From Ruegeria sp. PrR005 (GTDB lineage: Bacteria; Pseudomonadota; Alphaproteobacteria; Rhodobacterales; Rhodobacteraceae), in NCBI RefSeq assembly GCF_010500245.1, contig NZ_JAAGOX010000055.1, positions 1 to 64,000 on the forward strand: a stretch of DNA of 64,000 nucleotides, written 5' to 3'. A model generated the notes under the pieces. It was not told the origin of the DNA. It was given only the letters and a program-made list of their open reading frames with translations, and searched no databases. The translations under genes were made by a program, and so were the position numbers. Of this stretch, positions 1-64,000 are shown one piece after another; the stretch's first letter is position 1, and every line of letters begins with the position of its first letter.

Positions 1-27
1 TTCGGGCTTCGGTCGCTTGTTGGCCAT
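1..27 (-). CDS. Partial transposase OrfA, IS3-family-like (first 9 codons only)
   Basis: Only the codons for MANKRPKPE are visible. The motif is typical of the helix-turn-helix OrfA start of IS3-family transposases, which goes on with a conserved EEIV-KLRQ segment outside this window. With nine residues the family call rests on recognition of the start, supported by the good ribosome binding site and the broken gene next door. Confidence 0.5.
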
Positions 28-69
28 GTGTTTCCTACGTTTTCCTAAACATAGCGGAGGACCACTTCA
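1..69 (-). mobile_element. End of an IS3-family-like insertion sequence (continues off the left edge)
   Basis: On the minus strand an ATG at position 27 opens MANKRPKPE before the window ends. This matches the conserved start of OrfA transposases of the IS3 family (IS407/IS511-like groups), and a ribosome binding site (TAGGAAAC) lies just upstream. The stretch from 28 to about 69 is non-coding and begins, read on the minus strand, with TGAAGTGG; IS3-type elements start with TG. Directly after it, on the plus strand, homology to a serine recombinase begins in mid-domain. I infer that the IS end is near 69 and that the element interrupts the recombinase gene. The other end, the rest of OrfA/OrfB and any target duplication lie outside the window. 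Confidence 0.6.
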
Positions 70-1316
70 GTGGGGGAAGACCAGTTGTGCACTGGCAGTT
101 GCGTGCACTTTTGTCAGAAGCGGGCGGCAAGCTGGAAAGCCCGAGTTTGGAGTTCGGCGACGACTCCGACTCTGTTTTGCGAGAAAACATGCTGGCAACG
201 GTATCTCAGCACCAACGTCAGAAGAACCAGGAGCAAACCGTCAACCGTATGCGCGCACGTATGATGAACGGCTATTGGGTGTTCCACGCACCTGTCGGAT
301 TCAAGAGTGAAGTGGTGAAAGGGCATGGCAGGCTTTTGCTGCGTGACGAACCCGTTGCCAGCTACATCCAAGAAGCGCTCGAAGGTTTTGCCTCAGGCCG
401 ATTTGAAACCCAAGGTGAAGTGAAACGCTTTCTGGAAAGCTGTCCTGAGATTCCTAAAAATTTCCCAGACGGCACCATCCGATATGAAAAGGTGGCGCGG
501 ATCATGCGCCGTGTTCACTACGCGGGCTACATTGAGCGGCCAGAATGGGGCGTGGACCTGCGCAAGGGCCACCATGAGGGAATGGTATCGCTTGAGACTT
601 GGCAGGCGGTGCAGGAGCGCGTCAACGGCGCTACACGCGCCCCTGTGCGTAAAGATATCAATGCGGACTTCCCGTTGCGTGGCTTTGTCCTCTGCAATGA
701 TTGCGGCAACCCACTCACCGCCAATTGGTCAAAAAGCAAGACCGGCAAGAAACATCCGTACTACCTCTGCTTCACCAAGGGCTGCGAAAGCCACCGCAAG
801 TCGATCCGGCGCGACGTGCTGGAAGAGGCGTTCACCGACTACCTGCATGAGCTTCAGCCGTCTGAGACATTGCTGACCCTCACTAAGGCGATGTTCAAGA
901 ATGTCTGGGATCAACGGGCAGAGCAAGCCCAGGCCGGAATGGTGTCGCTAAAACGCGAAGTCACCAAGATTGAGAAACAAATCGACGGGCTGCTGCACCG
1001 CATTGTCGAGGCAAGCATGCCATCGGTCATCTCCGCCTATGAGAAACGCCTCGCGCGACTGGAGCAGGATAAGCTCGTTGCACAGGAAAAACTGGGCAAA
1101 ACAGCCGAACCTAGCCACAGCTTCGACCAATTGTTCGAACTCGCCTGCGCGTTTCTTGCAAGCCCTTGGAAACTCTGGGAATCAGGCCAACTCACCCTGC
1201 AAAGAACTGTCCTGAAACTGGCTTTTGCCGAGCGGATTACCTACTGCCGCAAAACAGGACTTCGAACCCCAGAAACCACCTTGCCGTTCAAGGTGTTAGG
1301 GGGGGCTGAGGGTTAG
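70..1316 (+). pseudogene. 5'-truncated large serine recombinase
   Basis: Site-specific DNA recombinase of the large serine type. The N-terminal catalytic resolvase domain, with its active serine, is missing. The frame opens with the end of that domain (AGGKLESPSLEFGDDSDS), then the recombinase domain (GYWVFHAPVGFK onward), a zinc ribbon with CNDCG and a later cysteine near CFTKGC, and a C-terminal coiled coil with the usual NPW-like ending (SPWKLWESG, LPFKVL). A GTG at 87 could start a 409-residue product, but homology continues upstream to about 75, where IS sequence begins, so this looks like IS disruption rather than a natural start. Without the catalytic serine it cannot recombine DNA. 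It stops 10 bases from the tRNA-Ser 3' end. Confidence 0.85.
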
Positions 1317-1326
1317 AAATGTTTGA

Positions 1327-1416
1327 TGGCGGACAGTGAGGGATTCGAACCCTCGAGACGGTTCCCCGCCTACACACTTTCCAGGCGTGCGCCTTCGACC
1401 ACTCGGCCAACTGTCC
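1327..1416 (-). tRNA. tRNA-Ser (anticodon GGA)
   Basis: The minus strand folds as a class II tRNA. The acceptor arm GGACAGT (1416-1410) pairs with ACTGTCC (1337-1331), followed by discriminator G and an encoded CCA (1329-1327). The anticodon stem CACGC/GTGTG holds loop CTGGAAA, giving anticodon GGA for UCC/UCU codons. There is a long variable arm and a GGTTCGAATCC T arm. Its 3' end faces the truncated recombinase, as expected if the tRNA 3' end served as an integration site. Confidence 0.97.
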
Positions 1417-1474
1417 GTGACGGGGTGTTTCGACTATCGCGCCAAGATTTGCAAGGGGGTTTTTCCCTTAATCT

Positions 1475-2197
1475 CTACCCGTTCAGATGCAGATAAACGC
1501 GGCGGTTCTGGCGGCCTTTCTTCTCGACCTTGCCCAAGCGGATGCGACCGATTTCACCGGTGCGGGCAACATGGGTGCCGCCGCAAGGTTGCAGATCAAC
1601 CTGCGCGTCCCCCTGCCCTATCCGCACCAGCCGCACCCGACCACTGCCGCGAGGCGGTGAGACCGACATGGTCTTGACCAGCGCCGGATTGGCGTCAAGT
1701 TCAGCATCGGTGATCCAGTCCTCGGTCACCGGCAGATCGCGGTCGATCAGTGCCTGCAACGCCTGTTCCAGGGCCGCCTTGTCATCGGGCGCCTCTGGCA
1801 TGTTGAAATCGAGGCGCCCCTTGTCCGCCGCGATGGCGCCGCCCGAAACCTCGAGCGGGATCACCACCGACAACAGATGCAGCGCAGTGTGGACCCGCAT
1901 ATGGGCAAAGCGGCGGTCCCAATCGAGATGCTGCGTCACCTCGGAGCCGACCGGTGGCAGCGTGGCGCCCTCGACAGGAACCAAGGCGATGGCCCCTTCA
2001 GTCACCTTGACCGTAGTCGCGACAACCATCTCTCCGCCATCCCAGCTTAGCCGCCCGCTGTCGCCGGGCTGGCCGCCGCCGGTAGCATAGAATAGTGACT
2101 GGTCCAGGATTACCCCGCCTTCGGCCGTGTATCCGGACACCCGGGCCGATGCTTGGCGGCGATAAGCGTCAAGCATGAAGAGAGGTTCAGTGGTCAT
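1475..2197 (-). CDS. alaX: Alanyl-tRNA editing protein, AlaX type
   Basis: Free-standing editing domain related to the C-terminal half of alanyl-tRNA synthetase. It hydrolyses mischarged tRNA-Ala (Ser- or Gly-tRNA-Ala) in the cytoplasm. The zinc site is complete: HTALH (H103, H107) and CGGTH (C205, H209). At 240 residues with a GGGQPGD motif near residue 40 it fits AlaX-M/L. I chose the ATG at 2197 because AAGGA lies about 8 bases upstream; an ATG at 2212 would add five residues. The start overlaps the end of the upstream mscS gene by 11 bases, so translation is probably coupled. Confidence 0.85.
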   Translation of the reverse strand: MTTEPLFMLDAYRRQASARVSGYTAEGGVILDQSLFYATGGGQPGDSGRLSWDGGEMVVATTVKVTEGAIALVPVEGATLPPVGSEVTQHLDWDRRFAHMRVHTALHLLSVVIPLEVSGGAIAADKGRLDFNMPEAPDDKAALEQALQALIDRDLPVTEDWITDAELDANPALVKTMSVSPPRGSGRVRLVRIGQGDAQVDLQPCGGTHVARTGEIGRIRLGKVEKKGRQNRRVYLHLNG

Positions 2198-4622
2198 CTT
2201 CTGTTCCTTCATTCATATCGGCTTCCGTCAGTGTGGCTGGTACCGTTGACGGCGAACTTTCAACCTCGGCTTCCGTCGCTGCCGCCGTCGTTGTCGCCGG
2301 AGCCCCTGTCAACGCCTCGGGATTGCGCAGCCAGACGTCACGCTGAGCAAAGGGAATCTCGATCCCCTCTTCCAGGAACCGCCGGTTGATCTCGTGGTTC
2401 ATGTCGGATTTCACCGACAGCACCCAGTTGACGTCCCGCAGGATGGCCCGAATCTCAAAGTCGAGCGAATCCGCGCCAAAGCCCTGAAACACTACATTGG
2501 GAGCGGGGTTGGCCAGCACCATCGGGTGCGCCTCGGCGATCTCACGCAGGATCGTCTCGACCCGGCGGGTATCGGTGCCATAGGCCACGCCCACCGGCAC
2601 GATCACGCGACCCACCGTATTGCCGCGGGTATAGTTTGTGACGCTGCCGCTGATCAGATCCGAATTTGGGATGATCACATCGGTCCGGTCAAAGGTCTCG
2701 ATCCGGGTGGAGCGCACCGAGATGTCGCGGACATAACCCATCTGCCCGTTCACGTCGATCCAGTCGCCCTTGGAGATCGGGCGCTCGATCAGCAGGATGA
2801 TGCCCGACACGAAATTCGACACGATGGTCTGAAGCCCAAAACCGATACCGACCGACAGCGCACCGGCAACGATGGCCAGCGACGACAGGTCGAACCCGGC
2901 CATGGTGATCGCCAACAGCGCGGCCAGGAAGATGCCGAGGTACCCAGTGCCGGCGACAATGGCATTCTGGCCGCCGGGGTCGAGCCGAGTCTTGGGCAGC
3001 AGCGAGTTGCGCAAGCCCCCCTGCAACAGCCGTGTCACCGTATACCCGATGGCAAAGACCAGCGCGAAGGTCAGGAAGTTCGACGGTGAAATGACCACGC
3101 CACCGATATCGAAGCCCATCATGATCCGCGACCAGATCTCGATCAGTTCCGCCTCGCGCGCGCCCCAGTAGAGCGCCAGCAGCGGCAGCGCCAGAATCGC
3201 CAGCAGAAAGCCGAGGATGACCGAAAAAAGCGAATCCCCCGCTTCGTCCCCCTTGCGGGTCAACCAGCCATAAACATTGGTCAAGAAGCGTTGGAGGATC
3301 ACCAGCACAGCGACCAACGCCAGCGTCTTGACCGCCGGATAGACCAGCGCTTCGGCCGCGTTGTTATAGCCGACCACCGCCAACAGTGGCGAGGCAATCC
3401 CCAGCAGATAGAGCGCGCGACGCAGGAAACCGACCATGCGGCTGAACCCTGCCCCGCTGCGCGCGGCCTCGCCCCCGTCCACGGTGCCGCCCTTGACCTG
3501 TGCCTGGGAGCGCACGCGTTGTAGCCGCAACAAAAGCAGCGCGGTCATCAGGATTATCGGAAAACCGGTGACGGCGCGCGTGGCCTCGGGAATGTTCTCG
3601 AGCCTTTCGAACAGCACGACGAGGTCGTGCAGCACCAGTGTCAGCGCCAGCATGTCGATGCACAGCCGCATCACCCGCACCTGGGACTGGCTCAGATACC
3701 GAAAGCCGGTATTGGCGTTGAACAGATAGACCTGCCGGCCGATCCAGTTGAAATACAGGATCGCCGCCGCCCAATAGGGTACCTGGTCCAGCAACATGGC
3801 GCCACGCAGGCCGGTGATATCCATCATCTCCACCGACTGGACAACGAACATGACCCCGATCCAGGGGATCGCGATTCTGAGCAGCGACACCACAAAGGAC
3901 CAGACACCTGTCCCCTCGCCGCCCAGCGAGCGCAGGAAATCGCCTATCCGTTCCGACCATCTGCGCCCTCGCGCCAGGAACACCAGCCCCACCAAGCTCA
4001 GCAGTAGGATGCCGGGGCCGTTGGTCTTGAGCCGTTCGCGGACCACGTCCGAGCGCATGTTGAACGCGACCTCGTTGGCCAGCGCCGTGATCGCCTGTTT
4101 GATATCCTTCCACGCATCGGGCCAGTACTCGGGATTCAGCGGTGACGGCCCGCGCTTGAGCAATTCCTTGGTGTCGCGTGACCGCACGATCCTGTCGATC
4201 TCGTTGATCAGACCATTGGCGCGGCTATAGGCCTCTTCCGAGATGATGCGCGGCACCGTCAACTTGGCCAGTTGATCGTTCAGATGGATGCGCAGCCGGG
4301 CGATATCCTCGGCCTCGGTCTCTCCATCGGCCGGTTTTGGTCCAAGCGCCGCAATCTGCGCCTCCAGCGTCTTGATCCGGTCCGAGTTCTCGCCCCGTAC
4401 ACGGTTGAAGGTATCCCGGTAAGTCCTGACCTCGGCTCGCAATTGCTCGAAAGCCGCCTGCGAAGCACGGTTCGCCTTGATGACCTCTTCAGCCCGGTCT
4501 GCCGTGCTTACCCAACGTTCGTAATAGGCACGGCTCTCATCGGTCAGCTGGGCCGAAAGAGCGGTAGCTGTCAGCAGCAGAAACGCGGTCAACAGCAACC
4601 GCAACACCCGGCCCATCATCAT
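2187..4622 (-). CDS. Large MscS-family mechanosensitive channel with DUF3772-type periplasmic domain
   Basis: Inner-membrane channel of the MscK/YbdG-like class that releases solutes on membrane tension. The 811-residue product has a signal peptide (1-24, ending TALSA), a coiled-coil periplasmic region (about 25-190) of DUF3772 type, roughly ten membrane segments, then the MscS core. The core shows the pore helix (ALSVGIGFGLQTIVSNFVSG) and the beta domain (GDWIDVNGQMGYV), followed by the alpha/beta vestibule and a disordered acidic tail. The start is one of three adjacent ATG codons. Only one base separates it from the cysK stop, so cysK-mscS-alaX look co-transcribed. It is unrelated in placement to the second large MscS at 54.5 kb. 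Confidence 0.88.
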   Translation of the reverse strand: MMMGRVLRLLLTAFLLLTATALSAQLTDESRAYYERWVSTADRAEEVIKANRASQAAFEQLRAEVRTYRDTFNRVRGENSDRIKTLEAQIAALGPKPADGETEAEDIARLRIHLNDQLAKLTVPRIISEEAYSRANGLINEIDRIVRSRDTKELLKRGPSPLNPEYWPDAWKDIKQAITALANEVAFNMRSDVVRERLKTNGPGILLLSLVGLVFLARGRRWSERIGDFLRSLGGEGTGVWSFVVSLLRIAIPWIGVMFVVQSVEMMDITGLRGAMLLDQVPYWAAAILYFNWIGRQVYLFNANTGFRYLSQSQVRVMRLCIDMLALTLVLHDLVVLFERLENIPEATRAVTGFPIILMTALLLLRLQRVRSQAQVKGGTVDGGEAARSGAGFSRMVGFLRRALYLLGIASPLLAVVGYNNAAEALVYPAVKTLALVAVLVILQRFLTNVYGWLTRKGDEAGDSLFSVILGFLLAILALPLLALYWGAREAELIEIWSRIMMGFDIGGVVISPSNFLTFALVFAIGYTVTRLLQGGLRNSLLPKTRLDPGGQNAIVAGTGYLGIFLAALLAITMAGFDLSSLAIVAGALSVGIGFGLQTIVSNFVSGIILLIERPISKGDWIDVNGQMGYVRDISVRSTRIETFDRTDVIIPNSDLISGSVTNYTRGNTVGRVIVPVGVAYGTDTRRVETILREIAEAHPMVLANPAPNVVFQGFGADSLDFEIRAILRDVNWVLSVKSDMNHEINRRFLEEGIEIPFAQRDVWLRNPEALTGAPATTTAAATEAEVESSPSTVPATLTEADMNEGTEDDH

Positions 4623-4623
4623 G

Positions 4624-5658
4624 TCAGACGTCCTCGAACACGCCGGGAATCGAACTGGGCGCGCGCGTCATCCAGTCGGGCACGGGCAGGTTCTTTTCCC
4701 GCAGGAAATCCGGGTTGAACAGTTTGGACTGATAACGGGTGCCATAGTCGCAGAGCATGGTGACAATGGTATGCCCCGGCCCCATCTCACGCGCCATGCG
4801 CACGGCCCCTGCGATATTGATCGCGGTCGAGCCCCCCATCACCAGCCCTTCTTGCCGCAGCAGGTCAAAGATATAGGGCAGCGCCTCGGCATCGGGCACC
4901 TGGCAGGCGAAATCCGGTTTGAAGCCTTCGAGGTTCTTGGTGATGCGGACCTGGCCGATGCCTTCGGTGATCGAGCCACCCTCCATCGCCAGTTCGCCCG
5001 TGGTGTAAAAACTGTAAAGAGCAGCCCCCATCGGGTCTGCCAAACCGATCTTCACGCCTTTCGGCTGAAGCGCTTCGGCGACGCCTGCCAGTGTTCCCCC
5101 CGAACCTACGGCACAGATGAACCCGTCGACCTTGCCGCCGGTCTGCTCCCAGATCTCGGGACCGGTGGTTTCAACATGGGCCTGTTTGTTGGCAATGTTG
5201 TCGAACTGGTTCGCCCAGACGGCTCCATTGGGCAGCGACTTGTTCAGCTCCTCCGCCAGGCGGCGCGAATAGTGAACGAAGTTGTTGGGATTGCGATACG
5301 GTGCGGCCGGAACCTGCACCAGTTCCGCACCTGCGAGGCGCAACATATCCTTTTTTTCCTCGGATTGCGTCTCGGGGATAACGATGACCGTCTTGAACCC
5401 CATCGAGGCGCCGACCAGCGCCAGTCCGATACCGGTGTTCCCGGCAGTACCTTCAACGATCGTGCCACCCGGTTTAAGTTCGCCACGAGCGATTGCATCC
5501 TTGATGATAAAGAGCGCGGCGCGGTCCTTGACCGACTGGCCGGGATTCATGAACTCCGCCTTGCCCAGTATCTCGCATCCTGTCATTTCACTGACACGGC
5601 GCAGCCGGATCAGCGGTGTGTGTCCTACGGCGTCAGCCAGATCGCGTGCAATGCGCAT
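4624..5658 (-). CDS. cysK: Cysteine synthase A (O-acetylserine sulfhydrylase)
   Basis: PLP enzyme making cysteine from O-acetylserine and sulfide in the cytoplasm. The PLP lysine is K44 in NPGQSVKDRAAL, the substrate loop is TAGNTGIG, and GSGGT binds phosphate. Length 344 matches the CysK/CBS fold II family; it is slightly long at the C terminus. The start ATG follows GAGGA. It lies directly after trgA and trgB, and in Rhodobacter sphaeroides the trgAB-cysK locus confers tellurite resistance, which suggests a thiol role here beyond biosynthesis. A cystathionine beta-synthase function is less likely because no CBS domain is present. Confidence 0.9.
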   Translation of the reverse strand: MRIARDLADAVGHTPLIRLRRVSEMTGCEILGKAEFMNPGQSVKDRAALFIIKDAIARGELKPGGTIVEGTAGNTGIGLALVGASMGFKTVIVIPETQSEEKKDMLRLAGAELVQVPAAPYRNPNNFVHYSRRLAEELNKSLPNGAVWANQFDNIANKQAHVETTGPEIWEQTGGKVDGFICAVGSGGTLAGVAEALQPKGVKIGLADPMGAALYSFYTTGELAMEGGSITEGIGQVRITKNLEGFKPDFACQVPDAEALPYIFDLLRQEGLVMGGSTAINIAGAVRMAREMGPGHTIVTMLCDYGTRYQSKLFNPDFLREKNLPVPDWMTRAPSSIPGVFEDV

Positions 5659-5740
5659 TGAGTCCTCGCAAGGTTATCTTGTTTAATTTGATGTAGCCCT
5701 GCGAGGTCTCAACCTCAAGCAAGGATCCCCAAAGCATCCA

Positions 5741-6856
5741 TTACTGCCGAAGTCTGTCACGATGCCTTGCCAACCAGTTGGCGAGCGAAACAAGGGGAAG
5801 CGACTTGATCTGCTGGCGGTCCGTCAGGTCCAACAACGTTTCGAAACTGAGAATTCGGCTGCGGATGTCCTCTCCTTCGCTGTCCAGACCGCCGGAGTCG
5901 GTTTCAGACAGAAGGTCGGCGATCGCAACAAACAGGTGAACGAACTCCGAAGACGACCCGGACGACGAATACGCCTGTCCCGCTGGTTCCAGCCGCCGCG
6001 CCGTCAGATGCGCCTCTTCCAACAGTTCGCGATGGGCCGCTTGTTCGGGCGTTTCGCCGGGATCTATCATTCCCGCGACCGCCTCCCATACCCAAGGTGC
6101 GGGATCTCCGATCATGAACACTGGCGCGCGAAACTGCTCTACGAGCAAGACCCGATCCCGTATCGGGTCATAAGGGAGAACAACGGCCGCCTGGCCTGTC
6201 ATCAGCGCTGCTCGGTTGAGGCTGTCGCTCATGGTGCCGTCATAGCGGCGATGGCGCAGATCCATATCATCCATGGCAAAATAGTTGAGATAGCCGCGAT
6301 TATGCTTCTCAACGACGACATCGCGGGTCACGTCGTGCTGCGGATCGGGTGTACGGGCCGCGGCCGCAATCCGTCCGGCAGCTCTGACGCGGATTGCGCG
6401 AAAATTTTTGGCGATCTCTGTCGGGCCGAGACGATCGTAGAACGCCATCACTTCGGTCGCGGCATGCAGGGTCATTTCCCCCCACGCCAGCGCCCAATCA
6501 TCAAGGCTCCAAACATCGCCGGGTGTCCACGCCCCGTCCCGGGGGAAGAAAACCTGCGCTTCTGCTGTTTGCGCATCCGAGACGCGCAATGTCATCGGCC
6601 GCAGATCGTAGTCAAACCCGCCTTCGTAATAGTCGAGACGTTCAATCTGGCGCGCGGTCAAACCGCGAACCAGCACGCCGCTTGCGGATTGCCCTGGCGC
6701 GGGCGCAACCATCGGGAAGGGCTGCCCCTGAACGCCGTAAACCTGATGATCCGGCAACTGCGCCGAAACCATGTTCAGGGAAACGCCCGGTTCACACAGG
6801 ACCAGTTCAAGAAGCGGTCGAAACCGCAGGGTGCCGTAAAAGAAAAGATTGGTCAC
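5741..6856 (-). CDS. trgB: TrgB-like fusion: gamma-glutamylcyclotransferase-like domain plus Nudix hydrolase
   Basis: Two-domain cytoplasmic protein of 371 residues. The N terminus (FFYGTLR, residues 5-11, to about 135) has the AIG2/GGCT fold. The C-terminal half (about 200-365) is a Nudix hydrolase with a full box, GMIDPGETPEQAAHRELLEEA (262-282; consensus G-x5-E-x7-RE-x2-EE). The second half resembles ADP-ribose pyrophosphatases. The gene order trgA-trgB-cysK is that of the R. sphaeroides tellurite resistance locus, from which I take the symbol; the substrate is not shown by sequence. It starts with GTG and has a weak ribosome binding site, so expression may depend on coupling to trgA 30 bases upstream. 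Confidence 0.82.
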   Translation of the reverse strand: MTNLFFYGTLRFRPLLELVLCEPGVSLNMVSAQLPDHQVYGVQGQPFPMVAPAPGQSASGVLVRGLTARQIERLDYYEGGFDYDLRPMTLRVSDAQTAEAQVFFPRDGAWTPGDVWSLDDWALAWGEMTLHAATEVMAFYDRLGPTEIAKNFRAIRVRAAGRIAAAARTPDPQHDVTRDVVVEKHNRGYLNYFAMDDMDLRHRRYDGTMSDSLNRAALMTGQAAVVLPYDPIRDRVLLVEQFRAPVFMIGDPAPWVWEAVAGMIDPGETPEQAAHRELLEEAHLTARRLEPAGQAYSSSGSSSEFVHLFVAIADLLSETDSGGLDSEGEDIRSRILSFETLLDLTDRQQIKSLPLVSLANWLARHRDRLRQ

Positions 6857-6886
6857 TGCCGGTAAGTATCCGTCGCAAAGGGGAAT

Positions 6887-7327
6887 CTAACGCCATCTCC
6901 GCCAGGCGTTTTCGGTGGCAAGACCGGATATCACCGCCCCAACGAGCAATGTCGAGATGATATTTGTCGCGATCAGGACAGCGCCGAAATCGACACTCTT
7001 CTCGAAAATCGCCAGCACCGCTTCGAAAGGGCCACCATAGCGGTTTCGCATCGCCAACCGGAACATCTCGTAACAACCCTGCACGAACAGCCCCCAGAAG
7101 ACGAGCGCCGCCACACCGGTCAGCCCATTGGTGATAGCTGCTGACAGCCCCCTGCCCGCCCTTGGTCCCATGACAAACCAGCCGCAAAGAATACCCAGAC
7201 CGACATTGACGAGGTTGAAGTAGCCAAAGTCGGTTCCTTCCGGCATGCGCGGCTTGATCAGTTCTGACACCAGATATCCAAGAATGCCCAGGCAAAGGGC
7301 GGCGACGAGACGGGCTGCGGTGGGCAT
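6887..7327 (-). CDS. trgA: TrgA family membrane protein (tellurite resistance)
   Basis: A 146-residue integral membrane protein with four predicted helices (about 5-20, 38-55, 68-90 and 112-135) and a short cytoplasmic tail ending ENAWRRWR. It matches the TrgA family, known from the trgAB locus that contributes to tellurite resistance in Rhodobacter sphaeroides; its biochemical role is unknown. It begins 12 bases after cfa and is followed by trgB after 30 bases, so all appear to share one transcript. The ribosome binding site is poor. Confidence 0.8.
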   Translation of the reverse strand: MPTAARLVAALCLGILGYLVSELIKPRMPEGTDFGYFNLVNVGLGILCGWFVMGPRAGRGLSAAITNGLTGVAALVFWGLFVQGCYEMFRLAMRNRYGGPFEAVLAIFEKSVDFGAVLIATNIISTLLVGAVISGLATENAWRRWR

Positions 7328-7339
7328 GGACAGGTGAAC

Positions 7340-8554
7340 TCAGCTTTTTTGTGGTCTTGCCACTGTTACCTGTGTCACATCGCAGGTACCCGAGTCAAAG
7401 GCCGCGCCGCAGGAGGTCAGATAGAAATTCCACATGCGGCGGAACCGATCGTCGAAACCCAATTCTGCGATATGGTCCCATTTCTCGTTGAACGTCTCGT
7501 ACCAGCGCCTGAGTGTCAGGTCGTAACTCTTGCCGAACTCCTTGGAATTCACGAACTCCAGCCCCGCGCGCGCGAATTGCTCTCTCAGGATCTTGGGGGC
7601 AGGCAGCATACCGCCCGGAAAAATGTACTTCTGTATGAAGTCCACGCCGTTGCGGTATACTTCCCACCTTTTGTCCACCACGGTGATGATCTGCAACGTA
7701 GCACGCGCGCCCGGCTTCAACCTGTCGCGCACAGTGTTGAAATAGGTCGGCCAGTATCTTTCGCCAACTGCCTCGAACATCTCGATCGAAGCGATACCAT
7801 CATAGCTGCCGCGCTCGTCCCGATAGTCTTGCAGCTTGAAATCAACAAGGTCGGAAAGCCCCGCTTTCTCAATCCTTTCCCGAGCGAACTTCAACTGCTC
7901 CTTGCTGATGGTAAGGCCGGTAACCCGCAGGCCCCTTTCCTTTGCAGCATATTCTGCAAATCCGCCCCAGCCGCATCCGATCTCCAGGACATGATCGCCC
8001 GGCTTGGCTCCCATCTCGTCGATCAGACTGGCGTATTTGGCGGTCTGCGCTTTTTCCAGACTCTCTTGCCCGGTTTCAAACAATGCGCTGGAATAGGTCA
8101 TGGTCTCATCCAGCCAGAGCGCATAGAAATCGTTACCCAGATCGTAATGATAAGAAATGTTCTTCTTGGCTTGTTCCTTGTGATTTCGTTGGAGCCAGAA
8201 CCGCAACCGCTCATAGGCCCGCGCCAGAAACTGTCCGGGAAAACCGTCATACACGGTTTCGTCACCCTGATGCACAAGGTCCATAAATGCCCGAAGATCC
8301 GGCGTGCTCCAATCCTCTTCAAGGTAGGCGTCACAAAAGCCCAGCTCGCCCTCGCGGATCAGGCGGGCGAAAACATCCGGGTCGTGTATATCGACCTGTG
8401 CCACGGGACCGGGCTTCGGTCCCTCGGAACGGAAGATGCGTCCGTCGGGCAAGGCAATATCAAGGCGGCCCGCCTCCATCTTGCCCAACATCTTCATGAC
8501 TTGCGGAAAATACCGCGGCAGGTTCTCCTGACCGTCTGTCGATGTCAAAATCAT
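7340..8554 (-). CDS. cfa: Cyclopropane-fatty-acyl-phospholipid synthase family methyltransferase
   Basis: Transfers a methylene group from S-adenosylmethionine to unsaturated acyl chains of membrane phospholipids. The AdoMet motif is LEIGCGWGGFAEYA, and the family hallmarks YHYDLGNDFY, MTYSSALF and EMFEAVGERYW are all present. I chose ATG 8554 (404 residues) because GGGGAGAAGC sits six bases upstream; an in-frame TTG at 8581 is less likely. It lies 50 bases after phrB and 12 before trgA. In Rhodobacter, cfa and phr genes belong to the singlet-oxygen sigma-E regulon, which fits this pairing. Confidence 0.92.
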   Translation of the reverse strand: MILTSTDGQENLPRYFPQVMKMLGKMEAGRLDIALPDGRIFRSEGPKPGPVAQVDIHDPDVFARLIREGELGFCDAYLEEDWSTPDLRAFMDLVHQGDETVYDGFPGQFLARAYERLRFWLQRNHKEQAKKNISYHYDLGNDFYALWLDETMTYSSALFETGQESLEKAQTAKYASLIDEMGAKPGDHVLEIGCGWGGFAEYAAKERGLRVTGLTISKEQLKFARERIEKAGLSDLVDFKLQDYRDERGSYDGIASIEMFEAVGERYWPTYFNTVRDRLKPGARATLQIITVVDKRWEVYRNGVDFIQKYIFPGGMLPAPKILREQFARAGLEFVNSKEFGKSYDLTLRRWYETFNEKWDHIAELGFDDRFRRMWNFYLTSCGAAFDSGTCDVTQVTVARPQKS

Positions 8555-8592
8555 CCGCTTCTCCCCATTGCGGTTTGCCAAACAGGCTAATT

Positions 8593-8630
8593 CGAGACCT
8601 GAATTCAGGCAAGTTTTGCGTCAGGTCTCG
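8593..8630. repeat. Inverted repeat across the phrB stop codon
   Basis: CGAGACCTGA (8593-8602) and TCAGGTCTCG (8621-8630) are perfect 10-base arms, and CCTGAATTCAGG (8598-8609) is a nested palindrome. The structure spans the phrB stop (8605) and lies about 40 bases upstream of the cfa start. There is no U tract, so it is more likely an mRNA-stabilising or processing hairpin than a terminator. Confidence 0.6.
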
Positions 8631-10053
8631 GCGGAAACGCTGTGGAATAGGCAGCAAGCGCCCGTTTTCTGCCCAAGTCGAGCGAAATGCCGGGCGATGG
8701 GTACTCCTCGCCCGGGTTCAAACCCCAACTGCGGGGAACCGCATCGAAGAATTCCAATGCCGTGTGCGTTGGGTGTTCCTGTTGCTGGGCGATCCAACGA
8801 TCAATATATGCGCGGTCTGGATCGAATTTGCCGGCCTGGGTTTCAGGGTTGAACACCCGGAAGTAAGGGGCGGCATCCGGCCCTGAACCGGCAACCCATT
8901 GCCAGCCCATGGCGTTTGCGGCCGGATCCCAGTCGGTCAGGCAGTCCGCGAACCAGTCCATGCCAAGTTTCCAATGCACCATCAGGTGCTTCGTCAGATA
9001 GCTTGCGGAAATCATACGGGCCCTGTTGTGCATTCGTCCGGTCACATACATCTCGCGCATTGCGGCATCGACCATTGGGACCCCGGTTTGTCCCCGGCAC
9101 CAGCGTACGAAGTCCGGATTGGTTTCGTCTGCCGACCAGGGAAAATCATCCCATTCCACCCGCCAGTTCCGATCCAGAATATGGGGGCTGTTGAACATCA
9201 GGTGATAGGCAAATTCACGCCAAACCAGCTCCTTGAGGAAATGCTCCGCTCCCGCAGAACCCGCGCGAACCGCCTCCTGCGCCCGATGCCACGCGATCCG
9301 AGGGCTAAGCTCGCCAAGGCTGAAATGCTCGGACAAGTCCGATGTGGCATCCAAGGCTGGAAAATCCCTATTTTTCTTATAGTTGTTGATGCGGTCAGAG
9401 ATGAACAGATCCAGTTTTGCGAGGGCCGCGGCTTCGCCAGGTGACTGGTATCTTGTCACAATCGGGACCGCACGGTTCATTTGCGCGTCCATGTGCCATG
9501 AACTCAGTGCATCGGAATTCGGCCAGTGGGGCGGTTTTGCCAAACGCGAAGGGGCCGGCAGGGCCGGACCGACATCCTGCTGGCAGACAGCCCGCCAGAA
9601 CGGCGAATAAACCTTGTAGTATCCCCCGGCGCCGGTCTTTACATTCCACGGCTCGAACAACAGATGCCCCGCAAACGAGCGGGCATCGACATCATTGTCC
9701 TTGAACCACGACTTCACACCTGCATCCCGCGCGACAGACACAGGGTCATACCCCCGCGACCACCAGACAGCACCGGCGCCGGTTTCTTCGACCAGCGACT
9801 GAAGCGCCTGCAACGCGCATCCGCGACGAAGGATCAACGCGCTTCCCAGCCTCTCCAGCTCGGCAGCAAAAGTTGCGAGCCCCAGGCCAAGTCGAAACTT
9901 GGGCGCGGCACCAAGCCGTTCAACCCCTTCGTCATGAAGGAATACGGGGACCACCGGGCGTCCGGTCGCGCAAGCCGCGTGAAAGCCGGGATTGTCTGTG
10001 ATCCTCAGATCACGGCGAAACCAGAAGATAATTGGACTGTCTGAATTGGTCAT
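8605..10053 (-). CDS. phrB: Deoxyribodipyrimidine photolyase (class I CPD photolyase)
   Basis: Light-driven repair of UV-induced pyrimidine dimers using FADH-. The N-terminal antenna domain starts IIFWFRRDLRITDNPG. The C-terminal FAD domain contains TGRMHNRARMISASYLTKHL and the DWDPAANAMGWQWVAGSGPDA signature of class I photolyases, with FRVFNP after it. At 482 residues it has the usual length. Its ATG follows GGGGCAGCCT. A sigma-E-type promoter candidate lies 21-50 bases upstream, and cfa follows on the same strand. Confidence 0.94.
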   Translation of the reverse strand: MTNSDSPIIFWFRRDLRITDNPGFHAACATGRPVVPVFLHDEGVERLGAAPKFRLGLGLATFAAELERLGSALILRRGCALQALQSLVEETGAGAVWWSRGYDPVSVARDAGVKSWFKDNDVDARSFAGHLLFEPWNVKTGAGGYYKVYSPFWRAVCQQDVGPALPAPSRLAKPPHWPNSDALSSWHMDAQMNRAVPIVTRYQSPGEAAALAKLDLFISDRINNYKKNRDFPALDATSDLSEHFSLGELSPRIAWHRAQEAVRAGSAGAEHFLKELVWREFAYHLMFNSPHILDRNWRVEWDDFPWSADETNPDFVRWCRGQTGVPMVDAAMREMYVTGRMHNRARMISASYLTKHLMVHWKLGMDWFADCLTDWDPAANAMGWQWVAGSGPDAAPYFRVFNPETQAGKFDPDRAYIDRWIAQQQEHPTHTALEFFDAVPRSWGLNPGEEYPSPGISLDLGRKRALAAYSTAFPPRPDAKLA

Positions 10054-10073
10054 AGGCTGCCCCGGTCTTTTTC

Positions 10074-10103
10074 AGGATACGGGGCTGGCCTGTTTCTGGA
10101 TCA
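10074..10103 (-). promoter_or_regulatory. Candidate RpoE/ChrR-type sigma-E promoter for phrB-cfa
   Basis: On the minus strand TGATCC (10103-10098) is followed after 18 bases by TATCCT (10079-10074). TGATC at -35 is the hallmark of the Rhodobacter singlet-oxygen sigma factor RpoE, whose known targets include photolyase and cfa genes. The predicted transcription start would be about 14 bases before the phrB ATG. The -10 is not the consensus TAAG type, so the call is moderate. Confidence 0.5.
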
Positions 10104-11324
10104 CAAAACCCGGTCAAGAGCCTGCAAAAGCTGGTCGATTTCAGATTTTGCGGTGTAGTGGGTAAAGCTCAGCCGGAGAACACCCTGGTTTGGATCGATA
10201 CCCATCCCCTGCAAGGCCCGCACGGCATAAAAATCGCCGCCACCCGCCATCACCCCGTATTTCGCCAACTCGGCCGCGACCGGCTCGGCCGGGCGGTTCA
10301 ACGCCAGCGCCACCGTCGGTGCGCGCAGTTCGGCCTTGTCCGGGCCGAGAAGACGGACCGAATTGCGATCGGCAACTGCATCAAGCAATGGTTGCAGCAG
10401 TTCCACCTCATAGTCCCGCATCAGGTCATGAACAAAAGCCGCCCTCTGTGTCGGGCCAGTGGCATCACACCCGTGGTGTGCCGCCAGCAGGTCAACATAA
10501 TCGGCCATGCCTGCGCTGGCGGCAACCTGGGCGTGATCGGGACCTGCTGGGGTAAAACGCTTGTACAGGACATCGCCATTAAAATAGTGCCCCTGGTTCG
10601 GCAACATCTGCCCCAGATTGCGCCGGATCACCATCACCCCCTGGTGCGGGCCATAGGTCTTGTAGGAGGAGAACAGGTAGATATCGGGTCCCAACTCTCC
10701 GACATTTGGAAAGCCGTGCGGCGCATAAGACACCCCGTCAACACAGACAAAGGCACCGGCGGCATGGGCGATGGCCGTGATTTCGGTTACCGGGTTGATC
10801 TCGCCCACCACATTTGAACAATGCGGAAAGCAAACCAGCCGCACGTTCTCGTCCAGCAGGTTTTCCAGATCCTCGGGGTTCAGATGCCCAGTGTCCGGGT
10901 CGATCTGCCATTCACGCACCTCGATCCCTGCCTCGGCCAGCCGCCGCCAGGGGCCGGAATTTGCCTCGTGATCCTGATTTGTCACGATGATCGCCTGGCC
11001 CGGCTGCATCCATTGCCGGAACGCCTGGGCCAGAACATAGGTATTCTGCGAGGTCGAGGGGCCGAAGCTCAGTTCGTCGGTCTCAACCCCCAGGATTGCC
11101 GCCATCCGCGCCCGCGCCTCTTCCATTTCGGCGCCAGCGAGCAGGCTCGCCTCGTACGGCGCATAAGGTTGTACCTTGCGCTGGGTGTAGAACCGGGTGA
11201 GCCGGTCGACCACCGGCTGACATGTATAAGACCCGCCTGCGTTTTCGAAGAACGCCTGGCCGTCCAGTGATGCTTCGGAGAATGCCGGGAACTGCTTGCG
11301 GACAAAGCCGATATCCAATGCCAT
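10101..11324 (-). CDS. Cysteine desulfurase-like class V aminotransferase
   Basis: PLP-dependent fold I enzyme (NifS/CsdA-like). The expected Schiff-base lysine lies in LFSSYKTYGPHQGVM, the PLP ring-stacking region in TNQDHEANSGPW, and the cofactor aspartate in VCVDGVSYAPHG. Length 407 with the ATG at 11324, chosen for GAGGG five bases upstream; an in-frame ATG at 11384 would add 20 residues. The substrate is not evident. No isc or suf genes are nearby, so a housekeeping iron-sulfur role is not supported. The stop codon overlaps the -35 element of the next gene, phrB. Confidence 0.78.
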   Translation of the reverse strand: MALDIGFVRKQFPAFSEASLDGQAFFENAGGSYTCQPVVDRLTRFYTQRKVQPYAPYEASLLAGAEMEEARARMAAILGVETDELSFGPSTSQNTYVLAQAFRQWMQPGQAIIVTNQDHEANSGPWRRLAEAGIEVREWQIDPDTGHLNPEDLENLLDENVRLVCFPHCSNVVGEINPVTEITAIAHAAGAFVCVDGVSYAPHGFPNVGELGPDIYLFSSYKTYGPHQGVMVIRRNLGQMLPNQGHYFNGDVLYKRFTPAGPDHAQVAASAGMADYVDLLAAHHGCDATGPTQRAAFVHDLMRDYEVELLQPLLDAVADRNSVRLLGPDKAELRAPTVALALNRPAEPVAAELAKYGVMAGGGDFYAVRALQGMGIDPNQGVLRLSFTHYTAKSEIDQLLQALDRVL

Positions 11325-11452
11325 CTTGACCCTCGTTTCTGATGGCAAATGGATGCCTGCTGACCGGGTCCGGGTCAAGGCCATGTGCTGATGTCAAAAA
11401 CTGTCATCACCACCGGCCATACAGGCACCATCGAAAACAATGAGGTAAACCG

Positions 11453-11836
11453 ATGAGCTATCAGCCCGAACATTTCCTGGTCTGGGGAGAGTTGCCCGTG
11501 ACCGACATGAACCGCAGCGTCGCGTTCTATTCCAAGGTCACTGGCGCCGAACTGACGATCGACACCAGCGGCCCCAACCCGATGGCGGTATTCAAACCTG
11601 CCGCCGCCGAAACCGGAGTGGCGCTGCATCTCTATCCCGGTACACCGGCGGGCGACGGCAGTGGCCCGACGTTGCATCTGGCCGCCGAGGGCGCACTGGA
11701 AGAGACGATGTCCCGTGTGACGCAAGCCGGTGGCGAGGTAATCTCACCCGCAATCACAATCCCGGCCGGGCGGTTTTTCTACGCCAAGGACCCCGACGGC
11801 AATTCCGTCGGCTTTTTTGAACCGACAACCGCGTGA
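11453..11836 (+). CDS. VOC family protein (glyoxalase/bleomycin-resistance fold)
   Basis: A 127-residue vicinal-oxygen-chelate protein with the paired beta-alpha-beta modules: FLVWGELPVTDMNRSVAFYSKVTG at the front and YAKDPDGNSVGFFEP at the end, where the last E is a usual metal ligand position. Members range from lyases and dioxygenases to binding proteins, and the substrate cannot be read here. It follows GAGG by 8 bases, stands alone between two minus-strand genes, and ends at a strong hairpin terminator shared with acuI. Confidence 0.75.
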   Translation: MSYQPEHFLVWGELPVTDMNRSVAFYSKVTGAELTIDTSGPNPMAVFKPAAAETGVALHLYPGTPAGDGSGPTLHLAAEGALEETMSRVTQAGGEVISPAITIPAGRFFYAKDPDGNSVGFFEPTTA

Positions 11837-11844
11837 CAAAGAAA

Positions 11845-11867
11845 GCCCCCGGCGGTCCGCCGGGGGC
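11845..11867. terminator. Bidirectional hairpin terminator between VOC gene and acuI
   Basis: A near-perfect palindrome: GCCCCCGGCGG, one central T, then CCGCCGGGGGC. It is followed on the minus strand by TTTCTTTG, which makes it a better terminator for acuI than for the plus-strand VOC gene. Confidence 0.75.
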
Positions 11868-11884
11868 CAAGGGGCTCGACCGGA

Positions 11885-12877
11885 TCAGGCGTTGACGTCG
11901 ATAACGACACGGCCCTTGACCTGGCCCTTCAGGATATCGGCGCCGAGCTGCGGCAGGTCTGCCAGGGTGGCCGGTTGGATCATCGCCTCCAGCTTGTCCA
12001 TCGGCAGATCCGAGGCGATACGCTCCCACGCACGCAGCCTGTTGGCATAGGGTTGCATCACGCTGTCGATACCCAGAAGGTTGACACCGCGCAGCAGAAA
12101 GGGAACCACGGTCGCCGGCAGGCCGGCGCCGCCTGCAAGACCGACCGCAGCCACCGAGGCGCCGTACTTCATCTGGCCCAGAACCCGCGCGAGCATGGCG
12201 CCGCCCACGGCATCCACGCACCCTGCCCAGGTTTCCGACTCGAGCGGGCGCTTGACCGTTTCGTTCAACTCTTCGCGCGGCACGATGGTGGTCGCACCAA
12301 GAGATTTGAGGTAGTCGGCGGTTTCAGGGCGCCCGGTTACACCCGCCACTTCGTAGCCCAGGTTGGCCAGAATGGCGGTCGCCACGGAACCAACGCCGCC
12401 CGCGGCGCCAGTCACCAGAACCGGTCCATGTCCAGGTTTCAGGCCATGATCCTCCAGCGCCATGACGGCCAGCATCGCGGTAAAGCCTGCGGTCCCCACG
12501 GCCATCGCCTGCCGGGTGTCCAGCCCCTTTGGCAGCGGCACCAACCAGTCGGCCTTGACCCGTGCCTTCTGCGAGTATCCTCCCCAATGGGCCTCGCCCA
12601 CGCGCCAACCGGTCAGAACCACCTTGTCGCCGGGCTTGTACCGGGCATCCGACGAGGTTTCGACCGTTCCGGCAAGATCGATGCCAGGGATATGGGGATA
12701 TTTGCGCACCAGCCCACCGCCGGGACCAATGCACAGACCGTCCTTGTAGTTGACCGTCGAATACTCGACCGCGACCGTAACCTCGGCTTGTGGCAGATCA
12801 TCCAGCCCAAGCTGTTTGACAGCAGCCTGGGTCTTGCCGCTTTCTTCGTCCTTTTCGACCACCAGTGCGTTGAACAT
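11885..12877 (-). CDS. acuI: Acryloyl-CoA reductase (NADPH), AcuI
   Basis: Medium-chain reductase of the YhdH/AcuI class that reduces acryloyl-CoA to propionyl-CoA, which detoxifies a reactive DMSP breakdown product. The 330-residue protein begins MFNALVVEKDEESGK, has the NADPH site VLVTGAAGGVGSVA, and lacks zinc ligands. GGAGGAAAAG lies directly before the ATG. It is downstream of dmdA on the same strand (101-base gap), the order known from Ruegeria pomeroyi, where dmdA and acuI are co-regulated by DMSP and acrylate. Confidence 0.92.
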   Translation of the reverse strand: MFNALVVEKDEESGKTQAAVKQLGLDDLPQAEVTVAVEYSTVNYKDGLCIGPGGGLVRKYPHIPGIDLAGTVETSSDARYKPGDKVVLTGWRVGEAHWGGYSQKARVKADWLVPLPKGLDTRQAMAVGTAGFTAMLAVMALEDHGLKPGHGPVLVTGAAGGVGSVATAILANLGYEVAGVTGRPETADYLKSLGATTIVPREELNETVKRPLESETWAGCVDAVGGAMLARVLGQMKYGASVAAVGLAGGAGLPATVVPFLLRGVNLLGIDSVMQPYANRLRAWERIASDLPMDKLEAMIQPATLADLPQLGADILKGQVKGRVVIDVNA

Positions 12878-12978
12878 CTTTTCCTCCTTCCGCGACCCAA
12901 ATCAGGGCCGTCGATTACATAACCACATATTTCGTCTGGCAGCGCGAACAGGGGCCGACAACGCCGCACCCTGCCCGC

Positions 12979-14082
12979 TCAAGCCCAAAACTTTTCACGA
13001 ACCGTTGCCGGGCGCATGCCGTCCGGCGTTTCCACTTCCAGCCGAGTTCCTTCGGCCCAATGGCTAAGCCGAACCATACCAATGGCGACGTTCGTCTGAA
13101 AGTCGGGCGACCACGCGGCCGAGGTCACCTGACCCACCCGCTGGCCATCGGCGTAGCACGGCCAAACCCTGTCACACCCCGGCACTCGATCACCGCTGAT
13201 GTCAATTGCGCGGATCTGCTGAACCGGGCCTTCCTTGGCGACGCGCAACAGCGCATCCCGGCCGATACAGCCAATTGCGGTATGCGTGTTACAAAAGCGG
13301 CCCAGCCCGCATTCATGCGGGGTATTGTCGTCGGTCATGTCGTTGCCATAGGACAACAGACCACCCTCGATTCTCTCGATCAGGTTGGGACAGCCCGCGC
13401 GCACGTCCAGATCCTCGCCCGCCGCCTTCAAGGCGTTCCATAGCGGCATGCCGATGTCGCCACCTTCGACATAGATCTCGAAACCACCCTGCTTGGAATA
13501 ACCCGACCGCGCAATGGCCAGATCACGCCCCTCGAAGGTGAACATGCCAAACCGGAAGAAGCGGACATCGCGCACCCGATCCCCGAAAACGCGGGCCATC
13601 AGGTCATCGGACTTTGGCCCTTGCACGGCCAGGGGCGAAACATCCGGTTCGTCCACGAGCACGTCCAGCCGGTAGCCGTTGGCAATGCCCTTGACCCAAA
13701 GCAGCAGGTCGCTGTCCGCAATCGAGATCCACCAGCGGTCCTCGGCCAGCTTGACGGCAACCGGATCGTTCAACATGCCGCCGGTTTCATCGACAATCGG
13801 CACGTAATAGCACTGCCCCGGTAGCATGCCGCGCAAGTCGCGCGGGGTCAGCATCTGCATCAGTCGCCCGGCATCAGGTCCACGCAACTCGACCTGCCGC
13901 TCGCAAGCCACGTCCCAGACCTGCACCGCTTTCTTCAGGTGGTGATAATCCGCCTCGACGCTTTCAAACACCGTCGGCAGCAGCATTCGGTTGTAAACAG
14001 TGTAGCCTTTGACCCCGGCGGCTTCGACACCGTCGGAAAAGGGAGTGCGCCTGACCCGGCGCGAGGGAGAGATCATCGCCAT
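12979..14082 (-). CDS. dmdA: Dimethylsulfoniopropionate demethylase DmdA
   Basis: Tetrahydrofolate-dependent enzyme that converts DMSP to methylmercaptopropionate, the committing step of the demethylation route. It belongs to the glycine-cleavage T-protein fold (GcvT-like): the front domain contains YTVYNRMLLPTVFESVEADY and WDVACERQVELRGPDA; the folate domain includes SGYSKQGGFEIYV and NLIERIEGGLLSYGNDM. Length 367 and the neighbour acuI match the roseobacter enzyme rather than GcvT, since no gcvH or gcvP is present. The start ATG follows GGAGGAC. A palindromic candidate operator lies 37-57 bases upstream. Confidence 0.95.
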   Translation of the reverse strand: MAMISPSRRVRRTPFSDGVEAAGVKGYTVYNRMLLPTVFESVEADYHHLKKAVQVWDVACERQVELRGPDAGRLMQMLTPRDLRGMLPGQCYYVPIVDETGGMLNDPVAVKLAEDRWWISIADSDLLLWVKGIANGYRLDVLVDEPDVSPLAVQGPKSDDLMARVFGDRVRDVRFFRFGMFTFEGRDLAIARSGYSKQGGFEIYVEGGDIGMPLWNALKAAGEDLDVRAGCPNLIERIEGGLLSYGNDMTDDNTPHECGLGRFCNTHTAIGCIGRDALLRVAKEGPVQQIRAIDISGDRVPGCDRVWPCYADGQRVGQVTSAAWSPDFQTNVAIGMVRLSHWAEGTRLEVETPDGMRPATVREKFWA

Positions 14083-14118
14083 ATCAGGCGTCCTCCGGCA
14101 TGAGTTTCGTTTCTTGAA

Positions 14119-14139
14119 CCAACGGTCGGAACCGTTTGG
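14119..14139. promoter_or_regulatory. Candidate operator upstream of dmdA
   Basis: CCAACGGT (14119-14126) and ACCGTTTGG (14131-14139) form an imperfect inverted repeat in the 163-base gap upstream of dmdA. The position fits a repressor or activator site at the promoter. The regulator is unknown; no dmdR gene is seen in the window. Confidence 0.35.
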
Positions 14140-14245
14140 ACTATGTCAAAGCCAGACTTCGACGGCGTCCCTCAACGGATGGCCGTCTGTTCGCCAGGCA
14201 GAGCTTGGTCAGGCGCGAATGCGCTCGATCGGCTCAATCCTCCCG

Positions 14246-14878
14246 TCAGCGCGGGCCGTGCCAATCGATCTGGCAGATTTCGGCGGAGCGCCCGTCGAAA
14301 TCCCAGACCCGGCCATAGGCGCGCAGCTTGCCCTTGGACGCTGTCGCCACCGTGATATCCGGCCCCATCCAGTACTGAGTGTTGGTCACGACCAGATCGG
14401 TTTCGGGATCCTTGCCAGCGACCGGAGCAACGACACCCTGGATCTTGCGGCCAACGGTGATGTGACGCGTCTTGCCCTCGGTCTCGTAGGTCACCGGTTG
14501 ACGCTCGTGGCCCAGGATTTCACCGACGAGGATCTGGAACAGGCCTGTTGTTCCCTTGGCCGCACCCGAGAAGATCGCGACCAGCGCGTCATATTGCGCA
14601 TCCGTGGAACGGTCGTCGATGAACAACCCAACCTTCCAGTTGCCACGGCTCATCATGCCCGGGATCTCGATCATCAGACCGATGTTCAACCCGCTGAGAT
14701 CAATGTCGCCATAAGCACCTTGGTCGATGCGTACACCACCCCAGGTCTGGCAGTGTCCCTCGGTTGGGGGATGCTTGCCCAGGCTGATCACGCAGGGACA
14801 GAACACCGTGCAGTTGCAGTTCAGGATCAACTCTCCCTTGACCGTCCAAGGCACCGTGCCCAACTCGTCCAAAGCCAT
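14246..14878 (-). CDS. DUF1326 cysteine-rich protein
   Basis: A 210-residue protein of the DUF1326 family, function unknown. A conserved N-terminal cysteine cluster, LNCNCTVFCPCVISLGKHPPTEGHC (C21, C23, C27, C29, C43), looks like a metal or redox site. The rest is predicted to be a soluble beta-rich domain, with no signal peptide. It follows the DUF2182 membrane protein by 18 bases; the pairing of the two families recurs in other bacteria, so they probably act together. GGGAGA precedes the ATG. The gene end lies 163 bases upstream of dmdA on the same strand, but dmdA seems to have its own promoter. Confidence 0.85.
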   Translation of the reverse strand: MALDELGTVPWTVKGELILNCNCTVFCPCVISLGKHPPTEGHCQTWGGVRIDQGAYGDIDLSGLNIGLMIEIPGMMSRGNWKVGLFIDDRSTDAQYDALVAIFSGAAKGTTGLFQILVGEILGHERQPVTYETEGKTRHITVGRKIQGVVAPVAGKDPETDLVVTNTQYWMGPDITVATASKGKLRAYGRVWDFDGRSAEICQIDWHGPR

Positions 14879-14896
14879 GTGATATCTCCCTTTTCC

Positions 14897-15667
14897 CTAT
14901 ATCGTCATCCAGATGGTCCAGCCTGCCCAGGCGAACAGGCAGTACCCCAAAGGCCGTGTTACATGGCGGCCAATATCGGGGAGTTTCTCCAGAACCATGA
15001 TCACCGTAGCCAAGCCCATAAAGGCCAGGTTCGTCACCCCGCCGACAAAGGCCAACAGCATCAGCGCCCAGCAACAGCCAAGGCACACTAGGCCCAGCCG
15101 GACGCCGTTGCGCAACGGTCCCTCGTCCCAATGCTGAATGAAAAAGGTCAGCGGTTGGCGGCATTTGCTGAGGCAGGCAGCCTTGATCGCCGAAAATTGA
15201 TAGGTGCCCGTGCCAATCAGCAGGCCCGCCGACAAGAGCACCGACCGGCTGTCGCCAAATCCACCGAGAAGACCGGCACTGAACAAGGCGAATTGCATCC
15301 CAGCCGCCAGTACAGAGAACCCCAGCCATACCAGCAGGTACCCCCCAAGCAGAGCGCCGAACCGCGTGCCCGGGGCGGTATGGGACAGATCCTCGTAAGT
15401 GGCCAGCGCAGGCAGGGCAGTGGGGGCCATCATCGCAGCGGACATCAGCGCCCACATGAAAACCATTCTTCCGAACCCGGCTACATCGGGTGTCAAGGTA
15501 CAGAGATCGCGCCAGAAATCCGCACCATAGACGGCATCCGCAACCCGCATTTCGGCCGGAATTGCCATCAGGAACAGAGCAGACCACGCGCCCAGGATAA
15601 GAACGAACAGGAGGATCCAGTGCCCCCCTGTCATCGACCTGATCCGTTCGGCAACGATGGCCTTCAT
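14897..15667 (-). CDS. DUF2182 integral membrane protein, possibly metal-binding
   Basis: A 256-residue inner-membrane protein with about six to seven helices. Family hallmarks are MWALMSAAMMAPT (70-83), KAACLSKCRQP (C165, C169) and CLGCCW (C195, C198, C199). The cysteines and methionine-rich helix suggest metal or thiol chemistry in the membrane, but no function is established. It is the first gene of a two-gene unit with the DUF1326 partner. The unit is divergent from a FadR-type regulator, and the shared gap contains repeated TGTCAGAC sites. Confidence 0.82.
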   Translation of the reverse strand: MKAIVAERIRSMTGGHWILLFVLILGAWSALFLMAIPAEMRVADAVYGADFWRDLCTLTPDVAGFGRMVFMWALMSAAMMAPTALPALATYEDLSHTAPGTRFGALLGGYLLVWLGFSVLAAGMQFALFSAGLLGGFGDSRSVLLSAGLLIGTGTYQFSAIKAACLSKCRQPLTFFIQHWDEGPLRNGVRLGLVCLGCCWALMLLAFVGGVTNLAFMGLATVIMVLEKLPDIGRHVTRPLGYCLFAWAGWTIWMTI

Positions 15668-15710
15668 TCCGCACTCCAGCTATCAGCTTAGGCGACTCAC
15701 GCGTTGACAC

Positions 15711-15739
15711 TTAAATGTCAGACTTTTAAATGTCAGACA
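15711..15739. promoter_or_regulatory. Tandem GntR/FadR-type operator sites
   Basis: TTAAATGTCAGAC occurs twice with a 15-base period (15711-15723 and 15726-15738). The second copy completes TGTCAGACA (15731-15739), a palindrome of the kind bound by FadR/GntR-family proteins. The sites sit between the divergent DUF2182 gene and the regulator gene, next to a TTGACA at 15704. Autoregulation and control of the DUF pair by the neighbouring regulator is the natural inference. Confidence 0.55.
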
Positions 15740-15793
15740 AATAAAATATTCCAACCCCGAAGATCCGCCAAACCAGGACACCAGGAACGTGCC

Positions 15794-16540
15794 ATGAAAA
15801 TCGACCCGAACAGTTCCGCCGATCTCTCGGCTCAGATTGCCCAGGCGATCAAGGATTCCATCGTCGAAGGCCGGTTGATCGTGGACGAGCGCCTGCCGTC
15901 TGAGGCGGAACTGGCTGACCAGTTCCAGGTCTCGCGCCCCACCGTGCGCGAAGCGCTGAAACGCTTGGCGGCGCAATCGCTGATCCGCACCCAGCGCGGT
16001 GCCTTTGGCGGAGCCTTTGTCAACCGGATCAGCTTCGAGGATGCCTATTCCCAACAGATCACCACCTCGACCCTGCTCTTGTCGATGAACGCGGTCAGTT
16101 TCGATACCGCTTGCGAGGCACGCTTTGCGCTGGAGCGCGCCTGTGCTCCGTTGTCGGCGCGGCGACGCACGCCGGATCACCTGGCCACCATGCGAGCCGA
16201 GATCGTGCGTCAGAGCCAGCCGGGGTTGAGCGACGAAACTTTTTGCGCCTCGGACGTGACATTTCACAGGGCATTGGTGGATGGCGCCGGCAACCCGGTG
16301 CTGTCCTACCAACTGGCCGGAGCCGTCGAGGCCATGCAGCCGCTGATGAACATGATCACCTTCACCGCCCGTTCGCGCGAGGTGATCGTGGGCCTGCATA
16401 CGCGCATTGCCGACGCAATCGAAGCCCGCGATGCCGCAGCCGCCGATACGGCGCTGGTCGAACTGACCACCTATACGATGACACTCAAGGACAGCGTGAT
16501 GGCCGCACGCGCTGCGGCACGTGAAACCCTGGGCGGCTGA
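15794..16540 (+). CDS. FadR-subfamily GntR transcriptional regulator
   Basis: A 248-residue DNA-binding regulator. The winged helix (about 8-78) contains VDERLPSEAELADQFQVSRPTVREALKRL, and the C-terminal all-helical FCD domain (about 95-235) includes the metal/effector residues typical of the FadR group (FHRALVDGAGNPV). I chose ATG 15794 because the GntR domain starts there and AGGA lies upstream; the open frame extends 30 codons further back through the operator repeats. It is divergent from the DUF2182/DUF1326 genes and probably regulates them. The ligand is unknown. Confidence 0.85.
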   Translation: MKIDPNSSADLSAQIAQAIKDSIVEGRLIVDERLPSEAELADQFQVSRPTVREALKRLAAQSLIRTQRGAFGGAFVNRISFEDAYSQQITTSTLLLSMNAVSFDTACEARFALERACAPLSARRRTPDHLATMRAEIVRQSQPGLSDETFCASDVTFHRALVDGAGNPVLSYQLAGAVEAMQPLMNMITFTARSREVIVGLHTRIADAIEARDAAAADTALVELTTYTMTLKDSVMAARAAARETLGG

Positions 16541-16600
16541 CATCGGCCCATTCAGATCAAGCCGCAAGCACGAATTCCGTCCCGGCAGGTCGGGATCCCG

Positions 16601-16628
16601 TTGCACTTGCGCACCAAGCGATTATATT
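16601..16628 (+). promoter_or_regulatory. Promoter of ssrA
   Basis: TTGCAC (16601-16606), a 16-base spacer and TATATT (16623-16628) form a good sigma-70 promoter. The predicted start near 16635 coincides with the expected 5' end of the acceptor piece of the two-piece tmRNA. Confidence 0.6.
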
Positions 16629-16634
16629 CGTCGT

Positions 16635-16953
16635 GTTCCCTCGGGGACTATGGACATAAACGCGCTCGTAATAAGCGGATCGGACCCGGGGGCGGTACCC
16701 GGCGGCTCCACCAGATACCCTCGTTGGGGGACAATGGGGCCGAAATAGGATCGACGGACGTCTAAAGGAGTTTGCTTTGTCTCGGCGGGGTACCACCGTT
16801 ATCGGTCCGTAAAGCATAATTGCCAACGACAATCGTGCTCCGGTTGCTCTGGCTGCGTAAGCAGTCCGAAAAACCGAAACTTAAGCCCTTGCGCCTAGCA
16901 GCGTAAGGCGGGGTTCGCAGGTACCTGGCAACAGAAACCTGCATTTTCCTTTC
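16635..16953 (+). ncRNA. ssrA: Two-piece (circularly permuted) tmRNA
   Basis: Rescues stalled ribosomes by adding a degradation tag. The alphaproteobacterial gene order is reversed. The acceptor piece comes first and ends CGGCTCC-A-CCA (CCA at 16711-16713). The coding piece starts at GGGGCCG (16736-16742), which pairs with CGGCTCC to make the acceptor stem. The T arm is CCGGG/CCCGG with the atypical loop GGCGGTA. The tag frame at 16822-16857 encodes ANDNRAPVALAA and ends TAA. The bases between the pieces (16714-16735) are the removed spacer. A hairpin (16917-16942) followed by a T-rich run closes the gene. The 5' end is approximate. Confidence 0.93.
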
Positions 16954-17046
16954 ATATGTTTGTACTTTTTGCTGCTTGTGCCGCTTTTGTTCAGCATTCA
17001 TTCACCATTGCCCCCAATGCTGTACCTGACAGCGATGGAGGATCAG

Positions 17047-17478
17047 ATGGACAAATCCGAGTTGTTGAAAGAATGGTATTCCCAGGTTTGGGAGCAAGGA
17101 AATATCGACGCGATTGATGAGTTTTTTGCGGCCGACACGATGGCCGACGGGCTGATCCCAGAGATGCAGGTAGGGGCTGACGATTTCAGGGATTTTGTTT
17201 CCGCCTTCAAGTATCATCTGGGCGAGATCCGCGTGGATATCCCAAAGATTATCGAGAACGGCGATTGGGCCAGTGCAATCTTGCATGTGCACACGTCAAG
17301 GGCCGACAACGGAGCACCAATCGAGGTCACGGGTCAGGTCATGGTCCGCTACAAGGACAACAAGATCGCCGAAGCCTACAATCAGTTCGACCTGATCTCG
17401 CTGTTCGAGCAACTTGGCCAGATGCCGGCCGACACGTTGCCAATATGCATGACGGGTCAGCGCCTCGAATGGGCCTGA
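17047..17478 (+). CDS. NTF2-like/SnoaL-like protein
   Basis: A 143-residue cytoplasmic protein with the cone-shaped NTF2 fold: helix LKEWYSQVWEQGNIDAIDEFF, pocket loops, then strands containing VTGQVMVRYKDNKIAEAYNQFD. Related proteins include SnoaL-type cyclases and many predicted small-ligand binders; no catalytic residues can be assigned. GGAGG lies six bases before ATG 17047, which decides the start over an upstream ATG at 17035. It stands alone between tmRNA and the chromate genes. Confidence 0.7.
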   Translation: MDKSELLKEWYSQVWEQGNIDAIDEFFAADTMADGLIPEMQVGADDFRDFVSAFKYHLGEIRVDIPKIIENGDWASAILHVHTSRADNGAPIEVTGQVMVRYKDNKIAEAYNQFDLISLFEQLGQMPADTLPICMTGQRLEWA

Positions 17479-17506
17479 TCTGTCGCGGCGACGCCTGACT
17501 GGTGCA

Positions 17507-17536
17507 TTGACACCCCCTGCCCTGTTGCACTAGCGA
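17507..17536 (+). promoter_or_regulatory. Possible promoter of the chromate resistance genes
   Basis: TTGACA (17507-17512) followed after about 18 bases by a TAGCGAT-like -10 in the 140-base gap before the rhodanese-ChrB gene. The -10 is weak. The gap also holds a short hairpin around GGGGTCGCTTGCGA. Confidence 0.3.
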
Positions 17537-17618
17537 TAGGGTCATGGGGTCGCTTGCGAACGCCCCGTGAGGCTCCGGCCCAAGTTTCGCATGTATCCTT
17601 TGACGAGAGGAGCATGCC

Positions 17619-18434
17619 ATGGCTGCGCCAAATGAAATTACTGTTCCCCAATTGCTGCGCCTGATCGGCACGCCGGATTGCCCGGTTCTGGTGGATATCT
17701 CGATCGACGCGGATTTCGCAGACGATCCGTTCCTGATCCCCGGCGCCTTTCGCCATCCACACACCGACTATGACAGGCTCGTCGCGCGTCTGGCCGGGCG
17801 GCGTTGCATCGTCATCTGTCAACAGGGCCTCAAGCTCAGCCAAGGATTGGTGGCTCGCCTTCGAAACGACGGGCACCTGGCCGAATACCTTCAGGGCGGC
17901 AACCATGGCTGGCGCGGGAACCCGGACGCCCCCCGCATTCCCGCGACAGCGATCCCCGCATCGGCTCAGGGTGCCACGCTCTGGGTCACTCGCCACCGAC
18001 CCAAGATCGACCGAATTGCGTGCCCGTGGCTGATCCGGCGTTTCGTGGACCCCTCGGCAAGGTTTCTTTTCGTTTCACCCGACCAGGTCCAGGGCGTCGC
18101 CGAGCGGTACGGTGCGACACCTTTCGACGTGGAAAACGTCTTCTGGTCACATCGGGACGACAAATGCACCTTCGACACCATGCTTGATGAATTCGGATTG
18201 CGAACCGAGGCGCTTGACCGGCTGTCCGTGGTTGTACGCGCAGCCGACACCGACCGGCATCAGATCGCGCCACAGGCGGCGGGGTTGCTGGCGATTTCAG
18301 TCGGGTTATCGCGCCAGTACCGCGACGACCATGACCAGTTGGCCGCTGGCATAGTGCTCTATGACGCGCTCTACCGCTGGGCGCGCGATGGACAAAGTGA
18401 AGGCCACGACTGGCCTGCGGACCGTCGGCCATGA
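17619..18434 (+). CDS. Rhodanese-ChrB fusion, chromate resistance protein
   Basis: A 271-residue cytoplasmic protein. Residues about 1-105 form a rhodanese-like domain (LVDISIDADF, and active loop ICQQGLKLSQG, where the cysteine is followed by QQG). From about 115 onward is the ChrB C-terminal domain (WVTRHRPKIDRIACPWLIRRFVDP and DDKCTFDTMLDEFG). ChrB proteins regulate or assist chromate efflux. GAGGAG precedes the ATG, and the stop overlaps the chrA start (ATGA), so the two are translationally coupled. Whether this rhodanese moves sulfur or only binds an anion is not shown. Confidence 0.82.
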   Translation: MAAPNEITVPQLLRLIGTPDCPVLVDISIDADFADDPFLIPGAFRHPHTDYDRLVARLAGRRCIVICQQGLKLSQGLVARLRNDGHLAEYLQGGNHGWRGNPDAPRIPATAIPASAQGATLWVTRHRPKIDRIACPWLIRRFVDPSARFLFVSPDQVQGVAERYGATPFDVENVFWSHRDDKCTFDTMLDEFGLRTEALDRLSVVVRAADTDRHQIAPQAAGLLAISVGLSRQYRDDHDQLAAGIVLYDALYRWARDGQSEGHDWPADRRP

Positions 18435-19678
18435 CGCCGTCATGGTCGGAACTCGTCCGCGTTTTCGGACGGATCGGGCTGCTGTCCTTTGGCGGGCCAG
18501 CGGCGCAGATCGCCCTGATGCACAGGGAGCTGGTCGAAACCCGCCCCTGGCTGGATGAAAAGACCTTTCTGCGGGCGCTGTCGCTGTGCATGTTGCTGCC
18601 CGGACCAGAGGCCATGCAGCTGGCCACCTATGCGGGCTGGCGACTACGTGGGATACCCGGTGGCCTGATCTCGGGCGGGCTTTTCGTTTTGCCCGGTGCT
18701 CTGGTGATCTCGGCGCTCGTGGCGCTTTACGTAACCTTTGGCGACCTGCCGCTGATTCAATCGGCGTTTCTTGGAATCAAAGCCGCGGTGATCGCCATCG
18801 TCGTACAGGCATTGAGCAAACTCAGCTCCAAGACACTGACAAGCCGTTCGGCCTGGGTGATCGCCGGTCTCTCCTTTGTCGCGATTTTTGCGTTTGCCAT
18901 GCCGTTCCCCCTAATTGTCGGCGCTGCGGGCATCTGGGGGTATATTAGCGCCAAAACGACCGATGCCCCCCATCCTTCATCCGAGTGGCAGTACCCAGAA
19001 ACGGGAACGCTTGCCACCTGGCTGGTGCTCTGGCTTGCCCCCATTCTCTGGCTCCATTTCTTTGGGCCGACCTTGTTGGCGGACCTCGGCTGGTTCTTCG
19101 TCATTCTTGCTGTGGTGACCTTCGGAGGCGCCTACGCGGTGCTGGCCTATATGACGCAAACGGTCGTCGACCAGCATCAATGGATCACGACCACACAGAT
19201 GATTGACGCCCTGGGGCTGGCCGAGACGACACCGGGGCCCTTGATATTGGTAACGCAGTTCGTTGCAATGCTTGCCGGCTACATGGCCGATGGCCCAGCA
19301 ATGGCCCTGGCTGCTGGCGCGGTTGCTCTCTGGGCAACATTTGTGCCCTGTTTTCTTTGGATCTTTTCGACCGCACCCATCCTGGACCAGATCGCCGGTC
19401 GACCCAGACCCGCGGCCGCGCTCAATGCAATCACATCCGCCGTTGTCGGAGTGATCCTGAACCTCTCCTTATGGTTCGGAATGCATGTCATCTTTGGAAA
19501 GGTCGCATTTTCAAGCGTCGGACCAGTGGCTTTCTGGTCTCCCGTCTGGGTCAGTTTCGACCCCTTGGCGGCATCACTGTCGGTGCTCGCCGCAGTGTCG
19601 ATGATCGTCTTGAAGCGGGGAATCGGTGAGACCTTGGTGCTGATGACCGCAGCAGGCATGGCCAGCTATTTCATCTGA
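18431..19678 (+). CDS. chrA: Chromate efflux transporter ChrA
   Basis: Inner-membrane CHR-family carrier of 415 residues that exports chromate. It has the two homologous halves of long-chain ChrA proteins. The first starts FGRIGLLSFGGPAAQIALMH with CMLLPGPEAMQLATYAGWR; the second has VTFGGAYAVLAYM and DALGLAETTPGPLILVTQFVA. About ten to twelve helices are predicted. It overlaps the upstream rhodanese-ChrB gene by four bases, forming a two-gene operon. Confidence 0.93.
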   Translation: MTPSWSELVRVFGRIGLLSFGGPAAQIALMHRELVETRPWLDEKTFLRALSLCMLLPGPEAMQLATYAGWRLRGIPGGLISGGLFVLPGALVISALVALYVTFGDLPLIQSAFLGIKAAVIAIVVQALSKLSSKTLTSRSAWVIAGLSFVAIFAFAMPFPLIVGAAGIWGYISAKTTDAPHPSSEWQYPETGTLATWLVLWLAPILWLHFFGPTLLADLGWFFVILAVVTFGGAYAVLAYMTQTVVDQHQWITTTQMIDALGLAETTPGPLILVTQFVAMLAGYMADGPAMALAAGAVALWATFVPCFLWIFSTAPILDQIAGRPRPAAALNAITSAVVGVILNLSLWFGMHVIFGKVAFSSVGPVAFWSPVWVSFDPLAASLSVLAAVSMIVLKRGIGETLVLMTAAGMASYFI

Positions 19679-19758
19679 CCGAAAATAGCCGCGTACAGTC
19701 TCTTTTGTTTCCGTCCGAATCTTTTATGCTGAACCTCAATTTCGAATGGGGACACAAC

Positions 19759-20214
19759 ATGTCGCGAGGCATCGACTACGGCAATCTGATGCATACCGCT
19801 ATGCGCGGACTGATAAAGACAGTTCTGAGCGACGTGGAACAAAAGGGGCTGCCCGGGGCTCATCATTTCTTCATCACGTTCGACACGCGGCATCCCGATG
19901 TCGGCCTGGCCGACTGGCTGTCAGACCGTTATCCCGGCGAGATGACGATCGTGGTGCAGCATTGGTATGAAAACCTGCATGTTGACGACGACGGGTTCTC
20001 CATTACGCTCAACTTTGGCGATACGCCTGAACTGCTTTACATTCCTTTCGATGCTATCAAGACCTTTGTCGATCCCTCGGTAGAGTTTGGTTTGCGCTTT
20101 GAAAGCCCGGACTCGGATGAAACCGACGAGATGGATGAAGACGAAGAGGACGACGACGACGAGCGGCATTCGGATGCCGAAGTTGTTTCCCTGGACAGTT
20201 TCCGCAAGCACTGA
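19759..20214 (+). CDS. sspB: SspB-family ClpXP adaptor
   Basis: Delivers ssrA-tagged proteins to ClpXP. The 151-residue protein has the alphaproteobacterial SspB core (IDYGNLMHTAMRGLI, HHFFITFDTRHPDVGL and ADWLSDRYP) and ends in a long acidic linker with a C-terminal VSLDSFRKH patch that would serve as the ClpX-docking tail. I chose MSRGIDYGN at 19759 because that is where family homology begins; an upstream ATG at 19705 adds 18 unlikely residues. The gene for the tag itself, ssrA, is 2.8 kb upstream. Confidence 0.9.
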   Translation: MSRGIDYGNLMHTAMRGLIKTVLSDVEQKGLPGAHHFFITFDTRHPDVGLADWLSDRYPGEMTIVVQHWYENLHVDDDGFSITLNFGDTPELLYIPFDAIKTFVDPSVEFGLRFESPDSDETDEMDEDEEDDDDERHSDAEVVSLDSFRKH

Positions 20215-20274
20215 GGTTGGAGCTTGGCCGATCCGAGAAATGGTCAGGCTCGGCCGTGCCTGTTCGTGCCAGAA

Positions 20275-20838
20275 TTATTGCTTTTGCAGAAAGGTCTCGA
20301 CAGAGCGCTCCATGACGCCGTTCTTCAGCCGTGAAAACTTGAGCATCAATCCTCCATCAGCCAAAGTCCTGTCGAATTGCTGCATCTCGTAGCCACCGTC
20401 ATCCGCCACGAACAGCGAATAGACCGTCATGGTATCCCCGACGATCCGCCCCCAGACATAGGGTTCGCCTTTCATCGGGTCGAGCTGCACGGCATGACCA
20501 AACACGTTGCGGGTCATCGCCGCCGAATATATCCCATCTCGGCCACTGGGTAGGAAATCGACCGAATAGTCGCTCTCCTTGATCCTGCCGTCAGGTTTCT
20601 GGATTGTCGTGGACCAACTGACGTTGAACCCGTCCTTGGTCTCTTCAATGGAAACGCTCATGTCACGCGGTTCGGTGCTGCCATCTGACCGGATCAGGTC
20701 CGCATTGCCTTCGTATTCGCCCACGAACTGCTCAATATCTGCCGCCCTGACCGGATTGGTCAAAAGCAAAACAGACAACAAGAAGAACGAAAACAGCCAT
20801 ATCGCACGGGACGGAAGGCTAAGGTTCGCGGTACGCAT
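20275..20838 (-). CDS. Secreted hypothetical protein
   Basis: I do not recognise a family. The 187-residue product has a clear signal peptide (positive MRTANLSLPSR, then the hydrophobic WLFSFFLLSVLLL, with cleavage likely after PVRA), leaving about 155 periplasmic residues rich in beta strands (FVGEYEGNADLI, MSVSIEETKDGFNVSWSTT, YEMQQFDRTLADGGLMLKFSRL). The pattern suggests a lipocalin-like barrel, but this is only a fold impression. GGAGG sits five bases before ATG 20838. It is divergent from fumC. Confidence 0.65.
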   Translation of the reverse strand: MRTANLSLPSRAIWLFSFFLLSVLLLTNPVRAADIEQFVGEYEGNADLIRSDGSTEPRDMSVSIEETKDGFNVSWSTTIQKPDGRIKESDYSVDFLPSGRDGIYSAAMTRNVFGHAVQLDPMKGEPYVWGRIVGDTMTVYSLFVADDGGYEMQQFDRTLADGGLMLKFSRLKNGVMERSVETFLQKQ

Positions 20839-21016
20839 TGAGGCCTCCAATGACTGACTTGTCGTCTTCATATTACCTTGCTGCGCGCAGGGAACAACGC
20901 ATGAGTCTCCTATGGCCGATAAAATACCTGTTCCGCTCCGAAACAGTGGCCCAATCCCCCTTGCACCGGCGGAGCGACCGGTCAAATCTGAGGCCAACCC
21001 GAGAGCGGAGGCACAC

Positions 21017-22411
21017 ATGGCGGGAACACGCATAGAGACAGACAGTTTTGGCCCACTCGACGTACCCGCCGACAAGTATTGGGGGGCACAGACCCAACGC
21101 TCGATCCAGAACTTCCCTATCGGGTGGGAACGGCAGCCGGTCGCTATCATCCGCGCACTGGGCGTGGTGAAAAAGGCCTGCGCCCTGCGCAACCGCGAAA
21201 CCGGCGCGTTGGCCCCCGATCTGGCCGATGCGATCATCGCCGCCGCCGATGAGGTGATCGCAGGCAAGCTGGACGATCATTTCCCGCTGGTGGTCTGGCA
21301 GACCGGCTCGGGCACTCAGTCGAACATGAATGCCAACGAGGTGATCGCCAACCGCGCCATCGAACTCTTGGGCGGCCGGCTCGGCAGCAAAGACCCGGTG
21401 CACCCCAACGACCATGTGAACATGGGGCAATCCTCGAACGACACCTTTCCCACCGCGATGCACGTGGCGGCGGCGATGACCGCGCGCGACGTGCTGCTGC
21501 CGGGGCTGCGCACCCTGCTGGCCGGGCTGGAGCAGAAGGCCGAAGAATTCCAGGATATCATCAAGATCGGTCGCACCCATACGCAGGATGCGACGCCGCT
21601 GACGCTGGGACAGGAGTTTTCGGGTTATGCCCATCAGATCCGCATGGGGCTGGCCCGGATCGAGGTCGCCCTGCCCGGTTTGTACGAGTTGGCCCAGGGC
21701 GGCACCGCCGTGGGCACCGGCCTGAATACACGCGCAGGCTGGGCCGAGGCGGTCGCCGCCAACATGGCCCGGATCACCGGCCTGCCGCTGGTCACCGCGC
21801 CCAACAAGTTCGAGGCGCTCGCCGCCCATGACGCGATGGTGTTCCTGTCCGGTGCGCTGGCGACGGTGGCGGGCAGTTGCTACAAGATCGCCAACGACAT
21901 CCGCTTTCTGGGCTCTGGTCCGCGTTCGGGGCTTGGGGAACTGATCCTGCCAGAAAACGAACCGGGCAGCTCGATCATGCCGGGCAAGATCAACCCGACC
22001 CAGGCCGAGGCGCTGACGCAGGTCGCCGCCCATGTGATGGGCAATGACGCGGCGATCAAGTTCGCAGGCTCTCAGGGGCATTTCGAACTCAATGTCTATA
22101 ACCCGATGATGGCTTATAACCTATTGCAATCCATGCAACTTCTGGGCGACGCGGCGGATAGTTTCACGCAGCGGATGCTGCTGGGCATCCGCGCCAATAC
22201 CGCACGGATCGACCAGTTGATGCGCGAAAGCCTGATGCTGGTCACCGCGCTTGCGCCGACCATCGGTTACGACAATGCCACCACGGTCGCCAAGACCGCA
22301 CACAAGAACGGCACCACCCTGCGCGAAGAGGCGGTGCGGCTGGGATTTGTCGACGCTGAGACCTTTGACCGGGTGGTACGTCCCGAACAGATGATCGGGC
22401 CGCGAGACTGA
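21017..22411 (+). CDS. fumC: Fumarate hydratase class II
   Basis: Iron-independent fumarase of the TCA cycle, cytoplasmic homotetramer. The 464-residue product shows [19 protein letters not shown], the [20 protein letters not shown] region with the active histidine, and the signature [13 protein letters not shown] of the fumarase/aspartase family. I chose the ATG after GGAGG at 21017; an upstream in-frame start at 20912 lacks homology. Its stop codon overlaps by one base the ATG of a small DUF4169 gene. Confidence 0.95.
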
Positions 22412-22587
22412 TGGGCAAGCCGGTCAACCTCAACCAGTTCCGGAAACAGAAGGCGCGCGCCGAGAAAAAGGCGCGTGCGGACGAGAATGCCGTGAAATTC
22501 GGCCGCAGCATGGCCGACAAACAGCTGGACCGCGCCCGCGCCGACAAGGCCCGGCGCGATCATGACGGCCACGAGGTCGAGGAATGA
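22411..22587 (+). CDS. Small DUF4169-type protein
   Basis: A 58-residue, highly charged peptide ([20 protein letters not shown] at the start, ending HDGHEVEE) predicted to be one amphipathic helix. It matches the short alphaproteobacterial DUF4169 family of unknown function. The ATG begins on the last base of the fumC stop, and its own stop overlaps the next ATG (ATGA), so fumC, this gene and the next are translated as a coupled trio. Confidence 0.75.
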   Translation: MGKPVNLNQFRKQKARAEKKARADENAVKFGRSMADKQLDRARADKARRDHDGHEVEE

Positions 22588-22805
22588 GCGGCCGCCCCGT
22601 CAAACGCTCGCTGACGCTGCGGGGGCACCGCACCTCGGTCTCTCTCGAGGATGCGTTCTGGCGCGCCTTTCGCGAGATTGCAAAGGAAAAAGATATACCA
22701 ATCAACGTTCTAGCGGGCAACATTGACGCGGCGCGAGACCCCGAGACCGGCCTCGCCTCCGCCATACGCGTCTATGTTCTGGCCTGGTACCAGGCCCGGC
22801 GCTGA
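22584..22805 (+). CDS. Ribbon-helix-helix domain protein
   Basis: A 73-residue protein with a ribbon-helix-helix fold (RHH_4 type): the strand KRSLTLRGHRTSVSLE followed by helices DAFWRAFREIAKEKD and ASAIRVYVLAWYQ. Such proteins bind DNA as dimers, but no target is visible. It overlaps the DUF4169 gene by four bases and ends 66 bases before the TetR gene. Confidence 0.75.
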   Translation: MSGRPVKRSLTLRGHRTSVSLEDAFWRAFREIAKEKDIPINVLAGNIDAARDPETGLASAIRVYVLAWYQARR

Positions 22806-22812
22806 CCGCGGG

Positions 22813-22867
22813 TTGACAGCATTAGGACGCTTGCCCTACAACCTCTAGGACACGCTTCCTAGAGGTT
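22813..22867 (+). promoter_or_regulatory. Promoter and two operators of the TetR gene
   Basis: TTGACA (22813-22818) and TACAAC (22837-22842) give a sigma-70 promoter with an 18-base spacer. Two related inverted repeats overlie it: TAGG-N8-CCTA (22823-22838), and AACCTCTAGG (22840-22849) with CCTAGAGGTT (22858-22867), perfect 10-base arms eight bases apart. Both contain TAGGAC...CCTA. The second also covers the ribosome binding region. Autorepression by the adjacent regulator is likely. Confidence 0.65.
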
Positions 22868-22871
22868 GGAT

Positions 22872-23447
22872 ATGGTACAGGCACACACCCGCGAACAGAT
22901 CGTCGCCGCCGCCGATGATCTGTTCTACCGGCAGGGTTTTGCGCAGACTTCATTCGCCGATATCGCAGCCGCGGTGGGCATCTCGCGCGGCAATTTCTAT
23001 TATCATTTCAAGACCAAGGACGAGATCCTGACCGAGGTGATCCAGTTGCGACTGGCCCGCACCGCGCAGATACTGGCGGATTGGCAGGGCGACGGTGACA
23101 GCTCCCACGCCCGCATCGCCAGTTTCATCGACCTGATGATCATGAACCGGGCCAAGATCACCCGCTACGGCTGTCCAGTCGGCTCGCTCTGCACCGAACT
23201 CAGCAAGCTTGACCATGCCGCGCAGGGGCAGGCCAACGGGCTGTTCACCCTTTTCCGCGACTGGTTGCAGCGCCAGTTCGCCGAGGCGGGTCTTGGTGCG
23301 GAGGCGTCCGCACTGGCGATGCATCTGCTGGCCCGCAGCCAGGGCGCTGCGACCCTGGCGCAGAGCTTTCACGACGAGGGGTTCCTTCGCACCGAGGTGG
23401 CGGAGATGCACCGCTGGCTGGATGACACACTTTCCCGAACAACTTGA
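22872..23447 (+). CDS. TetR/AcrR family transcriptional regulator
   Basis: A 191-residue repressor-type regulator. The N-terminal helix-turn-helix (about 6-52) reads IVAAADDLFYRQGFAQTSFADIAAAVGISRGNFYYHFKTKDEIL; the rest is the ligand-binding helical domain with an internal GCPVGSLCTELSK segment common in YxaF/LmrA-like members. ATG 22872 was chosen because the frame upstream runs through the operator. It heads a run with yciI-like and tag genes on the same strand and probably controls them and itself. Confidence 0.85.
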   Translation: MVQAHTREQIVAAADDLFYRQGFAQTSFADIAAAVGISRGNFYYHFKTKDEILTEVIQLRLARTAQILADWQGDGDSSHARIASFIDLMIMNRAKITRYGCPVGSLCTELSKLDHAAQGQANGLFTLFRDWLQRQFAEAGLGAEASALAMHLLARSQGAATLAQSFHDEGFLRTEVAEMHRWLDDTLSRTT

Positions 23448-23459
23448 GGACACAAAGAG

Positions 23460-23759
23460 ATGTTTCTGATCTTGCTGAAATTCTCCACCAACAAAGCCCG
23501 GGCGCCCGAATTCATGGCCAACCATGTCGATTGGCTGAAACAGGGATTTGATGATGGTGTCTTTGACCTTGCGGGCAGTCTTCAACCTCAGCTAGGCGGC
23601 GGCATCCTCGCGCGGTCCGCCTCGCGCGCCGAGGTTGAGGCCCGCGTCGCCGCGGACCCCTTTGTGGTCGAGGATGTGGTGACCGCCGAGGTCCTGGAGC
23701 TTACGCCGTCGCGCGCCAGCGCCGATTTCACCTTCCTGCTGCCCGAGGCTGCCGTATGA
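23460..23759 (+). CDS. YciI-like protein
   Basis: A 99-residue protein of the YCII-related ferredoxin-like fold: MFLILLKFSTNKARAPEFM, then NHVDWLKQGFDDGVFDLAGSL and a C-terminal FVVEDVVTAEVLEL strand. The His (H22) and Asp of this family sit in the cleft, but no reaction is proven. It begins 12 bases after the TetR gene and overlaps tag by four bases. Confidence 0.78.
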   Translation: MFLILLKFSTNKARAPEFMANHVDWLKQGFDDGVFDLAGSLQPQLGGGILARSASRAEVEARVAADPFVVEDVVTAEVLELTPSRASADFTFLLPEAAV

Positions 23760-24364
23760 GCGGCACTGTCCCTGGCCCCGACGGCCAGCCGCGCTGCCAC
23801 TGGTGTCAGGCGGCGCCGGAATTCTTCGACTATCACGACAGCGAATGGGGCTATCCGGTGGATGACGACCGGCGCCTCTTCGAGAAGCTCTGCCTTGAAA
23901 GCTTTCAGTCCGGCCTCAGCTGGCGCACCATCCTGGCCAAGCGCGAGAATTTCCGCGCCGCGTTCGACGGGTTCGACTGGACCCGCATAGCTGTCTACAA
24001 CGACACGGATGTTGCCCGCCTGCTGGGCGATGCCGGTATCATCCGCCATCGCGGCAAGATCGAGGCGGTGATCAACAATGCCCGTCGTATGGATGATCTG
24101 CTGGCTGAGCATGGTAGCCTAGCCGCCTATGTCTGGTCCTACGAACCCAAGCCCGAGGACCTGCCCGAGCCGCAGACTGCCAGCATCATCCCCACCTCGA
24201 CCGCGATGTCGAAAGATCTGAAAAAACGCGGCTGGAAATTTGTTGGCCCCACCACGGTCTTTGCCTTCATGCAGGCGATGGGGTTGGTCAACGACCACGC
24301 GCGGGGCTGCGTCATGCGCGACAAGGCGGGGCGGCTGCGGGCCGAATTCACGCTGCCCAAATGA
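23756..24364 (+). CDS. tag: DNA-3-methyladenine glycosylase I
   Basis: Base-excision repair enzyme that removes 3-methyladenine from alkylated DNA. The 202-residue protein has the Tag hallmarks: an N-terminal zinc-site CHWCQ, EWGYPVDDDRRLFEKLCLESFQSGLSW, and the C-terminal zinc ligands near NDHARGC. The helix-hairpin region includes RHRGKIEAVINNAR. It overlaps the YciI gene and ends at a GC hairpin. Confidence 0.93.
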   Translation: MSGTVPGPDGQPRCHWCQAAPEFFDYHDSEWGYPVDDDRRLFEKLCLESFQSGLSWRTILAKRENFRAAFDGFDWTRIAVYNDTDVARLLGDAGIIRHRGKIEAVINNARRMDDLLAEHGSLAAYVWSYEPKPEDLPEPQTASIIPTSTAMSKDLKKRGWKFVGPTTVFAFMQAMGLVNDHARGCVMRDKAGRLRAEFTLPK

Positions 24365-24367
24365 AAA

Positions 24368-24389
24368 CGGGCCGCGATATCGCGGCCCG
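24368..24389. terminator. Hairpin between convergent tag and aldolase genes
   Basis: CGGGCCGCGATATCGCGGCCCG is a perfect 22-base palindrome just after the tag stop. It lacks a U tract on the plus strand, and an AAAA precedes it, giving a short U run for minus-strand transcription from the aldolase gene. Confidence 0.6.
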
Positions 24390-24409
24390 GTTCCCGATCT
24401 GCGCCCGAT

Positions 24410-25291
24410 TTACAGCGAGGCGCGATAGATCTTGTCGATATTGCCGCCCAGGGCTGCGTTGAACTCGGCGTCCGACTGCTGTTTCGACAGACCCTCGGTC
24501 AGCGCACGCGAGAACGAGGCAATCATCTTGCCGTTCCGGCTGAGCAGATCGCAGGCCTGATCGGTGGAATAGCCACCCGACAGCGCCACCACTCGCACCA
24601 CACGGGGATGATCGGCTAGAGCGTCATAAAGATTGGCGGTGCTGGGAATGGTCAGTTTCAGCATCACATCCTGCCCATCGGCCAGCGTGTCGAGATGTTT
24701 CAGAATTTCCTCCTTCAGCATCTCTTCGGCCTGCGCCTTGGTGGTCGAGTGAATGCTCACCTCGGGTTCGACGATCGGCACCATGCCGGCGGCGACGACT
24801 TCGCGTGCGACGTCGAACTGCTGCGCCACCACGGCGGCAATGCCTTCGGCATTGGCCTCGTGGATGACCGAGCGTTCCTTGGTGCCGAACACGCCTTCGG
24901 CCTTGGCCAAAGTGTCAGCGAGACCCGGGATCGGCTTCATCAGTTGCACACCGTTGGCCTCATCCTCAAGACCCTTGTCGATCTTGAGGAAGGGCACCAC
25001 GCCCTTGACGTTCCACAGAAAATCGGCAACGCCGCGACCGTCGATGCTCTCGCCCAGAGTGCGTTCGAACAGGATCGCGCCGATCACCTTCTTGCTGGTG
25101 AAATCGTCGGCCAGGATGATCCGGGCGCGCATACGCTGGATCTCGGCGAACATCTCTTCCTCGGAGCCGTATTGCGCGGCATCCACACCGTAGAGCGCAA
25201 GCGCCTTGGGGGTCGAGCCGCCGCTCTGATCCAGGGCCGCGATAAAGCCCGCGCCGGTTGCCATCTGTTCGCGCATTTGTGCCTTGGACAT
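24410..25291 (-). CDS. Fructose-bisphosphate aldolase, class I
   Basis: Cleaves or forms fructose 1,6-bisphosphate through a lysine Schiff base, with no metal needed. The 293-residue product has the short bacterial class I signature: IAALDQSGGSTPKAL at the front, FLKIDKGL, PIVEPEVSIHS, the Schiff-base region DVMLKLTIPS, and VVALSGGYS near the end. The ATG at 25291 fits the family length; an upstream start at 25330 has no homology. The gene stands alone, convergent with tag. Confidence 0.9.
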   Translation of the reverse strand: MSKAQMREQMATGAGFIAALDQSGGSTPKALALYGVDAAQYGSEEEMFAEIQRMRARIILADDFTSKKVIGAILFERTLGESIDGRGVADFLWNVKGVVPFLKIDKGLEDEANGVQLMKPIPGLADTLAKAEGVFGTKERSVIHEANAEGIAAVVAQQFDVAREVVAAGMVPIVEPEVSIHSTTKAQAEEMLKEEILKHLDTLADGQDVMLKLTIPSTANLYDALADHPRVVRVVALSGGYSTDQACDLLSRNGKMIASFSRALTEGLSKQQSDAEFNAALGGNIDKIYRASL

Positions 25292-25359
25292 AAGTCTTAC
25301 CCGTCTAAATGATTCCGTTCGGCACGGCATATATCATGGTTTCGCTGGATGGTAGGATG

Positions 25360-26712
25360 TTAGCGCTCAAGGACGCGCAGCCAGATGCCGTCCGCCGCCC
25401 GCACGGTTAGATGCGCCACCGGAACCGGGTCGCGGCCCGCGATCCGCTCGAATCGGAACCGGCGCAGCAGCATCGACAGGATCAGCGGCCCCTCAACCAT
25501 GGCAAAGCCCGCCCCGGTGCAGACACGTGGCCCGGCCGAAAACGGCATATAGGCGTTGCGCTGACAGATCTTGCCATTTTCAGTGTGCCAGCGGCCCGGA
25601 TCGAAATCGTCGGGCCTCTCCCATAGTCGCTCATGCCGGTGGAGGTGCCAGGGGCTGAGCACGATCTGCGCGCCCTTGGGCACATCGCGGTCGCGAAAGT
25701 GTTCGGGGCAGGTCGTCTCGCGCACCATCATCGGTACGGGAGGATAAAGACGCAGCGCCTCGCGGAATACATCGCGGCTGAGACGCAGTTTCGACATAAC
25801 GCTGAAATCCGGGGGGCTGTCCAGCGCCCTCGCCTCCTCGGCCAGTTTCTCCTGCCACTCGGGGTAAAGCGCCATCAGGTAAAGCGTCCAAGCGAGCGCC
25901 GAGGCGCTCGTTTCGTGCCCGGCCAGGAAGAAGATCGCCACCTGATCGACCATCTCGCTCGTGTCGAACCGGTCACCGGTCTGCGGGTCGGTTGTGGTCA
26001 TGATCTTGGTGGCCAGATCGTCGGGCGCGGTGCCGGCGCGGATTTCCTCCATCCGGGTGTCTGTCAACTGCCGGATCAATCCCCGGATCACCGCCGCGTT
26101 CCGCCGGGTCTGGCGCGAATGGAACCGCGGCACCCAGCGCGGCACCGGCACAAAGGCCGCAAGGTTCAACAGCGGCTGCGCCCGCTGATAGGCCCGAAAC
26201 CGGGTGAAGACCTGCGCTGCCACCTCATGCTCGATCGGGATCGAGAACAGGGTGCGGAAAATCACATCCGCCGCCGCGTGGCTGGTGATCTCCTCGATCT
26301 CGGTCTCCTGCCCCGCCTGCGCCGCCAGCCGGTTCACCGCCGCCTCGGACGCCGCCCACATGGCCGGAAACGTGTCGCGCAGGCGCCCGCCCTCGAATGC
26401 CGGGTCGATAATTCGGCGCTGGCGTTTCCAGGTCTCGCCATTGGTCAGAAAGACCGAATTGCCCAACAAAGGCCGCAACCCCTCGCTGATGCGGTTGGAT
26501 TTGGGGAAATCGTCGGGCCGCCCCTTCAGCACCGTGTCCACCAGATCGGGCTGGTTCACCAGGTACGAGCGGAAGAAGGGCGTGCGGAACTCGGCCATCC
26601 AGGCGCGGTACAGCCGCGCGGGCTGCGCCGACAGCAGGTCCTGGCGGAACAATTTGAGGTACCGCCAGAGCGAGACCTTGTCCGGGCGCGCGGGGGGTTT
26701 GGGCGGAATCAT
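25360..26712 (-). CDS. Cytochrome P450
   Basis: Heme monooxygenase of 450 residues. The heme loop is FSAGPRVCTGAGFAM with the cysteine thiolate at C398; the I-helix oxygen motif is AGHETSA, and the K-helix contains EALRLYPP (ExxR). It resembles the CYP4-like/soluble bacterial P450s that hydroxylate fatty or alicyclic substrates; the substrate is not evident. No membrane anchor and no fused reductase are present, and no ferredoxin gene is nearby. It overlaps the upstream membrane hydrolase gene by four bases, so the two are probably functionally linked. Confidence 0.92.
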   Translation of the reverse strand: MIPPKPPARPDKVSLWRYLKLFRQDLLSAQPARLYRAWMAEFRTPFFRSYLVNQPDLVDTVLKGRPDDFPKSNRISEGLRPLLGNSVFLTNGETWKRQRRIIDPAFEGGRLRDTFPAMWAASEAAVNRLAAQAGQETEIEEITSHAAADVIFRTLFSIPIEHEVAAQVFTRFRAYQRAQPLLNLAAFVPVPRWVPRFHSRQTRRNAAVIRGLIRQLTDTRMEEIRAGTAPDDLATKIMTTTDPQTGDRFDTSEMVDQVAIFFLAGHETSASALAWTLYLMALYPEWQEKLAEEARALDSPPDFSVMSKLRLSRDVFREALRLYPPVPMMVRETTCPEHFRDRDVPKGAQIVLSPWHLHRHERLWERPDDFDPGRWHTENGKICQRNAYMPFSAGPRVCTGAGFAMVEGPLILSMLLRRFRFERIAGRDPVPVAHLTVRAADGIWLRVLER

Positions 26713-27941
26713 GCGGTGCCCATGTCGGTGTATTTGCTCACCGCCCGGTCGATGAGCGATTTCGACGGCGCCCGGTCGCGATAGCGCGCCGCCAGTGTCA
26801 GCGGCCCGGCAGTAATTCGGAAATAGTCGTAATCCCCCACCCGGTCAAAGGCGCAAAGATACTGGAAATGCAGCCGAAAAAAACGCCAGCGCAGCTCGGC
26901 CCAGCGGGCCGGGCTCAGCGTCTGGGTAAAGGCCGCCGACAGCACCAGCGGCCAGCACTTTCCCGTCGCCGGGGCAACGCCGCTGACCGCAACCGGATCA
27001 CACAGCGCGAAGGCACAACCATCACCCGGCGCCGAGACATCGACCCAAGACAGCTCGTCGCGCGCGCAGAGATAGTGCAGATCGGCGCGCAGCCGCTGCG
27101 CCTCGGGCAGGAACGACACCATCGGCACTACCTGCCCCAAAGTCAGAAACCCCAGCGCCGGCCCATCGGCGGGCACCCTGCCCGCGCGGATCAGATCGGC
27201 CAGCACCGACACGCCCACATGCGCGCCCGAGGAATGGCCGACCACAAGAACCTCGTCCGCGTCCCCTTCTAGCGCCTCGGCGATCCGGTCGGCAAAGGCC
27301 GCGATCCGCTCTTCCAGTTCGGGCGGGTTGGCGCCGCGCCAGCGCGCCGAATAGGCATAGTCATGCATCAGATAGTAGGCGAAAAACTTGCCATCCTTGG
27401 ATTGGAACCAGCGCAGCAGGTAGACCCCCGCGCCCGCGCCCGCTGCCAAACCGGCCAGTGCGGCAAAGGGCCATTCGGTCAACCCGCCCAGCCACCAGCC
27501 CAGCCAGACCAGCAGCAGCGCTGTCAATAGCTGCGCCAAGAGCATCCCAACCGGATAGAGCGCCGCGATCACCGGCCCCTTCCTCAGCCGCATCAACCGC
27601 CAGAGCACGCCCGAAGCGATATAGGTCCAGGCGGTGCGCGCCAGTTGCGCATAGGTGGCCGGGATCGAGTTCGACATGCTGCCCCGCACAATGTCTGACC
27701 AGACCAGCACCTCCACATCCGCCTCGACCTCGGCACCGTCCTGCTTGGAACTAACGTGCCAACCATAGGGGCCCTTGGTGGTCTTGGGTTTCAGGTCGAC
27801 GGAATAGCCCGAGATGCGCGCCTGCTCGGCGCTTTCCTTGCGATAGAGCTCGCGGTACCGGCGCGGATGAATCGGGTCATAGCCGGGGATATAGAACACC
27901 CGGCGTCGGCGCACCTGACCTGCGGATGGAACACTGCTCAT
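26709..27941 (-). CDS. Membrane-anchored alpha/beta-hydrolase-like protein
   Basis: A 410-residue protein of no named family. RRRVFYIPGYDP (11-23) and VLVVGHSSGA (S237 in a GxSxG nucleophile elbow) indicate an alpha/beta hydrolase. Two strongly hydrophobic helices (about 125-178) split the N-terminal strand from the catalytic core, which would place the enzyme on the membrane face. The acid and histidine residues cannot be fixed by eye. It is the first gene of a two-gene unit with the P450, so a lipid or ester substrate shared by the two is plausible but unproven. Confidence 0.68.
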   Translation of the reverse strand: MSSVPSAGQVRRRRVFYIPGYDPIHPRRYRELYRKESAEQARISGYSVDLKPKTTKGPYGWHVSSKQDGAEVEADVEVLVWSDIVRGSMSNSIPATYAQLARTAWTYIASGVLWRLMRLRKGPVIAALYPVGMLLAQLLTALLLVWLGWWLGGLTEWPFAALAGLAAGAGAGVYLLRWFQSKDGKFFAYYLMHDYAYSARWRGANPPELEERIAAFADRIAEALEGDADEVLVVGHSSGAHVGVSVLADLIRAGRVPADGPALGFLTLGQVVPMVSFLPEAQRLRADLHYLCARDELSWVDVSAPGDGCAFALCDPVAVSGVAPATGKCWPLVLSAAFTQTLSPARWAELRWRFFRLHFQYLCAFDRVGDYDYFRITAGPLTLAARYRDRAPSKSLIDRAVSKYTDMGTA

Positions 27942-28065
27942 GGCTCGACCTCTTTGGTCCGAGCCTAGCCGATCACTGGGGCAAGATTAAGCCCAAGCGA
28001 TGGCACCGCCTGCTTCTTTCTGGTTGGAAACACTCTCGGGGGGTGGCAGGCCAACGGCCCGGCGG

Positions 28066-28086
28066 CGGGGGGCAGACAGCCCCCCG
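28066..28086. repeat. G/C-rich inverted repeat downstream of ccdA
   Basis: CGGGGGGC (28066-28073), loop agaca, GCCCCCCG (28079-28086), just after the ccdA stop. It lacks a following U run; it may be a weak terminator or a 3' stabilising hairpin. Confidence 0.45.
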
Positions 28087-28093
28087 GCCCCGC

Positions 28094-28846
28094 TCAGCCC
28101 AGCACCGCCAGCGCAGGAAAGGTCTCCAGCAGCCACCAGCTGAACTGAGTGAACAGGCCCGTAACCAGCATGATGCCGACAAACAGCAACAGCCCGCCCA
28201 TCACCTTTTCGATCAGCCCCATATGCGGCTTGATCCGGTTCATCAGCGCCATCGAGCGGCTGAGGAACATCGCCGCCAGCAGAAATGGCACGCCCAGCCC
28301 CGCCGCATAGACGCCCAAGAGAAGCGTGCCGCGCGCCACCGACGCCTCTGACGCAGCCAGCGACAGAATCGCGCCCAGCTGCGGCCCGATACAAGGCGTC
28401 CAGCCAAAGGCAAAGGCCAGACCAAGTACATAGGCGCCAAAGACCGATCCCCCCGCATCGCCGGTCTGCATCCGCGCCTCGCGATCCAGCAGCGGGATGC
28501 GAAAAACGTTCAGGAAATGCAGGCCAAAGACGATGACCACCACGCCCGAGGCCTTGGCGAACAACTCCTGATTCGACAGCACAAAGGCGCCAAAGGCCGA
28601 GGCGGTGAAACCTAACAGCAGGAAAACGGTCGACAGGCCCAGCACAAAGAACAGCGCCGCCAGCACCGCCTTGCGCCGGGCGGCGGCCTGATCCTGGATC
28701 TCTCCCAGGCTCACCCCGCTCATATAAGCAAGATAGGGTGGCACGATGGGCAGCACACAGGGGCTGAGAAAGCTGACAATCCCGCCAAGGAGCGCCACGA
28801 ACATGGCGGGCAAGAGGCCCGCGTCGATGATCTCTATTCCAAACAT
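28094..28846 (-). CDS. ccdA: Cytochrome c biogenesis protein CcdA
   Basis: Six-helix inner-membrane protein (250 residues) that carries reducing power from cytoplasmic thioredoxin to periplasmic thiol proteins for heme attachment. The two redox cysteines lie in FLSPCVLPIVPPY (first helix) and FGWTPCIGPQLGA (fourth helix). I chose the ATG at 28846; a start at 28897 adds residues without homology. It is divergent from tusA. The ccmE/F/H genes are 15-19 kb away in this window. Confidence 0.9.
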   Translation of the reverse strand: MFGIEIIDAGLLPAMFVALLGGIVSFLSPCVLPIVPPYLAYMSGVSLGEIQDQAAARRKAVLAALFFVLGLSTVFLLLGFTASAFGAFVLSNQELFAKASGVVVIVFGLHFLNVFRIPLLDREARMQTGDAGGSVFGAYVLGLAFAFGWTPCIGPQLGAILSLAASEASVARGTLLLGVYAAGLGVPFLLAAMFLSRSMALMNRIKPHMGLIEKVMGGLLLFVGIMLVTGLFTQFSWWLLETFPALAVLG

Positions 28847-28971
28847 GACCTGCACATAGGGTATCGCGCGCGCCGCGTCACGGGGCCATGCGGTCACATC
28901 CTCGTGGCCGACGTGTCTTGGCCAAGTACCCGACGCTGGACAGGCGCGCGGGCTGGGCGTATCTGCAAGAC

Positions 28972-29205
28972 ATGACCGAAGAAATCGAGACCCTCGACGC
29001 GCTGGGGCTGCTCTGTCCCCTGCCCGTGCTCAAAGCCCGCAAGCGGCTTAGATCCATGGCACCAGGAGCGGTGCTGCGACTGTTGGCCGATGACCCTGCT
29101 GCGGTGATCGACGTGCCGCATTTTTGTGCCGAAGCCGGTCACGCGTTAATCGCGCAGGATGAGGCTTCGGGTCACCAAGTTTACCTAATCCGCCGGGCGA
29201 AATGA
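28972..29205 (+). CDS. tusA: TusA-family sulfurtransferase
   Basis: A 77-residue sulfur carrier. LDALGLLCPLPVLKARK contains the CPxP motif with the persulfide cysteine C15; the C-terminal half (DVPHFCAEAGHALI) is the usual beta strand and helix. TusA proteins pass sulfur for tRNA thiolation or other uses; the absence of tusBCD here leaves the pathway open. The ATG at 28972 fits family length. It ends at a strong terminator shared with rne. Confidence 0.88.
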   Translation: MTEEIETLDALGLLCPLPVLKARKRLRSMAPGAVLRLLADDPAAVIDVPHFCAEAGHALIAQDEASGHQVYLIRRAK

Positions 29206-29235
29206 AAAAGGCGGGTCCGAGAACCCGCCTTTTTT
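29205..29235. terminator. Bidirectional terminator between tusA and rne
   Basis: AAAAAGGCGGGT, loop CCGAG, ACCCGCCTTTTTT: a seven-base GC stem flanked by A and T runs, so it can stop transcription from both convergent genes. Confidence 0.9.
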
Positions 29236-29238
29236 GTC

Positions 29239-32136
29239 TTATTGGCCCAGCGACCACCAACCGCGCCGCTTGGGTTTCGGCGGGCTCTCGGGTTCGACCT
29301 CTGCTTCGGCCACAACCAGTTCCGGCTCAGCCTGTTCCTCTTTCGCCATGACCGGTTCGGCCGGCGTCGCCGGAACGTCCTCGGCAGGCTGCGAAGCCTC
29401 TTCCTCAAGAACATCGGTCGGAGCGGCAACGGATTCCTGCACCGGGGCTGCTTCGACAGTCTCGGCACTGGCCTCGGTCATTTCCGCCTCAACCTCGGCA
29501 CCCTCGACTTCGGCTTCGGCTACATCTCCGGCAGCCTCTTCGACGACGGCTTCTTCTTCCGAGGTCACTGCCTCCACAAGGGCGTCGACCGTCCCGCTGG
29601 TCTCAGCAGGTTCGGCGGGCGCCTCAGCCTTCTTGCTGCGGCTGCTGGTACTGCGCGGTTTACGGGGCTTGGCGGGCTTCTTCACTGGCTTGGGCGCGGC
29701 CTCGGCCTGTACTTCGACCTCAGCCTCTGCCTCTGCCACCGTTTCTGTTTCGGTTGTGACCTCTTCCGCTACGACCTCATCAACCGCTGCCTCGGCCTTG
29801 ACCGGTTTCTTACGGCTACGGGTGCGCTTGCGCGGGGCTTTGGTCGCACTGTCGGCCTCGGCGCCTTCGTTCTCGGCTGCGATTTCCGTCTCAGGCTCTG
29901 CCTCAGCCGTATCGTCACCCGTCTCGGGCGCAACCTCATCGCCGGCTTCATCATCGCCGTCGGAGTCCCGAGCGCTGTCTTCGCCGCCATTGCCGCCGCT
30001 CTTGCGCCGACGCCGCCGGCGCCGCTTGCGCTTGGGCTTGCCCTCGCCGTCCCCGTCACCCGGGATCTCGGCCTTCCCTTCGTCGGCCTCCACCTCTTCT
30101 TCGGCGGCCTCGTCGGCGTCAATCTGCTCCATCAACCGGGTATCGACCGAAACCACCGGTGCCTGCACCTGCGGTACCGCGCGGGTGGCGGTCTTGAACT
30201 TTTCAAGGTGGAAATCCGGGCTGACCAGATGCGGATCGCCTTCGATCCGCACGGACATGCCATAGCGCGCCTCGATCTGCGCGATATGCTCGCGTTTCTG
30301 GTTCATCAGATAGTTGGCGATGCCCACCGGGCAGCGCACCAACACCTCGCGAGAGCGGCGGCGGGTGCCTTCCTCCTCAATCTGGCGCAGGATGCTCAGC
30401 GCCATATTGTCGTCGGAACGGATCAGGCCGGTGCCGTGGCACGAGGGGCACGGCTGGGTCGTGGCCTCGATCATGCCGGGGCGCAAACGCTGGCGGCTCA
30501 TCTCGAGCAGGCCGAAGCCCGAGATCCGACCCACCTGGATGCGGGCGCGGTCCGACTTCAGCTTGTCCTTCAGGCGTTTCTCGACGGCGGCGTTGTTCTT
30601 GCGCTCGTCCATGTCGATGAAGTCGATCACGATCAGACCGGCCAGGTCGCGCAGGCGCAGCTGGCGGGCCACCTCTTCGGCGGCCTCCAGGTTGGTCTTG
30701 AGCGCGGTTTCCTCGATCGAGCCCTCCTTGGTGGCGCGGCCGGAGTTGACGTCGATAGCCACCAGCGCCTCGGTCACGCCGATCACGATGTAGCCGCCGG
30801 ATTTCAACTGTACCGTCGGGTTGAACATCGAGTTCAGGTAGCTTTCCACCTGGAAGCGCGCAAACAGCGGCAGCTGATCCTCATACCGCTGCACGTTCTT
30901 GGCGTGGCTCGGCATGATCATCTTCATGAAGTCCTTGGCGATGCGGTAGCCGCCTTCGCCCTCGACCAGAACCTCGTCGATATCTCGATTGTAGAGGTCG
31001 CGGATCGAGCGTTTGATCAAGTCGCCCTCTTCATAGATCTTGGCGGGCGCGATGGATTTCAGCGTCAGCTCGCGGATCTGCTCCCACATGCGCTGGAGGT
31101 ATTCATAGTCGCGCTTGATCTCAGCCTTGGTCCGCTTGGCACCGGCAGTGCGCACGATCAGGCCCGCGCCCTGGGGCACGTCCATCTCGGCGGCGATCTC
31201 TTTCAGCTTCTTGCGGTCGGCGGCGTTGGTGATCTTGCGGCTGATTCCGCCGCCACGTGCCGTGTTCGGCATCAGCACGCAGTAGCGGCCTGCCAGTGAC
31301 AGGTAAGTGGTCAACGCAGCTCCCTTGTTGCCGCGCTCTTCCTTGACCACCTGCACCAGCATGACCTGGCGCACCTTGATCACTTCCTGGATCTTGTACT
31401 TGCGCGGACGCGGCTTGCGTACCGGGCGCAGGTCTTCGGCGTCATCCTCCTCGGCGATTGATTCGATGCTGTCATCTTTCGATGCAGCGTCCGAGGGCGC
31501 CTGCTCTTCCTCGTCGTCCCGATCTGCCGCGTCATCGTCTTCGGCAACGTCGTCGCCGGTTTCGGCTGCCGCCGCTTGGGCGATGTCGCTGCCGTTCTCC
31601 GCCTCTTCGGGCTCCTCGACAGGCGTCTCCAGAACACGTTCCATCGGCGAAAGAGCCTCGGGAAAATCAGCCTCTTCCCCCTCGTCGCCGAGCAGATCAA
31701 TGGTCTCCATGCCACTGATTTCCGTCTCGGTTACTTCCATGACCTCGATCGGATCGTTCGATTTCGCGGCAGCGGCCTTGCTGCGCGAGCGGGTGCGACT
31801 GCGCTTGGGTTTTTCGTCGTCCTCATCCCGCGCCCGCTGCGCCTCGGCGAACGCCCGCTCTTCTTCCATCAGAGCCTGTCGATCAGCGACCGGGATCTGA
31901 TAATAGTCAGGATGAATTTCAGAGAACGCGAGGAACCCGTGACGGTTCCCGCCATAGTCAACAAAAGCAGCCTGAAGCGAGGGCTCAACGCGCGTTACTT
32001 TTGCCAGATAAATATTGCCAGCTAGCTGGCGTTTGTTTTCAGACTCAAAATCGAACTCTTCGACCTTGTTTCCGTCAACCACCACGACCCGGGTCTCTTC
32101 CGAGTGGGTGGCATCGATAAGCATCTTCTTTGCCAT
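29239..32136 (-). CDS. rne: Ribonuclease E
   Basis: Endoribonuclease and degradosome scaffold, 965 residues. The N-terminal catalytic half has the S1 domain, split here: residues about 35-88 and 248-290 flank an acidic, low-complexity insert (about 90-245) containing KRSRTRSRSK. The DNase I-like domain carries the catalytic aspartates (VAIDVNSGRA and VIDFIDMDERKN) and the zinc link CPSCHGTG. The C-terminal half is disordered, with basic blocks (KRKRRRRRRRKS) and long E/A/V-rich runs, typical of RNA and partner binding. ATG 32136 follows AAGGACAC; homology stops there although the frame continues upstream. Confidence 0.95.
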   Translation of the reverse strand: MAKKMLIDATHSEETRVVVVDGNKVEEFDFESENKRQLAGNIYLAKVTRVEPSLQAAFVDYGGNRHGFLAFSEIHPDYYQIPVADRQALMEEERAFAEAQRARDEDDEKPKRSRTRSRSKAAAAKSNDPIEVMEVTETEISGMETIDLLGDEGEEADFPEALSPMERVLETPVEEPEEAENGSDIAQAAAAETGDDVAEDDDAADRDDEEEQAPSDAASKDDSIESIAEEDDAEDLRPVRKPRPRKYKIQEVIKVRQVMLVQVVKEERGNKGAALTTYLSLAGRYCVLMPNTARGGGISRKITNAADRKKLKEIAAEMDVPQGAGLIVRTAGAKRTKAEIKRDYEYLQRMWEQIRELTLKSIAPAKIYEEGDLIKRSIRDLYNRDIDEVLVEGEGGYRIAKDFMKMIMPSHAKNVQRYEDQLPLFARFQVESYLNSMFNPTVQLKSGGYIVIGVTEALVAIDVNSGRATKEGSIEETALKTNLEAAEEVARQLRLRDLAGLIVIDFIDMDERKNNAAVEKRLKDKLKSDRARIQVGRISGFGLLEMSRQRLRPGMIEATTQPCPSCHGTGLIRSDDNMALSILRQIEEEGTRRRSREVLVRCPVGIANYLMNQKREHIAQIEARYGMSVRIEGDPHLVSPDFHLEKFKTATRAVPQVQAPVVSVDTRLMEQIDADEAAEEEVEADEGKAEIPGDGDGEGKPKRKRRRRRRRKSGGNGGEDSARDSDGDDEAGDEVAPETGDDTAEAEPETEIAAENEGAEADSATKAPRKRTRSRKKPVKAEAAVDEVVAEEVTTETETVAEAEAEVEVQAEAAPKPVKKPAKPRKPRSTSSRSKKAEAPAEPAETSGTVDALVEAVTSEEEAVVEEAAGDVAEAEVEGAEVEAEMTEASAETVEAAPVQESVAAPTDVLEEEASQPAEDVPATPAEPVMAKEEQAEPELVVAEAEVEPESPPKPKRRGWWSLGQ

Positions 32137-32510
32137 GTGTCCTTGATGCACCCGGTCACAACGGAACGCCCAGGCGGCCTTACGGTAGCCAAGCGAACAA
32201 TTTCTGAGGGGTGTCTTGTCTGGGCGATAAGCGACCGCGCGCGGCAAGGTACGGCCGAGAGGCCCCCTGCTGGTCCATTGACTCTTCGCGCGCGCGTCAT
32301 CGCGGTTCTTCTCCGACAGGCCGGAATATTCCAGACCCGCCCGTTAATTCCCGTCACCCGATTTCTGGGCGAAGGTATTTGCACGCCCCTTCACGGGGCC
32401 AATCGGTCTGCTTTGTCTCCGGGATCTGTGCCAACGGGGGCAGAGCAGCGAAACTCTCAGGGTGCGGGCGCATGGGTTAAAAACGCCCGGCCCGTCTGAC
32501 CACATTAAAA
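32137..32510 (-). other. Probable long 5' leader of rne
   Basis: No gene is visible between the rne start and the next coding sequence (32592). On the minus strand the region contains a stable stem GCCCC-N5-GGGGC (32385-32399) and lies downstream of a candidate promoter near 32502-32531, giving a leader of about 360 bases. E. coli rne has a leader of similar length through which RNase E feeds back on its own mRNA; the same use here is inference. Confidence 0.45.
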
Positions 32511-32531
32511 GCAGAGCTGTGGAAAAGACAA
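32502..32531 (-). promoter_or_regulatory. Candidate promoter of rne
   Basis: On the minus strand TTGTCT (32531-32526), an 18-base spacer and TAATGT (32507-32502). Transcription would start near 32495, about 360 bases before the rne ATG. Confidence 0.35.
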
Positions 32532-32591
32532 TGGGCAAAGTGCAGCTTTGCCTTTTGGGCGGGCTTGACCCCACCCAATCCCGGGTCAAGC

Positions 32592-33344
32592 ATGGCCGAC
32601 ATGGACCGCCGATCTGTGATTTTCGCCGGGGCCACCACGTTGGCCCTTCCGCGCCTGCTCCGCGCCGGCGCTCCGGTGACGGTTGTCTTGGTGCATGGGG
32701 CCTGGGTCGGCAACTGGTACTGGCAGTCGGTAGAGGCGCGGCTGAACGCGCGCGGGATCGCTACACGCGCCCCGGATCTGCCGGCGACGGATGCCGCAAT
32801 CGGGGTCGACACTCTGGCGGATCGACTGGCGCAAACGATCGAAGCTGTCGGAACCCCGGTTGTTCTGGTGGCCCATAGTGCCGGAGTGCGCATTGCATCT
32901 GCAGCATGGGATAGAGCCCGCAGCGTTATCAGATCGGTCGTCATGGTCGAGGGCCCGCTGCCACTTGCCCCGCCGCCCGAGGTTATCCCGGCCGATACCC
33001 GTACACTGGAGTATCTCGTCGTCAATGCACCAAGCATCGTCGACGCCGGGTTATGGCCCGCCCCGGCCGCGCTGCGCACCCGCTATGGCGACCGGGTTCG
33101 GCCGCAAAGTCTGGCAAGCCTGACGAGTGCAGTCATATTGAAGAACGGCCGCCTCCCCCCTGAACCGGCGCGCCACGCGGTGTCGATGACCGACAGCCCT
33201 CTGGCCGGTCTGGCGCGAAAGGCCCAAGGGGTGCCAGGATGGGTCCATGCGACACTATCAGGCACCCATGATGTGGCGGGCAGCGCCCCGGATGCGATGA
33301 CCGACCTCATTGCAACCGTCGCCGAAGGCGCTGGTCAGAGGTAA
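32592..33344 (+). CDS. Alpha/beta-hydrolase, probably exported (Tat-like signal)
   Basis: A 250-residue hydrolase. The N terminus MDRRSVIFAGATTLALPRLL resembles a twin-arginine signal (RRSVIF then a hydrophobic run). The mature part has VVLVHGAWVGNWYW (oxyanion region), the nucleophile elbow VAHSAG (AHSAG in place of GxSxG), and a late GTHDV that supplies the histidine. It resembles the short esterase/salicylate-esterase-like group. The start could be the ATG at 32601. It is convergent with dctD; no operon partners. Confidence 0.7.
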   Translation: MADMDRRSVIFAGATTLALPRLLRAGAPVTVVLVHGAWVGNWYWQSVEARLNARGIATRAPDLPATDAAIGVDTLADRLAQTIEAVGTPVVLVAHSAGVRIASAAWDRARSVIRSVVMVEGPLPLAPPPEVIPADTRTLEYLVVNAPSIVDAGLWPAPAALRTRYGDRVRPQSLASLTSAVILKNGRLPPEPARHAVSMTDSPLAGLARKAQGVPGWVHATLSGTHDVAGSAPDAMTDLIATVAEGAGQR

Positions 33345-34669
33345 TCCGACCGCTGCAACCCGTATTTGGCCATCTTCTCGTTCAGCGTCCGACGCGGCAG
33401 GCACAGTTCGTCCATCACCGCCGCGATCGAGCCCTTGTGCCGCCGCATCGTATTGTCGATCAGCATCCGCTCGAATGCCTCGACATATTCCTTGAGTGGC
33501 TTGCCCTCGGTGGTCATCACCGGCTGCATGTCCTCGTGATCGGACATCAGGAGCGATGCGATGGTTCCGGAACCGCGCCGAGCTTGCAATACTGCGCGTT
33601 CGGCGATGTTGATCAGTTGACGCACGTTGCCCGGCCAGGGCGCCTGTAACAGTTGCGCCGCCTCCTGCGCGCTGACCTGCGGCGCGTCGCAGCCGTATTC
33701 CTCGGCGAACTGCTCGCTGAGCCGGGTGAACAGCGTCAGGATATCCTCGCCCCGCTGGCGCAGCGGCGGCATGGTCAGCCGCAACGCGGCCAGACGATAG
33801 AACAGATCCGGGCGCAGCACGTCTTCGCTGGTTTTTCCCGCTTCCTGTAGGTTCGAAATCGCGATGATCCGTGTCTCGGCCGGGGTGCCCTGCTCGTTCA
33901 TCACCGACAAGAGCTTGGCCTGAAGCGTATCGCTCAGAGACTCCACATCTTCCAACACCAGCGTTCCACCGCGCGCTTCTTCGATCGCCGGCAATTGGGC
34001 ATCCTCTGGAAGCATGGGGCCAAACAACCGCTTTGCCAGCGCGTCCTCTTCCAGGGCGGCACAGGAAACGAGAACGAATTTCTTGCCCGCGCGGCTGCCA
34101 ACCGCGTGCAGCGCATGGGCCACCAGCGTCTTGCCGGTCCCGGTTTCTCCGTCGATCAGAACATGGCCATCAGCCTGTCCCAGATCCAGGATATCCTCGC
34201 GCAGACGCTCCATCACGGGGCTGGTCCCGATCAGCTTCTTGATGATCTGAGAACCATCACTCAGCTCCCGACGAAGCGCCCGGTTGTCCAGCGTCAGCCT
34301 GCGGGCATTGCTGGCACGCTTGGCCAGGTCCGACATACGATCCGGGTTGAACGGTTTTTCCAGAAAATCAAACGCCCCCACGCGCATCGCCTCGACCGCC
34401 ATCGGAACATCGCCATGCCCCGTGATCATGATCACCGGCAGCGAGCTGTCGGCGCCCATCAGTTTTCTCAGGAATTGCATCCCGTCCATGCCGGGCATCT
34501 TGATGTCCGAAATCACGATACCCGGGTAATCGGGACCGAGGATCTTCAACGCCTCTTCCGCGCTGGCAAAGGTCTCGGTGTCGTATCCCGACAGGGCCAA
34601 CCACTGGCTGATCGACTGGCGCATGTCCTGCTCGTCGTCAACAATCGCAATTTTCATGGCCTGAGCCAT
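33335..34669 (-). CDS. dctD: DctD-like response regulator without GAFTGA motif
   Basis: Response regulator of the NtrC class (444 residues), partner of DctB in C4-dicarboxylate sensing. The receiver domain carries D55 (VISDIKMPG). The AAA+ domain has Walker A GETGTGKT (174-181) and a Walker B-like GGTLVLED (234-241; the usual DE pair is reversed to ED). The FIS-type helix-turn-helix ends KGSIAAVMDELCLPRRTLNEKM. After FG (216-217) the loop that should read GAFTGA, needed to contact sigma-54, is missing and replaced by a shorter PMLPEDAQLP stretch. It starts at the ATG after GAGG. dctB is 13 bases upstream. Confidence 0.85.
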   Translation of the reverse strand: MAQAMKIAIVDDEQDMRQSISQWLALSGYDTETFASAEEALKILGPDYPGIVISDIKMPGMDGMQFLRKLMGADSSLPVIMITGHGDVPMAVEAMRVGAFDFLEKPFNPDRMSDLAKRASNARRLTLDNRALRRELSDGSQIIKKLIGTSPVMERLREDILDLGQADGHVLIDGETGTGKTLVAHALHAVGSRAGKKFVLVSCAALEEDALAKRLFGPMLPEDAQLPAIEEARGGTLVLEDVESLSDTLQAKLLSVMNEQGTPAETRIIAISNLQEAGKTSEDVLRPDLFYRLAALRLTMPPLRQRGEDILTLFTRLSEQFAEEYGCDAPQVSAQEAAQLLQAPWPGNVRQLINIAERAVLQARRGSGTIASLLMSDHEDMQPVMTTEGKPLKEYVEAFERMLIDNTMRRHKGSIAAVMDELCLPRRTLNEKMAKYGLQRSDYL

Positions 34670-34682
34670 CCGCGTTACCTCG

Positions 34683-36455
34683 TCATTCTGCGGCCTCGAG
34701 ACCGTCTTCCAATATCGGGAGCTGCATTTCAAAGACCGCCCCACCATGTTGCCCGTTGCGCGCCGTCAGGCGCCCCCCGAGGTCGTTGACGATCCCCGAG
34801 GAGATTGCAAGCCCCAGACCGACCCCGTCGCCCGGCTGCTTGGTCGTGTAGAAGGGCTCGAAAATATTCTCGAAATCCTTGATGCCATCGCCATTGTCCC
34901 GCACCGTCAGGGTCGCCGTTTCACCTGCGGCCAGAATGATTTCAACCTCGGGATTACGAACCGATTTGGTGGCATCCAGAGCGTTCCGCAAGAGGTTCAC
35001 CATCACCTGTTCGATCCGCATCCGATCCCCCATCACCAGCACCGGTCGATCCGGCAGGATCTGGGTGATCTGAACCTGTCTCTGGCGTAGCTGCGGCTCC
35101 ATCATCGACAGCGACGCGGTCAAGGCCTCACCCATGTTTATTGGTGAAAAGGCTTCTTGCCCCTTGCGCGCGTATGACTTCAATTGCCGGGTGATAGCCC
35201 CCATCCGTTCGATCAGGTCGTCGATGCGGCCAAAGCTGGCCAGGGCCTCCTCGGGCCGATTGCGCCGCAACAAGAGGCGGGCACCCGCCAGATAGGTCTT
35301 CATCGCCGCCAGCGGCTGATTCAATTCGTGGCTGACCGCCGCCGACATCTCGCCCAGGGCCGCCAGTTTCGAACTTTGCGCCAGGGTCTGCTCGGCCACT
35401 TCAAGGGTCTTCTGCACCCGTTCGCGTTCGGCGATTTCCCGCTGTAGCCGTGCGTTAAGCGCGCGAAGCTCCGCCGACTCGCGCTGGAACAACGCCATGC
35501 GGAACGCGGTACGGCGGCTCAGCGCGTAGAAACTCAGCGCGAGAAGAATCGCGAATCCCATGATTTCCAGGGCCAGCACGCCGTTCACTCGCTCCCGTAT
35601 CGACGAATAGGTCGAGAAAGACGTCATCTGCCAGCCGCGAAACGGAATGCGGCTGTCCATCCGCATCACGGCCTCGCCGCGCAAATAGGCATCGGGGGGG
35701 AGCGCCGTCCAGTCCGCCGTCACCCGTATCGCCCGTTCGATGGCGTTCTCGGGCGTCTGGCGACGCAGCGCCTCCGCTTCCTTCAAGCCTCGCCAACGGG
35801 GCTCGGTGGACAGGATGATGGTGCCTTCGGTGTTGGTCACGAACACCGCATCCGAAATCCCCGACCAGGCGCGTTCGAATTTTTGCAGATCCACCTCGAC
35901 CACGACCACGCCCAAGGTTTCGGAACTGTCTTCGAGCCTGCGAGAATAGGTGAACCGGTACCCCCCCGCCTCGTGCTGATAGGCGGTAAAAACCGTGGCG
36001 TTCGACCGAACCGGATCCACAAAATAGGCGGCAGAGCGATGCAACTCTCCCAACCGGTTGCGGTCGGTGGCGGCCACCACCCGTCCGTCCCGGTCCAACA
36101 GCATCAGCGAAGCGGCACCGATCTCCTCGACAAAGGAAATCAGACGCTGTGTGGACTGCGAGTAATTGCTGGATTGCAGCGCAGAGATCAGCGTCGGGTC
36201 GCGGGCCAGCAGCTGGGGCACGATGGCGTTCCGGCGCAATTCGCTCAGCAGGTTGCCCGAATACAGGGCAAGCCGCAGTTCGGCCCGGTTGCGGGTGCTT
36301 TCGGTGAAACGGTCGGTCAGCAGCCGGTTGGTGACCCATACGGTCGCCGTGGCAGAAACCAGCAGAAACACCAAAGCAAGCCGAACCCGCCAGCTGAGCT
36401 GACCGGAGCGGATCCAGCTGGTGTTGTCACCATTTGGACGAAGCGGCTTGTTCAT
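34683..36455 (-). CDS. dctB: C4-dicarboxylate sensor histidine kinase
   Basis: Membrane kinase of 590 residues. Two helices (about 25-43 and 296-313) flank a periplasmic double-PAS (dCache) sensor with GYRFTYSRRLEDSSETLG. A coiled coil (330-365) leads to the DHp domain (phospho-acceptor H376 in SAAVSHELNQPLAAM) and an HATPase with NLLRNALDA, VRDNGDG and GVGLGLAISSGI. This is the DctB/HPK4 arrangement. It precedes dctD; the dicarboxylate transporter genes (dctPQM) are not in the window. Confidence 0.9.
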   Translation of the reverse strand: MNKPLRPNGDNTSWIRSGQLSWRVRLALVFLLVSATATVWVTNRLLTDRFTESTRNRAELRLALYSGNLLSELRRNAIVPQLLARDPTLISALQSSNYSQSTQRLISFVEEIGAASLMLLDRDGRVVAATDRNRLGELHRSAAYFVDPVRSNATVFTAYQHEAGGYRFTYSRRLEDSSETLGVVVVEVDLQKFERAWSGISDAVFVTNTEGTIILSTEPRWRGLKEAEALRRQTPENAIERAIRVTADWTALPPDAYLRGEAVMRMDSRIPFRGWQMTSFSTYSSIRERVNGVLALEIMGFAILLALSFYALSRRTAFRMALFQRESAELRALNARLQREIAERERVQKTLEVAEQTLAQSSKLAALGEMSAAVSHELNQPLAAMKTYLAGARLLLRRNRPEEALASFGRIDDLIERMGAITRQLKSYARKGQEAFSPINMGEALTASLSMMEPQLRQRQVQITQILPDRPVLVMGDRMRIEQVMVNLLRNALDATKSVRNPEVEIILAAGETATLTVRDNGDGIKDFENIFEPFYTTKQPGDGVGLGLAISSGIVNDLGGRLTARNGQHGGAVFEMQLPILEDGLEAAE

Positions 36456-36491
36456 ATGCCCAAGCTACGCCCCTGAAGGGCGCTTCTCAAG

Positions 36492-37160
36492 TCATGCAGG
36501 CGTGAGCACACCGGCCAATGCGCGGAAGAGCGCCGCTCCGTCCGTGCCGCCGTGACCGGCATCCGCCGCCCGTTCGGGGTGTGGCATCATCCCCAGCACC
36601 CGGCGGTTTTCGGACAGGATACCGGCGATATCCCCACGCGAGCCATTGGGGTTCTCGGCATAGGTGAACGCGACGCGATCCTGATCGCGCAGCATCGCCA
36701 GCGTCTCGTCGTCAGCGTAATAGTTGCCGTCATGATGCGCGATCGGAATACCGATCACGTCGCCCGCATTGTAGCCTTGGGTGAATACACTGTCCGAAGT
36801 CGCGACTTTCAGACCGACAGTCTTGCAGATGTATTTCAGGCCAGCGTTACGCAGCAACGCGCCGGGCAGGATGCCTGTCTCGGTCAGGATCTGGAAACCA
36901 TTGCAGACACCCATGGCATAACCGCCGCGTTCAGTATGCTCGACAACGGCCTTGCAGATCGGCGATTGGGCCGCGATGGCACCGCAGCGCAGATAGTCAC
37001 CATAGCTGAAACCGCCGGGCACACCGACGATGTCAAGCCCTGCCGGAAGGCTGGCATCCTTGTGCCAGACCATGGTGACATCAAATCCGGCCTGTTCAAA
37101 GGCCACGGCCAGATCCCGGTCGCAGTTCGATCCGGGGAAAACGACAACAGCAGCGCGCAT
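36492..37160 (-). CDS. purQ: Phosphoribosylformylglycinamidine synthase, glutaminase subunit PurQ
   Basis: Supplies ammonia from glutamine for step four of purine synthesis, in complex with PurS and PurL. It is a class I amidotransferase with nucleophile C86 in MGVCNGFQ and the His-Glu pair in MMPHPERA near the end. [12 protein letters not shown] and [12 protein letters not shown] are family motifs. Length 222 is standard. An alcohol dehydrogenase gene separates it from purS. Confidence 0.95.
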
Positions 37161-37172
37161 GAGCGGGACCTC

Positions 37173-38216
37173 CTAGGTCTGAAAATCGGTGATGACCGCA
37201 ACGCCCGGCGGGGCGGGACGGTCAAAGGCGGCAAGCTCATCGCTTGCCTGGGACAAGGTGATGGTGCGGGTCACCAACGGCGAGAGATCCAGGTGACCTC
37301 CGTCGATGAGCGAGAGAAGCGAGGGATAGCGCCAAGCGGGCATGCCCCGGGTTCCCTGCAAGGTCAGCTGACCGGAATAGAGCACATCCATCGGCAGGGT
37401 CATCGCGGTGTGCTCGCCCGCTGGCATGCCGATCATGACCAAGCGCCCCAGCTTGCGCAGGGCGCGCATGGCGCCGGTCATGGTGGTCTCGATCCCCAAC
37501 GCCTCGACCGCGACATGGGCGCCGCCGCCGGTCAGGTCGCGCACGGCCTGCGCGGCGTCGACGTCGGCCGCGTTGATCACGGCATCCGCACCCAAAGAGC
37601 TGGCATAGGCAAGTTTTTCGGGGACCACATCGACCATCGCGACACGTGCACCAAGTGCTCGGCCCAGAAGCAATGCCGAAATCCCGACACCGCCCGCACC
37701 AAAGACCGCCAGCCATTCGCCCGGGCGCAGTTCGGCCCGCCCCACAAGCGCCTGCCAGGCGGTGGTGACGCGGCACCCGAGGCCCGCGGCGACATGGGGT
37801 GGCAAGCTGTCGGGCAGCGCCGTCAGGTTTGTATCGGCAAAGGGTACCGCGATGAACTCGGCAAAGGCGCCGTCGCGGGTAAACCCCGGCACCTGCTGAT
37901 AGGCGCAGATCGTCTGATGCCCGGCCGCGCAGTCGCCGCAGCGACCACAGGCCAGGATGAAGGGCGCGATCACACGGTCACCTACCCGCCAGCGTGAAAC
38001 ATCGGCACCCGCGGCGACGACCTCGCCACAGAACTCGTGCCCTGGAACCATCGGCAGCACGACATCCGGGTCGGCCCCGGTCCAGGCATGCCAGTCCGAC
38101 CGGCAGACGCCGCAGGCCAGCACGCGCAACACGACCTCTCCCTTGCCCGGTGTCGGGTCGGGAAGCGTGGTCAGCGCCAGCGCTTGGCGCCATGCGGTCA
38201 GCTGCGCGGCGCGCAT
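37173..38216 (-). CDS. Zinc-dependent alcohol dehydrogenase-like protein
   Basis: Medium-chain dehydrogenase of 347 residues. The catalytic zinc ligands are in CGVCRSDWH (C37) and GHEFCGEV (H-E pair), the structural zinc cluster is CGRCGDCAAGHQTIC, and the nucleotide fold starts VFGAGGVGISAL. It looks enzymatically complete, but its substrate cannot be read from sequence. It lies 3 bases after purS and 12 before purQ, so it is co-transcribed within the purine block although no purine role for such enzymes is known. Confidence 0.82.
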   Translation of the reverse strand: MRAAQLTAWRQALALTTLPDPTPGKGEVVLRVLACGVCRSDWHAWTGADPDVVLPMVPGHEFCGEVVAAGADVSRWRVGDRVIAPFILACGRCGDCAAGHQTICAYQQVPGFTRDGAFAEFIAVPFADTNLTALPDSLPPHVAAGLGCRVTTAWQALVGRAELRPGEWLAVFGAGGVGISALLLGRALGARVAMVDVVPEKLAYASSLGADAVINAADVDAAQAVRDLTGGGAHVAVEALGIETTMTGAMRALRKLGRLVMIGMPAGEHTAMTLPMDVLYSGQLTLQGTRGMPAWRYPSLLSLIDGGHLDLSPLVTRTITLSQASDELAAFDRPAPPGVAVITDFQT

Positions 38217-38219
38217 GGG

Positions 38220-38450
38220 TCAGACCAGCTCGATCTCGTAACGTTCGATGACAGTGTTGGCGAGAAGCTTCTCGCACATCTCGGCAACGTCGGCCTCGGT
38301 CGCACCATCTGCCAGATCAAGGTCGATCACCTTTCCCTGACGCACACCCGTCACCTTGTCGAACCCCATCGCCCCCAAAGCGTGGCGCACCGCCTCGCCC
38401 TGCGGATCGAGAACCCCGTTCTTGAGCATCACATGCACGCGTGCCTTCAT
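38220..38450 (-). CDS. purS: Phosphoribosylformylglycinamidine synthase subunit PurS
   Basis: A 76-residue bridging subunit of the PurLQS complex. MKARVHVMLKNGVLDPQGEAVRHAL is its typical start, followed by GFDKVTGVRQGKVIDLDL and a closing ANTVIERYEIE. Located between purC and the inserted dehydrogenase. Confidence 0.95.
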   Translation of the reverse strand: MKARVHVMLKNGVLDPQGEAVRHALGAMGFDKVTGVRQGKVIDLDLADGATEADVAEMCEKLLANTVIERYEIELV

Positions 38451-38534
38451 CTCGTCCTATTCCCCGGTCTTGCGTGCCGGACGATCCGCCCGGCGAATGA
38501 AAGGTAGAACCAGCCCGGATCCCGGGCGGTGATT

Positions 38535-39293
38535 TCAATTGATCAGCGTCGGCTTGACCACATTCGAGGTCTTGGGGATCACGCCCAGCCTGCGCGCCAC
38601 TTCGGAATAGGCATCCGTCAAGCTGCCCAGATCGCGGCGGAACACGTCCTTGTCCAACTTCTGTCCGGTTTCGATATCCCACAACCGGCAGCTGTCAGGG
38701 CTGATCTCGTCGGCGACGATCAGGCGGGGATAGTCGTTTTCATAAACCCGGCCGATCTCGATCTTGAAGTCGATCAGCTTGATACCGACGCCATACATCA
38801 GACCGGACATGTAATCGTTCACGCGCAGCGCCAGGCTCAGGATATCGTCCATGTCCTGCTGGCTGGCCCAGCCGAAGGCAGCGATATGTTCCTCGGTCAC
38901 CAGCGGATCGCCCAGTTCGTCGTTCTTGAAACAGTATTCGACGATCGGGCGCGGCAGCTGGGTGCCTTCCTCGATGCCAAGACGCTTGGACATGGAGCCC
39001 GCGGCAAAATTGCGCACGATGATTTCCAGCGGAATGATCTCGCAGGCACGCACCAGTTGCTCGCGCATGTTGAGGCGGCGAATGAAATGGGTCGGCACGC
39101 CGATCTGGTTGAGACCGGTCATGAAAAACTCGCTGAGGCGGTTGTTCAACACACCCTTGCCTTCGATCACATCCTTCTTCTGGGCGTTGAAGGCGGTGGC
39201 GTCATCCTTGAAATACTGGACGATGGTACCCGGCTCGGGGCCTTCGTAGAGGATCTTGGCCTTGCCCTCGTAAATCTTGTTGCGACGCGCCAT
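38535..39293 (-). CDS. purC: Phosphoribosylaminoimidazole-succinocarboxamide synthase
   Basis: Purine synthesis enzyme (SAICAR synthetase) of 252 residues. [12 protein letters not shown] opens the ATP-grasp-like fold; [23 protein letters not shown] and [12 protein letters not shown] are conserved substrate and metal motifs. The ATG at 39293 fits the family; the frame runs far upstream without homology. It heads the purC-purS-ADH-purQ run and is divergent from the ATPase inhibitor gene. Confidence 0.96.
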
Positions 39294-39452
39294 GTGCGAC
39301 CTTTCCAGGCTGGGACGGGGGAATGAGTCCCCCCTCATGGCGCCCTCATAAGGCAAGCGCCGCAGTGTCGCAAGCATACCACTGCCTCTTGCGGTTCCGT
39401 CAGACGGGCGGCATATCAGAAAAGAACGACACTTCATGGAGGGACGCAACCC

Positions 39453-39773
39453 ATGACCACCTTCGACGATCGCGAACACGCTTTCGAAGCCAAATTCGCT
39501 CATGACGAAGAAATGCAGTTCAAGGCGCAAGCGCGCTGCAACAAGATGCTGGGCCTCTGGGCTGCGGGCCTGTTGGGCAAGTCCGAGGCGGAAGCTGCGG
39601 AATATGCCAAGTCCGTGGTCCTGGCCGATTTCGAGGAAGCCGGTCACGAAGACGTGGTGCGCAAGGTCGCAAAGGATCTCGAGGGCGTTGTGGATGCAGA
39701 TACCGTGCGGGCCAAGATGGCCGAGCTTCTGCCGGCAGCCAAAGCCGAGATCATGAGCGAAGCAGGCAACTGA
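39453..39773 (+). CDS. F1-ATPase inhibitor subunit zeta (DUF1476)
   Basis: A 106-residue helical protein. It matches the alphaproteobacterial zeta subunit first defined in Paracoccus, which blocks ATP hydrolysis by the F1 motor through its N-terminal helix ([20 protein letters not shown] here). The C-terminal helical bundle ([12 protein letters not shown]) binds ligands in related proteins. GGAGGG precedes the ATG. The atp operon is not nearby, as in other members. It ends at a strong terminator. Confidence 0.88.
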
Positions 39774-39797
39774 GCCGCTGCCCATGACCGAGCAATT

Positions 39798-39832
39798 GAA
39801 AACCTGCGAACAGGCGTTCGCGGGTTTTCCTT
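39798..39832 (+). terminator. Rho-independent terminator after the zeta gene
   Basis: GAAAACCTGCGAAC, loop AGGC, GTTCGCGGGTTTTC, then CTTTG. The arms are 14 bases with one G-U type pair. Confidence 0.85.
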
Positions 39833-39921
39833 TGTCGCGAACGGTGGGGACGCGCCGATGAAACCGCATCGCGCTCGCGCCAAAGATGGCGCCTCTTGAA
39901 CACAGGACTGAACCCGCTTCA

Positions 39922-39933
39922 TCATCATGATGA
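39922..39933. promoter_or_regulatory. Palindrome upstream of the betaine-homocysteine methyltransferase gene
   Basis: TCATCATGATGA is a perfect 12-base palindrome 92 bases upstream of the ATG. It is a candidate operator, possibly for methionine or SAM control; no regulator gene is adjacent. The rest of the 251-base gap holds only the zeta terminator. Confidence 0.35.
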
Positions 39934-40024
39934 GAAGTTTGCGTTTGCCTCTTTCACGCATTCGTGACACAGGTTCCTGTCTGATCGCGCCACGCCGGCG
40001 CCGTGGAAATGGAACTTGAACGAC

Positions 40025-41041
40025 ATGACCAACGCCTTTTCTGCAATGCTCTCCAGCCATGACGTGATCCTCGCCGACGGGGCCACCGGTACAAACCTGT
40101 TCAAGATGGGTTTGCAATCGGGCGACGCGCCGGAACTGTGGAACACCGAGGAGCAGGACAAGATCCGGGCGCTGTACAAGGGATCTGTCGACGCAGGCAG
40201 TGACCTGTTCCTGACCAATACATTTGGCGGCACGGCGGCACGGCTCAAACTGCACGATGCGCAAGGGCGTGTGCGCGAACTGAATCGGGCCGGAGCGGAA
40301 TTGGGTCGCGAAATCGCGGACAAGGCCAACCGCAAGGTGATCGTGGCGGGTTCGGTCGGCCCCACCGGCGAGATCATGCAGCCGGTCGGCAACCTGAGCC
40401 ATGCCGCAGCGGTCGAGATGTTTCATGAGCAGGCCGAAGGTTTGAAAGAAGGCGGTGTCGATGTCCTGTGGCTGGAAACTATTTCCGCCCCCGAGGAATA
40501 CCGCGCCGCGGCCGAGGCCTTTGCGCTGGCGGACATGCCCTGGTGCGGCACGATGAGTTTTGACACCGCCGGACGCACGATGATGGGTGTCACCTCGGCC
40601 GATATGGTCCAGCTGGTTGAAAGTCTCCCCAATCCGCCGCTGGCCTTTGGTGCGAATTGCGGCACCGGGGCGTCAGACATCCTGCGCACCGTACTGGGAT
40701 TCGCGGCTCAAGGGACCAAGCGGCCGATCATTTCCAAGGGCAACGCAGGCATCCCGAAATATGTCGATGGCCATATTCACTATGACGGCACGCCGGAGCT
40801 GATGGCTGTCTACGCCACCATGGCCCGCGATGCCGGGGCCAAGATCATCGGCGGCTGTTGCGGCACCATGCCCGAGCATCTGGTCAAGATGCGGGCGGCG
40901 CTTGATTCAACCCCGCGTGGCGAACGGCCCACACTGGACCAGATTGTCGAAGCGCTGGGCGCCTTCACCTCCGCCTCGGACGGCACCGGCGATGATGGTG
41001 GCGAACGCCGCGCCCGTGGCGGACGCCGCCGCCGCGCCTGA
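40025..41041 (+). CDS. bmt: Betaine--homocysteine S-methyltransferase
   Basis: Zinc enzyme that methylates homocysteine to methionine using glycine betaine. The 338-residue product has ADGATGTNLFKMG and NTFGGTA at the front, a cysteine ligand in GANCGTGASD, and the cysteine pair GGCCGTMPEH that completes the zinc site. It matches the Bmt proteins of Rhodobacteraceae rather than vitamin B12-dependent MetH, as no cobalamin domain is present. The tail is arginine-rich (RRARGGRRRRA). The start ATG at 40025 is preferred to an upstream TTG. Roseobacters use betaine and DMSP as methyl donors, which links it to dmdA. Confidence 0.85.
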   Translation: MTNAFSAMLSSHDVILADGATGTNLFKMGLQSGDAPELWNTEEQDKIRALYKGSVDAGSDLFLTNTFGGTAARLKLHDAQGRVRELNRAGAELGREIADKANRKVIVAGSVGPTGEIMQPVGNLSHAAAVEMFHEQAEGLKEGGVDVLWLETISAPEEYRAAAEAFALADMPWCGTMSFDTAGRTMMGVTSADMVQLVESLPNPPLAFGANCGTGASDILRTVLGFAAQGTKRPIISKGNAGIPKYVDGHIHYDGTPELMAVYATMARDAGAKIIGGCCGTMPEHLVKMRAALDSTPRGERPTLDQIVEALGAFTSASDGTGDDGGERRARGGRRRRA

Positions 41042-41043
41042 GC

Positions 41044-42597
41044 CTATTGGGAGGGCGCTGCCAACAGCGCCCTCACCTCGGCCACCGGCACGCCCAGGTT
41101 TGATCCGCCGAAGTCCGGCAAGATGGCCGTGTTGACCGCTACCACCTGCCCTTGCAGGTTCAGGACCGGCCCCCCGCTGCCGCCATGCGTGGTTTCGGCG
41201 TCATAAACGACCGAGGCCTGGGTGATCTGCCCGACGATCCCCCGGCTCGACAACGGCCACATCAGACCTGCGGCCGCCAGTTGCTCGGCCACTTCCCAGA
41301 ACCCCGTCCGTCCAGAGAGGCGCATCTCCTCGACAAATTGCTCGCCAGACCGGGCCAGCATCGACATCAGCCCGGTCGGATAACCCATCACCAGCACTTC
41401 CTGACCTGGCACCGGCAGCGTTTCGGCCAAGTCCAGCCCATCGGGCAAGGACGATATGTCAGCAGGCACCACCAGGGCCAGATCCGCAGTGTCGCTGAGC
41501 GCGAGTATGGAAAGGCCAATCGCGTCGGGTCGACCGGGGATATAGCCGATAAACCGGGTCAGCACCGGCTCCAACGTATCACCGCCAAATTGAAGGGCCG
41601 AGTTTTGCTCCCACGGCGCCGCCACGTGCCGGTTCGTCACGATCACCCCTGCCCCACGCAGGACAAACCCGGTACCGGTCACCTGCGCCTCGGCAACCGG
41701 ACCCTCGCCATCCGGGGACAGGACAGGCTGCCCATTCGGATAGATCAACCGGCTTCCATCTCGCCCCAGGACATGCCGCAGCATCTGCCCGGAGTCCCGC
41801 ACGCGCAATCCGTATCCGCCTTGCAGGAACACCACAGATCCGGTTGCCAGCGAAACGACCCGCGTTCCGGCAGTGGACTGATCCTCGAGCGTATCGATCC
41901 GCTCGGCATTCACGCGCAGGCGAACCCCGATCTCGTCCTGAAGCGCGTTCAGATCACCCGGCCGGATCGCCTCTCGCTGGGCTTTTTCCAAGGCCGAGGC
42001 CAAGGCATCGACCTGAAGGCGACCGCCTTCGATCTGCTGTTGCAAGGCCCGGTCCGAAAAATACTGCCAACCGGCGAACACCGCCAGAACCCCAAGCGTG
42101 ATAACGACACCCGCCCGGAACAGGATCGACGGGCTCGTGACAACACGGCTCAGCACCATTCCAGTAGCCCGGGCCAACCGCCGCACAAGTGGGCGCCGAC
42201 TTGTCCTCAAGTAACTTTCGGCGTCCCCCAGGATATCGGAAAGAGAGCTTTGCCGATGGTGCTGCGCATCGTAAATTCGTATGCGCGAGAGCGGTCCGTT
42301 TTCCTCGAACTCTATCACGTCGCCCTGGGTCAGATCGGCGGCCTCGACAGGCTGCCGGTTTACCCAGACCCGCGCCCGGGGTGCCGTGATCAGATGAAAT
42401 CCGTTCTTTTGCCGCAGAATGCGGGCGACGACCTGTCCGGAAACCCGGACATCGCCCGCGGCCAGCGCGCGTAAAATGCCGTCGTCGTCCAGCAGGATGT
42501 CGACCGCATCCGAGGTGATCCAGGAATACAGTCCCCGATTGCGTCCTGTCAGATGTTCAAGGACGGCAGCATCCGGGTGTTGGGTTGGGGCGCTCAT
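41044..42597 (-). CDS. FHA-like/trypsin-like membrane serine protease
   Basis: I do not know a named family for this 517-residue protein. Residues about 15-115 look like a forkhead-associated-type beta sandwich (RVWVNRQPVEAADLTQGDVIEF). A membrane helix follows (about 162-180, AGVVITLGVLAVFAGW), then a short coiled coil, then a trypsin-like domain with a complete triad: TNRHV (H324), TADLALV (D372) and THGGSGGPV (S474). With the FHA-like part in the cytoplasm the protease would face the periplasm. There is no PDZ domain, unlike DegP. A GTG at 42618 could add seven residues. Confidence 0.7.
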   Translation of the reverse strand: MSAPTQHPDAAVLEHLTGRNRGLYSWITSDAVDILLDDDGILRALAAGDVRVSGQVVARILRQKNGFHLITAPRARVWVNRQPVEAADLTQGDVIEFEENGPLSRIRIYDAQHHRQSSLSDILGDAESYLRTSRRPLVRRLARATGMVLSRVVTSPSILFRAGVVITLGVLAVFAGWQYFSDRALQQQIEGGRLQVDALASALEKAQREAIRPGDLNALQDEIGVRLRVNAERIDTLEDQSTAGTRVVSLATGSVVFLQGGYGLRVRDSGQMLRHVLGRDGSRLIYPNGQPVLSPDGEGPVAEAQVTGTGFVLRGAGVIVTNRHVAAPWEQNSALQFGGDTLEPVLTRFIGYIPGRPDAIGLSILALSDTADLALVVPADISSLPDGLDLAETLPVPGQEVLVMGYPTGLMSMLARSGEQFVEEMRLSGRTGFWEVAEQLAAAGLMWPLSSRGIVGQITQASVVYDAETTHGGSGGPVLNLQGQVVAVNTAILPDFGGSNLGVPVAEVRALLAAPSQ

Positions 42598-42646
42598 GCT
42601 GGCATGATGCCGCTTCACGCCCCTGTCTTGTCAACTCGGCGATTGG

Positions 42647-43429
42647 TCACCGGCCTTCAAACTTTGCGGCACGCTTCTCCATGAAGGCAACCACGCCTTC
42701 CTGAAAATCGCGCGTGCGCCCGCATTCGCCCTGCAAATGCGCCTCGGAGGCGAGCTGATCCGGCAGCGACTTGCCAAAGCTGGAGCGGATCGCCTTTTTG
42801 ATATTGGCAAATGCGGCGGTCGGCCCTTCGGCCAGATAGGCCGCGCGCTTGCGCCAATGGGCGTCAAACTCGTCATCGGCGACAGCTTCCCAGATCATGC
42901 CCCAGCTTTCGGCCTGACGTGCGGTGATCTTGTCGGCAAACAGAGCTGCCCCCATTGCCTTGGCCAATCCCATCTGGCGCGGCAGGAACCAAGTGCCACC
43001 GGCATCGGGCATAAGGCCGATCCGGGCAAAGGCTTGGAGGAAGTAGGCGCTTTCGGTCGCAATCACCACGTCAGCGCACAGTGCCAGATTGGCTCCCGCC
43101 CCCGCCGCCGGGCCATTGACCGCAGCGATGGTCGGCACTGGGCAATCATAGATCGCCTCCAGCATGGGGTTGTATTCGTCCCGCAGGGTCCGCTCCAGAT
43201 CGATCTTGCCTGAACTGGCAGCATCGCCCAGATCCTGACCGGTGCAGAACGCACGCCCCGAGCCCGTCAACACAATGGCACGTGCCTCTTTGGCAGCTGC
43301 CCGCATCGCAAAGGTGATCTCGGCCCGCATCCGGCCGGTCAGGGCGTTCATCTTGTCCGGACGGTTCATCGTCAAAACCGCAAGGCCGTCGGTGATGTCC
43401 AGTGTGATCGTGTCGTATTCCATTTCCAT
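42647..43429 (-). CDS. Enoyl-CoA hydratase/isomerase family protein (PaaG-like)
   Basis: Crotonase-fold protein of 260 residues, acting on acyl-CoA thioesters. Oxyanion-hole segments are GSGRAFCTGQDL and NGPAAGAGANLALCADVV; the usual catalytic glutamate near ARIGLMPDAGG is replaced by an aspartate (PDAGG), as in 1,2-epoxyphenylacetyl-CoA isomerase PaaG. No other paa genes are nearby, so the substrate is open. The ATG follows GAGGG; it lies downstream of ccmH on the same strand. Confidence 0.8.
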   Translation of the reverse strand: MEMEYDTITLDITDGLAVLTMNRPDKMNALTGRMRAEITFAMRAAAKEARAIVLTGSGRAFCTGQDLGDAASSGKIDLERTLRDEYNPMLEAIYDCPVPTIAAVNGPAAGAGANLALCADVVIATESAYFLQAFARIGLMPDAGGTWFLPRQMGLAKAMGAALFADKITARQAESWGMIWEAVADDEFDAHWRKRAAYLAEGPTAAFANIKKAIRSSFGKSLPDQLASEAHLQGECGRTRDFQEGVVAFMEKRAAKFEGR

Positions 43430-43499
43430 GGCCCTCGGTCGCAGGTTCAATGGACGCAAACTGGCGCATGTCGGACCAATGGAAAAGGGGAACCGCGCG

Positions 43500-43952
43500 T
43501 CACTCCTCGAGAATACGACGCAGACGCTCCTGCTCATCGGTGCTCAGCGCCACTTCGACAGAGGCGGTCGCAGTCGACCTGTTCCGCACGAATGCCCAGC
43601 CCATCGCCGCGGCGGTCACCAACATAAGAGGTCCGGCCAGCCACAACATCCAGTTCGCACCGGATGTCGTGGGTTTCAGAAGGACATATTCGCCATAGCG
43701 ATCGACGATATAGTCAATGGCCTGCGTGTCGCTATCCCCGGCCACCAGCCGTTCCCGCAGCAGAATGCGCAGGTCGCGGGCAAGGTCAGCATTCGATTCG
43801 TCGATGCTTTCGTTTCGGCAAACCAGACAGCGCAACTCCTTGCTCAGTTCCCTCGCCCGCGATTCCAGTAACGGGTCATCCAGCACTTCGTCAGGCTGAA
43901 CTGCCCAGAGCGGCGCAGCCAGGAGCGTCAGGATCAGGATCAGCCGTTTCAT
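43500..43952 (-). CDS. ccmH: Cytochrome c maturation protein CcmH
   Basis: Periplasmic thioreductase, anchored at its C terminus, that reduces the apocytochrome CxxCH cysteines. The signal peptide is MKRLILILTLLAAPLWA; the redox pair is LRCLVCRN (C42, C45); a helix near residue 103-122 anchors it. At 150 residues it is the short form, without the CycH TPR domain. It overlaps ccmF by four bases. Confidence 0.93.
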   Translation of the reverse strand: MKRLILILTLLAAPLWAVQPDEVLDDPLLESRARELSKELRCLVCRNESIDESNADLARDLRILLRERLVAGDSDTQAIDYIVDRYGEYVLLKPTTSGANWMLWLAGPLMLVTAAAMGWAFVRNRSTATASVEVALSTDEQERLRRILEE

Positions 43953-45913
43953 TCCGCCGGAACTCCACCTGCCGGAGCATTTCGCGCGCCTGCGGCCACC
44001 CGGAACCGCCGGTCACTAAGGCTGAGAAGACCACCAATCGCCATCAACAGCGACCCGGCCCAGATCCAATTGGCGAAGGGTTTGATATAGGTCCGCATGG
44101 TCCAACCACCATCATCCTGACGGTCGCCGATCACTACATAGACATCCCGCAGGAACCGATAGTCAATTGCCGCCTCTGTCGTAGGCATCCGGGCCACCGG
44201 GTACTCGCGCTTCTCGGGGTTCAGTACCGCCACCTGGCGGTCATCCTTCTCCAGCCGGACTGTGGCCATTGTCGAGAAATAGTTGGGCCCGGGTACCCGC
44301 TCGACCGCGTCCAGCGTCAGGGTAAACCCGCCCACCTCGAACGGCTCGCCGATGCGGGCAACGCGGATATCCTCCACTTCCCAGGCCAATAGCCCGGCAA
44401 TGGCGAACATCGTGACACCCAATCCGGTATGCGCGACCGCCTTGCCCCAGTCCGCACGCGGCAGGCGCAGAATTCTGGCAAACTTGCCCGTCCGCCCTGT
44501 CCGGCTCCACAGATCTATTATCGCTCCGAAAGTGATCCAAGCTCCCAGGAACAGACCTACAGGACCCAACGCACTACGCCCCGACTGCATGGCCCAGACC
44601 AGCATGGCCAGTGTCAGTGCCAGGAAGAAGGCAAACCGCAGGCTGTAAGCCGCGCGCGCCAGCTTGCCACGCTTCCACGGCAAGATGGCGCCCAGCGGCA
44701 GCGCCAGACCCAGAACCACCATGAAGGGCGTGAAGGCCGCGTTGAAGAATGGCGCACCAACCGACAACTTACGGTCAAAGAACATCTCGGCAACGATTGG
44801 CCAGAGTGTACCGAAGAACACTACAAACGATCCGACCGCCAGCAGGATATTGTTCAGCACAAGCGCGCTTTCACGGCTTACGACCGAAAAGACTCCTTTG
44901 GCCTCCATCACCTGCGCCCGTGCGGCAAAAAGCGTCAATGCGCCGCCGGTGAAGATTCCCAGGATACCCAGGATGAACATGCCCCGCTCGGGGTCGTTGG
45001 CAAAGGCATGCACACTGGTCAACAGGCCGGAACGTACAATGAACGTGCCGATCAGCGAGAATCCAAAGGCCAGGATCGCCAGCAGAATGGTCCAGCTTTT
45101 CAGCGCCTCACGCTTCTCCACCACGATGGCCGAATGCAAAAGCGCGGCGGCCAGGAGCCAGGGCATGAAAGAGGCGTTCTCGACCGGGTCCCAGAACCAA
45201 AACCCACCCCAGCCCAGTTCGTAGTAGGCCCACCAAGACCCCAGCGCGATGCCGATGGTCAAGAATATCCAGGCCGCCAGTGTCCAGGGCCGTACCCAGC
45301 GAGCCCAGGCCGCATCGACACGCCCCTCGATGAGAGCCGCCACGGCAAAGGAGAACGCCATGCTCAGCCCCACATAGCCGAGATAGAGAAACGGCGGATG
45401 GAATGCGAGGCCCGGATCCTGCAACAGAGGGTTCAGGTCCTGCCCGTCAAAGGGCGGCACCGCCAGCCGCAGGAAGGGGTTCGAAGTAAAGAGGATAAAG
45501 GCAAAGAAAGCCACAGCGATCGCCGATTGAACCGCAAGCACGCGGGCCTTGAGCGTGGGCGGCAGTTCGCCGCCAAACCAGGCCGCCATCGCGCCGAATA
45601 GTGTCACGATCAGCACCCACAGCAGCATCGAACCCTCGTGATTGCCCCATGTGCCGCTGATCTTGTAGAGCATCGGCTTCGCCGAATGGCTGTTCAGCAC
45701 CACCAGCCGCAGCGAGAAATCCGAGGTCACAAAGGCCCAGACCAGCGCGGCAAAGGCAAAGGCGGTCAGCAGGAACTGTATTCCCGCGGCCGGTTCAGCG
45801 ACCGCCATCCACGAAGTCCAGCGTTTCTGAGCACCAACCATCGGCACAACCATCTGTACGATAGCGACCATGAAGGCGAGGATGAGGGCGAAGTGACCGA
45901 GTTCTGTAACCAT
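43949..45913 (-). CDS. ccmF: Heme lyase subunit CcmF
   Basis: Large polytopic inner-membrane protein (654 residues, about 15 helices) that joins heme from holo-CcmE to apocytochrome c. The WWD domain reads WGGFWFWDPVENASFMPW, and conserved periplasmic histidines lie at LAFHPPFLYLGYVG and at TSVHAFANDP. The ATG at 45913 fits the first helix. It is co-transcribed with ccmH. Confidence 0.95.
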   Translation of the reverse strand: MVTELGHFALILAFMVAIVQMVVPMVGAQKRWTSWMAVAEPAAGIQFLLTAFAFAALVWAFVTSDFSLRLVVLNSHSAKPMLYKISGTWGNHEGSMLLWVLIVTLFGAMAAWFGGELPPTLKARVLAVQSAIAVAFFAFILFTSNPFLRLAVPPFDGQDLNPLLQDPGLAFHPPFLYLGYVGLSMAFSFAVAALIEGRVDAAWARWVRPWTLAAWIFLTIGIALGSWWAYYELGWGGFWFWDPVENASFMPWLLAAALLHSAIVVEKREALKSWTILLAILAFGFSLIGTFIVRSGLLTSVHAFANDPERGMFILGILGIFTGGALTLFAARAQVMEAKGVFSVVSRESALVLNNILLAVGSFVVFFGTLWPIVAEMFFDRKLSVGAPFFNAAFTPFMVVLGLALPLGAILPWKRGKLARAAYSLRFAFFLALTLAMLVWAMQSGRSALGPVGLFLGAWITFGAIIDLWSRTGRTGKFARILRLPRADWGKAVAHTGLGVTMFAIAGLLAWEVEDIRVARIGEPFEVGGFTLTLDAVERVPGPNYFSTMATVRLEKDDRQVAVLNPEKREYPVARMPTTEAAIDYRFLRDVYVVIGDRQDDGGWTMRTYIKPFANWIWAGSLLMAIGGLLSLSDRRFRVAAGARNAPAGGVPAE

Positions 45914-45988
45914 GGGCCGAGATATAAACCCCGGCCCGGGTACAGCCAATCCCTTTCGCCGGGATTTGCAGCGCATAGTGTCGCGCCG

Positions 45989-46567
45989 TCAGGCCCTTTT
46001 TATACGGCGCCAGTCCTCCAGGGCACGGTTGACCTCGGGGGTGGTTGCCGCCAGCGCCATTTCCGCGTCAGTACCGGCATCGGCCGCACCTGGGCTGTCA
46101 AAGCGCAACGCTCGCAATGCACGGATGTTCTCCACCGCCTGCGGAACCCGGCTGATCGTGGTAGCTAGGTCGCGCTGAAAATCCTGCGCCTTGGCCTGGT
46201 GGCGAGCTCCGAAGTAAAACGACACGATCACCCCCAGCAGCCACCAGAGCGGTTCCGGCACGAGCCCAATTCCCTGCATCCGCTCGGCAAACCAGATCGG
46301 ATCGGACATCGCCGCGATGAACAGGCCCAGCGTCCCCAGCGCCATCGCCGGGCGCGGCAGCCGGTTCAGCCCGTCCATGAAACGGTCGAATCCGCCGCGC
46401 CTCGGCACAACGAATTCCGCAGAAAACTGGTCCAACGCGCTCATCTGCACGTCGCGCGCCCGTTCCGCCCCCGCCTCGGCATTCTCGCGAAACACCTCGG
46501 TCGTCTCGCGTACCACATTGCGTCCGCCACCGAACAACAGCTCGATCAACCCACCGATCAGACCCAT
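45989..46567 (-). CDS. Holin of the gene-transfer-agent release type
   Basis: A 192-residue membrane protein. The N terminus is an amphipathic GLIGGLIELLFGGG, followed by a charged helix and two transmembrane helices (about 72-92 and 104-122). It resembles the 3-TM holin used for release of RcGTA particles in Rhodobacter capsulatus. It forms holes that let the endolysin reach the wall. It overlaps the endolysin gene by 10 bases. No GTA capsid genes are in the window, as in R. capsulatus, where the lysis pair is unlinked. Confidence 0.8.
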   Translation of the reverse strand: MGLIGGLIELLFGGGRNVVRETTEVFRENAEAGAERARDVQMSALDQFSAEFVVPRRGGFDRFMDGLNRLPRPAMALGTLGLFIAAMSDPIWFAERMQGIGLVPEPLWWLLGVIVSFYFGARHQAKAQDFQRDLATTISRVPQAVENIRALRALRFDSPGAADAGTDAEMALAATTPEVNRALEDWRRIKRA

Positions 46568-47169
46568 CCTGAGACCCTCCGCGTAAACTCAGCCGTGCTC
46601 ATATGGTATTCGGGCGCCATGAATTCCTCGGCCCGCTTGATCCAGCCGCCCTTGTCGCCGCTGCTGCTGCGGGCATATTTGCGACTAGCCGGGCGCCGGT
46701 CGGCGAGCCGGAAGTAATAGTTGCGCCGCGCCACCCCATAGGCATCCCGCAGCGCCTCGGGGCGCGGGATCGCGGCATCCCGCGCCGCGTGCAGGGTCTG
46801 CGGCCCGATCGCGCCGTCCACTGACACGTCATACCCCATATCGCGCAGCAGCCGTTGCAGGATCTTCACTGCGTTGCCGCCCGCGTTCACATACATGTCG
46901 AACAGCGACGCCTGCACCGCCTCGGGCATCTCGCCGATGCGCGGGCGGGCGTAGTAATGGGTCAGAAAAATCTCAACCGCCTGCTCCTGGCTCAGCGCCC
47001 GCACATCGGCGACATCCACTACCCCGTCACCGGTCACATCCAACCCCAGCCGCCGCAAGGTGTGGATGGTTACCCCGAAATTGGTCGCCCCACCCGGGTC
47101 ATCAGGATCGTTCACGAACCCGCCCTCTCGCGCCACGATGTCTTGAGCGATCTGCCGTACCGTCTGCAT
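46558..47169 (-). CDS. GTA-type endolysin (glycoside hydrolase 108-like muramidase)
   Basis: Peptidoglycan hydrolase of 203 residues. The catalytic motif REGGFVNDPDDPGGATNFGVT contains E15, the presumed acid of the GH108 family, and residues about 108-130 (GYDVSVDGAIGPQTL) form a putative peptidoglycan-binding segment. No signal peptide is present, so export would need the adjacent holin. It lies between ccmE and ccmF and follows a palindrome plus GGAGG. Confidence 0.88.
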   Translation of the reverse strand: MQTVRQIAQDIVAREGGFVNDPDDPGGATNFGVTIHTLRRLGLDVTGDGVVDVADVRALSQEQAVEIFLTHYYARPRIGEMPEAVQASLFDMYVNAGGNAVKILQRLLRDMGYDVSVDGAIGPQTLHAARDAAIPRPEALRDAYGVARRNYYFRLADRRPASRKYARSSSGDKGGWIKRAEEFMAPEYHMSTAEFTRRVSGWV

Positions 47170-47182
47170 TGGTCTCGACCTC

Positions 47183-47201
47183 CATCAGAACCGCTCTGAT
47201 G
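47183..47201. promoter_or_regulatory. Palindrome in front of the endolysin-holin genes
   Basis: CATCAGA-N5-TCTGATG forms a perfect seven-base dyad that ends about 14 bases before the endolysin ATG, abutting the ribosome binding site. It may be an operator or a translation-controlling hairpin. A single TTAACC half-site, of the kind bound by CtrA, lies further upstream (near 47218). Confidence 0.45.
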
Positions 47202-47233
47202 AGGCCGCAAAAGGGTTAAGCCTGCGACACAAC

Positions 47234-47261
47234 AAAGGGCGCCACTTACGCAACGCCCTTT
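47234..47261 (-). terminator. Terminator downstream of ccmE
   Basis: AAAGGGCG and CGCCCTTT (47234-47241, 47254-47261) form an eight-base stem, followed on the minus strand by TTGTTGTG. It separates ccmE from the lysis genes. Confidence 0.6.
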
Positions 47262-47301
47262 CCTTCATTTCGCGCCAGATACTCCCGCCGAAGGCGCCCG
47301 T

Positions 47302-47745
47302 TTAGCTTTCCGGCGCCTGATAAACGCCCTGTTCCTTGAGCGCGTCCATAACCTCTTTCGGCATATAGGTTTCGTCGTGTTTCGCTAGGATTTCAGAGGC
47401 TTCGAAGACACCGTTGACGTACCGCCCGGTTCCGATCATGCCCTGGTTCTCGCCAAACAGATCCGGCAGTACACCTGTAAACACCACTGGCACGCTTTCG
47501 CCGCCATCGGTGACAGAGAACCGGACTGTTTCACCCTGACCGCGGATCAGGGTCCCTTCCTCGACCAGTCCGCCAAGGCGAAACACTTCAGTGGCCGCCG
47601 GCGGTTCCGCGATCACCTGGCTGGGTGCGCGAAAGAAGTTTATGCCATCCCGCATGGCATATCCGATCAAGCCGGTCGCCAAAACCAAGGCCACGGCGGC
47701 CACGGCAATAACCTGTATGCGACGTTGTTTCTTCAGCGATTTCAT
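47302..47745 (-). CDS. ccmE: Periplasmic heme chaperone CcmE
   Basis: Binds heme covalently before delivery to CcmF. The 147-residue protein has one N-terminal anchor (about 11-30), an OB-fold and the heme motif HDETYMP with H123 and Y127. It lies upstream of the GTA lysis pair and the rest of the ccm genes, from which a terminator separates it. Confidence 0.94.
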   Translation of the reverse strand: MKSLKKQRRIQVIAVAAVALVLATGLIGYAMRDGINFFRAPSQVIAEPPAATEVFRLGGLVEEGTLIRGQGETVRFSVTDGGESVPVVFTGVLPDLFGENQGMIGTGRYVNGVFEASEILAKHDETYMPKEVMDALKEQGVYQAPES

Positions 47746-47920
47746 AGCGTCCTCACCAGAAAGAGCGGGGCCATCATCAGACCAGTAGTTGACCGTTCAG
47801 CTAACATCGAATTGGCGCTCTGCAAGGTCTTGCGGCTGCTACCTTTTGTCAGCGGTTACGGTTTCACGATCAGGTTGATACCGCAATAGGCGTTGAATTC
47901 GGCCACGGCCTTGACCGAAG

Positions 47921-48730
47921 TCAGGCGGCCTGAAACTCGATCTTGCGCCGCAGGAACTGGGTAGCCCGGCTGCTCACGGTTGCGGGTTTGCCTGTCGTCA
48001 GATAGCCGCCCTTACCCGATCCCAGCATGTTCGGATGACGTTTCAGATAGTCGGCCAGGCTTTCCGCAACCAGATCTCCCTGGCTGAATACTGTGACCTC
48101 GGGACCCAGCGCGTCCTGGAAAGCCTCGGCCATCAACGGATAATGCGTACAACCCAGAATGGCCGCCTGCGGACAGGGCATCTTGCGTTTCAGCGCGTCC
48201 ACATGACTGCGTACCAGCGCTTCGGCCAGGATCAGGTCTCCCTCTTCGATGGCATCGACCACCCCGCCACAGGCCTGCGCCTCGACATCCACACCGATGG
48301 CGCGAAAGGCCAGTTCGCGTTGGAACGCGCGGCTGGCCACGGTGGCGGGCGTTGCAAACAGGGCGACGTTCTTGACCTCGACCTCGCGCGGGGGGCTGTT
48401 GTCGCCCCATTGCCGCTCGGTCAGCGCTTCGATCAGCGGCACGAACACGCCAAGCACCCGCTTGCCCGGTGGAACACCCTCTTCCTGCATCCGGCGCAGC
48501 GCTGCGGCGCTGGCGGTGTTGCAGGCCAGAATCACTAGGTCGCAGCCCCGGTTCCACAGGTCATGCACCGCCGTCCGGGTCAGCTGAAAGATATCCTCGG
48601 GCGTGCGCACCCCATAAGGTGCATGGGCGCTGTCGGCATAGTAGAGAAACTCTACATCCGGCAACCGTTTCTGCGCCGCTTCCAGCACGGTCAGGCCACC
48701 CAGGCCCGAATCGAATATCCCTACTGCCAT
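47921..48730 (-). CDS. murI: Glutamate racemase
   Basis: Makes D-glutamate for peptidoglycan. The two catalytic cysteines are C70 (ACNTASA) and C194 (GCTHYPL), and the N terminus [14 protein letters not shown] is conserved. Length 269 is standard. It lies 8 bases after the acyltransferase gene. The 175 bases between murI and ccmE hold no gene I can support. Confidence 0.95.
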
Positions 48731-48738
48731 CTGTCCCT

Positions 48739-49617
48739 TCAGGCGCGATGCCGTTCCTCGAATTCATAGCCGTAGTCAAAAGACTTGAGCGGCGTCGGAG
48801 ACAGCTCATACGTCGCCTTGCGCAGAAAATCCATCATCTTGCGCGTGTCCCGGGCCAGAGGGTCCAGAATGTCGCGGCCGATGGGCTGGCCCACCACCAC
48901 GCGCACCGGTGTATCCACCCGCTTGCGGAATTCCTTGATCAACAACCCCATGCGCAGGGTCGAATGCAGGTGGCTGGCGATCTGGAACAGGCGGCTGGTA
49001 TGACCGTCAAAGAAGACCGGCACCACCACCGCATTGGATTTTGCCACCATCCGGGCCGTAAACCCGCGCCAGCCCGGATCCATCGGATGCGAGAACGGGT
49101 GCAACCCGGTCGAGACGGTACCGCCGGGAAAGATACCGATCGCGCCGCCCTGCCCCAGATAGCTTAGCGCCTGTCGACGGGTGTCGAGGTTCAGCTGCAC
49201 CGCCTCGCGGGTGTCGTCGAACGAGATCGGCAGGATGATCCGGTTGATGTCCTCGGCCTTTCGGAAAACCCGGTTTGCCATGATGCGGAAATCGCCCCGT
49301 GTCCGCGCCAGAATATGTCCCATCATCAGCCCGTCGAGGATGCCGTAAGGATGATTGGCGATCAGGATCAGCGGCCCGTCCTTCGGGATATTCTCCAGAG
49401 TGCCGCCCACCACATCCAGCGTCAGGCCGTATCGCTCGACAATCACCGCCCAGAAATCGCGGCCCCGGGCGACTTCCTGCTCATATCCTTGCGCGCGCCG
49501 GATCAAGCTCAGGCGTCCGGTGGTGTTCTCCATCAGGCGGATCACCGCCCGACCTCCCCTGGTCACGGCGGAATGGGCATAGCTGATATCGCGGGCGATA
49601 TGGCGCTCTGCGGTCAT
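48739..49617 (-). CDS. Lysophospholipid acyltransferase family protein (PlsC-like)
   Basis: Membrane-associated acyltransferase of 292 residues. The catalytic motif is NHPYGILDG (H-x4-D); the phosphate-binding block is [10 protein letters not shown], the third block [12 protein letters not shown] and the last [10 protein letters not shown]. It probably acylates a lysolipid or an ornithine- or glycerol-phosphate backbone; the exact acceptor is unclear because this is not canonical PlsC. GGAG lies six bases before ATG 49617. It is translated just upstream of murI. Confidence 0.83.
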
Positions 49618-49696
49618 GAACGGCTCCGAAAAAACTGCCCCTGAAATAGGGGCAGTCCTGGACTTTGCATAGAGCCTGTAACAGTCAGATGACGCG

Positions 49697-52600
49697 TTAT
49701 TCCGCCGCTTTTGCCATCGACGGGCCACCCTGGCGGATTACCGCCAAGAGCTCTTCGCGCCGTTTGGCGGCCTTGGCTTCGTTCGCCTGCTTGACCAGAC
49801 CGAATCCGCGGATCTCCAGAGGCAGCCGCGCCAGCGCCACGATGGCATCGCGGGTGCGGGTGTCGAGTTTCGGTAGCACTTCGCGCATGTCTGCCTCGTA
49901 TTGCCGGATCAGCGCCCGCTCCATCTTGCGCTCGGCGGTATAGCCGAACAGATCGAGCGGCGTGCCGCGCAGTCCCTTCATCCGCGCCAACAACTTGAAG
50001 AGCCCCAGCCAGCGCTCGGAAAACTCACGCTTTTTCGGACGCCCATCCGCATCCTTGCCGCCCAGGATCGGCGGTGCCAGATGCAGGGTCAGCTTCAGAT
50101 CGCCATCGAATTCGGCGGCAGCCTTGTCGCGGCTGTCGAGCAGCAGGCGCGCCACCTCGTATTCGTCCTTGTAGGACAAGAGTTTGTGATAGCCCTCGGC
50201 CACCGCCGCGCGCAGATCGCCGTCCTCGATCCCGTCGACCACCTTGCGGTAGCGTTTGGCCAGACGCGCTCCCTGATAGGCGGTCAGATGCTCAGCCCGA
50301 TAGGCAATCTTGTCCTCGGGAGATTTCGGCAGGTCGACCACATTGGGCCGGATCAGCCGTGCGGCCTCATCTGCATGCAGCACTGCCCAGCGGCCGATGT
50401 CAAAGGCGCGCTTGTTGCGCTCGACCGCGGCACCGTTCATCTCGATCGCCTGCATGATGGCCTCGTGGCTGACTGGCAGCAGCCCGCGCTGCCAGGCGGC
50501 GCCGAACACCATCATGTTGGAATAGATCGAATCGCCCATCACCGCCCGCGCCAGTTCCGAGGCGTCGAACAGGTCCAGCCGCTCTTTCAGTCGCGCCTCA
50601 AGCGCAAGGCTCAGTCGGTCGGCGGGGATGGTGAAATCGGTGTTACGTGTAAAATCGCCGGTGATGATCTCGTGGCTGTTGACCACAGCGCCTGTGGTGC
50701 CGGTACGGGTCAGGCCCAGCGTCTTGGCTCCAGCGCTGACCACAAGGTCACCACCGATCAGCGCATGCGCCTCGCCGGTGGCGACGCGGATGGCGCTGAT
50801 ATCCTCGGGCCGGTTGGCGATGCGGCAATGGATGTGCACGGCGCCGCCCTTTTGCGCCAGCCCCGCCATTTCCATCATGCCCGCGCCCTTGCCGTCGATC
50901 TGCGCAGCCTGCGCCAGCACTGCCCCGATAGTCACGACGCCGGTGCCGCCGACACCGGTGATCACCACGTTATGGGTGCCTGTAATGGCGGGCAACTCGG
51001 GCATCGGCAGATGCGGCAGGTCGATCTCGGCGGTGGCTTCCTTGCGGATCTTGGCCCCCTGCACGGTAACGAAGGACGGGCAGAACCCTTTGACGCAAGA
51101 GAAATCCTTGTTGCACGAGGATTGATCGATGGCGCGCTTGCGGCCCAGTTCGGTCTCCTTGGGCACGATCGAGACACAGTTCGACTGCACCCCGCAATCG
51201 CCACAGCCCTCGCAGATATCGGTATTGATGAACACCCGCTTGTCCGGATCGGGGAAGGTGCCGCGCTTACGGCGACGGCGTTTCTCGGCGGCGCAGGTCT
51301 GGATATAGACGATGGCGCTGACGCCCTCGATCTCGCGGAACCGTTTTTGCACCTGCATCAACTCGGCGCGCTCGTAGAACGGGACACCAGCGGGGAATTG
51401 CGACCGGTCCACGTCTTCCTTGTCGTCATAGACAACGGCCAGCTCCTTGACACCCATCGCCTTCAGCTCGGCCACGATGCGCGGCGCGGTCAGATCGCCC
51501 TCGTTCTCCTGCCCGCCGGTCATTGCGACCGCGTCGTTGAACAGGATCTTGTAGGTGATGTTGGTGCCAGCGGCCAAGGCGGCGCGGATCGCCTGCACGC
51601 CGGAATGGTTATAGGTGCCGTCGCCCAGGTTCTGGAACACGTGCTTGGTCTTGGAAAACGGCGCCTCGCCGATCCAGTTCGCACCCTCGCCACCCATATG
51701 GGTAAAGCCTTGGGTGTTCCGGTCCATCCACTGCACCATGTAGTGACAGCCGATCCCGGCATAGGCGCGGCTGCCATCGGGCACCTTGGTCGAGCTGTTG
51801 TGTGGGCAGCCTGAGCAGAAATACGGCAGACGCGACGCGATTTCCTGCGCGTTGTCGTTGCGCCGCGCATCGGCCAGAGCATTAAGGCCGGCTCGAATCC
51901 CATCGGTCTCGCGCCCCTCTTCGATAAAGATCCCACCCAGTTTCTCGGCGATCAGGATCGGATCCAGCGCGCCACGGGTCGGGAACAGCTCTTCGCGGTG
52001 CATCGCCCCGGCGCCGCCCTTGTACCAGCCATACACGCGGCGGCCCTGACGGTCGTCAAAGATGGCTTCCTTGACCTGCACCTCGATCAGCTTGCGCTTT
52101 TCCTCGACGATCACCACCAAGTCCAGATCTTCGGCCCAGTCGTGGAAACTCTGCATGTCCAGCGGAAAGGTCTGGCCGATTTTGTAGGTGGTGATGCCCA
52201 GACGCTCGGCCTCGTTCTCGTCGATGTTCAAGAGCGACATGGCATGCACAAGGTCGAGCCAGTTCTTGCCCGCCGCAGCGATACCGATCTTGGCGCCCGG
52301 CTTGCCCCAGACCCGCTTGTCCATCCGGTTGGCGCGGCTGAAGGCCTCGGCGGCAAAGCGTTTGTAATCTATGATCCGTCCCTCTTGCAGGTGCGGCGTG
52401 TCGCCCAGACGGATGTTCAGCCCGCCCTCGGGCATGTCAAAACCGGGGGTCACCAGCTGCATCCGGTCGGGACGGCCATCCACGACCGAAGTCACTTCGA
52501 TCGTATCCTTCATGGTCTTGAGACCAACCCAGAGACCAGAGAACCGGCTCAAGGCATAACCATAGATGCCGTAGTCCAGAATCTCCTGAACACCTGCCGG

Positions 52601-53116
52601 GCTGACGACGGGCATGTACATGTCCACCAGCGCCCATTCCGACTGGTGCAGCACGGTCGAGCTTTCGCCGGTATGGTCGTCGCCCATCGCCATCAGCACA
52701 CCGCCATGTGTGGCGGTACCGGCCATGTTGGCGTGGCGCATCACATCGCCTGACCGATCCACCCCCGGCCCCTTGCCGTACCACAGGCCAAAGACACCAT
52801 CGTATTTACCGTCGCCGCGCAGCCCCGCCTGCTGACTGCCCCACAGGGCGGTGGCCGCCAGATCCTCGTTCAGCCCGAACTGAAAAGTGACATCGGCCGC
52901 GTTCAGCTGTTTCTGCGCCCGGCTCATCTGCAAATCGACCGCGCCCAAGGGCGAACCACGATAGCCGGTGACCAGACCTGCCGTGTTCAGACCGGCGGCG
53001 GCGTCGCGCGCCTTCTGCATCAACATCAGGCGTACCAGCGCCTGAGTACCGTTCAAAAGTACCGGGCTCTTCTCCAGATCGAACTTATCGTTCAGCGAAA
53101 TTTTCTGTTGGCTCAT
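49697..53116 (-). CDS. Indolepyruvate ferredoxin oxidoreductase, fused subunits
   Basis: An 1139-residue oxidoreductase that oxidises aryl-pyruvates (indolepyruvate and the like) to aryl-acetyl-CoA with ferredoxin as acceptor. The N-terminal part holds the pyrimidine-binding region of thiamine diphosphate enzymes (TGYRGSPLGAVD), then the cofactor site (CSGCPHNSSTKVPDGS, DG-TYNHSG), a ferredoxin-like insert with CEGCGDCGVQSNC, and the C-terminal gamma-like part (VVITGVGGTGVVTIGAVLAQAA). The alpha and beta subunits of anaerobe enzymes are fused here. It is divergent from a LysR gene that probably controls it. Confidence 0.92.
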   Translation of the reverse strand: MSQQKISLNDKFDLEKSPVLLNGTQALVRLMLMQKARDAAAGLNTAGLVTGYRGSPLGAVDLQMSRAQKQLNAADVTFQFGLNEDLAATALWGSQQAGLRGDGKYDGVFGLWYGKGPGVDRSGDVMRHANMAGTATHGGVLMAMGDDHTGESSTVLHQSEWALVDMYMPVVSPAGVQEILDYGIYGYALSRFSGLWVGLKTMKDTIEVTSVVDGRPDRMQLVTPGFDMPEGGLNIRLGDTPHLQEGRIIDYKRFAAEAFSRANRMDKRVWGKPGAKIGIAAAGKNWLDLVHAMSLLNIDENEAERLGITTYKIGQTFPLDMQSFHDWAEDLDLVVIVEEKRKLIEVQVKEAIFDDRQGRRVYGWYKGGAGAMHREELFPTRGALDPILIAEKLGGIFIEEGRETDGIRAGLNALADARRNDNAQEIASRLPYFCSGCPHNSSTKVPDGSRAYAGIGCHYMVQWMDRNTQGFTHMGGEGANWIGEAPFSKTKHVFQNLGDGTYNHSGVQAIRAALAAGTNITYKILFNDAVAMTGGQENEGDLTAPRIVAELKAMGVKELAVVYDDKEDVDRSQFPAGVPFYERAELMQVQKRFREIEGVSAIVYIQTCAAEKRRRRKRGTFPDPDKRVFINTDICEGCGDCGVQSNCVSIVPKETELGRKRAIDQSSCNKDFSCVKGFCPSFVTVQGAKIRKEATAEIDLPHLPMPELPAITGTHNVVITGVGGTGVVTIGAVLAQAAQIDGKGAGMMEMAGLAQKGGAVHIHCRIANRPEDISAIRVATGEAHALIGGDLVVSAGAKTLGLTRTGTTGAVVNSHEIITGDFTRNTDFTIPADRLSLALEARLKERLDLFDASELARAVMGDSIYSNMMVFGAAWQRGLLPVSHEAIMQAIEMNGAAVERNKRAFDIGRWAVLHADEAARLIRPNVVDLPKSPEDKIAYRAEHLTAYQGARLAKRYRKVVDGIEDGDLRAAVAEGYHKLLSYKDEYEVARLLLDSRDKAAAEFDGDLKLTLHLAPPILGGKDADGRPKKREFSERWLGLFKLLARMKGLRGTPLDLFGYTAERKMERALIRQYEADMREVLPKLDTRTRDAIVALARLPLEIRGFGLVKQANEAKAAKRREELLAVIRQGGPSMAKAAE

Positions 53117-53163
53117 CTGACGTCTCCCCTGCGCCGGATCGGCGGTATCATGCGTCGAATTTT

Positions 53164-53182
53164 AGGTCATAATTGCTGACCT
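53164..53182. promoter_or_regulatory. LysR-type operator between indolepyruvate oxidoreductase and lysR
   Basis: AGGTCA-N7-TGACCT, a perfect six-base dyad with the T-N11-A core of LysR-type sites. It is 48 bases upstream of the oxidoreductase ATG and about 100 bases from the LysR ATG. Confidence 0.6.
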
Positions 53183-53285
53183 GCATAGTCTAAAAAAAAT
53201 GCTTTGCCTTTTGCACGGTCCGATATTTCTGGAAATTGTCATGTCTTTCATATAGTCCGTCACCCTGATTAAGAAAGTTACGGGC

Positions 53286-54191
53286 ATGGACTGGGACAAG
53301 CTTCGAATCTTCCACGCAGTCGCCGACGCAGGAAGTCTCACTCATGCGGGCGACAAGCTGAATCTGTCGCAATCAGCGGTCAGCCGACAGATTCGCGCGC
53401 TTGAGGAATCGCTGAACGCGACTCTTTTCCATCGTCATGCTCGCGGCCTGATTCTGACCGAGCAGGGAGAGCTTCTGTTCGACGCCACCAAATCCATGGC
53501 CAAACGCCTGGATGCCGCCGCCGCTCGTATCCGCGACAGCGAGGAAGAGGTGTTCGGCGAATTGCGCGTGACCACGACATTCGGATTTGGCACATTGTGG
53601 TTGGCCCCGCGCCTGACTGCACTTTACCAGAAGTATCCCGACCTCAAGGTCGACCTGATGCTCGAAGAGAGAGTGCTGGACCTTCCGATGCGAGAAGCCG
53701 ACGTGGCCATCCGCATGAAGGAACCCAGCCAGGCCGATCTGATCCGCAAGCGTCTGATGACTGTAGAGATGAAGCTCTATGCCACGCGCGCCTATCTCGA
53801 CAGCGCGGGCGTTCCGACCGATATCTCGGATATCAGCAATCACCGGCTGATCTGTCAGAACACATCTGCCGCCCAGGTGGGCGCCAGTGCGGTTCTGGCG
53901 CAGCATCTGCTAGCCTACAATCCGGCGTCACTGCTGACCGTTAACAACTACTTCGGTATTCTTCAGGGCGTCTTGAATAACCTGGGAATTGGCGTCCTGC
54001 CGGACTATGTCACCCAGGATTTTCCGGATCTGGTTCATGTGCTGCCGGAAATAAAATCATCCGAGGTTCCCGTCTACCTCGCCTATCCAGAAGAGCTGCG
54101 GCATTCACAGCGCGTGGCGGCATTTCGGGATTTCGTTCAGGACGAAATCATTGCCCACCGCAAGCAATTGAAAGAGCTTGGCATTCTATAG
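53286..54191 (+). CDS. LysR-family transcriptional regulator
   Basis: A 301-residue regulator with a canonical winged helix (LRIFHAVADAGSLTHAGDKLNLSQSAVSRQIRALEESLNATLFHRHARGLILTEQGE is the region near residues 5-62) and a periplasmic-binding-like effector domain ending IIAHRKQLKELGIL. The signal it senses is unknown. It is divergent from the indolepyruvate oxidoreductase gene, and a LysR-type dyad lies between them. Confidence 0.9.
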   Translation: MDWDKLRIFHAVADAGSLTHAGDKLNLSQSAVSRQIRALEESLNATLFHRHARGLILTEQGELLFDATKSMAKRLDAAAARIRDSEEEVFGELRVTTTFGFGTLWLAPRLTALYQKYPDLKVDLMLEERVLDLPMREADVAIRMKEPSQADLIRKRLMTVEMKLYATRAYLDSAGVPTDISDISNHRLICQNTSAAQVGASAVLAQHLLAYNPASLLTVNNYFGILQGVLNNLGIGVLPDYVTQDFPDLVHVLPEIKSSEVPVYLAYPEELRHSQRVAAFRDFVQDEIIAHRKQLKELGIL

Positions 54192-54269
54192 ACATGCAAT
54201 TTTTGCATATCGGAAATGCTGCATCTGCGACATAAAAAGCTTGAACGTTCAAGGGGCGCCACATAAATG

Positions 54270-54358
54270 AGCACTCGAAGGCGGTGATGCTCAAACGCTC
54301 ATCCTCTTCATACCTCCCTGTTGGACTACGGCCGAGCTTAGTGCTCGGCCTTTTTTTT
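54270..54358 (+). ncRNA. Small RNA candidate (suhB/MmgR-like)
   Basis: The 265-base gap after lysR holds no gene but ends in a perfect terminator (54330-54358). Before it lies CATACCTCCCTGTTGGACT, a C-rich single-stranded motif that could pair with Shine-Dalgarno sequences. It resembles the conserved block of the alphaproteobacterial suhB/MmgR sRNA family, from memory. A palindrome (TTGAACGTTCAA, 54241-54252) and CATAAAT (near 54262) could provide its promoter. The 5' end is a guess. Confidence 0.5.
54330..54358 (+). terminator. Rho-independent terminator
   Basis: GGCCGAGC, loop TTAGT, GCTCGGCC, then eight T. It is 138 bases beyond lysR and more likely ends a small RNA than the lysR transcript. 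Confidence 0.92.
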
Positions 54359-54456
54359 GCCGTACCGGCCGGAGAGCGCCCTCTCTACCCGCTGAAATCG
54401 TTTGTGTTTGAGCATACGCGCGGTAAAAACGTAATTATCAAAAACGAGGGCAATTC

Positions 54457-56718
54457 ATGAAACCGCTTTTCAAGGTGCTGGCCCTGGTAGCCGCCCTTTT
54501 TTGCATCTCCGTGCCATTGGCGGCGCAGGTTCCGGTTCCATCGGGCGCACCTGCCGCAACCACCCCGACCGTCCCAGACAACCTGACCCCGGAACAGGTC
54601 GACGACCTGGTGGCCCGCCTGTCCGACGATCAGGTTCGCGCCCTGCTGCTGGAACGGCTGGACGCGGTGGCGCTGGCCGCGCAGGAGGTTTCCGAGCCGC
54701 GCAAGGGGCCCGTGGCCCGGATCGGCGACGCCGCCAAGGCGCTGGCCGCCTCGTGGCTGGATGCCTTGCGCAAGGTGCCGCTGCTGGTGACGAAACAGGC
54801 CGAGGCGCTGTCGAATTTTGCAACCACCTTGGGTAGCGCGGGCATAGCCACTCTGTTCGGCTATACGCTGCTCGCCCTCGCCATAGGCTATGCGGCTGAA
54901 AAGCTGGCGGTTTTTGTGACCCGCTCGTGGATCAAGGCCGATCCGGCAAGTGCGTCGGACGATCTCCGCGGCGCGGTGAGTTTCCTCTTTCGCCGCTTCT
55001 GCCGCGAGGTTCTCGGGCTGGTCGTCTTCTACTATACGCTGGTCTTTGTCGGCCGCCGCCTGCTGGAACCCGAGCAGATCGCCTATGCGGCGCCCTTTGT
55101 ACTCTATCTGATCTGGCTGCCGCGTCTGGGGGCCGCGATCTCGCGTTTTGTCCTGGCTCCGAACCGCCCCGACCTACGACTGGTGAACGCCAATGACCAT
55201 TGGGCGAACTATCTGCACCGCAACCAGATCGGCCTTTTCCTGCTGATCGGCTTTACCCTGTTCATCGTCACCTTCAACAATCTGAACGGCGTGGCGATGG
55301 GCGATATGCGGCTGGGTTTCTGGCTGAACGCTTCGATCCATATCTATATCGCTCTCATCGCCTGGACAGCGCGCAGCGGACTGACCGATATGATGCGCGG
55401 CAACGATCCCGACCGCACCGAGTTCGACGAAAAAGTCGCAACCTACTACCCCTATTTCGCCATCGCGGTCTCGGCGGCCGTCTGGTTGATCGTGGAGTAT
55501 TTCGTAGCGATCCGCGACATGGCGGTGCTGGTCAATGTGGGCGCGGGAGCACATTACGTGACCATGTTCTGGCTGCTGATGGCTCCGGCCATCGACACGC
55601 TGATCCGGGGGCTCGTGCGGCATCTGCAACCGCCGCTCATCGGCACCGGCCCCATAGCTGAGCAGGCCTATCGCTCGACCAAGCGCAGCTATATCCGTAT
55701 CGGCCGCGTGGTGGCGGGCATCTTTGTGGTCCTGATGATCGCCAATGCCTGGGAGATCGACCTGCGGCAGGTGGCGGGCGCGGGCTCCGATGCCGGTGGT
55801 GCGGTCATCCAGTTCCTGATCATCATTGCCATCGGCTACATTCTGGACGAGGTCATCTCGCTCTGGATCAACCGCCGCCTGGCAAAGGAACAGACGGCGA
55901 TCGAGCAAAGCCCGGACGAGGAAGCGGGCGAAGGCGGCGGCGCCGGAGGCTCGCGGCTGGTGACCGTTCTACCGCTGTTGCGCGTCACGGCGCAGGTTGC
56001 CATCGCGGTGATCTTCGCCCTTCTTGCGCTCGGGGCGCTTGGCCTCGACATCACTCCGCTGCTGGCCGGTGCCGGGATCCTCGGCCTTGCTATCGGCTTT
56101 GGCGCGCAAAAACTGGTTGCCGACATTGTCGGCGGCATTTTCTTCCTGATCGACGATGCATTCCGCGTGGGTGAATATGTGGATGTCGGAGGCACCACAG
56201 GCACGGTTGAGAAAATCTCGATCCGCTCGATGCAGTTGCGCCATCACCGTGGACCAGTCCACACGATCCCCTATGGCGAGATCGCCAAGCTGACAAACTA
56301 CAGCCGGGACTGGGTAATCATGAAGCTCAAGTTCACCGTGCCTTTCGACACCGATCCCAACAAGGTGAAGAAGATCTTCAAGAAGATCGGCGCCGAGATG
56401 ATGGAGGATCCAACCCACAAGGAAGGTTTCCTGCAACCCTTCAAGTCACAGGGTGTATTCGATTTCGACGATGTCGGCATGATCATCCGGGGCAAGTTCA
56501 TGGCCAAGCCCGGCAAGCAGTTCACCCTGCGCAAGGAAATCTTCAACCGGGTGAAAACCGAATTCAAGGCGAACGGCATTGAATTCGCCCGTCGCGAAGT
56601 CCGTGTCGCCATTCCCGGTCTGGACGAAGCCGACCATCTGACGCCGGACCAGAAATCGGCGGTTGCGGCCGCTGCGGCACAAGCCGCCAATGAGCAATCT
56701 CAACAAGGCGGCGAATAA
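54457..56718 (+). CDS. Large MscS-family mechanosensitive channel
   Basis: A 753-residue inner-membrane channel. The signal peptide (1-23, MKPLFKVLALVAALF...) precedes a periplasmic segment, then ten or so helices. The MscS core has the pore region LAGAGILGLAIGFGAQKLVADIVG, the beta domain DVGGTTGTVEKISIRSMQLRHHRG, and a cytoplasmic end. It is of YbdG/YnaI-like length. GAGGGCAATTC precedes the ATG. It stands alone between a small RNA and purL. Confidence 0.9.
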   Translation: MKPLFKVLALVAALFCISVPLAAQVPVPSGAPAATTPTVPDNLTPEQVDDLVARLSDDQVRALLLERLDAVALAAQEVSEPRKGPVARIGDAAKALAASWLDALRKVPLLVTKQAEALSNFATTLGSAGIATLFGYTLLALAIGYAAEKLAVFVTRSWIKADPASASDDLRGAVSFLFRRFCREVLGLVVFYYTLVFVGRRLLEPEQIAYAAPFVLYLIWLPRLGAAISRFVLAPNRPDLRLVNANDHWANYLHRNQIGLFLLIGFTLFIVTFNNLNGVAMGDMRLGFWLNASIHIYIALIAWTARSGLTDMMRGNDPDRTEFDEKVATYYPYFAIAVSAAVWLIVEYFVAIRDMAVLVNVGAGAHYVTMFWLLMAPAIDTLIRGLVRHLQPPLIGTGPIAEQAYRSTKRSYIRIGRVVAGIFVVLMIANAWEIDLRQVAGAGSDAGGAVIQFLIIIAIGYILDEVISLWINRRLAKEQTAIEQSPDEEAGEGGGAGGSRLVTVLPLLRVTAQVAIAVIFALLALGALGLDITPLLAGAGILGLAIGFGAQKLVADIVGGIFFLIDDAFRVGEYVDVGGTTGTVEKISIRSMQLRHHRGPVHTIPYGEIAKLTNYSRDWVIMKLKFTVPFDTDPNKVKKIFKKIGAEMMEDPTHKEGFLQPFKSQGVFDFDDVGMIIRGKFMAKPGKQFTLRKEIFNRVKTEFKANGIEFARREVRVAIPGLDEADHLTPDQKSAVAAAAAQAANEQSQQGGE

Positions 56719-56750
56719 CCATTTCCGTGCAAAACCATCGGAACACCTAG

Positions 56751-56774
56751 ACCCCGCCGCATCCGTGGCGGGGT
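56751..56774 (+). terminator. Hairpin terminator after the mscS gene
   Basis: ACCCCGCC and GGCGGGGT (56751-56758, 56767-56774) with loop gcatccgt; the following bases are only weakly T-rich (ACTTTCATTC). Confidence 0.6.
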
Positions 56775-56925
56775 ACTTTCATTCTAATCCTTCCATTTCC
56801 GATTTCGGGCTGCCCATCCGCAAGAGCGTCACCCCCTCCGGCAATCTGCGCCCTCTTGCCCCTTTCCCCCGACGCGGCCTTGCCCTAAAAGGCGCCCAAC
56901 ATCGGCCAGCTTGGGAACACCACAG

Positions 56926-59085
56926 ATGCAAGAGCCCGCAATCACTCCGGACCTGATCGCCGCGCACGGGCTGAAGCCCGAGGAATACGACATGATCCTC
57001 GAGATCATCGGGCGCGAACCGACCTTTACCGAGCTGGGCATTTTCTCGGCCATGTGGAACGAGCATTGTTCCTACAAATCCTCAAAGAAATGGCTGCGCA
57101 CCCTGCCCACCTCCGGTCTGCAGGTGATCTGTGGCCCGGGCGAAAACGCGGGCGTTGTCGATATCGGTGACGGTCAGGCGGTGGTCTTCAAGATGGAAAG
57201 CCACAACCACCCGTCCTATATCGAACCCTATCAGGGCGCTGCCACCGGCGTGGGCGGCATCCTGCGCGACGTTTTTACCATGGGCGCACGGCCCATCGCC
57301 TCGATGAACGCGCTCAGCTTTGGCGAGCCGACCCACCCCAAGACCCGGCGGCTGGTCAATGGTGTGGTCGAGGGCATCGGCGGTTATGGCAACTGTTTCG
57401 GCGTGCCATGTGTGGGCGGCGAGGTCCGGTTCCACCCCGCCTACAACGGCAACTGCCTCGTGAACGCCTTTGCCGCCGGTCTGGCCGACAGCGACAAGAT
57501 CTTCTACTCTGCCGCCTCGGGCATTGGCATGCCGGTGGTCTATCTGGGCGCCAAGACCGGGCGCGACGGCGTCGGCGGCGCCACAATGGCCAGCGCCGAG
57601 TTTGACGACACGATCGAGGAAAAGCGCCCCACAGTGCAGGTGGGCGACCCGTTCACCGAAAAGCGCTTGATGGAGGCCTGTCTGGAACTGATGCAGACCG
57701 GTGCCGTGATCTCGATCCAGGACATGGGTGCTGCTGGTCTGACCTGTTCGGCGGTCGAGATGGGCGACAAGGGCGGCCTGGGCATCCGGCTGAACCTCGA
57801 CGCTGTACCGCAGCGCGAAGAGAACATGACCGCCTACGAGATGATGCTCTCAGAATCCCAGGAGCGCATGCTCATGGTGCTGAAGCCCGAGAAAGAGGCC
57901 GAGGCCAAGGCGGTGTTCGACAAATGGGACCTCGACTTTGCCATCGTGGGTGAAACCATCGCCGAAGACCGGTTCATCATCATGCACAAGGGCGAGGTCC
58001 GCGCCGATCTGCCTCTGTCGCCGCTGTCAGGACAAGCGCCTGAATACGACCGCCCCTGGGTCCCTACCCCGGCCGCAGCTCCTGTCGGCGAGGTGCCGCA
58101 GATCGACCCGATCGACGCTCTGCGCGCCCTGATCGGCTCGCCAAACTACGGCGGCAAGCAATGGGTCTACGAGCAATACGACACCATGGTCATGGCCGAC
58201 AGTGCCCGCACACCGGGTCTGGGCGCCGGAATCGTGCGCGTGCATGGCACCGACAAGGCGCTGGCCTTCACCAGTGACGTAACGCCGCGATACGTGCGCG
58301 CAAACCCGGAGGAAGGCGGCAAACAGGCGGTGGCCGAGGCTTATCGCAACCTGACCGCCGTGGGCGCGCGGCCGCTGGCCTCGACCGACAACCTGAACTT
58401 CGGCAATCCCGAAAAGCCGGAAATCATGGGTCAGTTCGTCGGTGCGATCAAGGGAATCGGAGCGGCCTGTGCGGCGCTCGACATGCCCATCGTGTCCGGC
58501 AACGTGTCGCTTTATAACGAGACCGACGGCAGCGCGATCCTGCCCACACCGACGATCGGCGCCGTAGGCCTGCTGACCTCGACCGAAGAGATTATCGGTA
58601 AGGATGTACGCGAAGGCCATGTCGCATTGCTGATCGGCGAAACCACGGGTCACCTGGGGCAATCCGCCCTGCTGGCCGAGGTATTCAATCGCGAGGACGG
58701 CGACGCGCCTCACGTGGATCTCGAGGCTGAAAAGCGCAACGGAGATTTCATCCGCGCCAACCGTGACCTGATCAAGGCCTGCACGGATCTTGGGGACGGC
58801 GGGTTGGCGCTGGCTGCATTCGAACTCGCAGAAGCCGCGGGCGTCGGAGTGCAGCTTGAGGCCGCCGGCACAGAGATCCTCTTCGGAGAAGACCAGGCGC
58901 GCTACCTGGTCGCCTGCAATTTCGACCAGGCCGAAGCCTTGATGACAGCCGCCGCGACGGCGGGCGTGCAGGTCTCCTCCGTCGGTCGATTTGGCGGCGA
59001 GACTGTCCGCATCGGCACGTCCGAAGCGTCGCTTGCCGACTTGGCCGCCCTGTTCCGCAGCAGCTTTGCTGCCGCCGTCGCCTGA
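56926..59085 (+). CDS. purL: Phosphoribosylformylglycinamidine synthase subunit PurL
   Basis: The ATP-dependent synthetase of the PurLQS complex (719 residues, small form). Motifs: [10 protein letters not shown] (substrate), [37 protein letters not shown] (ATP and Mg), GGVG-like [15 protein letters not shown] and [11 protein letters not shown]. It is 18 kb from purQ and purS and is followed by bolA and grxD. The ATG at 56926 gives the family start. Confidence 0.96.
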
Positions 59086-59192
59086 TCCCGGCAGATTGCA
59101 AATTGGACGGCGCACCACATTGGTGCGCCGCTCCCTTGCACGCAGGGACGCATCGCTCTACATCTGAGAGCAATTCATCTGGAGTTTATCAC

Positions 59193-59429
59193 ATGGCTAT
59201 GGAAGCCCATGAAATCGAAGCGCTGATCCGGGCCAGTTTTCCGCAGGCAAAGATTACCATCACCGACCTTGCGGGCGACGGCAACCATTGGGCGGCGGAA
59301 GTTATCGATGAAAGTTTCAAGGGGCAGAGCCGTGTTCAGCAACAACGCGCAGTAAATGCCGCCGTCAGACCCGAGATCGACAGCGGCAAGCTGCATGCAC
59401 TTGCCCTGACAACCAAGGCACCCGAGTAA
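59193..59429 (+). CDS. bolA: BolA family protein
   Basis: A 78-residue partner of monothiol glutaredoxins in iron-sulfur delivery or regulation. EIEALIRASFPQAKITITDLAGDGNHWAAEVI contains the BolA core; a conserved His sits in KLHALALTTK. GGAG precedes the ATG. It is followed by grxD, the classical partner, in one operon with purL. Confidence 0.92.
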   Translation: MAMEAHEIEALIRASFPQAKITITDLAGDGNHWAAEVIDESFKGQSRVQQQRAVNAAVRPEIDSGKLHALALTTKAPE

Positions 59430-59530
59430 CGTCCAAAGACTGACTGATACATCGCTTGAACTCCGAGGCGGAAAAATTCAGTTGTTCACATGCCTGACGG
59501 TCGACCGTCGGCGAAACAGGAAACGAGACA

Positions 59531-59893
59531 ATGACCGACGCAAAATCCCGCATCGACGAAACCGTCAAAGCCAACGACGTGGTGCTCTACATGAAGGGGA
59601 CCAAGGAGATGCCGCAATGTGGCTTTTCCTCGCGTGTGGCCGGCGTTCTGAACTACATGGGCGTTGCATTCAAGGACGTCAACGTGCTGGCCGATGACGA
59701 AATCCGCCAGGGGATCAAGGACTATTCCGACTGGCCGACCATTCCGCAGCTCTACGTAAAGGGCGAATTCGTCGGCGGTTGCGACATCATCACCGAGATG
59801 ACCCTCTCCGGTGAACTCGACACATTGTTCGAGGAAAACGGTGTCGCCTATGACAAGGACGCCGCCGACAAGATTCGCGCCGCTAACGCCTGA
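59531..59893 (+). CDS. grxD: Monothiol glutaredoxin Grx4 type
   Basis: Iron-sulfur carrier of 120 residues. The active site is CGFS (C30) in [10 protein letters not shown], with the glutathione contacts [19 protein letters not shown]. Its partner gene bolA is directly upstream, so the two likely form a [2Fe-2S]-bridged heterodimer. Confidence 0.95.
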
Positions 59894-59916
59894 TCCGTTC
59901 CGATTGGTTATCGCAG

Positions 59917-59996
59917 ACAAGGTCTTTCAAAGACCTTGTTTTCAGGATTTGATTCAAATCCTGTCGAAAAAGGCGCCTCAAAGGGCGCCTTTTTTC
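59917..59996. terminator. Three tandem hairpins between grxD and zapA
   Basis: ACAAGGTCTTT/AAAGACCTTGT (59917-59939) followed by TTTT; AGGATTTG/CAAATCCT (59944-59962); and AAAAAGGCGCC/GGCGCCTTTTTT (59967-59996). The first and last look like terminators; the last can work in both directions. Confidence 0.75.
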
Positions 59997-60034
59997 TAGA
60001 TGTTTCGAAAATCCTGGTCAGATCCCGCCGGGCA

Positions 60035-60430
60035 TTATCCTGCGGCTTTCTCCTCGACCTGGTCCGCCAGCGCCTCCGCGCGCGCGGCGAGTTCGGCCAG
60101 CGTATCAGTGACAGAGGGCGGGATGACCGCGATTTCGACTCGTTCGGGTTCCGGGGCCGGCGCATTGCGCAGACTGGCGATCTCCGCTTCGCGTTCGGCA
60201 AGCTTGGCTTCGACAACCCTGATCTTGTCCTCGACCGCAGCGGTCTTGTCGGCGAGCATCAGCCCCGCCATCAGCAGCATGCGCGCCTCGGGCATGCGGC
60301 CGATCTGATCCGACAGAACTTGCGCCTCGTCGTCGAGCATTTTTGCAGCCGCATGCAGGTAGCTTTCCTCGCCTTCCTGACAGGATACCTCGAACCCCCG
60401 GCCCCCGATGTGGATCGTCACCTCCGGCAT
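60035..60430 (-). CDS. zapA: Cell division protein ZapA
   Basis: Z-ring-associated protein of 131 residues: an N-terminal FtsZ-binding strand domain (MPEVTIHIGGRGFEVSCQEG) and a long coiled coil (LAEREAEIASLRNA onward). Start ATG 60430 overlaps by one base the stop of the coiled-coil gene upstream, so the two are translationally coupled. The tail is alanine-rich and longer than in E. coli ZapA. Confidence 0.92.
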   Translation of the reverse strand: MPEVTIHIGGRGFEVSCQEGEESYLHAAAKMLDDEAQVLSDQIGRMPEARMLLMAGLMLADKTAAVEDKIRVVEAKLAEREAEIASLRNAPAPEPERVEIAVIPPSVTDTLAELAARAEALADQVEEKAAG

Positions 60431-61299
60431 CACTCATCTTCTCCTTCTGCCAGGTTGGCCGCGGACAACAACGGCCCCAGTTTGCTCAGGACCGCATGCA
60501 CTTCGGATGCGTCCGTCGCCCTTTGGGCCCGCAACGCCTCCAGCTCGGCCAACATTGCGCTGTTTATCAGATGCGGCTCTCCAACACCTGCCTCATTGGC
60601 TTTTCTCAGTTCGGCAACGACCATTCTCAATTGGTCGTTCGCCTTGCGCAAACGTTGCAGATCCCCGTCAAGCCGTGACATGGCCGCGCCATGGCTGACA
60701 CGTTCAGCACGCAACATCTCCAGCTCGGCCTGAAGCTCGGACAGGCGTTCGGAATTGCTCAACTCGCTTTTCAGAGCGGCGTTTTCCTCACTCAACTGCT
60801 CAACCAGGTCCGAGTTGTCGCCCCGCGACCTCAGCTGCTCCAACTCTGCTTTGAGCGCCGCGATATCTTCAGCACTTTCGACCTGGGCGCGAAGCGCCTC
60901 GATCTCTGCTTGCATCGCCGCACGTTCTTCCGCCTCTTGCGCGGGCTCCTTCTCGGAGGCCACCGCGTCCAGCCTTTCCTGTGCCTCGGACAGTGCGCGC
61001 CGGGTGTCCTCCAACTCGCTGCGCAAAAACTCCAGTTCGGCAGGCTCCGTCGCCCCGTCGGTTTGAGATGTCAGTGCTTCGATCTCAGCCGCATGCTTGG
61101 CCTTGATGGATTTCAGGCGTTCCTCAAGCTGGGCATTGGCAAGCCGCTCATCCTCCAGCTGTGCAACCAGATCGGCATCCGGCTCTGCATCTTCTATCGC
61201 GGCAACAACCGGTTGCGGTCTGCCAAGACTTTCGACGCCAGCGCTGATCCGCTCCATCGCGGCCGAGATACGGCCCTGTAGTTCCTCAATCTGGCTCAT
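60430..61299 (-). CDS. Coiled-coil protein adjacent to ZapA (ZauP candidate)
   Basis: A 289-residue protein that is almost entirely coiled coil, with heptads of L/A and E (residues about 40-255) and an acidic end (EGEDE). It lies upstream of zapA with overlapping stop and start. Caulobacter ZauP is a coiled-coil protein in the same place that joins ZapA to focus the Z-ring, so I suggest this is its counterpart; sequence identity cannot be judged by eye for coiled coils. ATG 61299 follows AGGGG. Confidence 0.7.
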   Translation of the reverse strand: MSQIEELQGRISAAMERISAGVESLGRPQPVVAAIEDAEPDADLVAQLEDERLANAQLEERLKSIKAKHAAEIEALTSQTDGATEPAELEFLRSELEDTRRALSEAQERLDAVASEKEPAQEAEERAAMQAEIEALRAQVESAEDIAALKAELEQLRSRGDNSDLVEQLSEENAALKSELSNSERLSELQAELEMLRAERVSHGAAMSRLDGDLQRLRKANDQLRMVVAELRKANEAGVGEPHLINSAMLAELEALRAQRATDASEVHAVLSKLGPLLSAANLAEGEDE

Positions 61300-61551
61300 G
61301 CCCCTCACCTTCGTGTGACGCGTTTTTTGTTCTCTGCCCGGCTACCGGTCCCGATTTGGTCCGAATCGGGTGCTGGGATGAATAGATGTAGTCTAACCAA
61401 ATGACACCCTAAATACCCCTATCATTGCTTTCAATCACTTGGAGGCCACTTCTGATCCGTCTAGTCGCCGCATCGGTCCGTTCTGCTTGAACTTTGAGGG
61501 GTGAGTGGTATTGAGCGCGCAACTCGCCCGAAACCCAAAGGACAAAGCCTC

Positions 61552-63573
61552 GTGGACCTGACTGCGCTGCGCACTGCGAACCCCGACCACTGGACCAAGG
61601 CCACCGCCATCCGCGCCCTGACGCTGGATGCCATCGCGGCGGCAAATTCCGGCCATTCCGGTATGCCTATGGGCATGGCCGATGTCGCCACCGTGCTGTT
61701 TGAAAAGCACCTGAAATTCGATGCCGCCAACCCCACGTGGCCCGACCGCGACCGGTTCATCCTGTCGGCAGGCCATGGCTCGATGCTGCTCTATTCGCTG
61801 CTCTACCTGACCGGCAACCCCGAGATCACGCTCGACGAGATCAAGAACTTCCGCCAGATGGGCGCCAAGACCGCAGGCCACCCGGAAAACTTCCTCGCCA
61901 GGGGGATCGAGACCACCACCGGCCCACTGGGCCAGGGCATCGCAAACGCCGTGGGCTTTGCCATCGCCGAGGAAATTCAGCGCGCGCAATACGGCAAGAA
62001 GGTCGTCGATCACTACACCTATGTGATCGCCGGTGACGGTTGCTTGATGGAGGGCGTCAGCCAGGAAGCCATCGGCCTTGCAGGGCGGCTGGAGCTGAGC
62101 AAGCTGGTCGTAATGTGGGACAACAACAACATCACCATCGACGGCACCGTCGATATCGCCGACCGCACCGACCAGGTGCGCCGCTTTGCTGCCTCGGGCT
62201 GGCATGTGATCGAGATTGACGGTCACGACCCGGCCGCCATCGACGCCGCCCTCACTCAGGCGAAGGGTTCGAAAAAGCCGACGATGATCGCCTGCAAGAC
62301 CCATATCGCACTCGGCCACGCGGCACAGGACACTTCCAAGGGACATGGCGCGCTGACCGATCAGGGCCAGCTCTTGGCGGCGAAAGAGGCCTATGGCTGG
62401 GCACATGGACCCTTCGAGGTGCCCTTTGATGTGAAATCCGCCTGGGAGGCCATCGGCAGCCGTGGTGCGGCCGAGCGTACCGCCTGGGAGGTCCGCTTTG
62501 CCGAGTTGAGCGAGCGCAAGCAGGCCGAATTCACCCGGGCCTATGCGTTCGAAGCGCCCAAGAAGCTGTCGGGCGCCATCCGTGCCCTGAAAAAGCAGGT
62601 GTCCGAAGAGCAGCCCAAGTGGGCCACCCGCAAAAGCTCGGAAGAGGTTCTGAAGGTCGTGAACCCGATCATGACCGAGACCGTGGGCGGCTCGGCCGAC
62701 CTGACCGGCTCGAACAACACCAAGACCGCCGATCTGGGCATCTTCCTGCCGGAAAACCGCAAGGGCCGTTATATCCACTGGGGTATCCGCGAACACGGTA
62801 TGGCAGCAGCGATGAACGGCATGGCGCTGCATGGCGGCGTCCGCCCCTATGGCGGCACCTTCATGTGCTTCACCGACTATGCCCGCCCGTCGATGCGCCT
62901 GGCCGCGCTGATGAAGATCCCCTCGGTCTTTGTGATGACGCATGACTCGATCGGGTTGGGCGAGGATGGTCCGACCCACCAGCCGGTCGAACACCTGGCG
63001 ATCAGCCGGGCCACTCCCAACACCTATGTGTTCCGCCCCGCCGACACGGTGGAAACCGCCGAGGCCTGGGAACTGGCGCTGACCTTCCAGAACAGCCCCT
63101 CGGTGCTGTCGCTGACGCGCCAGAACCTGCCCACCCTGCGCACCGAGCACAAGACCCGGAACCTGACCGCTCAGGGCGGCTATGTGCTGGCCGAGGCCAC
63201 CGGCAAGCGTCAGGTGATCCTGATCGCCACCGGATCGGAGGTCGAGATCGCCATGGAGGCCCGCGCCACGCTGGAGGCCGAAGGCATCGGCACCCGCGTG
63301 GTGTCGATGCCCTGCATGGAGCTGTTTGCCGAGCAGGACGAAGCCTATCGCAAACGTGTCCTGCCCGCCGGCCCCGTGCGCGTGGGTGTCGAGGCCGCTG
63401 TGCGTGCTGGCGGCTGGGACCGCTGGCTGCTGGGAGAACGCGGACGCGAGGCAAAAGCGGGCTTCATCGGCATGACCGGCTTCGGCGCCTCGGCCCCGGC
63501 CGAAGAGCTGTACGAGAAATTCGGTATTACCGCCGCAGCGACCGCGGCCATGGCCAAGAAACTGCTGGGCTGA
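61552..63573 (+). CDS. tkt: Transketolase
   Basis: Thiamine diphosphate enzyme of the pentose phosphate and Calvin-type sugar pathways (673 residues). Motifs: [17 protein letters not shown], the TPP site [13 protein letters not shown] (GDG...NN pattern, with [10 protein letters not shown]), and the pyrimidine domain [15 protein letters not shown]. Start is GTG at 61552 with AAGGA nine bases upstream; the family homology begins at [14 protein letters not shown]. It is divergent from the zapA genes. Confidence 0.95.
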
Positions 63574-63596
63574 GTTCTACGGTCAATCTGATCGGG

Positions 63597-63622
63597 AAAG
63601 GGCGGCTACATGCCGCCCTTTT
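63597..63622. terminator. Bidirectional terminator between tkt and the DUF808 gene
   Basis: AAAGGGCGGC, loop tacat, GCCGCCCTTTT. The T run serves tkt; the A run serves the minus-strand gene. Confidence 0.85.
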
Positions 63623-63627
63623 CGGTG

Positions 63628-64000
63628 TTAATGGGAGTTCTTTTTGCCAGTGACCGCAGCCAGCACCGGTGCGATGACCTTCGTCGCCAATGGGATCAAC
63701 AGAAAGCCGAGCGCCAGCCCGAACACCCCGTCCATGGCGGCCTTGGCGATCCACTCCACCGCTCCCGTCCACGCCGCAGGAACCAAATGACCCACGGCAT
63801 ACGCCCAGTCGTGGATGTGGTGACCCAGCCAGCCAAAGCCCAACTCTTCCATTCCGTGAATAACGATTGACCCGCCAACCCACAGCATCGCCGCTGTACC
63901 GACCACGGTCAGCAGGTGCATGAAACGCGGCATTCCCCGCACCAGCCCCCTGCCAAAGGCACGTGTTGCCCCCAGTCTTCCGTTTTCCGCCAGAAACAGG
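63628..64000 (-). CDS. C-terminal part of a DUF808 membrane protein
   Basis: Cut by the right edge. The visible 123 residues (from LFLAENGRLGATRAFGRGLVRGMP to VTGKKNSH) match the end of the DUF808/YedI family, polytopic membrane proteins of unknown function. Helices at about TVVGTAAMLWVGGSIVIHG and GVFGLALGFLLIPLATKVIA are visible. The stop follows a terminator shared with tkt. Confidence 0.82.
   Translation of the reverse strand, partial: LFLAENGRLGATRAFGRGLVRGMPRFMHLLTVVGTAAMLWVGGSIVIHGMEELGFGWLGHHIHDWAYAVGHLVPAAWTGAVEWIAKAAMDGVFGLALGFLLIPLATKVIAPVLAAVTGKKNSH

Follow-up and report, generated by a model that had tools for sequence, protein, structure and literature searches.

The locus described here lies in a window of 64,000 nucleotides (the whole stretch of DNA that was analysed) from Ruegeria sp. 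PrR005. On the minus strand it holds a gene for a PpoB2-family membrane protein, a gene for a soluble DUF1326 protein that follows after 18 bases, and then dmdA and acuI, with a divergent GntR/FCD gene on the other side of the pair (Table 1). The cysteine-desulfurase-like gene and the photolyase gene continue the same strand past a terminator-like site. The DmdA equivalog thus adjoins AcuI on one strand (NF009133, TIGR02823); against the narrower AcuI model NF051456 the latter scored 431.5 bits, slightly below the cut-off of 440.

Table 1. Positions of the PpoB2-DUF1326 pair and of the neighbouring features in the window.
Feature	Position	Strand	Basis
PpoB2-family membrane protein (DUF2182, COG5486), 256 aa	14897..15667	-	Pfam PF09948, E 2.4e-57
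DUF1326 soluble partner, 210 aa	14246..14878	-	Pfam PF07040, E 3.7e-50
GntR/FCD regulator, divergent from the pair	15794..16540	+	Pfam GntR 3e-19, FCD 8.7e-21
Operator-like repeats GACACTTAAATGTCA / GACTTTTAAATGTCA, intergenic between pair and regulator	15706..15744	.	TGTCNGACA in 66 of 77 homologous intergenic regions
Palindrome TGTCAGACA, within the operator-like repeats	15731-15739		
dmdA, DMSP demethylase	12979..14082	-	NCBIfam NF009133, 697 bits vs cut-off 410
acuI, acrylyl-CoA reductase family	11885..12877	-	TIGR02823, 455 bits vs cut-off 297
Cysteine-desulfurase-like PLP enzyme; recurrent neighbour	10101..11384	-	TIGR01976, below cut-off
Photolyase; recurrent neighbour, looser block member	8605..10053	-	Pfam

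A terminator scan revealed a strong terminator-like site on the minus strand directly 3' of acuI (11868-11844) and none between PpoB2 and DUF1326 or between DUF1326 and dmdA. In total, seven terminator-like sites were found with 4.3 expected. Further minus-strand sites lie at the start of dmdA (14062-14047) and within the first part of PpoB2, where three overlap (15632-15606); we treat them as neutral evidence. The promoter scan of the locus found no sigma-70-like site. It should be mentioned that a gene with a ChrB C-terminal domain, followed by a chromate transporter gene, is located nearby at 17619-19678 and likely forms a chromate resistance pair.

The earlier note on this DNA had pointed to the two genes as a cysteine-rich pair, and its description of them was correct. 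The membrane protein carries the motifs CLGCC (residues 195-199) and KAACLSKCRQP (162-172), the soluble partner contains a C21-x-C23-x3-C27-x-C29 cluster, and the 18-base coupling follows from the coordinates. The statement that neither protein has an assigned function does not hold for the membrane protein. It matched PF09948 with 194.3 bits (gathering cut-off 28.7) over positions 1-187 of the 188 in the profile, and DUF2182 is the former name of this family, which is now called PpoB2, 'Copper chaperone', in Pfam. According to a review, the namesake from Marinomonas mediterranea is involved in the specific transfer of copper to the tyrosinase PpoB1, which is encoded alongside, and was the first COG5486 protein to which a physiological role was assigned (excerpts of PMC2855505). 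The soluble protein matched PF07040 with 170.9 bits (gathering cut-off 25), and among open-licence PMC papers, searched by main text, we found none on DUF1326 or DUF2182 by name.

The two families occur together. Among 149 genomes of the window's family, PpoB2 was present in 82 and DUF1326 in 79, and all 79 genomes with DUF1326 also had PpoB2. Phylum-wide, comparison of the lists by eye gave PpoB2 in 28 of 28 DUF1326 genomes (249 genomes searched). Adjacent PpoB2/DUF1326 pairs were also found in Haloferax, Leptolyngbya, Streptomyces, Nocardioides and Rhodococcus. One genome (G036) has several DUF1326-PpoB2 copies: in L107 two pairs converge, and L097 is a DUF1326-PpoB2-DUF1326 triplet.

The 149 family genomes contained 91 adjacent pairs, 72 with PpoB2 first, as in the window (window order), and 19 with DUF1326 first (reverse order). 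In a DUF1326 tree (FastTree, with many weak forks) 99 of 100 window-order sequences were located on one side of a single branch with local support 99; this side also holds three sequences of unassigned gene order. In one contig titled Nocardioides marinus (L131) the block is of the roseobacter type, with a DUF1326 that clusters with Phaeobacter; the record may be mislabelled, contaminated or the result of a recent transfer.

The two orders differ sharply in what follows them. Within 4-5 kb and on the strand of the pair, at least one of dmdA and acuI followed 64 of the 72 window-order pairs and none of the 19 reverse-order pairs (Fisher p 1.2e-13, uncorrected for the kinship of the genomes). 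Taken singly, acuI followed 58 of the 72 window-order pairs (76 matches entered, those from genomes without the pair left out) and dmdA followed 48 (first 60 matches, 56% identity or more, weaker ones left out). PpoB2 and DUF1326 thus recur as members of the DMSP/acrylate locus in the window's family and beyond, and these counts do not support their reading as a free-standing new system. Outside the family, a dmdA-like gene (48-55% identity) follows PpoB2-DUF1326 in three Acidimicrobiia-type contigs (L183, L185, L192) and in a Nitriliruptorales bin (L174).

To describe the cluster, we labelled the neighbours by tblastn score in 80 loci from named genomes; these are the best 80 of 573 relatives and therefore lean towards the window type, and some of them are clipped by contig ends. 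The common layout was GntR / PpoB2-DUF1326-(DinB)-dmdA-acuI-(desulfurase-like)-(photolyase), with variable members in brackets, so that in the window and in most sampled loci PpoB2-DUF1326, often with DinB, stands between the regulator and dmdA or acuI. Among these best 80 of 573, DUF1326 was present in 78 loci, acuI in 64, the GntR gene in 61, dmdA in 60, a DinB-family gene in 38, the desulfurase-like gene in 29 and the photolyase gene in 26; where both flanks were whole, dmdA or acuI was found in 55 of 59. Within these labels, 'mtoX' denotes the SBP56 family, and 'dmdB' an acyl-CoA ligase like that of Marinovum, which does not reach the cut-off for 3-(methylthio)propionyl-CoA ligase.

Several neighbours deserve separate mention. 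The DinB-family gene (PF05163, E 5.6e-25 for the copy in L087) is located between DUF1326 and dmdA/acuI in most loci that have it (e.g., L127 of Roseovarius mucosus, L128 of Shimia sagamensis and L190) and is absent from the DUF1326-dmdA interval of the window. The cysteine-desulfurase-like gene mostly comes after acuI and may be connected with the handling of sulfur. In two loci (L104 and L165) a crotonyl-CoA carboxylase/reductase (TIGR01751, over cut-off) replaces acuI after the pair.

The earlier note had also given the pair a divergent FadR-type regulator of its own. A GntR/FCD gene is indeed present and divergent, but it cannot be called the pair's own: its orthologues directly face dmdA, DinB or acuI in genomes without the pair at that place. 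The palindrome TGTCNGACA, which occurs as a single copy in the whole 64 kb window, points the same way. It was present in 66 of 77 homologous regulator intergenic regions, where dinucleotide shuffling (20 rounds for each region) gave an expectation of 0.25, a count to be read with the facts that the palindrome was first spotted in the window and then counted, that the window is one of the 77 regions and that the genomes are related and hence non-independent. Removal of one duplicate left 65 of 76 distinct regions. The palindrome was also found in five of the eight regions in which the regulator faces dmdA, DinB or acuI, not PpoB2. Since both orthologues and palindrome face these genes too, the regulator is better described as that of the DMSP/acrylate operon, and its conserved place marks the GntR/FCD gene as the predicted regulator of this operon. 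A search of the main text of open-licence PMC papers found none on DmdR together with dmdA.

Some genomes (L206, L208) have the regulator with dmdA-acuI and no pair there; the pair is therefore dispensable. Such operons would be expected if the pair were carried in the operon by descent, with no role in DMSP or acrylate use, as would the recurrence in the block of genes without a clear tie to DMSP, such as that for photolyase. We consider such hitchhiking very improbable, given that the link recurs in the Actinomycetota-type contigs (L174, L183, L185 and L192) and that in most loci the pair keeps its place between the regulator and dmdA/acuI.

To see which residues are retained, we compared 100 window-order homologues with 19 reverse-order ones (18 of the family's 19 and the copy in L200). 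The cysteine layout noticed earlier proved to be more than chance: in both orders C21, C23, C27, C29 and C43 of DUF1326 are 100% conserved, as are C165, C169, C195, C198 and C199 of PpoB2 at 99-100%. Besides C43, the conserved membrane methionines had been overlooked; M71, M75, M79, M80, M203 and M212 of PpoB2 are conserved at 91-100%. In a wider set of 72-73 homologues the conserved cysteines of the pair were kept at 96-100%. The window-order class has additional conserved positions (95-99%), namely H36, M76, M171 and C202 in DUF1326 and M217 and M224 in PpoB2, and the reverse-order class tends to histidines instead, e.g., at PpoB2 position 191. With these Cys/Met positions kept at 91-100% in either gene order, the metal-like site extends beyond the copies that are linked to DMSP genes.

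Predicted structures were obtained for both proteins (mean pLDDT 93 for each). The PpoB2 model is mostly helical, with the M71-M80 region in helix 62-83, C195, C198 and C199 in helix 184-204, and C165 and C169 on the preceding loop. Positive charge is highest in the stretch 158-183 (mean 3.3 K+R across 100 proteins), which includes C165 and C169 and is, by the positive-inside rule, probably cytosolic. A sequence search of the PDB with PpoB2 gave zero matches, and no notable one came from comparison of folds (Foldseek E 0.12 at best; VIA Z below 5); a missing PDB match does not make PpoB2 a new fold.

The DUF1326 model may share the acetoacetate decarboxylase fold (3bgt: VIA Z 10.8, 159 residues, rmsd 3.5, 11% identity), and the top 11 rows of the fold search were acetoacetate decarboxylases and their relatives (Z 10.1-10.8, identity 5-12%), followed by a row at 8.6. 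DUF1326 differs from these enzymes in its N-terminal Cys cluster and in having no lysine among its invariant or near-invariant columns. By sequence, only short or weak PDB matches were obtained, the best of which (23 residues to Ika8, E 1.6e-4) we take as chance. Inspection by eye of its N-terminus revealed no clear signal peptide.

The family name, the copper role of the namesake and the conserved Cys/Met positions favour the metal half of the earlier suggestion of a metal or thiol system, and the PpoB2-family protein here is probably a Cu(I) transporter or chaperone. Zinc, iron, nickel or manganese might be acquired or stored instead. Cysteine-rich sites also suit Zn or Fe-S, iron/siderophore genes occur among some neighbours elsewhere, and DinB-family proteins are metal proteins. 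A system for one of these other metals nevertheless seems quite improbable to us, as conserved methionines together with CxGCC fit Cu(I) and as the one member of the family that has been studied is linked to the transfer of copper (excerpts of PMC2855505).

The same neighbours and residues can also be read with the metal as secondary. The cysteine clusters may bind or sense methanethiol, acrylate or acryloyl-CoA, with DinB and AcuI protecting thiols. The frequency of acuI and dmdA after window-order pairs (58 and 48 of 72), the DinB-family gene in 38 of the best 80 of 573 loci and the crotonyl-CoA carboxylase/reductase in the place of acuI in L104 and L165 would all suit such a defence. So would the Ruegeria pomeroyi dmdA-acuI operon, which in microarrays was induced about 14-fold by DMSP and about 12-fold by acrylate, and whose acuI protects from acrylate (excerpts of PMC3338564). 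It leaves the conserved membrane methionines unexplained, however, the same Cys/Met are kept in the 19 reverse-order copies, whose loci gave no match to dmdA or acuI, and copper transfer is what the sole studied member of the family is tied to (excerpts of PMC2855505). Thus, thiol or electrophile defence is in our view unlikely.

Tyrosinase, the client in Marinomonas, was rejected as client of the pair: PF00264 had no matches in the window genome and any match at all in only 4 of the 149 family genomes. DmdA, AcuI, the desulfurase-like enzyme and photolyase are not known to be copper enzymes.

Another candidate was MtoX, the SBP56-family enzyme that removes the methanethiol from DMSP demethylation and that requires copper (excerpts of PMC5739008), for which the pair could be a dedicated metallation helper. 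Marinovum plasmid pMaD9 and genome G043 carry SBP56-family genes within this cluster or adjoining it, and in G136 a distance of 668 bases separates a PpoB2 gene from one for SBP56; in L088 a lone PpoB2 gene and an SBP56-family gene have one ferredoxin-like gene between them. Of the 71 genomes that have a window-order pair, 37 contained SBP56, vs 10 of the 78 that do not (p 2e-7); these counts leave out three distant matches and two short fragments, so that the window genome is scored as lacking SBP56. Among genomes with dmdA, however, there was no association with the pair (30/50 vs 4/9, p 0.47). The only SBP56 match of the window genome is distant (142 bits, where most full-length family matches reach about 560-710 bits), the SBP56 proteins of Marinovum and G136 are below the NCBIfam MtoX cut-off, and none of the best 80 of 573 loci had an above-threshold SBP56 match within the flanking stretch examined. 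Besides, mtoX in many bacteria adjoins a SCO1/SenC gene of its own (excerpts of PMC5739008). We therefore rejected MtoX as the sole client and hold a dedicated MtoX helper to be improbable.

A lone PpoB2 gene was located about 4 kb from genes for a heavy-metal P-type ATPase and cueR. Around reverse-order pairs the neighbours fell into 170 Pfam families (138 of the 142 listed proteins scanned, four left out), and the 25 commonest of these included no copper family; most plasmid copies away from the DMSP cluster lack adjacent copper genes. An anti-phage role was rejected, since neither protein had a PADLOC match. Open-licence PMC papers that join dmdA and 'copper chaperone' in their main text gave passages on subjects other than the PpoB2-DUF1326 pair.

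Taking together the gene content and order, the conserved residues, the shared palindrome and the breadth across genomes observed here, we give about an even chance to the reading that PpoB2 and DUF1326 form a two-gene module for Cu(I) handling within the DMSP/acrylate catabolic operon. We infer copper as the metal. Cu(I) would cross the membrane, in whichever direction, through a Met/Cys path of PpoB2 (M71-80, C195/198/199 and C165/169), and a hand-over to or from the five-cysteine cluster of DUF1326 would follow, probably in the cytosol. In the presence of DMSP or acrylate the GntR/FCD regulator, by its presumed binding at TGTCNGACA, would induce the pair jointly with dmdA and acuI. The place of the pair suggests a common transcript with dmdA and acuI, so that the supply or protection of copper would accompany DMSP/acrylate use. 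The likely role of the Cu(I)-handling pair would be to supply copper to a putative client enzyme induced along with DMSP breakdown or, alternatively, to keep copper available during production of methanethiol, a Cu(I)-binding thiol. Against this reading count the lack of known copper enzymes in the cluster, of a tyrosinase and of a close SBP56 in the window genome, the operons that do without the pair, and the scarcity of copper genes around reverse-order and plasmid copies.

A further step may be taken, though we regard it as possible at most and rather doubtful: DMSP/acrylate catabolism in marine bacteria would include a copper-dependent step that has been overlooked, and PpoB2-DUF1326 would be its dedicated pair for Cu(I) acquisition and delivery, co-regulated with dmdA and acuI and common to roseobacters and Actinomycetota. 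In the marine sulfur cycle, DMSP breakdown by roseobacters is a large flux and determines whether methanethiol or dimethyl sulfide is formed. Were the hypothesis true, copper supply and DMSP use would be coupled, given the position of the pair upstream of dmdA/acuI in 64 of 72 cases. For DUF1326, the setting of the pair provides a partner, a genomic place and a hypothesis.

Marinomonas mediterranea PpoB2, compared at the family level, belongs to the same Pfam family, is likewise of transmembrane type and is encoded in an operon; its partner is a tyrosinase, whereas here it is DUF1326 in a DMSP/acrylate operon, in a genome without tyrosinase. The mtoX-SCO1/SenC-mauG cluster also ties a copper-chaperone gene to a DMSP-related step, but SCO1/SenC is another family and the presumed client MtoX is encoded next to it (excerpts of PMC5739008). 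The dmdA-acuI operon of R. pomeroyi has the same dmdA-acuI order as the window; it differs in that here PpoB2 and DUF1326, genes that the excerpts of PMC3338564 do not mention, precede dmdA/acuI.

A further counterpart is plasmid pMaD9 of Marinovum algicola DG 898 (CP010864), with the order GntR / PpoB2-DUF1326-acyl-CoA ligase-dmdA-acuI-SBP56; its ligase and SBP56 genes are missing from the block in the window. In the depositors' annotation both genes of the pair are labelled '(Transmembrane) protein involved in DMSP breakdown', a phrase that we found in none of the open-licence PMC papers searched. One plasmid deposit had already named both genes as DMSP-related; the new part is how broadly a copper-chaperone family is linked with DMSP catabolism.
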